Of a DNA stretch of 22,853 bases, positions 1 to 22,853 are shown piece after piece. The stretch's first letter is position 1, and every line of letters starts with the position of its first letter. The notes under the pieces are model-generated. The model was not told the origin of the DNA and did no database searches. It saw only the letters and a program-made list of their open reading frames with translations. Source of the stretch: a virus. A program made the position numbers and the translations under genes. The stretch lies in the IMG/VR virus record IMGVR_UViG_3300009180_000232, positions 1 to 22,853 of that record; one strand, given 5' to 3'.

Positions 1-119
1 TCCGGCGCCGGCCCCTGCTGGGTACGCCCAGCCTCCGGCGCCGGCCCCTGCTGGGTACGCCCAGCCTCCGGCGCCGGCCCCTGCTGGGTACGCCCAGCCT
101 CCGGCGCCGGCCCCTGCTG
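1..119 (+). repeat. Perfect 33-bp tandem repeat, about 3.6 copies, coding
   Basis: Three identical 33-bp units (1-33, 34-66, 67-99) are followed by the first 20 bases of a fourth (100-119). The unit is GC-rich and is a multiple of three, so it adds 11 residues per copy (PAPAPAGYAQP) to the reading frame that ends at 187. Copies are identical at the base level, which points to recent slippage or unequal crossing-over. The array touches the window edge, so its full copy number is unknown. Confidence 0.95.
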
Positions 120-187
120 TGGCGTGGCAGTTTGCTCGGCCAGGGCCGCAAAACGCTTCCAATTCGGAAGACCTTATTCCGTTTTAG
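2..187 (+). CDS. ssb: Single-stranded DNA-binding protein, C-terminal part (5' end outside window)
   Basis: The open frame enters from the left edge and stops with TAG at 185-187. It encodes three and a half copies of the 11-residue unit PAPAPAGYAQP, then a short linker and the ending NSEDLIPF. Bacterial and many phage SSB proteins consist of an OB-fold, a disordered Pro/Gly/Gln-rich linker and an acidic tip close to DDDIPF that docks repair and replication partners; the visible part matches linker plus tip. The OB-fold lies outside the window, so the call rests on the tail alone. The role would be coating single-stranded DNA during phage replication and recruiting partners through the tip. 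Another Pro-rich protein ending by chance in DLIPF is possible but less likely. Confidence 0.7.
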   Translation, partial: PAPAPAGYAQPPAPAPAGYAQPPAPAPAGYAQPPAPAPAVAWQFARPGPQNASNSEDLIPF

Positions 188-233
188 TTTAATTTAATGC
201 GTGTTTTGGCGGCTCGCAACCGCCACCCTTGTT

Positions 234-707
234 ATGGAAATTTACTTCAATTCAATTTCGCTTGGAAAAAAAATTCAGATTTCCGAGGTCAAATTACTTT
301 CACAGGACAAAGTAGATACACTGCATACTGAATTACTTGCTGTAATTTGCGGGTTGCAAGAATTTCTTACAAGTGAAACGCCAGATGTTATTGGCGATGT
401 AATGCGTGATCATATCATAAATAAGCAACGTGCAAAAACAAAACTTCGCACTGCAATTGTTTTTAGGGAAAAACTTGCCCTGCTTTTAAGCCCAACAAAA
501 GTTGAGCGCAGTAATGCAAAGCAGCAGAATTATTTTAATTCGTTGTTGCAAGGGCAATTCCTAAAAGCACTTGAATCGGAAGGTTTTGACGAGTCAGACC
601 GAAATAGTATTTTGGCGGAATGCTTTAAAAATGCCTCCGACAAATACAACCTGTGGATTACCGAATCCGGCCATGAACGTTTTTTTGATCCCTTGAAAAA
701 TGCTTGA
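234..707 (+). CDS. Hypothetical protein, about 157 aa
   Basis: The frame opens with GTG at 201, but ATG at 234 gives a cleaner N-terminus (MEIYFNSISLGKK), so I use that; neither start has a visible Shine-Dalgarno sequence. The protein is soluble-looking, with a charged, probably helical middle (about residues 60-130) and no signal peptide or membrane segment. I recognise no domain. It lies 46 bases after the SSB-like gene and 12 bases before the next gene, all on the plus strand, so it is probably in the same early or replication-side transcription unit. It is AT-rich, unlike the GC-rich repeat just before it. Confidence 0.6.
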   Translation: MEIYFNSISLGKKIQISEVKLLSQDKVDTLHTELLAVICGLQEFLTSETPDVIGDVMRDHIINKQRAKTKLRTAIVFREKLALLLSPTKVERSNAKQQNYFNSLLQGQFLKALESEGFDESDRNSILAECFKNASDKYNLWITESGHERFFDPLKNA

Positions 708-719
708 ACCAACTGCAAA

Positions 720-1514
720 ATGAACATGCCCACAAGAAAGGAGATTGACGACTGGCACGAGGAATGCGCAGTCGATGCCTGCAGACCGGAGAGCAGCATT
801 GGCTTCTGGCCGTTTGAAGTAAGTTGCGACAATTTGGCTGAAATTGTTGTAGCTGCCTTGTCCCGCTGGGGCGGCCTTGCCACCTCACTAACGCCGGAGC
901 CCGCCACAGCGGGCCAGGATGCCGCCGAAGAGGCCCCAACCGGCCAGGAGCCATTACCGCAACGGCTGGCTTCACCCGTGTGCAGTGGGGTGGTCGTGGT
1001 TGAATCCCGTCGCCGCCGTTTTGTTAGTGTTAGTCGTACAATGACTTCAGCTAGCACTATTCAATCAATCGACGCAATTTGCGAAGAGGGTCGTGCGTGG
1101 TGGCTTACTATTGGGTCGTACAATGACCATGAAGACTGGAGCGAACTGCGGCCATTGCCGAGTATAGAGGTAGCTGAGCGGCCCACCGCCGAGCTATCAC
1201 CAGCGGCGGAGGTGATCAACAACCTAGTTCAGCGGATGGGGGATGGCTCGCTGACGGCAAAGGAAGCGCCTGAGGAGTTCCTGAACCGCTACTATTCGAG
1301 CCCACCCCCCGCCGACCGCCTGGCCTTGGCGGTGTGCCGTGCCAGGCAACCCCTTGGCGGCATGGAATGCCGCGTGATCTGCCAGCCGTGCCGCCGCGAT
1401 TCCGCCGCCGTCACCCACGAGCTGGCCACCATCTTGCGGGAGCGCTACGGCTTCAGCACCACGGCTGATTGGCTGGATGGCGTAACCCACCCCAGCAGCA
1501 AAACCAATGGTTGA
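720..1514 (+). CDS. Hypothetical protein, 264 aa, compositionally mosaic
   Basis: It starts at ATG 720 (an alternative ATG is at 726) and ends with TGA at 1512-1514, overlapping the next gene by 8 bases. The N-terminal 45 residues look structured (acidic, Trp- and Cys-containing). Residues about 55-80 are Ala/Pro/Glu-rich and probably a linker. A basic stretch (ESRRRRF) follows near residue 100. The last 90 residues form a second likely structured part with a CRVICQPC cysteine cluster. I recognise no family. GC content changes inside the gene: high at about 890-1010 and 1180-1500, lower between, which fits assembly from two sources or a recombination junction. Function unknown. Confidence 0.6.
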   Translation: MNMPTRKEIDDWHEECAVDACRPESSIGFWPFEVSCDNLAEIVVAALSRWGGLATSLTPEPATAGQDAAEEAPTGQEPLPQRLASPVCSGVVVVESRRRRFVSVSRTMTSASTIQSIDAICEEGRAWWLTIGSYNDHEDWSELRPLPSIEVAERPTAELSPAAEVINNLVQRMGDGSLTAKEAPEEFLNRYYSSPPPADRLALAVCRARQPLGGMECRVICQPCRRDSAAVTHELATILRERYGFSTTADWLDGVTHPSSKTNG

Positions 1515-1689
1515 CTTTTATTTCAATTCCGGAGCCGGAAGAATTGGTCCCTTTTGGTGGGTTAATGCAAACACACAAAAAGTAAAAGTAACTAACTGGC
1601 TCTGGACTGGCTCCGTTCATTATGTATGGCGCCCCGGTTGTTCCGGCTGGGGTTTTTCAGGTAATTTCTATTGGAGGATTATCTCTTAA
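1507..1689 (+). CDS. Small aromatic-rich protein, 60 aa
   Basis: The ATG at 1507 lies inside the end of the preceding gene and overlaps its stop by 8 bases, a spacing typical of coupled translation. The 60 residues contain seven tryptophans plus many Phe and Tyr (for example GPFWWVNAN and NWLWTG), many Gly and Asn, and one Cys. The alternating pattern suggests a small beta-rich domain rather than a membrane helix. I do not recognise it. The coupling argues for a real gene; its short length argues for caution. Confidence 0.5.
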   Translation: MVDFYFNSGAGRIGPFWWVNANTQKVKVTNWLWTGSVHYVWRPGCSGWGFSGNFYWRIIS

Positions 1690-1797
1690 CAGTCAGTTTT
1701 AAAATGTGCCATTACACGCATTTATCATTCCGTGTCTTGAAACTTAACAAAAATTACTTTTAAACCTGCTACAGTAAAACCGTCGTCACCCCAAACA

Positions 1798-2094
1798 ATG
1801 AAACTTTCAGATCAAATTTCAGAATACATTAATGAAGGTGAAGAAATTGGCGAACTGCTTTTCCAAAGAGTCTTTCTTGCTGGTGTTCGATACGGATGCA
1901 CCAATCCTGAAACCATGGATGAACCGGACAGCCTAAATTCCGATATTGAAAAATCCATTGACTTGATCAAATTGATTCAGGGTAATTCACGACTTTGGAA
2001 TCTTTCCGACCTTGATATTATCACGGAAACACTTGAATCCCTTCGGCCCCCAATCCTAAATGACGAATTGGAAGCCGCGTATCGCAGCATTTAA
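1798..2094 (+). CDS. Hypothetical acidic protein, 98 aa
   Basis: It begins at ATG 1798 after a 108-base AT-rich spacer and stops with TAA at 2092-2094. The product is acidic and predicted helical (LSDQISEYINEGEEIGELLF at the N-terminus, DIEKSIDLIKLIQG in the middle), without cysteine motif, signal peptide or membrane span. I recognise no family. Small acidic helical proteins are common among phage early genes that act on host factors, but nothing here shows such a role. Confidence 0.6.
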   Translation: MKLSDQISEYINEGEEIGELLFQRVFLAGVRYGCTNPETMDEPDSLNSDIEKSIDLIKLIQGNSRLWNLSDLDIITETLESLRPPILNDELEAAYRSI

Positions 2095-2169
2095 TTTTTG
2101 CAAATCCATAAACTCTGGAGGCTAAATCTTCAAAGTTTTTTGTATTTTTGTTGAATCCCTTGACTGCAG

Positions 2170-2466
2170 ATGATTAGAATTGACAACCTGTCCAGCGTCC
2201 GCCCTGTAATGAACAAAAAAGAAAAATATGTATTTGATGTTTTAACTTCTGGACTGTCAGGGGCTGAGCTGGCCAGGAAATATGGCAAAACAAGAGCAGC
2301 AATTAGTCTGGTTAAACTAGGAAAAAGTCACGTCAATACACTACCGGAATTGCCTAGGCCGCGTTCATGTAAAAAATGTATTCATTGGCTGCGGGAATCG
2401 TGTGGATATGGATTTCCCGAAGCAATTGACGAAAATTTTGCCACATACTGCAATGTATATCAATAG
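2170..2466 (+). CDS. Small helix-turn-helix plus cysteine-motif protein, 98 aa
   Basis: Residues about 17-57 read as a helix-turn-helix: KEKYVFDVLTSGLSGAELAR, then KYGKTRAAISLVKLGKSH, close in style to the short HTH segments found beside homing-endonuclease and sigma-like domains. Residues about 68-98 carry C-x2-C-x-HWL, a further Cys, FPE and a final Cys before VY, a likely zinc-binding module. The same module ends the protein at 2628-2951. It starts at ATG 2170 or possibly ATG 2209; neither has a clear ribosome site. A DNA-binding regulator is plausible, but target and effect are unknown. Confidence 0.65.
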   Translation: MIRIDNLSSVRPVMNKKEKYVFDVLTSGLSGAELARKYGKTRAAISLVKLGKSHVNTLPELPRPRSCKKCIHWLRESCGYGFPEAIDENFATYCNVYQ

Positions 2467-2641
2467 TGCTGCAAAATGGTCATTTGGTGTTCATCCGTCA
2501 GTCTATGGTATTGATACTTTTTTTCTTCCATGGTTTTTTACTGGTTTTGTGGTTTACTGGGGGAATCCGTGCTCTAATTCCGAGTCGGCCCTTAAACTGG
2601 CGGAACAGATGATGACAATTTTTCGCAATGGCAACACTTAG
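2453..2641 (+). CDS. Small hydrophobic protein, 62 aa
   Basis: The frame is open from ATG 2402, but ATG 2453 reduces the overlap with the preceding gene to 14 bases, and the next gene overlaps its end by 14 bases too. That regular spacing supports this start. Residues about 19-37 (GIDTFFLPWFFTGFVVYWG) are strongly hydrophobic and could span a membrane or pack as a hydrophobic core. The remainder is polar, ending in a short helix (ESALKLAEQMMTIFRNGN). No family recognised. It may be a small membrane protein of the early gene set. Confidence 0.5.
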   Translation: MYINSAAKWSFGVHPSVYGIDTFFLPWFFTGFVVYWGNPCSNSESALKLAEQMMTIFRNGNT

Positions 2642-2951
2642 ATTTCACTCCGGCAGGATGATGCTTTTGGAGCGCTTTGACGGATGGGCTGTAAGAATAA
2701 AATGCAATGATGAAATAACTATTGTCGAACTTGATTCAAAATCACTAAATGATGCAATACTTGAAGCGGAGCAAATTTATAGTGATGCAAGAACAATTTT
2801 AAGCGGAACGGCAAATTGTTTTCAGTGTGTTTTTTGGTTGCCCGAATCTGGCGAATGTTTTATGGAGTTTCCCGAGGGCAGGAAGACTGGAGGGCGCTAT
2901 GCTAGTAAATGCCCAGTTTTCAAGCATGACAAAAATAACAAAAAATGCTGA
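2628..2951 (+). CDS. Cysteine-motif protein, 107 aa
   Basis: The ATG at 2628 overlaps the preceding gene by 14 bases. Residues 1-58 form a small beta-alpha unit ending in the helix LNDAILEAEQIYSDA. Residues about 63-99 carry C-x2-C-x-FWLPESGEC, then EFPE and a final CPVF, the same pattern as in the gene at 2170-2466, though the N-terminal parts are unrelated. The Cys spacing suggests metal binding. The tail is Lys-rich (KHDKNNKKC). I have seen short proteins of this general build in cyanobacteria and their phages but cannot name a family or function. Confidence 0.65.
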   Translation: MATLRFHSGRMMLLERFDGWAVRIKCNDEITIVELDSKSLNDAILEAEQIYSDARTILSGTANCFQCVFWLPESGECFMEFPEGRKTGGRYASKCPVFKHDKNNKKC

Positions 2952-3108
2952 TGGCACAGCCATTGAGCATGTTCAAAGTCAAAACAGAGAAATTGAATAC
3001 CTAAGCTATTCCGCAGATAAAACACGCAGCAGGTATAGTTCTGACCTATGGCAGGCTGAAATGTATTGCAAGCAATTTATGGCGCCAGTCGTGCGCGATG
3101 TAGCCTAG
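2926..3108 (+). CDS. Hypothetical small protein, 60 aa
   Basis: The frame is open from 2827, but the methionines at 2899 and 2926 give shorter overlaps with the preceding gene; 2926 (MTKITKNADGTAIEHVQ) starts where the sequence turns polar and protein-like. It stops with TAG at 3106-3108, inside the 3' end of thyX on the other strand (32-bp convergent overlap). The peptide is mixed-charge and helical-looking, with no recognised domain. It is the last plus-strand gene in the window. Its reality is less certain than that of its neighbours. Confidence 0.4.
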   Translation: MTKITKNADGTAIEHVQSQNREIEYLSYSADKTRSRYSSDLWQAEMYCKQFMAPVVRDVA

Positions 3109-3802
3109 TTTTTTCATACCAATCGGCAATTTCTGGTGCCCAATTCTGGAGGTGAGGCCACATCAATTCACAAAGCTGCCTGATCTCCAGCTGGGCATCT
3201 AATTTTGCTCGTAAATCCAGGAAATGTAAAAACGCCCGCAAGTTGAAACTCACTACAAAGTGCTGGCGATAATCAAAGGGAAGCATTCCTCTAGCGTGTT
3301 CCTCCGCAGCGCCATCACGAATCATCACTTCATACCTTTTGGCCGACTCCAAGCAATACAGCAAATCGTCTGACCTTTTCTGTTCAGTATATGTATATTT
3401 TCCACCCTTCCTGTCAAGATACTCACCAACCGGCCTAAGGTAAAACACCGTTTCAATGTCAATTTCCTTTTTCGCTGCTTTTAGGATTCGTTCTCCCGTG
3501 TAGCGCATCGACTGCACATCAAAGCTCACGCCCACCCGGTGGGTGCGGGCCTGTTGCATCACCGAATGGGGGAACCAGCCGACGTTTAGCGTGATCTGGG
3601 GGTGCTCCAAGGGTCCGTAGTGGCCCCGTTCGCCAGACAGCAGTCGTTTAACACAAACCGCGCCGGCCCGGTTTTCATCCGGCCAGTTGGCCCGATCGTC
3701 CACCACAAAATCTTCGCTGTAATCCTGGTGCATTGCAGCATAAATACAGCGCTGTGGATTTGGCGTCGCCGCAATACGTTCAACACGAAACAGTTGATCC
3801 AT
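3077..3802 (-). CDS. thyX: Flavin-dependent thymidylate synthase ThyX
   Basis: ThyX methylates dUMP to dTMP with methylene-tetrahydrofolate, FAD and NADPH, and acts as a homotetramer in the cytoplasm. The signature region is at residues 86-101 (RTHRVGVSFDVQSMRY), a variant of RHRX7S with one extra residue between HR and S. The second ligand region follows at about 168-210 (EHARGMLP, then NLRAFLHFLDLR and AQLEIR). The length of 241 residues is normal. I chose ATG 3802, two bases after the dcd stop; TTG at 3808 would add two residues and overlap dcd by 4 bases. With Dcd upstream it forms a two-step route: Dcd supplies dUTP, which becomes dUMP. Phages often carry thyX when the host pool limits DNA synthesis. 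Confidence 0.95.
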   Translation of the reverse strand: MDQLFRVERIAATPNPQRCIYAAMHQDYSEDFVVDDRANWPDENRAGAVCVKRLLSGERGHYGPLEHPQITLNVGWFPHSVMQQARTHRVGVSFDVQSMRYTGERILKAAKKEIDIETVFYLRPVGEYLDRKGGKYTYTEQKRSDDLLYCLESAKRYEVMIRDGAAEEHARGMLPFDYRQHFVVSFNLRAFLHFLDLRAKLDAQLEIRQLCELMWPHLQNWAPEIADWYEKTRLHRARLAP

Positions 3803-3804
3803 GA

Positions 3805-4326
3805 TCAAGCGACCTCCCAGGACTGATTAACGGTTCGATGGTTGTTGTAGTGACCAATTTCACTGTATTTTAGTACAGGTGTTCCGCAAAGCATGTGAAA
3901 AACCATCTGACCGATTTTTAGGCCAGGGTAGATCGCAACTGCGTGATGTTGGCGGATATTTTTCAGCTCAAGGGTGAGCTTACTACCGCTCCACAGTGGA
4001 TCGCAAAATCCGGCTAGAAGGTGTTGAAGCCCTTCTCTTGCCCTGGAGGATTTCAAAACAAATTGACCGGCAATGTCTGCAGGCATGTTAAAAATTGGCT
4101 CAGCGTCGGCTAACACAAATTGACCAGGCTTAAGCATGTATGGTGACTCTTTTGAATACATGACAAATGGTTCAATTTGCATGTGTGGATGCTCTTTTGA
4201 TTCAGTCATTAGCCCCGTGCCAAGCCTGAGATCATAAGAAGCTGGGTTAAGCAATTCTTTGTCAAATGGATCAATCATTTTGTACTGTTCGCACAAATGC
4301 TGAATCTCAAAATCTGGAAGAATCAT
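3805..4326 (-). CDS. dcd: dCTP deaminase (dUTPase superfamily)
   Basis: The 173-residue protein has the hallmarks of the trimeric Dcd/Dut fold: NPASYDLRLG at 27-36, GQFVLADAEPIFNMPADIAG at 68-87, KSSRAREGL at 92-100, DPLWSG at 109-114 and LELKN at 119-123. By alignment with E. coli Dcd, S93, R97, A105 and E120 fit the catalytic Ser, Arg, Ala and Glu. The glutamate distinguishes deaminases from plain dUTPases, so I favour dCTP to dUTP deamination; a bifunctional dCTP deaminase/dUTPase cannot be excluded. It starts at ATG 4326, 24 bases after the 56-residue gene, and leads directly into thyX. Confidence 0.9.
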   Translation of the reverse strand: MILPDFEIQHLCEQYKMIDPFDKELLNPASYDLRLGTGLMTESKEHPHMQIEPFVMYSKESPYMLKPGQFVLADAEPIFNMPADIAGQFVLKSSRAREGLQHLLAGFCDPLWSGSKLTLELKNIRQHHAVAIYPGLKIGQMVFHMLCGTPVLKYSEIGHYNNHRTVNQSWEVA

Positions 4327-4350
4327 TCACGATTGCTCAACCAGTAAATT

Positions 4351-4521
4351 TTAAGACTGCTTGGGATTTTTTGGCGTAACAAATTGTGACAGCCATTCTT
4401 TTGCGTGATCCTCTGAATATGTCATTATCGATTCACCGCACCAGGATGCCATATAAACAAAACTGCCACCTGAAGTTGTAAATCTCCACAATCCAGGTTG
4501 AATTTTTTTTGATTCAATCAC
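4351..4521 (-). CDS. Small hypothetical protein, 56 aa, coupled to the endolysin
   Basis: A GTG at 4521-4519 shares one base with the endolysin stop (TAGTG), and the frame runs to TAA at 4351. The product starts MIESKKIQPGLWRF and contains SFVYMASWCGESIMTY and a helix EDHAKEWLSQF, with a polar Pro/Lys tail. No membrane span or known motif is visible. The one-base junction and the fact that it fills most of the gap between endolysin and dcd support a real gene. A small lysis accessory or an orphan are equally possible. Confidence 0.55.
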   Translation of the reverse strand: MIESKKIQPGLWRFTTSGGSFVYMASWCGESIMTYSEDHAKEWLSQFVTPKNPKQS

Positions 4522-5804
4522 TAGCTAAATGTCCAACCCCACGCCGATGCGGGACCATCGCTTTTTGGTGTAATTCTTGGGTTAAAATTTCTAAACGAAT
4601 AGATCATATTTTTTCCAGAATCGCCACCCGTTTTAATCCATTCTCCGGCAATAAGGTCGATTTCACCATAGGGGTCCATCACTTTCCAGGCGTCTTGTGT
4701 TACACCGTAAATTGCAACATAATGCCCGCCACCGCTGGGGGAGTTTACATGGCCCTTGTGTAACGCACCAACAGCAACAGGACGCCCGCCCTTAATTTCA
4801 GCGAGAATTTCACCTGTTGTCATATTTTTTCTAAATGTTGCAGTTACACTAAGCTCTGCCAATGCTTTTTTATGTGATTCTTGGTCTGTCGTATCACCAT
4901 ATTTATCAACAATTTTTTGGTAATCGAGATCATCATTGATTCCCTTAATTTTTAGAAATTTTAAGCACATTGCAATTGACGAAGTTTGGCACCTTCGCCA
5001 GCCATCCGGGCCGTTATCTAGCTGAGAGAAATAAGGAAAATTTGGCAGTTCAACCGAGCCAGCCTCTCCAACTTTTACGCCTGGGGATTTCTGGCCACGC
5101 AATGGAACTGCTTTTTGTGCCCGAACAAAATGCGCCTCACGATCAGCAAGTCCATTTGCAGGGTCACGACCATTAACGCGTCTTGATATTTCACGGCATG
5201 ATGCACCAGAATCGCACACTGCATTCATTCCGTTGCGCCACCACCAGAAACCAGCCGAGGTAAGGGGGTAAACTTGTGATACATATTTGCAGCCACCCAT
5301 AATTTTGGGATCTTTTTTATACGCGGCAAACGCCGCATAATTTGCCCTGCCAGTAAGCTGAATTGCCCCAGCACCTTTAAAGTGTGGCCCATCGCCTGGC
5401 TGGGTATTTCCAAGATCCTTGCGACCTTCGTAGGCCGAACCATCTGCAAGTTCTTCAACCCATTTTAGTCCGGCGGATTCGTGGCCAACTTGGGCCAGAA
5501 AATGCTGAATGCGAATTGCCGAAATAATCGAAAATTCAACTAGACAGCTGTTTAGGTCGTCGAGTTGCTGTTTTGTAATCTGCCTCAAAAAGACCGCTTC
5601 AACCTGGGCCATCGTGATCAATGGCTCAAGTGCTGGCGGGGCAGCGGTTGCCGAGCCAGCTTTCCACAAATCGCGCAGATCCCCGCCATCCCGGAGGGCG
5701 GGGGGGTCTAATTCGGCAACACGATCGAGCACCGCTTGCAGGAATGCCCGGTGGTGGGGATTTCCTTTGTCAAAAAATGTGACGTAATCCCCAGTGGTAG
5801 GCAT
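4521..5804 (-). CDS. Endolysin: GH19 glycosidase fused to a C39-like cysteine peptidase
   Basis: Residues 1-50 are a small N-terminal module. Residues about 62-235 form a GH19 chitinase/lysozyme-type domain: HFLAQVGHESAGLKWVEE (101-118) carries the candidate acids E109 and E117/E118, and GAGAIQLTGRANYAAF (144-159) is the family's substrate-side signature. A linker at about 236-254 leads to a papain-like C39_2 domain at about 255-405, with Q261 (oxyanion), C272 in WRRCQTSSIAMCL, H361 in GGGHYVAIYGV and D377 in KVMDPYGE. The protein would cut both sugar backbone and peptide parts of the host wall at lysis. It has no signal peptide, so it needs a holin. ATG 5804 shares one base with the stop of the 48-residue gene upstream. 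Confidence 0.9.
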   Translation of the reverse strand: MPTTGDYVTFFDKGNPHHRAFLQAVLDRVAELDPPALRDGGDLRDLWKAGSATAAPPALEPLITMAQVEAVFLRQITKQQLDDLNSCLVEFSIISAIRIQHFLAQVGHESAGLKWVEELADGSAYEGRKDLGNTQPGDGPHFKGAGAIQLTGRANYAAFAAYKKDPKIMGGCKYVSQVYPLTSAGFWWWRNGMNAVCDSGASCREISRRVNGRDPANGLADREAHFVRAQKAVPLRGQKSPGVKVGEAGSVELPNFPYFSQLDNGPDGWRRCQTSSIAMCLKFLKIKGINDDLDYQKIVDKYGDTTDQESHKKALAELSVTATFRKNMTTGEILAEIKGGRPVAVGALHKGHVNSPSGGGHYVAIYGVTQDAWKVMDPYGEIDLIAGEWIKTGGDSGKNMIYSFRNFNPRITPKSDGPASAWGWTFS

Positions 5805-5950
5805 CAGCGGCGATTGAAATTTTTAAGAATAATCTGAATGCCGTGAAGCATTCCATTGGCCTTGGATGGGGAAAGACGAATAAATTCGTCAAGTCCAGCG
5901 GTAAGCATGGCAGCGATTACCGCATAAATCAAATCGTAGTTCGGTTCCAT
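5804..5950 (-). CDS. Small lysis-cassette protein, 48 aa
   Basis: ATG at 5950-5948 opens a frame that stops with TGA at 5806-5804, sharing one base with the endolysin ATG (TGATG). The product begins MEPNYDLIYAVIAAMLTAGL, a moderately hydrophobic N-terminal stretch of about 14 residues, and ends in a basic tail (KNFNRR). The hydrophobic part is short for a full membrane span. Position between a membrane-anchored protein and the endolysin suggests a holin, antiholin or holin accessory, but only location and hydrophobicity support this. Confidence 0.55.
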   Translation of the reverse strand: MEPNYDLIYAVIAAMLTAGLDEFIRLSPSKANGMLHGIQIILKNFNRR

Positions 5951-5977
5951 GAAGAAAGCAAGATTTGCCTCAGTTTA

Positions 5978-6283
5978 TCACGGCTGACGTCGCAGTGCCT
6001 CAAGGGCACTAACGCGTTGTTCAACAGATGAAAATTTATCGAAAAACTTGTCACGATACTTTTTGCTTTCTTCCCGATCTTCTTTCATTTCTTCCCTGAT
6101 TTTTGTAAGTTCAGCACCTATATTACTTATTCCAGAGCTTAGAACGGCAATGACTTCACGGGTCTCACTGTCCTCTCGCCGCCTTAATTCTCGCTGATCC
6201 GCCTTGCGGTTTGACGACGACGACCAGGCTCCGATCACGCCGCCAAGCGCCGCAGAGACTAGATTTGCAGCCCAGTCGCCCAC
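5978..6283 (-). CDS. Membrane-anchored coiled-coil protein, possible holin or spanin-like
   Basis: A GTG start at 6283 gives a 101-residue protein. Residues about 4-20 (WAANLVSAALGGVIGAW) form one hydrophobic segment. The rest is a highly charged, heptad-like helix from about residue 27 to 98 (KADQRELRRREDSETREVIA, then KIREEMKEDREESKKYRD and EQRVSALEALRR). This build, one N-terminal membrane helix plus a long coiled coil, is found in XhlA-like holin-associated proteins and in Rz-type spanins. It sits 27 bases upstream of the 48-residue gene in the lysis cassette. The role is inferred from architecture and place. Confidence 0.7.
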   Translation of the reverse strand: MGDWAANLVSAALGGVIGAWSSSSNRKADQRELRRREDSETREVIAVLSSGISNIGAELTKIREEMKEDREESKKYRDKFFDKFSSVEQRVSALEALRRQP

Positions 6284-6301
6284 GATTGCCGCGCAATCGC
6301 C

Positions 6302-6478
6302 TCACTCTAGTTCAATGGCGCCGCAGGGTGGAGGCAATGGCAGCGGATCAGGAAAACCGCTAAGAATTGCAGTTGCTCTTTTAAAATACCAGTTGTCTGT
6401 TTTGCCAGATTTTGCCATTGCAGTCTGAATCTTGCGCCAATTTTCAAGTTCGTTTCTGTTCACTGGTAACATTTTCAT
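6302..6478 (-). CDS. Small hypothetical protein, 58 aa
   Basis: ATG at 6478-6476 (second ATG at 6472) opens a frame to TGA at 6304-6302, 18 bases before the GTG of the coiled-coil gene. The N-terminal 45 residues look like two short helices (NRNELENWRKIQTAMAK, then NWYFKRATAILSGF), followed by a proline run (PDPLPLPPP) and an acidic end. It would be the first gene after the terminator at 6496-6527. I do not recognise it. Protein-like composition and tight spacing support it; its small size keeps confidence moderate. Confidence 0.5.
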   Translation of the reverse strand: MKMLPVNRNELENWRKIQTAMAKSGKTDNWYFKRATAILSGFPDPLPLPPPCGAIELE

Positions 6479-6495
6479 TGCAGTCTAATTTTAGC

Positions 6496-6527
6496 AAAAA
6501 AAATTCCGGCTGACACAGCAGCCGGAA
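6496..6527 (-). terminator. Intrinsic terminator below the tail operon
   Basis: Read on the minus strand, a perfect 9-bp stem (TTCCGGCTG / CAGCCGGAA) closes a 6-base loop and is followed at once by eight T. This is a textbook Rho-independent terminator. It lies after the last tail gene (stop at 6641) and just before the lysis cassette, so it divides the two sets; the lysis genes then need readthrough, antitermination or their own promoter. Confidence 0.9.
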
Positions 6528-6564
6528 CCCAATCCCACGATTTGAGCTTGGTAAAACAATTGAA

Positions 6565-6615
6565 GGCAGGGCGGGACTTGAACCACGCTGCGCCATGGCG
6601 CAGGCCCTACCTGCC
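6565..6615 (-). ncRNA. 51-nt tRNA-like element (T-arm, acceptor-like ends, palindromic hairpin)
   Basis: On the minus strand the ends GGCAGG and CCTGCC pair as an acceptor-like stem. Inside lies a perfect 16-base palindrome (CTGCGCCATGGCGCAG) that can form a 6-bp hairpin. Next comes GGTTCAAGTCC, an exact match to the tRNA T-loop consensus GGTTCRANYCC, flanked by GCG and CGC that pair if one T is bulged. It is about 20 nt too short for a normal tRNA and lacks a D-arm and a 7-base anticodon loop. Readings: a shrunken tRNA, a tRNA-mimic or RNA-processing signal, or an attP core copied from a host tRNA 3' end. No integrase gene is in the window. Confidence 0.4.
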
Positions 6616-6618
6616 AAA

Positions 6619-6627
6619 ATAATACCA
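6619..6627 (-). promoter_or_regulatory. Extended -10-like box upstream of the tRNA-like element
   Basis: The minus strand reads TGGTATTAT, a TGn extension plus a hexamer with five of six matches to TATAAT. No good -35 is visible, which extended -10 promoters tolerate. Transcription would begin within a few bases of the GGCAGG that opens the tRNA-like fold and run about 120 nt to the terminator. AT-rich spacers produce such boxes by chance, so confidence is low. Confidence 0.3.
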
Positions 6628-6640
6628 CAAAACCAAACCG

Positions 6641-7936
6641 CTAATCGGGTATAAAGGCAAGCGTTGTAACGCCCGAAGTTGCGTCTACTGCCCCAGGACT
6701 ACTAACAATAACTTTTGCAACAATATAATCGCCATAACCGTTGTTGCCCAAAAGATATTGCGCAAACGGGTAAACGCCTGTAAGTGTCATTGTTGCTGTT
6801 TGTGTACCGGAAATAACCGTATTCAGTGTTCCAGTAACATTATTAGTCGTGTATGTCCAGTATGTATCGTACTTGCTGTTAGTAACTTTTGACGTGGCTG
6901 CCAGGGTTGAGGCTGAGGTTTTTCCGGTTATCGCAACTGTTGACAAAGTACCATTTACTGCGTTGAGCCATGTTTCACCATTGTCAAGGCTTAATTGCCA
7001 TTGGTATGACAGCGCTGACCCGGTGGAGCTATGTGCAATTACCTCAAATACTATTTTATCTCCAATTTCAGTTGCTGGAACTGGATTGTATGGAGGTTCG
7101 TACCCAGTCCATGTTCCAATGTTTGCGCCTTCGGTATATGCCCATGAAAGTTCCCCAGGAAAGAATGAATCTTGTATCCATAACGGGGCCTGTTCATCGA
7201 ACCAAGTCACCCAATCGGTCCATGCGGCATCCTCCGCCGCCTCCCATGCCGCATAAATACCGGGATCGCCACTCGGATCGGCTGGATTGCTGTAAAGGTC
7301 ATACCATGTATCGTAAGTTGAATCTATTCCATAAATATCTAGGTTAAACGCAGTGATATTACTATAAAACAAAAATGGATTAGACAGTGGAATATATCCG
7401 TTCATGTAAGTGGATTGATAATACCCTGGATACGAAGATCCAAGACTGCCATCAGTTGTTCTAATCCTTTCAACCGGCTGCCTTGTAAATGTGATAACAT
7501 TTGGATCAAGACCTGGACAGTTTTTAGGCTCCCAGAGTTCGGCAATTAAATCAACTTTTACGCTGTGATAATCACCGGATCTTGAGTTTATGGACGGTTC
7601 CTGCTTGAATTTCCATTCGAGTGACCCGGCATATCTAATTCTATTTAAGAGCGAAGTATTGTCAATGCCACCAATTATATTTACTGGTAGATCAATAGGA
7701 AAAAACCCAGATAAACTATCGTAATAACATTGAAGTATTTGAGATGTTTGTGCGCTACTTAGGTATTCAAAATTTAATGATAATTGAGCATCGGTTCCAA
7801 CAGTGCTCCACGATTTAAGAAAATACGCCGATTCGTCAACTGACGATTCGGTATATGGATACACCGAAGCGGTATAATCACGAACTTTTTCTGGGCAAAT
7901 TTGTGGAAAAGCGACACCCATGTCACACCTGAACAA
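6641..7936 (-). CDS. Distal tail protein with N-terminal tail-fold domain and Ig-like C-terminus, 431 aa
   Basis: The N-terminal 140 residues resemble the C-terminal two-thirds of the neighbouring 208-residue protein: QLSLNFEYLSSAQTSQIL here versus KMSLEFRELTDTETESII there, then a W-x-F element and a GDYHSVKVDLIAELW strand matching GRSTVRVELKPF. The two are therefore probably paralogous minor tail proteins. The middle (about 145-285) is Tyr-, Trp- and Pro-rich. The C-terminal 145 residues look like an Ig-type beta domain (SYQWQLSLDNGETWLNA), common on virion surfaces, where it may bind cell-surface sugars. The start overlaps the upstream gene by 14 bases. It is the last gene of the tail operon; the terminator follows 114 bases later. 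Confidence 0.7.
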   Translation of the reverse strand: MFRCDMGVAFPQICPEKVRDYTASVYPYTESSVDESAYFLKSWSTVGTDAQLSLNFEYLSSAQTSQILQCYYDSLSGFFPIDLPVNIIGGIDNTSLLNRIRYAGSLEWKFKQEPSINSRSGDYHSVKVDLIAELWEPKNCPGLDPNVITFTRQPVERIRTTDGSLGSSYPGYYQSTYMNGYIPLSNPFLFYSNITAFNLDIYGIDSTYDTWYDLYSNPADPSGDPGIYAAWEAAEDAAWTDWVTWFDEQAPLWIQDSFFPGELSWAYTEGANIGTWTGYEPPYNPVPATEIGDKIVFEVIAHSSTGSALSYQWQLSLDNGETWLNAVNGTLSTVAITGKTSASTLAATSKVTNSKYDTYWTYTTNNVTGTLNTVISGTQTATMTLTGVYPFAQYLLGNNGYGDYIVAKVIVSSPGAVDATSGVTTLAFIPD

Positions 7937-8549
7937 AACGTTTGGGATTAAATGGTTTTAGCTCGACCCTTACGGTGCTCCTGCCATTCCGTATGGAAGT
8001 TGTTACTTTTGGCGGAGTCAAAAATTTCCATTGACAATTGTAGCCATTCAGTTGCATTATCGCGGTCAAATTCCCAGTTGTGCCGCTGAGGACCTGGCTA
8101 GGCAGCCTGATGGAGCCCTTTCGCCCCTTGCATAAATCATAGGCCGCAATAATTGATTCCGTTTCGGTATCGGTCAGCTCACGAAATTCAAGGCTCATTT
8201 TTCCTCCACCAGGTGCTGAAGAAAGCAACCTTCTAACCGTCCTGCCGGATTGAGTTTTGGATACTTTTTGTGCGTACGATAGTGGAACAAATTCCCTTCC
8301 GTTATTGCTTGGGATTAGCGCTGGAAAATCAATAATAAAATCAGTCTGTAATCTTGTTACTGGAAGTTGTGCTGAAAACAGCAATGGCGAAACGACGGCT
8401 CTGCCGCTTTTGATGCCAAGATCGGCGGACGAAAGAAAACTTAAAACCGTTAATGCTGTTACAATAAATGTACTGTTTCTGTAACACGCTATTGTTGAAT
8501 ATGTTACTGAAACTGTAATCGAATTAACTACAGCGGTAAATACTGTCAT
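7923..8549 (-). CDS. Minor tail protein, 208 aa
   Basis: It starts at ATG 8549, overlapping the upstream stop by 4 bases (ATGA). Residues about 1-70 are Thr/Ser/Val-rich and beta-like. Residues about 75-208 match in layout a minor tail protein type seen in siphoviruses: an N-terminal REFVPLSYAQKV strand, KMSLEFRELTDTETESIIAA (a strand then a helix), a CQWKFLTPPKV element and a final VRVELKPFNPKRF strand. The same fold opens the next gene downstream. It probably sits at the tail tip or baseplate. The exact family name is not certain. Confidence 0.65.
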   Translation of the reverse strand: MTVFTAVVNSITVSVTYSTIACYRNSTFIVTALTVLSFLSSADLGIKSGRAVVSPLLFSAQLPVTRLQTDFIIDFPALIPSNNGREFVPLSYAQKVSKTQSGRTVRRLLSSAPGGGKMSLEFRELTDTETESIIAAYDLCKGRKGSIRLPSQVLSGTTGNLTAIMQLNGYNCQWKFLTPPKVTTSIRNGRSTVRVELKPFNPKRFVQV

Positions 8550-8968
8550 GGCTCATAAATTACGCCATTGGTTCCGTTAAAGTCAAATACAAATGTATCA
8601 CCAGTTGTCATTGAAATTGCCGATCCGTAATCAAAGTAAAACATTAGTGCGTCTGTGGTTGACGTAAAATTATAGAATGCAGCATATCGCCATGTTGCAA
8701 TTGCAGCACTTGCAGTTAGCGTGTAATCAGTAACAAGCCATTTGTAGACACCGGCCGTCTGGGTTGAAGATATGGTTGTTACCGCAAAACCTCCAGTCGC
8801 GTAGCCACCGCCAGCGGTAATTTGTGTAATGTTTCCCGCAACTGTATTTGAAAGCGATGGCGCTGTATTTGTCAGTAAAACCTTTATACTGTCGGTTGCT
8901 AAATTATGAATACCATTCCACCTGTCAGCCTTGAAGCAGTAAAAAGCAACTGGTGTTACGTTTGCCAC
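8546..8968 (-). CDS. Virion tail-tip or fibre protein, 140 aa
   Basis: The start is GTG 8968 (MANVTPVAFYCFKADRWNGI), 30 bases after the J-like gene, with a weak purine-rich ribosome site. The sequence is beta-rich and Thr/Ala/Gly-rich, with HNLATDSIKVLLTNTAPSLS early on and ITQITAGGGYATGG in the middle, a pattern I know from a family of small phage structural proteins near tail-fibre genes. No enzymatic motif is visible. It probably decorates or adapts the tail tip; role inferred from family style and position. Confidence 0.65.
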   Translation of the reverse strand: MANVTPVAFYCFKADRWNGIHNLATDSIKVLLTNTAPSLSNTVAGNITQITAGGGYATGGFAVTTISSTQTAGVYKWLVTDYTLTASAAIATWRYAAFYNFTSTTDALMFYFDYGSAISMTTGDTFVFDFNGTNGVIYEP

Positions 8969-8998
8969 TGATCAGTCCACCGATTTTACTATTCTACC

Positions 8999-11900
8999 TC
9001 AACAGTTGTCCCCAGTGCCTTGAATAATCCAGTTTGGATCCGTGATATATGTTGTCCAGTTTTTTCCAATCATTGAAATTCCAGATTCATCGACCGGATG
9101 GTTTATTGCGCTAATTTCAATTTCACCATCCTCGTTAATATCAATCTTTTCAATTCTGTAAACCCTTACTTGGCTTCCGGCTGTTTTTTTAACAAATGTA
9201 ATTCCAGTTGGTGAGGCGGTTCCGCTCCCTGAAACTGTCAGGGTCGTATCGTAAACATCTGCCTCTGACCCATCCCAGGCGGTTACATCATGGGTTCCGG
9301 CTGTCAGTAAATCAGTTCTTGTCGCAACCAATGTTCCATCCGCCAGGACGACACCTGTTGCAAATTCGTCAAAATAAGTAAAGTCCATTGCGACTTTTAT
9401 GTATTTTCCCGCTGCCAATTCAGCATCTATGCCTTCCGCTGTCGTTGTAAATTTAATACTATGAGTAATTAGTTTTCTCATGCGAATCATAAAACATGCA
9501 ATATCTACAGCATGTTCAAAGTTTGTACAATACTCGGAAACGTCAACGTTTTCCGTTTTCAGCGATTTACCTAAATTAGACGCCTCCCTGACAGTAACTG
9601 TTTGATTTTCAGGAAAAAACCCAGAACTGTAATAATCCGATGTTGGCCTTTCCCGCCTCCACATCACGGAAACTTCAATCTCCTCCCTTCCTTCCTGCTC
9701 TATAAACGAAAGACTAAAAGTGTTTTCAACAATGTTTCCGCCATTGAATAATCCAGAAATTGGTAGCGCACCGCTTTCGGGGAAAACAATTGCTGGCTCT
9801 AGTGCCCATTTGCCGCCGCGCCTAACAATATCAAGCAACATTGTTGCGGCAGTATCAACCGACCATTCATCAAGGTTCACTGCCTCTGGAGTGCCAGCAT
9901 CGTAAAAATAGCGGCGATCGTGACACCAGTTTGCCGCTGTAATATAAGATTCAATATCAATATAGGCGTCTGTAATTATATCGCCCAGTCCAAATTGCTC
10001 GGAAGTTTGGCAGGCTCTGAATATGTCCGGCCAAACATCACTAGGCCCCATGGTGTCACCATTTCGCAATCTTCGCACCTCAGTACCACCATCAACAGAA
10101 GCGCTAAGCTGGGAAATTTGAGATAAATCGCGGGAGCCCATTATGTTCAACCCGACCGTTGCAAGATTTGAGTAATTGGCCGTAGTTGGATTACATGAAA
10201 TTATGTTGATATAGGCAATTTCAGCCTCAGGCCCAGCCGATGCTGTTGATTGAATCTCCGAGTAGGCAAACGCTTCCGCCACCCTGCCCCAGTCATCTGT
10301 CATCGATTGATCATCCGTAAACCCCAGTCCAACATCTTGCGCGGGGTCAAGTGTTGGCAGGGAAAACACGGAGCGATCCCGCGAAACTATTTCACCCTGC
10401 CAGTAGACGTAAAATGTCGCGCCTCCGGCAGTAAAACCCCAATTGTTGACTGTTGAAATTTTTGAATCAATAACAATAAATGGTGCATTTATTCCATCGT
10501 AATCATTTCTGATTTCCCATGACGAAACCGGCTCAAATTTTAATTCCCATCGCTTTGAGAGCGATGCTTCAAAGCGCAAATAGCTGTAAGTCGGCTCACC
10601 GGAAGACCCCCTAAAGGCAAACGTCATCGGCATCGCCGCATAACTTCCGCTTCCGTGCCTGTAGTAAATTTTGTAAAAAAAGTATCGCGTTTCCGATAGT
10701 CCGCTAATTGTGCCAGAGTTAAACTGTTGAACGCTTACTTTTTTGTCCGCATCGTAGATATTATTTTTATGCTTGTAGCCGGCTTCTTTGTTGATTTTCA
10801 GCAATGTTGGGCAATCTCTGAAATTGCAAAATCCGTTAATTTTTAGGCCAACAGAATACTTAAATCCAATTTCAAAGATTTTAGCTGGACGCTGAAGCAT
10901 TACATTTGCAATTGCAATTCTAAAAATTTGCGCAAAATTACTTGCCGTTTTGAACTTCGGTGCGCTGATCGTGGCAACATCTTCACTAGGGCTGAACTGT
11001 GTTGGCAATAATGTTTGCCCACTCCATGAAGGGTTAATGTCAAGCGCTGTTGAAGTAGTAAATTTTCCAGCTCTAACAGTTCTAAATGTATACGTCATTC
11101 CAGAACCAGTGCCGGACGGAAACGTATCGGCCTCACTTGAAAAAACTTGATTCGATGGAATGCGATTAACAAGTACAGCCAAGGCTGATCCAACTCGATA
11201 AATTTCGCCCACGACAAGGCTGTCGTCGATCGATCTTTGGATTGAGCTGACCGCAGAGGCAATATCGGAACAATCCGCGATACCATCAGCCTCGCTTTCT
11301 TTATTGTCGGTATTTGTAGAGTTCATTTTAAATTGCGTGTAAATATCACTGCTCGGACTTAACGTGTATTCAAATGTTTGCCCAACATAGGAATCAACAG
11401 TCCCAGCGGCGCTTGTAACAATTCCAGAGCGGCAACTAAAAGAGTATTTATATTTCCAAAATTCAGCCAATCGCTGGGCATCGTCATCAATTGCATACCT
11501 TACGGATTGACCGTTGCTAAGTGATACGGTGCGAATTGAAATCGTTGGATTCAGCCTAGGATTTACGCGATATGCAAAATTATTTGGAATATGAGAATAA
11601 AGGCCAAAACTTGTCGAAGTTGATGGCTTGTATGTGTAACAAAAATCTCGCGTCCACTGATAATTTTGGCCGCGAACGGCATAAACATCTGGCCCGCCAA
11701 ATCCCTGCGAATTTACAGGATCATTGGAGCCGGATCGCCCGGCAATGCGATCACTGGTTTGTATTCTTCCCCCGTCCGGGGAGAAGTAAATTGTCATCCT
11801 TGAACTTGATTGAGTTACTGCATCAGTTGACGTTCCGTAGGAAGATAAACTGTTATCCCCAATTGCAAATCCATTTGGGTCCAGCGATGAAATTGTTCCC

Positions 11901-12430
11901 TCACCAACCATGAAAATTCCCCTGAAGACCTGCCCCCCATTCAATGACAGCATTTGGCTCCACAGCAGGGGCAGGTTCACTCTCAGCCCCCCATAGGATC
12001 CCGCTGGCCGAGGGGGAACCGACTGCGCTGGCAGATCGCGGCGATGGGCAAAAACAAGCGGCACGGTGGCGCCCAGCGTGGCCGGCTGTTGAACCGAATC
12101 GAACCCAAACTGGGGCGCAAATCGCTGGGCGCCACTGAAGCTGGCCCCGGTGACAGTTCTAGCCCTGAGGCCACCATTTCCGCTGCCTGGTGCCTGAGGT
12201 TTCCAGATCAGCGCAGACAGGGCCTGCAGGCCAACAGAAATAAGTGTACTAACAATTGTGAACGTAAGTGGATCAAGTCCTGCTTGTGGCATTGCAGGGT
12301 TTATTTTTACCTGCGATTTAACCTCTATCAGGAAACTTCTGTATTTATCGCAAGCAACATCGAGCGTATCTTCCGGCCAGAGCAAGCCCGCTTGATAGAT
12401 TTGAGCTGGCAAAAGTCTTGGCTTTCTCAT
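8999..12430 (-). CDS. J-like tail hub / host-specificity protein, 1143 aa
   Basis: This is the large tail-tip protein expected after the NlpC/P60-like gene in lambda-type tails, where it forms the central hub and contacts the host receptor. Residues about 54-76 (PLTFTIVSTLISVGLQALSA) are a hydrophobic helix as in gpJ relatives. The middle (about 300-700) is beta-rich and variable. Residues about 800-1100 contain hub-like parts (RRGGKWALEPAIVFPESG, then VRVYRIEKIDINEDGEIEIS and AINHPVDESG), the last resembling the strand set at the end of the gpJ hub region. ATG 12430 shares one base with the upstream stop (TAATG). The N-terminal part around 11930-12230 is markedly GC-richer than the rest. No separate C-terminal fibre extension is apparent. 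Confidence 0.8.
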   Translation of the reverse strand: MRKPRLLPAQIYQAGLLWPEDTLDVACDKYRSFLIEVKSQVKINPAMPQAGLDPLTFTIVSTLISVGLQALSALIWKPQAPGSGNGGLRARTVTGASFSGAQRFAPQFGFDSVQQPATLGATVPLVFAHRRDLPAQSVPPRPAGSYGGLRVNLPLLWSQMLSLNGGQVFRGIFMVGEGTISSLDPNGFAIGDNSLSSYGTSTDAVTQSSSRMTIYFSPDGGRIQTSDRIAGRSGSNDPVNSQGFGGPDVYAVRGQNYQWTRDFCYTYKPSTSTSFGLYSHIPNNFAYRVNPRLNPTISIRTVSLSNGQSVRYAIDDDAQRLAEFWKYKYSFSCRSGIVTSAAGTVDSYVGQTFEYTLSPSSDIYTQFKMNSTNTDNKESEADGIADCSDIASAVSSIQRSIDDSLVVGEIYRVGSALAVLVNRIPSNQVFSSEADTFPSGTGSGMTYTFRTVRAGKFTTSTALDINPSWSGQTLLPTQFSPSEDVATISAPKFKTASNFAQIFRIAIANVMLQRPAKIFEIGFKYSVGLKINGFCNFRDCPTLLKINKEAGYKHKNNIYDADKKVSVQQFNSGTISGLSETRYFFYKIYYRHGSGSYAAMPMTFAFRGSSGEPTYSYLRFEASLSKRWELKFEPVSSWEIRNDYDGINAPFIVIDSKISTVNNWGFTAGGATFYVYWQGEIVSRDRSVFSLPTLDPAQDVGLGFTDDQSMTDDWGRVAEAFAYSEIQSTASAGPEAEIAYINIISCNPTTANYSNLATVGLNIMGSRDLSQISQLSASVDGGTEVRRLRNGDTMGPSDVWPDIFRACQTSEQFGLGDIITDAYIDIESYITAANWCHDRRYFYDAGTPEAVNLDEWSVDTAATMLLDIVRRGGKWALEPAIVFPESGALPISGLFNGGNIVENTFSLSFIEQEGREEIEVSVMWRRERPTSDYYSSGFFPENQTVTVREASNLGKSLKTENVDVSEYCTNFEHAVDIACFMIRMRKLITHSIKFTTTAEGIDAELAAGKYIKVAMDFTYFDEFATGVVLADGTLVATRTDLLTAGTHDVTAWDGSEADVYDTTLTVSGSGTASPTGITFVKKTAGSQVRVYRIEKIDINEDGEIEISAINHPVDESGISMIGKNWTTYITDPNWIIQGTGDNC

Positions 12431-12807
12431 TACTGATTAATCAGGAAAAATGATGAACGGTTGAAACAGCGGATTGGAATTTCGCTAACGCCACGACCAT
12501 GAACCGGAACAAGCACTTTTCCAGTTGGAAGGACTGTTCCAATTCCAATGCCATGCGGCCACGATTCTATCAAAACAAGTGACATTTTTGTTGGTGTTAC
12601 AATTTTTGTAACATTGGCAAGAAAAGTACAAAGCAGTAAATCCCAGTGACTGTTTTTTGCGGCAAAAATCATGCCATCAATCGCGGGGAATTTCAACGAC
12701 TCAGATTCGTGCAGTATTTTTGCCATTACCAGGCAGCAAGCCGCTTTTTTTTGCCTTGGATCTGCGCCCGTCTGGTGCGGCAGTCCTATCCAGTCATCCC
12801 AAATCAT
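12430..12807 (-). CDS. NlpC/P60-like tail protein (gpK-like), possibly degenerate
   Basis: ATG 12807 overlaps the upstream stop (TGATG); GTG 12810 would add one residue. The protein (125 aa) begins WDDWIGLPHQTGADP and then has AACCLVMAKIL, placed like the catalytic-Cys helix of NlpC/P60 proteins. PHGIGIGTVLPTGKVLVPVH followed by GRGVSEIPI resembles the His strand pair (HVGIYLGDG...H). The usual Asp before the Cys is absent, so activity is uncertain. Its place directly before the J-like gene is where lambda encodes K, the tail-tip wall peptidase. A non-enzymatic structural descendant is the main alternative. Confidence 0.5.
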   Translation of the reverse strand: MIWDDWIGLPHQTGADPRQKKAACCLVMAKILHESESLKFPAIDGMIFAAKNSHWDLLLCTFLANVTKIVTPTKMSLVLIESWPHGIGIGTVLPTGKVLVPVHGRGVSEIPIRCFNRSSFFLINQ

Positions 12808-13298
12808 CACTGCATCGAGATTTGGCCGGTCGAAGGGACACTACCAACCAAATCTGTCGTCAAAACTCTTTTTGGCACCCTTCCCCGAATTGCGTTTGTC
12901 GGACTTGATAAATTGATTACTACCTTTCCAAGATCCGGTTGCCCGCCACCGTTACAGGCCCATAACTCTGTTGAGTAAACAGCACACTCTGTAAAGTTTC
13001 CGCCAATTTCAATCGAGATTTCAACGGTTGTAACTTCTACAAGCCAATTTTGCAATATGGCCTCGGTTGCCAGTGAGACGCTTAAGTCATTGGCTGGAAA
13101 TAAAAGCGTTCCCTCAACACCATCACCGTTTCGAGTTGATGATGAACCGTTAAATCCGAATGGTGCGTATTGATAATTGATTTCATAAAGCGTTCTCGTT
13201 TCTCCAGGGAAAAATGGCTGATACATTCTTGATTGAATGTAGTCCCCATTTTTGTCAAGAAATTTAATGTAATAAGTTGTTGCAACAGAAGTTGACAT
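12807..13298 (-). CDS. Tail-tip minor protein, 163 aa
   Basis: It starts at ATG 13298, sharing one base with the tape measure stop (TAATG), and ends with TGA 12809-12807 inside the next start. The protein is beta-rich (YYIKFLDKNGDYIQSRMYQP, then NWLVEVTTVEISIEIGGNF) with a single pair of cysteines near residues 107 and 116 and no membrane segment. In lambda-type order this slot, between tape measure and the K/J genes, holds tip-initiator proteins such as M or L. I assign it by position and fold style; no specific motif identifies it. Confidence 0.6.
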   Translation of the reverse strand: MSTSVATTYYIKFLDKNGDYIQSRMYQPFFPGETRTLYEINYQYAPFGFNGSSSTRNGDGVEGTLLFPANDLSVSLATEAILQNWLVEVTTVEISIEIGGNFTECAVYSTELWACNGGGQPDLGKVVINLSSPTNAIRGRVPKRVLTTDLVGSVPSTGQISMQ

Positions 13299-16200
13299 TA
13301 GCCCATCCCCAGTGATTTTCTGGTTTTAGTGGAACTTCGCATTCCACGGTAAGTCATCATCATACCCTGTTCCCCGGCTTGCTTGACAATGTGTGGAATC
13401 TGGTCAACCCTGACGTATTCAACATTGTTGATTACTTCGGATTGAACGTTTGCCGTAATTGTGTGATTTCCGCCCACGGGTGCTCTTTCCGCCTGACTTC
13501 CGTAATACGCTGCCGAAACAATTCGATTATTGGGAATAATTGTTCCCCTGGAATCCGGTACAAATATCTCTGGGCCATTCTCCCCGACAATAGACGGACG
13601 ATTCATTGAAATTGTTCCGCCATTTGCAAATGCTGGAAGAGTGGCAACATTTACAAGCGGCGCCATTCCAAGGGTTTTCGTGAAATCCGCCGCAACACTT
13701 GACCCTACTACGGGAAGCTGTAGACCACCACCAGCGCCGCCACCGAGAGCACCAAGAATTGAGGTGATGCCCTTGATAGCAAGTAATTTCATTTGACTTG
13801 CAATAATCTCAGCTGCCATATCAAGAAATGTTTGACTAACACGCTTGAATAGTTCGCTAAGTGCTTGCTGTGTCGACTGAGTGCCGCTGATAACAGAGCT
13901 AAACGCTTGCCCAAACGAATCTCCGATGGAGGTGGCAATTCTTTCCACCTTTTGCATGTCTTCATATTTTTTCTTTAGCATGTCAACCCGTCTCGCCTGC
14001 TCTAAAATTGCATCCGCATCTGCACGGCTAATTTTTACGCCAAGTGCAGTAATTTTATTTTCTGCTTTTTTAACCTCATTGTATTTTTCCAGCGAGTCGG
14101 TAAGCTCAGTAATTTTGGATTGATAGTCCGAAAGGTTTTTGTATTGCTCTGACAGCATTGATGGCCCAACCGCCTCGGAAACCCTAAGCAAGTTTTGATT
14201 TTTTCTTGCGTCAATCCCTGGAATTAATTCCGAAAGTTTGCCGACGTATTGATCTCGGCTTGCCTTGTTGGCTGGATCCGTGAGCTTAAGCCCCTTCCAT
14301 GCTTCAATTTCTAGGCTTATCCGTGTTTTAAGTATGTCAAGTTTTTTATTTTCTAGCGACACCTGCTTTTCTGTCTCAATAATTATTTCCGCCTGTGCGC
14401 CGCTTACGCCTTCGGTGATAAGTCTCAAGTATTGCTTTTCGTAGTCAGTTTTTTCTCGCGTAGACTTAACAGAACTGTCTATTTCGCTTGTGTATTCCTT
14501 TTGCCTGTCGATCAATTCGCCAATTACGTCGTTTTGCTCTTGCAATGAACGAAGCTGCATATTGGTAGCGTCAATCGGCGTAAGGGATTGGTTAAGGGCT
14601 CCGTATTTTTTAATTTGACCCTGAACCGATGACTGCGTTGATGCTGTAATTTTGTCAAAAGAAGGCGAAGGAATGGGCTTTTGCGGCTGATACCGAGGCG
14701 TCGGATAGTAAGCGGCAGGAGTAAATCCACCTTGCGGCATTTGGCCGTTAAATGGAATGTTTTTCATAACGCTAGGATCTAAATGTAAGTACCTATTTCC
14801 GTATCCCGCAAGCGATGGCGCGAAGTATCCACCCTTGCCCCTGGTATCAAGCTGTGCCTGTCCTATCGGAAATGGGAGCTTTGTTCCAACAGGTATTGCA
14901 ATGTCAACGGGATTATCCACAGCCCTTCTAGAGTGAATACGTTGCTCCTGCAAGAGTTTTTCTTCCAACTTCACCTTGTCTGTCATGTTTTTAACATCGA
15001 CACCTGTATTGCCAAGCTGAATATAGGCAACGTTCATTTTGCGCAGTGCTTCAATAATTAATACTGCTTCTTTAATTACATTTGCAGCAGACGGCCCCCT
15101 GAGGTCTAAATGCGCCTGACCATTTCCTGTATTCCCACTAAACGCCGTATAACCGCCGACGCCAACAGCGCCAGAAGTTCCCCCATATGCAGAAATTCTT
15201 TCGTTGTAAAACTTTTGCAGTTCACTAAAACTTTTGCTGGGCTGACCGTGATAACTTTTTCCGGTTGCGAGTGTTGGGAATGATGCCCAAGTGGGAGCCA
15301 TTTTATTGATTGTATCGGGAGTAAGCGGAGCATTTGAATTGATGCCCAGTCTTTTGACCTGCTCCAGAAATGCGGCGTCCTGATTTTTGGGCGAAAAATC
15401 AGTTAATCCAAGCGCCCTTGCAATTGGATCCCAAGTTGTGGAAAGAAACTGATAACGCCCTGCAGCGTCTGACCCATGCCTCCCGCTTTTAATTAATTGC
15501 CGTGGATGAGTTGTGTAATTGTTAAATGTTCCACCACCAAACATTGTTTGGTATCCTTTCGGGCTATAGGTGCCCTCAGCAAAAGCCACAGTGTCCATAA
15601 GCGCCCTTTGATGTGCGGTCGCTGAGCCCATTGCAGCACCCTGTGCTGTCGCCCCAGCGCCGCCGCCAGACATCGCCGCGCCAATGGTGTTGCCAGCCTC
15701 GATTAGGCGATTTGCGGCGGCGGTGGCAGCCTCCATAAGGAGTTGACCGAACCGTTCCCCAGCCTGTTCAATAATTTTTCCTGTCGTGCGTGCATATTCC
15801 TCTTGAATTTTTGCCCCGCCCTTGTCATATGCCTCTTTAATTTTTCCAATTGATTCTTGAACTTTTACCCTAAAGTCTTCAAATTTACGCTGACGCTCAA
15901 TTCGCTTATCAAGTGCCTTGTCTTCTGCCGTAATTTTAAAATTCGTGTATTTATCAAAAATTTCATTTAACTGGCGTTCGACTTCAACTGGTGCAGTTGA
16001 TTGCCCTCTGGATCGCAACTGGATTTCACGCTCTGTTAAGACCGAATCGCGTTGCTGCCTAGCAATTGCAAGCCTGGTATCACGAATTTCGCGTTCAGTT
16101 GAACGCCGCTCATCGTCAATTTCTCGTTCATATTGCTTAACTTCTTTTGCCGTATTTTTACGAAGTTCAACCATGTCTTCGATGGTTTTTTTCTCTAGCT

Positions 16201-19200
16201 CTTTCCGATCCTGAGCTGATTTTTTATATGCTTCGTCTAGGTCTTTATTGGTTTTAACTTTAAGCTCAAAAATATCATTTTGTAGCTTTTGCTGAGCTTC
16301 AAGTTCTTTTTCCGCCGCTTTCATCGCAGCCTTGTCAGGGCTGTTTGCTGGGCCACTAAAGTCAGTCAATCCGCCGCCTTTGAAATCAATTTTTGCCGAT
16401 TTCATTGCGTTGGCCCAAGCAAGGCGATTTTTTAGCAAATCTGTTCTGTATCGAGACATAAAGCCACCGCGATCTAGCTCAGCCTGGGCGCTTTTTCCGG
16501 TTTCAATTGCAACTTTTCTATTGGCTTCAAACGTTTCTTTACCTGAATTGGCATAAACGCCAGCAGGACCAATTTTTAAGCGTTTCTTTAACTGCTCCGA
16601 TTCTGATTGTTCTTTTCCGGCAAGCATTACATTTGATACCGCAAAATCAATAGCGGCAAAAGCAACAAACGCTTTGAGCATTGGCATTAGCTTGCCAAGT
16701 GTTCCGGCCAAAATCCCGGCATTTGCGCTGGTGATGATCATTGCCCTACCAAAACCGCTCATTCCGGCAGTCGCTGGAACAAGTGTAAGCCTTGCGATTG
16801 CAAGACTTACACCAACAATTGCTTTTGAAAGAATTGGGATTGCGAAATTTAAACTACCAACTACAGCTGCAAACTTAAGCAGGCTTCCAATTGCGCCAGC
16901 ATTGTCAACAATAAACTTAATACCAGTTCCAATACCTTTCAGCAGTACAATTAAAGATGGTCCCGACTCCTTAATTATATTAATAAGTTTTTCTTGGATT
17001 TGAGCGCCAATTGGGATAAGTTCCGCTCCAAGCAAACGCTTAAACTCTGTTACTTGAACCTGTAACCTTGCGCCTGCGTCCTCTTGGCTGCCGGCAATTT
17101 TCATTGCCGTTGCTTCAAATTCGGGGCCAAGTGATTTAACAAAACTCATTAAATCATTTAGGCCAATTTTTCCTTGTGACAGACCTTTCATCATTTCAGG
17201 TCCGCTCATGCCTATTGATTTTGCAAACATCGTAAAAGTACCTGGCAAGCGCTCGCCAAGTTGATTTATTTCCTCCATCGACACTTTGCCCTTGCTGAAG
17301 ATTTGGCTCATTGCCAATAGTGATGGTGCAATTTCTTCGGCACCGCCACCCGTAGCCTTAATAGCCGCAGTTACGTTTCTAAATACCAGTTGAGCATCGT
17401 AAACATTTCCACCAGCACCTTTGATAGCGGCTGATAATTTTGTCATCGCTTGAATTGAATCAAGCGAAGGCACGTTGAAATCTCTAGTCACTCCACTGGC
17501 TGCGGATAATGCCGCCTGATAGTCGGATTGACTTCCGGCAACATTCTTCAACGCAATTTCTAGTTTTGTAATTTGCGCGGCGTAATCCGTAGCTTCGGCT
17601 GTTGCGGTTCGCATCATCTGCAAATACGTTCCAGCCGAACTTCCTATGAATGCACCTGTCGCAAAACTAGCGGCACCGCCAACCGCACCGCCAATTCCAG
17701 CACCAATCAAACCGCCAGCCGCACCCTCGGGACCACCGAAAATACCAGCCGCAGCAATTGCGCCAAGACCTTGACCGTAGTAACCAGCCTTTCCGGCAAG
17801 TGATGATGTATTGCGACGATCAAGTTCTTTGCTTGCATTATTGATTGTCTTTCGCTGAGCCCTGTCGATTTTTTGATATAGTGGATCGAGCGGGCTTAGT
17901 GCATCGCGTAATTTTGTCGCTTCCTCGCGCTGTCTAATCAGCTCATTGGTTGTCAGTTTTGACGCATTACGCAGCGACACCAATCGTGCATCAAGTTGTT
18001 GCACCGCCTGGACCTGGGGCATAGCCTCCATGGCAAGCGGTGGCACGGCTGGGCTCATGGCGCCAGCGCCGGCAATTTTTCTGCCCAGTACCGCTTCTTG
18101 GCGAATCGACCAATCAGCCAGTTTACCCAGTCCATATTCCCTTGCACCGCCAGACATGGCCAAACCTGTCCCCGGTGCCGTGGTTTGCCCAGCCATTGGT
18201 AGGGCGGGTCGAGACGTGAAAACACGGGCCAAGGGTTCAAGCATTTGCGCAAATGCTTGTTTTTGAGCGTTTGCATATGATTGACGATCTGCGACACCTC
18301 CGGCCCCGCCGAGCAATGCCGGCCCTTCGGATCTCAGGGCAACCTGTGGCATGGGACGCTGCCGCCCTGCTGGGCCGATCACCGCTTCGCCAAGACGGGT
18401 CGGCGCCGCAGGCTGTTGAGCCCTAAATTTATCTCCTTCGTACTTCGCCCTTGCTTCTTTTTTCTTTATCAGTCTTTCCGCCCTTTCCTCCAGTCTTACT
18501 TGCCGCTCCATTTCTTCACTTGTGCCAGTTACAGCACGTTTTAACTCTTTTTCGGCTTGCACCAGTTCCTGTTTTAAGCGTAATTCTTTGTCGGTTCTTT
18601 CGTTTCTTAGTCTGTAGTATTCCTCTTCAACCGCTCGCCCAGTGGGAGACATTTTGAAGCCCCCCGCCTTTGCTTTTTTGTCCATGTCAATAATGTTGCG
18701 TCGCATTGCATCCAGCGACGAATCTCCAATCTCAAGATTGTTGAGTTGTGATTTTAGGTCCGCAACCCTGGCCTGTCTTTCGCTAATTGTGTCGATTGGC
18801 CGCCTGCCCTTGCCTGTGGTACTGCCTGCCATCATTCCTGAAGTATCAACACCCCACTGTTCCTGCAATGGTTTTGAAATAAATTGTTTGTTTTCAGCAA
18901 TTGCAGCTGCGGTTCTACCTGCAGCGCTCATTTCCCTGTTGAATTTATTCTCGGATTCAACAATTTCAGCCAAAGATTGAGCATATTCTTTACTTGTTAC
19001 TTTCATTCCATTCATTGCTATTCTGCGTTCCCGCATTTGCTCAGCAAATGTATCTGGAACCCTTGAATCCATTGCGTCACGCAACATTGCCTGCCGCCTT
19101 GTTTGTTCAGCCGTGGCGGCAGACAACTGCCCCAGCTCGCCACGGAGGCGGGCCAGTGCATCGGTCATCAAATTCTGAATAGAGCTGCCAACCCTGGTTT

Positions 19201-19612
19201 GGGCTGACAGTGACTCAATTGATGAAATATGGCCGCGTAATGACTGCTCGGACTGCCTAGATGCGGAGGCGTTTCTAATTAACGCTTTTGCTTGTGCTTC
19301 AACTTCCGCAGTCGCACCCGCCGCGACTTGCTTGAGATTTTTTATGTCAGCGACAAGTAGGGTATGTGTCTCGCTACAGTGTTGCGCGTTAGCCGCCAGC
19401 CCCTCAAGGGCTGAGATCATTCCCTTTATAGATTGATCGGTCTGACCGATCGCAGCACCTGCTTCAAGAATTTGTGTGCGAACAGAATCGACCGCATGAT
19501 CAGTCAGCGACGCCGCCTTGATCAGGTCACGGAAAGACCCCTTGAGACGATTAAATGCCTCATCGCCAATCAAACGAGCAATAATGTCAATTCGTTTGAT
19601 TTGCGGTGCCAT
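13298..19612 (-). CDS. Tape measure protein with GH104 transglycosylase domain, 2104 aa
   Basis: It sets tail length and is ejected ahead of the DNA. Residues 1-400 are mostly helical. Residues about 675-865 form the classic tape-measure domain (VSMEEINQLGERLPGTFTMF). Hydrophobic segments fill about 885-1000. A long charged coiled coil spans about 1097-1290. Residues about 1340-1475 match lambda endolysin R (GH104): TVAFAEGTYS with candidate catalytic E1346, then FGGGTFNNYTTHPRQL, AAGRYQFLSTTWD and LGLTDFSPKNQDA. Residues about 1560-1615 may be a degraded M23-like domain. The C-terminus has the usual GGTISMNRPSIVGENGPEIF ending. ATG 19612 directly follows the GT stop. It is over twice as long as lambda's (853 aa). 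Confidence 0.95.
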   Translation of the reverse strand: MAPQIKRIDIIARLIGDEAFNRLKGSFRDLIKAASLTDHAVDSVRTQILEAGAAIGQTDQSIKGMISALEGLAANAQHCSETHTLLVADIKNLKQVAAGATAEVEAQAKALIRNASASRQSEQSLRGHISSIESLSAQTRVGSSIQNLMTDALARLRGELGQLSAATAEQTRRQAMLRDAMDSRVPDTFAEQMRERRIAMNGMKVTSKEYAQSLAEIVESENKFNREMSAAGRTAAAIAENKQFISKPLQEQWGVDTSGMMAGSTTGKGRRPIDTISERQARVADLKSQLNNLEIGDSSLDAMRRNIIDMDKKAKAGGFKMSPTGRAVEEEYYRLRNERTDKELRLKQELVQAEKELKRAVTGTSEEMERQVRLEERAERLIKKKEARAKYEGDKFRAQQPAAPTRLGEAVIGPAGRQRPMPQVALRSEGPALLGGAGGVADRQSYANAQKQAFAQMLEPLARVFTSRPALPMAGQTTAPGTGLAMSGGAREYGLGKLADWSIRQEAVLGRKIAGAGAMSPAVPPLAMEAMPQVQAVQQLDARLVSLRNASKLTTNELIRQREEATKLRDALSPLDPLYQKIDRAQRKTINNASKELDRRNTSSLAGKAGYYGQGLGAIAAAGIFGGPEGAAGGLIGAGIGGAVGGAASFATGAFIGSSAGTYLQMMRTATAEATDYAAQITKLEIALKNVAGSQSDYQAALSAASGVTRDFNVPSLDSIQAMTKLSAAIKGAGGNVYDAQLVFRNVTAAIKATGGGAEEIAPSLLAMSQIFSKGKVSMEEINQLGERLPGTFTMFAKSIGMSGPEMMKGLSQGKIGLNDLMSFVKSLGPEFEATAMKIAGSQEDAGARLQVQVTEFKRLLGAELIPIGAQIQEKLINIIKESGPSLIVLLKGIGTGIKFIVDNAGAIGSLLKFAAVVGSLNFAIPILSKAIVGVSLAIARLTLVPATAGMSGFGRAMIITSANAGILAGTLGKLMPMLKAFVAFAAIDFAVSNVMLAGKEQSESEQLKKRLKIGPAGVYANSGKETFEANRKVAIETGKSAQAELDRGGFMSRYRTDLLKNRLAWANAMKSAKIDFKGGGLTDFSGPANSPDKAAMKAAEKELEAQQKLQNDIFELKVKTNKDLDEAYKKSAQDRKELEKKTIEDMVELRKNTAKEVKQYEREIDDERRSTEREIRDTRLAIARQQRDSVLTEREIQLRSRGQSTAPVEVERQLNEIFDKYTNFKITAEDKALDKRIERQRKFEDFRVKVQESIGKIKEAYDKGGAKIQEEYARTTGKIIEQAGERFGQLLMEAATAAANRLIEAGNTIGAAMSGGGAGATAQGAAMGSATAHQRALMDTVAFAEGTYSPKGYQTMFGGGTFNNYTTHPRQLIKSGRHGSDAAGRYQFLSTTWDPIARALGLTDFSPKNQDAAFLEQVKRLGINSNAPLTPDTINKMAPTWASFPTLATGKSYHGQPSKSFSELQKFYNERISAYGGTSGAVGVGGYTAFSGNTGNGQAHLDLRGPSAANVIKEAVLIIEALRKMNVAYIQLGNTGVDVKNMTDKVKLEEKLLQEQRIHSRRAVDNPVDIAIPVGTKLPFPIGQAQLDTRGKGGYFAPSLAGYGNRYLHLDPSVMKNIPFNGQMPQGGFTPAAYYPTPRYQPQKPIPSPSFDKITASTQSSVQGQIKKYGALNQSLTPIDATNMQLRSLQEQNDVIGELIDRQKEYTSEIDSSVKSTREKTDYEKQYLRLITEGVSGAQAEIIIETEKQVSLENKKLDILKTRISLEIEAWKGLKLTDPANKASRDQYVGKLSELIPGIDARKNQNLLRVSEAVGPSMLSEQYKNLSDYQSKITELTDSLEKYNEVKKAENKITALGVKISRADADAILEQARRVDMLKKKYEDMQKVERIATSIGDSFGQAFSSVISGTQSTQQALSELFKRVSQTFLDMAAEIIASQMKLLAIKGITSILGALGGGAGGGLQLPVVGSSVAADFTKTLGMAPLVNVATLPAFANGGTISMNRPSIVGENGPEIFVPDSRGTIIPNNRIVSAAYYGSQAERAPVGGNHTITANVQSEVINNVEYVRVDQIPHIVKQAGEQGMMMTYRGMRSSTKTRKSLGMG

Positions 19613-20295
19613 TTAACCGTCCTTTGTTTTGTTTAATTCCGGTAGTGCCGCCAGCTCCATGACCTGAAGGCTTTCAAAGGCTTCGGCACGATCCCCTACA
19701 GAGTATAGGTCAAAAAACTGGAACACTACTTCATACTTTAATCCATGATAAATTACTCCGCCCATTCCGGCGGAAATGTTCCACTGTGTCTGCAATCTTA
19801 CAAATAAATTAAATACCTCCCAGTTTTCGTCTAAAACTTCAAAATTTTTGTCTGCAATAATTTCTTCGTCAGGGATGACGATACCCAAAACACTTGCATC
19901 ATTAGCAGCGCTTTTTCCATCGTCACCCCCACCGTTTTTAGCCCACAGGATTGCAGCTTCCTGTAGGTTTATTTTTTTGGTGCGCCCTCAAAAGTAGCGC
20001 CGTAAGATTTAATAATTCCAAGAATCCAGTAACGGTCCTCAATAAATGCCTTCAGATTTTCTTCGTTAAACTCGATTGGAGTTCCGTCCTCCTCTTCCAT
20101 GCCCTCCCAGCCGGCGAGAAGTCGCTTCATGTAGGCAAAATCATCGCCGCTATTTGTCAGTTCGTCATACTCGGAACGGCTAAGCGTGTTAAAAATTGCT
20201 GTAAATTGGCAAAGCTCAAAATTGCCATTATCAATAGGATATTCAATTTTTGCGGGCCATTTGAATGTGCCACGCTTACGACGAACAAATGCCAT
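19613..20295 (-). CDS. Tail assembly chaperone GT, -1 frameshift product, about 227 aa
   Basis: Ribosomes that slip back one base on the A7 run at 19978-19972 leave the G frame after its 108th codon and continue INLQEAAILWAKNGGGDD into the frame ending at 19613. The added 119 residues contain ENWEVFNLFVRLQTQW, GLKYEVVFQFFDL and ESLQVMELAAL, the pattern of the T part of siphovirus GT proteins. GT binds the tape measure while the G part recruits tube subunits, and both leave before the tail is finished. The T segment has an internal ATG (19888), but translation from the slip gives the full conserved domain. The tape measure gene starts at the next base. Confidence 0.85.
19942..19978 (-). promoter_or_regulatory. 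Programmed -1 frameshift signal: slippery A7 plus hairpin
   Basis: On the minus strand A AAA AAA (19978-19972) falls in the right phase (codons CCA AAA AAA, then stop TAA). After four bases a 9-bp stem follows: CCTACAGGA (19967-19959) pairs with TCCTGTGGG (19950-19942), one T-G wobble, loop of eight. The G stop codon overlaps the spacer. The -1 frame is open through the entire T domain, whereas the +1 frame stops after 11 codons. Confidence 0.85.
19969..20295 (-). CDS. Tail assembly chaperone G, 108 aa
   Basis: The unshifted product runs from ATG 20295 to TAA 19971-19969. It has the family pattern: a strand FELCQFTAIFNTLSRSEYDE, then RLLAGWEGMEEEDGTPIEF and NEENLKAFIEDRYWILGIIK. In lambda-like phages G is made in large excess over GT and the two coat the tape measure before tube polymerisation. 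It follows the tail tube gene after a 52-base gap that holds a stem-loop, and no Shine-Dalgarno sequence is visible before its ATG. The basic start (MAFVRRKRGTFKWPAKIEY) is usual for the family. Confidence 0.9.
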   Translation of the reverse strand: MAFVRRKRGTFKWPAKIEYPIDNGNFELCQFTAIFNTLSRSEYDELTNSGDDFAYMKRLLAGWEGMEEEDGTPIEFNEENLKAFIEDRYWILGIIKSYGATFEGAPKK

Positions 20296-20304
20296 GAAGA
20301 AAAC

Positions 20305-20339
20305 GGCTGGAACAATGCCATGGTAGCACTATTCCAGCC
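20305..20339 (-). terminator. Stem-loop after the tail tube gene, probable attenuator or mRNA 3'-end guard
   Basis: Eight bases after the tail tube stop, the minus strand forms a 14-bp stem (GGCTGGAATAGTGC / GCATTGTTCCAGCC) with a 7-base loop. Both non-Watson-Crick pairs are T-G on this strand and would be C-A mismatches on the other, so the structure is selected in the minus-strand RNA. The following tract is GTTTTCTTC, too weak for full termination. Partial termination would keep tube protein high and downstream genes lower. Confidence 0.55.
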
Positions 20340-20347
20340 GCAATGGT

Positions 20348-21514
20348 TCAGGAGAAAATCAGAATAGCCTCATCATTACCAGCGGTTGTCGGTACTGCCG
20401 TGTACGGGATGGAGAGGTGTGCAATTCCATTTGCGTCCTGATAAGTCGGATCGGCAATGTCAATAGTTGACGAAATCATTGTGACAATGTTCGCCACAGT
20501 GTTTCCGTGCATAAACCTGAAATCGCCAAAAGCGCCGTCTGCGATTGCAGCAGTGAAATAATCTTTCTGTGCAATCGTCGGTGCTTCGATGACGACAGTG
20601 CCATTTGCGCGACGATCCGTAATTAGGATTTGCTTGGCACAATTGACAAGCTCCCGATAGATCAGGGTGTTGCCAATGTCGAAGCTGAGCGACTGAAGAC
20701 AGCTGGTAAACGAAAGAAGGGAAAAGGCGTTTGTGTTTCCAGACTTGAAAACAAGCGGCTTCGACTGCAGGGTATAAGTGGCGGTGGGAAGTGCGGTATC
20801 GGTCGGGGGATTGTAAATGCCGGTCATCGTAAAATTGATGACAGGAATTTGACCGACTTCGCCGCTGAGGCTAAATGTGCCCCTGCAACCTGTCGCACGA
20901 TGCAAAACACCGTCCATATTGTAGTAAATTGTAATCGCCTCAAAACCAGTGCTAACAGGCTTGTAGGCAGCGTTTGCGCCAATTGAATAAACACTGGTTG
21001 CGCCAGCAGTTACGTCAACGCCACTAACGCTTGCAAATGTTGCAACTTTTGTGGAGCCAACGTAACCAGTAATCATTGCAACGGTGCCAGAGCCAGCGCC
21101 GCCAGTGATTGAAAGGACCTGACCTTTGTAAAAATCATTGACTGCACTGGCGCCAGCGGCGAGCGTGATGGTGTTCAACCCGCCAGCGGTTGCCGTGCCG
21201 GAAACAGCAGCAGCCGTGATGGTCTCAGACATGCCACAGGCCCGGAGCACGGAGCCGAACCGGGGGGCTGTGCCGGCGGTGCCACTACCGGCCAACTCGA
21301 CCTGGAAGGTGCATTCGACCCGAGTATTGGCCAGGAGCTGTTCAGAGGCTCCCAGGTAGGGCCTTACCAGATCGCGGCTGACCGTCTCACTCTGCAGCGG
21401 GGTGATGTTCAGATCCCGAACCAACAGAGCGTCGCTTCCCGCTGGGCTTGAATCCGTCCCGTAGGTTGTCTCCAATTTCACCTGGATCAGGCGTTTGCGC
21501 ATTAACAGCGGCAT
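20348..21514 (-). CDS. Major tail (tail tube) protein, 388 aa
   Basis: It forms the hexameric rings of the tail tube. The N-terminus (RKRLIQVKLETTYGTDSSPA, then LLVRDLNITPLQSETVSRDL) and the later blocks AYKPVSTGFEAITIYYNMDG, CRGTFSLSGEVGQIPVINF and QSLSFDIGN fit siphovirus tube proteins of this size class. Residues about 97-180 (AVNDFYKGQVLSITGGAGSG, then TKVATFASVSGVDVTAGATS) look like an inserted Gly/Ala/Thr-rich beta domain on the tube surface. The start has a strong ribosome site (AGGGGA, 5 bases before ATG), rare in this window, which suits a highly made protein. Position just before G/GT supports the call. Confidence 0.85.
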   Translation of the reverse strand: MPLLMRKRLIQVKLETTYGTDSSPAGSDALLVRDLNITPLQSETVSRDLVRPYLGASEQLLANTRVECTFQVELAGSGTAGTAPRFGSVLRACGMSETITAAAVSGTATAGGLNTITLAAGASAVNDFYKGQVLSITGGAGSGTVAMITGYVGSTKVATFASVSGVDVTAGATSVYSIGANAAYKPVSTGFEAITIYYNMDGVLHRATGCRGTFSLSGEVGQIPVINFTMTGIYNPPTDTALPTATYTLQSKPLVFKSGNTNAFSLLSFTSCLQSLSFDIGNTLIYRELVNCAKQILITDRRANGTVVIEAPTIAQKDYFTAAIADGAFGDFRFMHGNTVANIVTMISSTIDIADPTYQDANGIAHLSIPYTAVPTTAGNDEAILIFS

Positions 21515-21632
21515 TTGATTCCCCTAGAATTGGTTGGAATAATTCTGTCCGCTGAATCAGCGTGACCTCTCCCGTTTCTGGATTAAGCGAATAAGATCCG
21601 CCTTGGCCATCGTACGGGTTTGCAGTAGTCAT
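21387..21632 (-). CDS. Small protein overlapping the tail tube gene, 81 aa
   Basis: ATG 21632 lies one base after the tail terminator stop. The first 40 residues, outside the overlap, look protein-like: MTTANPYDGQGGSYSLNPET, then GEVTLIQRTELFQPI, in the style of small phage proteins beginning NPYxGxGGSY. The last 42 residues are encoded in another frame on the same strand across the first 128 bases of the tube gene, where they are Pro/Gly/Ser-rich and probably disordered. Function unknown; the tight upstream junction supports translation. Confidence 0.55.
   Translation of the reverse strand: MTTANPYDGQGGSYSLNPETGEVTLIQRTELFQPILGESNAAVNAQTPDPGEIGDNLRDGFKPSGKRRSVGSGSEHHPAAE
21520..21525 (-). 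promoter_or_regulatory. Strong ribosome-binding site of the tail tube gene
   Basis: AGGGGA on the minus strand lies 5 bases before ATG 21514. It decides this start over the methionine four codons later and is one of very few clear Shine-Dalgarno sequences in the window. It lies inside the overlapping 81-residue gene, so ribosomes finishing or passing that frame may compete with initiation here. Confidence 0.7.
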
Positions 21633-21633
21633 T

Positions 21634-22077
21634 CTAGAGGACTCCAGTTGAAAGATCAGTGATGTTGGTACGGTACATCACCATAAAATAAATGTCAACA
21701 ACTGCAATTGGCTGATCACCTTCGGAAAAACGCCATTTATGTTTTATCGGCTGTATATCAATAAGTAAATTCTTGAGAGCGCCGGATAAATATGAGTTCA
21801 AAATTCGACTGTGAACGTCCGCAAGAATTGGATCAGCAACTTCGTCTGGAACCTGTCCGCGAACACCAATTGAAATCCTGATTCTTCCCTGCCAATCCAG
21901 CTTGGCCGTAGTGCGTTCGTTGTCTTGATCGGACTCGTCTGGCTCAATATAAATAAATGGTGTTTCAGCACGGGAAGCCGCTTCAAATCTTGAGCGGTAA
22001 ATGTTGATTCCGACTTTTACGGTTCCAATTAAGTCGGATTTAATTGTCGCTAAAATTTGATTGAAAATTGTTGTCAT
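21634..22077 (-). CDS. Putative tail terminator / tail completion protein, 147 aa
   Basis: ATG 22077 overlaps the upstream stop by 4 bases (ATGA); a longer frame from 22119 would add 14 unlikely residues. The protein starts with a helix (TTIFNQILATIKSDLIG) and has SRAETPFIYIEPDESDQD, a strand WQGRIRISIGVRG, a helix ADPILADVHSRILNSYL and a final strand VVDIYFMVMYRTNITDL. This alpha/beta layout, with a last strand ending in YRT, is that of gpU-like terminator proteins that cap the tail and join it to the head. The place, before the tube gene, agrees. A head-tail connector of the same superfamily is the alternative. Confidence 0.6.
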   Translation of the reverse strand: MTTIFNQILATIKSDLIGTVKVGINIYRSRFEAASRAETPFIYIEPDESDQDNERTTAKLDWQGRIRISIGVRGQVPDEVADPILADVHSRILNSYLSGALKNLLIDIQPIKHKWRFSEGDQPIAVVDIYFMVMYRTNITDLSTGVL

Positions 22078-22526
22078 ACTACTGGGCCAGGGATCAGCTG
22101 GTCCCCGTTGACATACCAAACTCGGGCGCGGGCATTCACAGCCGAGCGGTCATACAATTTCACGCCCTGGGGGCCCAGGTAACCCGGCGGCTCGCCCTGG
22201 TTACTCAGAGCCGACCATTCCAGGCTAGGGATCAAAGCGAGAATATGGGTTCGCTCGAAAATCGTGCCGGTCTGCGGTAGGCCAGCGGTGAGCATTGCGG
22301 CAACCGCACCTGTAGCCGCAATGTTGACGTGGTGGCCGCCGATTACGGTTGTTTCGTCGCGCCAAATGGCGCCGATCTCATCAATGTGGACGCCAGGAGC
22401 GGGGATCAGCACGTCAGCCTCAAGCGTGGCCAGCGGGGTTCCATCGGGGAATACCTGAGACGTAATGCCCTGCCGGAAGCAGCCTTGATCGGGGCACCAG
22501 CAGAGCACCTCGATGACGAACGGCAT
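22074..22526 (-). CDS. Neck-region or head-tail connection protein, 150 aa
   Basis: ATG 22526 shares a base with the stop of the gene upstream (TGATG); GTG 22529 would add one residue. The N-terminus has a cysteine cluster (LCWCPDQGC), then ALATLEADVLIPAPG-like and GGHHVNIAATGAVAAML stretches, and a final part RSAVNARARVWYVNGDQLIP. It is GC-rich like the right end of the window. I recognise no family; position between a virion gene and the tail terminator suggests head completion or neck function. Soluble, with no membrane span. Confidence 0.5.
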   Translation of the reverse strand: MPFVIEVLCWCPDQGCFRQGITSQVFPDGTPLATLEADVLIPAPGVHIDEIGAIWRDETTVIGGHHVNIAATGAVAAMLTAGLPQTGTIFERTHILALIPSLEWSALSNQGEPPGYLGPQGVKLYDRSAVNARARVWYVNGDQLIPGPVV

Positions 22527-22852
22527 CACATCAGCCCTCGGATGGTTGCTATCTGATCGGCTGAATAGGTGCCAGGTAGCACCATTATTCGATCAATGGT
22601 GTAGCCGGGGTTGAGAGTGAGGGTGCCGGCTGATAGGGTTGCGCAACCGGCTGGTTTTTCAACCAGCGTGACGTTCGTTGTCGGGAGGCCGGTCAGGCTG
22701 GCGGCATCAGCGAAGCGGGTGGCGGCTGCAGTTGTTGTCGGAATGTGTGAACTTGGGACGGTCCCCGTCTCCAGCTGTGCTCTATCCGCTGCTGCGCTAC
22801 CAGTTGCAGGCAGTGAGTATGGAGTTCTGTTTTCACTGCCAATTGCAAAATC
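22526..22852 (-). CDS. Virion-type protein, C-terminal 108 residues (start outside window)
   Basis: The frame enters from the right edge and stops with TGA 22528-22526 inside the next start. The visible part begins DFAIGSENRTPYSLPATG, continues with a Thr/Ala-rich stretch and LPTTNVTLVEKPAGC, and ends NPGYTIDRIMVLPGTYSADQ then IATIRGLM. A short beta region closing in a helix of this kind is seen at the end of lectin-like (LamG-type) or decoration domains, but this is too little for an assignment. It is probably a structural gene of the head or neck side, co-transcribed with the tail operon. Confidence 0.5.
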   Translation of the reverse strand, partial: DFAIGSENRTPYSLPATGSAAADRAQLETGTVPSSHIPTTTAAATRFADAASLTGLPTTNVTLVEKPAGCATLSAGTLTLNPGYTIDRIMVLPGTYSADQIATIRGLM

Positions 22853-22853
22853 A

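Follow-up and report, generated by a model that had tools for sequence, protein, structure and literature searches.

A tRNA-like fold at the tail–lysis boundary of an uncultured phage, possibly part of a structured transcript 3' end

The stretch of DNA analysed in this study (hereafter 'the window') is a viral record of 22,853 nucleotides in which a non-coding element on the minus strand separates the last tail gene from the lysis genes. The upstream tail gene (6641–7936, minus strand) is an open reading frame matching PHROG 15525 (minor tail protein, E = 1.8e-6), and its TAG stop codon at 6643–6641 adjoins the element. Downstream on the same strand are a 101-amino-acid gene of the lysis region (5978–6283), an open reading frame with weak matches to PHROGs of unknown function, and the endolysin gene (4521–5804; PHROGs 10051 and 181), after which come thymidylate synthase and dCTP deaminase genes at 3077–4326, again on this strand. 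The strand that carries the element has no open reading frame of at least 60 amino acids across it in the window. The virus is probably a phage of a cyanobacterial host, because a 388-amino-acid protein encoded at 20348–21514 matches tail tube proteins, with 54% identity to its counterpart in Synechococcus phage S-CBS1, and the J-protein gives weaker matches to Synechococcus phages.

A first-pass annotation of this DNA had proposed a free-standing small RNA with a tRNA-like head at this locus, and inspection of the sequence recovers on the minus strand each of the parts that it named. An extended -10-like box TGGTATTAT (TGG TATTAT; 6627–6619) has its TG at 6627–6626 and TATTAT at 6624–6619, with no -35 element. 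It precedes a 51-nucleotide element (6615–6565) with complementary ends, GGCAGG...CCTGCC. Within this element, a 16-base palindrome CTGCGCCATGGCGCAG (CTGCGC-CATG-GCGCAG; 6588–6603) forms a hairpin at the place of the D- and anticodon arms, and an exact T-loop is found in GG-TTCAAGT-CC (6584–6574, with TTCAAGT at 6582–6576). The T-arm (6572–6587; CG-U-GG TTCAAGT CCCG), as delimited by the sequence and by the Rfam mascRNA alignment, contains an inserted U that makes its stem imperfect (GCG-U-GG/CC-CGC). The acceptor-like ends were only partly as described: GGCAGG and CCTGCC are present, but the mascRNA alignment yields a rival pairing, here called register A, between GGTAGGG (6605–6611) and CCCTGCC (6565–6571), and this register is backed by the relative discussed below. 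The 3' strand is then followed by TTCA, not by CCA. An operator function for the palindrome was considered and dropped, as it has no second copy at up to three mismatches. It is the second longest palindrome in the window; the longest, a perfect 22-base palindrome CAAGCATTTGCGCAAATGCTTG at 18238–18259, lies within the long tail gene at 13298–19612, which is probably the tape measure gene.

A strong intrinsic terminator (6496–6530, minus strand) is formed by GGGTTCCGGCTGCTGTGTCAGCCGGAA followed by TTTTTTTT. Its stem of 10–12 base pairs, 6-nucleotide loop and eight T residues bear out the original description, and the terminator scanner counts 12 pairs. The -10-like box ahead of the element, from which a start near 6612 would be expected, was not flagged by the promoter scanner. 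A second extended -10-like box (TG-C-TAAAAT; 6488–6496, minus strand), accompanied by a -35-like GTGTCA at 6516–6511, was matched by the scanner, as a match to the consensus, in both the window and the relative. Its position just after the terminator makes it a possible promoter for the lysis genes. Just beyond the terminator, at 6455–6490, about 33 bases of the window are absent from the relatives; AGACTGCAATG is present in two copies close by, pointing to slippage or a minor deletion.

Searches for known RNAs agree with the earlier judgement that this is not a normal tRNA. ARAGORN reports no tRNA or tmRNA in the window or its tail relatives, and a covariance search with RF00005 gives no match up to E = 10 in the window and relatives. 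The element spans 51 nucleotides and has neither a D-arm nor a 7-nucleotide anticodon loop; a single hairpin with a 4-nucleotide loop stands between acceptor and T-arm. The T-loop does conform to the tRNA consensus (TTCRANY, closed by G-C on a T-stem), with the inserted U in that stem. When the acceptor is placed in the tRNA register, six of seven pairs form in the window, and the relative carries an A-C mismatch and C8. No Rfam family is matched at gathering thresholds, in line with the annotator's remark that no named phage RNA is known to have this build, and none appeared among the papers listed in a search of the open-licence literature. The sole tRNA-like family matched below threshold is mascRNA/menRNA (RF01684; 17.4 bits versus a gathering threshold of 42.5), and this match is absent in the relative. 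Weak matches to anti-hemB, the L20 leader and other families were rejected, as they rest mainly on the terminator.

Homologues were sought with the endolysin, the 101-amino-acid gene, the tail genes, the J-protein and patterns of the element, and by BLAST against phages and plasmids. Homologues of the locus were found in two IMG/VR contigs only, which do not differ from one another there (sequence L003), such that the whole comparison is between two distinct sequences, the window and L003. A covariance model of the element (R1) run over 76 sources, including J-protein relatives, returned no further homologue; on loci with an inserted-U T-arm its scores were weak (14.7–19.5 bits), and several of these loci are plain tRNAs. 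L003 retains the T-loop, the hairpin, the -10-like box and the terminator. The palindrome hairpin and the -10-like box are identical, the hairpin and T-arm together show one change in 40 sites, and the terminator shows one in 35, located in its loop. The structured shape is real and common to one sister lineage.

Between the stop codon and the terminator, the window and L003 differ by 11 changes, all of them transitions. All seven pairs of register A are kept in L003, one through a compensatory change and one by exchange between U-G and C-G. An outer stem, P1, can be drawn on the minus strand between TTGGCA (6612–6617) and TACCAA (6553–6548; TGCTAA in L003), and it carries a compensatory G-C to A-U change at positions 6615 and 6550. 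In the combined fold, A+P1, one pair is mismatched in the window but formed in L003. The predicted energies are similar (-25.1 kcal/mol in the window and -25.9 kcal/mol in L003), and A+P1 is close to the minimum free energy fold of L003 itself. The canonical tRNA acceptor register (G2-C71...G7-C66, U8), by comparison, goes from -22.2 kcal/mol in the window to -15.5 kcal/mol in L003, which has lost U8 and pair 6-67. A further outer helix, P0, is predicted by RNAalifold from the two sequences, with GCGGTTTGGTT (6631–6641, minus strand) pairing with AGCTCAAATCGT. P0 starts immediately past the tail stop codon, ahead of the proposed start near 6612, and P1 competes with part of its continuation. 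Both L003 changes inside P0 convert G-U to A-U and are weak evidence for the helix.

Statistical tests of these changes give mixed results. Fold A was derived from the Rfam alignment ahead of any comparison with the relative, whereas P1 was recognized post hoc, after the changes had been seen. Two compensatory pairs in the 82-nucleotide core have a probability of about 0.015 under random transitions with refolding of the mutants. The count is not significant over 110 nucleotides, where another fold, with P0 at the stop codon, dominates. Covarying stems, which the first-pass annotation would have counted as support, are seen to a modest degree in fold A+P1 but give no signal in the longer fold. 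An alignment-energy test over 110 nucleotides yields P = 0.27 or 0.007, according to which of the two sequences is taken as the start; for the core, P is 0.35. Divergence of the element (7.6%) falls within the range for fourfold sites of the flanking tail genes (5.7–9.5%) and below the mean of the compared genes (12.5%, P = 0.04). Because the tests are mixed and the divergence is near that of neighbouring fourfold sites, we regard selection on structure as suggestive only. The changes favour the shifted register and an outer helix by the stop codon, so a structured 3' UTR or terminator leader is at least as favoured as a free-standing RNA.

We consider the best reading, to which we assign a probability of roughly 40%, to be that a non-coding and probably tRNA-derived fold belongs to a structured 3' terminus of the tail mRNA. 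On the coding strand the element runs from stop codon to terminator, which counts for this reading, and the predicted helix P0, with its origin ahead of the start proposed near 6612, would fit a structure within a 3' UTR. RNA polymerase would read the tail gene, transcribe the fold and stop at the terminator, and the lysis genes would restart from a promoter of their own, probably the second extended -10 box (6496–6488). The fold may protect the 3' end of the tail mRNA. Alternatively, RNase P, RNase Z or both might clip it to release a stable RNA of roughly 50 nucleotides. What the data establish is the sequence, how improbable it is, its occurrence in a sister lineage and a modest covariation; the tRNA ancestry, the use of the terminator and any protection or processing are inferred.

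The probable origin of the head is suggested by its T-arm. In a scan of viral contigs the inserted-U T-arm GCGTGGTTCRARYCCCGC was found at 57 places; among the 20 viral genes called by ARAGORN at such matches, 16 are tRNA-Met (CAU), and three of four matches in bacterial genomes are likewise in tRNA-Met. The head is therefore probably tRNA-derived, as this T-arm occurs mostly in phage tRNA-Met genes. Moreover, TGGCAGG-TA-GGGC fits tRNA positions 1–13, with U8 and A9; a phage tRNA (L106) has TAGGGC at the corresponding place, and the loop of the palindrome hairpin contains CAT. These features suggest descent from a CAU tRNA after loss of the D-arm and anticodon loop. However, the hairpin might just as well derive from a type II variable arm, and a tRNA-Asn in other viral contigs has the 20 nucleotides GGTTCAAGTCCCGCCCTGCC in common with the element without mismatch, so descent from a CAU tRNA is tentative. 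Across IMG/VR loci L082–L136, the inserted-U T-arm recurs in phage tRNA genes (for example, L091:2016–2091 and L106:4066–4141). Several tRNA-like stretches with the same T-arm are not called by ARAGORN, namely L119:1661–1770, L130:1037–1145 and L133:6647–6755, which share the acceptor GGTGTGA...TCACACC and have extra sequence near the D-loop, and others in L095, L096, L113, L116 and L126.

This ancestry is also what would be seen if a captured tRNA, perhaps initiator tRNA-Met or another CAU tRNA, had decayed and were now drifting without function, with the terminator as the only part that matters. We consider such a relic nearly as likely as a structured 3' end of the tail mRNA. The near-neutral divergence, the absence of CCA, and the loss of U8 and pair 6-67 in L003 all point in this direction, in addition to the distribution of the T-arm and the fit to tRNA positions 1–13. 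Simple decay accounts poorly for the compensatory pairs in fold A+P1, the almost unchanged hairpin and T-arm, and the exact placement of the element against the terminator, and the possible type II origin of the hairpin weakens the link to a CAU tRNA. As a relic, the element would add a minor case to the record of tRNA decay in phages.

The original proposal was that transcription from the first -10-like box, starting near 6612 and ending at the terminator, yields a free-standing RNA of about 110–120 nucleotides whose tRNA-like 5' head is presented to tRNA enzymes. Were transcription to begin at A6612, a single base would precede the acceptor-like stem; the box and the terminator are unchanged or almost unchanged in L003; and a 123-nucleotide RNA from this region folds with z = -3.3, to which the terminator contributes much. 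Nevertheless, we consider this proposal possible but less likely: the box has no -35 element and escaped the promoter scanner, P0 and P1 draw on sequence upstream of 6612, and no antisense target of at least 14 bases occurs in the window or in locus L143 (the longest match outside the site is 13 nucleotides).

A phage attachment site that contains a host tRNA gene's 3' end is very improbable, even though the 20-nucleotide tRNA 3' end GGTTCAAGTCCCGCCCTGCC matches exactly within tRNA-Asn of two other viral contigs. Neither a tyrosine nor a serine integrase domain (PF00589, PF00239) is present in the three records (the window and two relatives, one of 37.9 kb), which are possibly fragments; a tail–lysis boundary would be an unusual place for attP, and the 3' end of the element differs in L003. 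Least probable of all is a chance joining of palindrome and T-loop-like string ahead of an ordinary terminator. A window of this size should contain about three T-loop-like strings, and palindromes of 16 bp are unremarkable, but a T-arm directly joined to a 7-bp acceptor with four or more G-C pairs is present once in the window and arose in only one of 400 dinucleotide shuffles.

If an RNA is indeed produced and trimmed at the end of the tail mRNA, the element would be a tRNA-shaped processing signal that sets an mRNA 3' end and frees a small RNA at the tail–lysis boundary. It would also offer a test of the minimal tRNA needed in vivo by bacterial RNase P, RNase Z and CCA-adding enzymes. A bolder version, which we hold to be quite doubtful, is that a DNA phage carves a stripped tRNA mimic (acceptor, one hairpin, T-arm) out of the 3' terminus of its tail mRNA, with RNase P and RNase Z doing the trimming and CCA added as in mascRNA, to give a small stable RNA that would occupy host tRNA enzymes or separate tail from lysis expression.

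Several known RNAs share portions of this architecture. The T-loop, inserted-U T-arm, acceptor-like stem and, in the window, the U8-A9-GGGC start are those of a phage initiator-type tRNA-Met, from which the element differs in its length, its lack of D-arm and 7-nucleotide anticodon loop, and its lack of CCA. The tRNA-like domain of tmRNA likewise combines an acceptor and a T-arm without an anticodon arm, but the element has no tag reading frame and receives no tmRNA call from ARAGORN. M3 RNA and the C4 antisense RNA are small phage RNAs that, although not tRNAs, are cleaved by RNase P (PMC11143913); the likeness is one of kind, and the element has no Rfam match to the C4 family. These phage RNAs are a precedent for the trimming proposed here, as is the acceptance of tRNA minihelices by CCA-adding enzymes (PMC5733544).

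A close comparison is with mascRNA/menRNA, which RNase P cuts at the 5' end and RNase Z at the 3' end, and which receives CCA. mascRNA depends on a small D stem-loop that contains two guanines (PMC11693755). No such stem-loop, whose GG would dock on the T-loop, exists in the favoured fold of the phage element: register A leaves one linking base, and a free GGG is available only in the register that is not kept in L003. The two also differ in that one is found in vertebrates and the other in a phage, where an intrinsic terminator follows. What they have in common is a 7-bp acceptor-like stem, a T-arm with a TTCAAG loop, a compact hairpin, the lack of a usable anticodon, and a position at the 3' end of a longer transcript. 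A phage RNA that is both transcribed from this locus and trimmed would represent a bacterial-virus counterpart of mascRNA.
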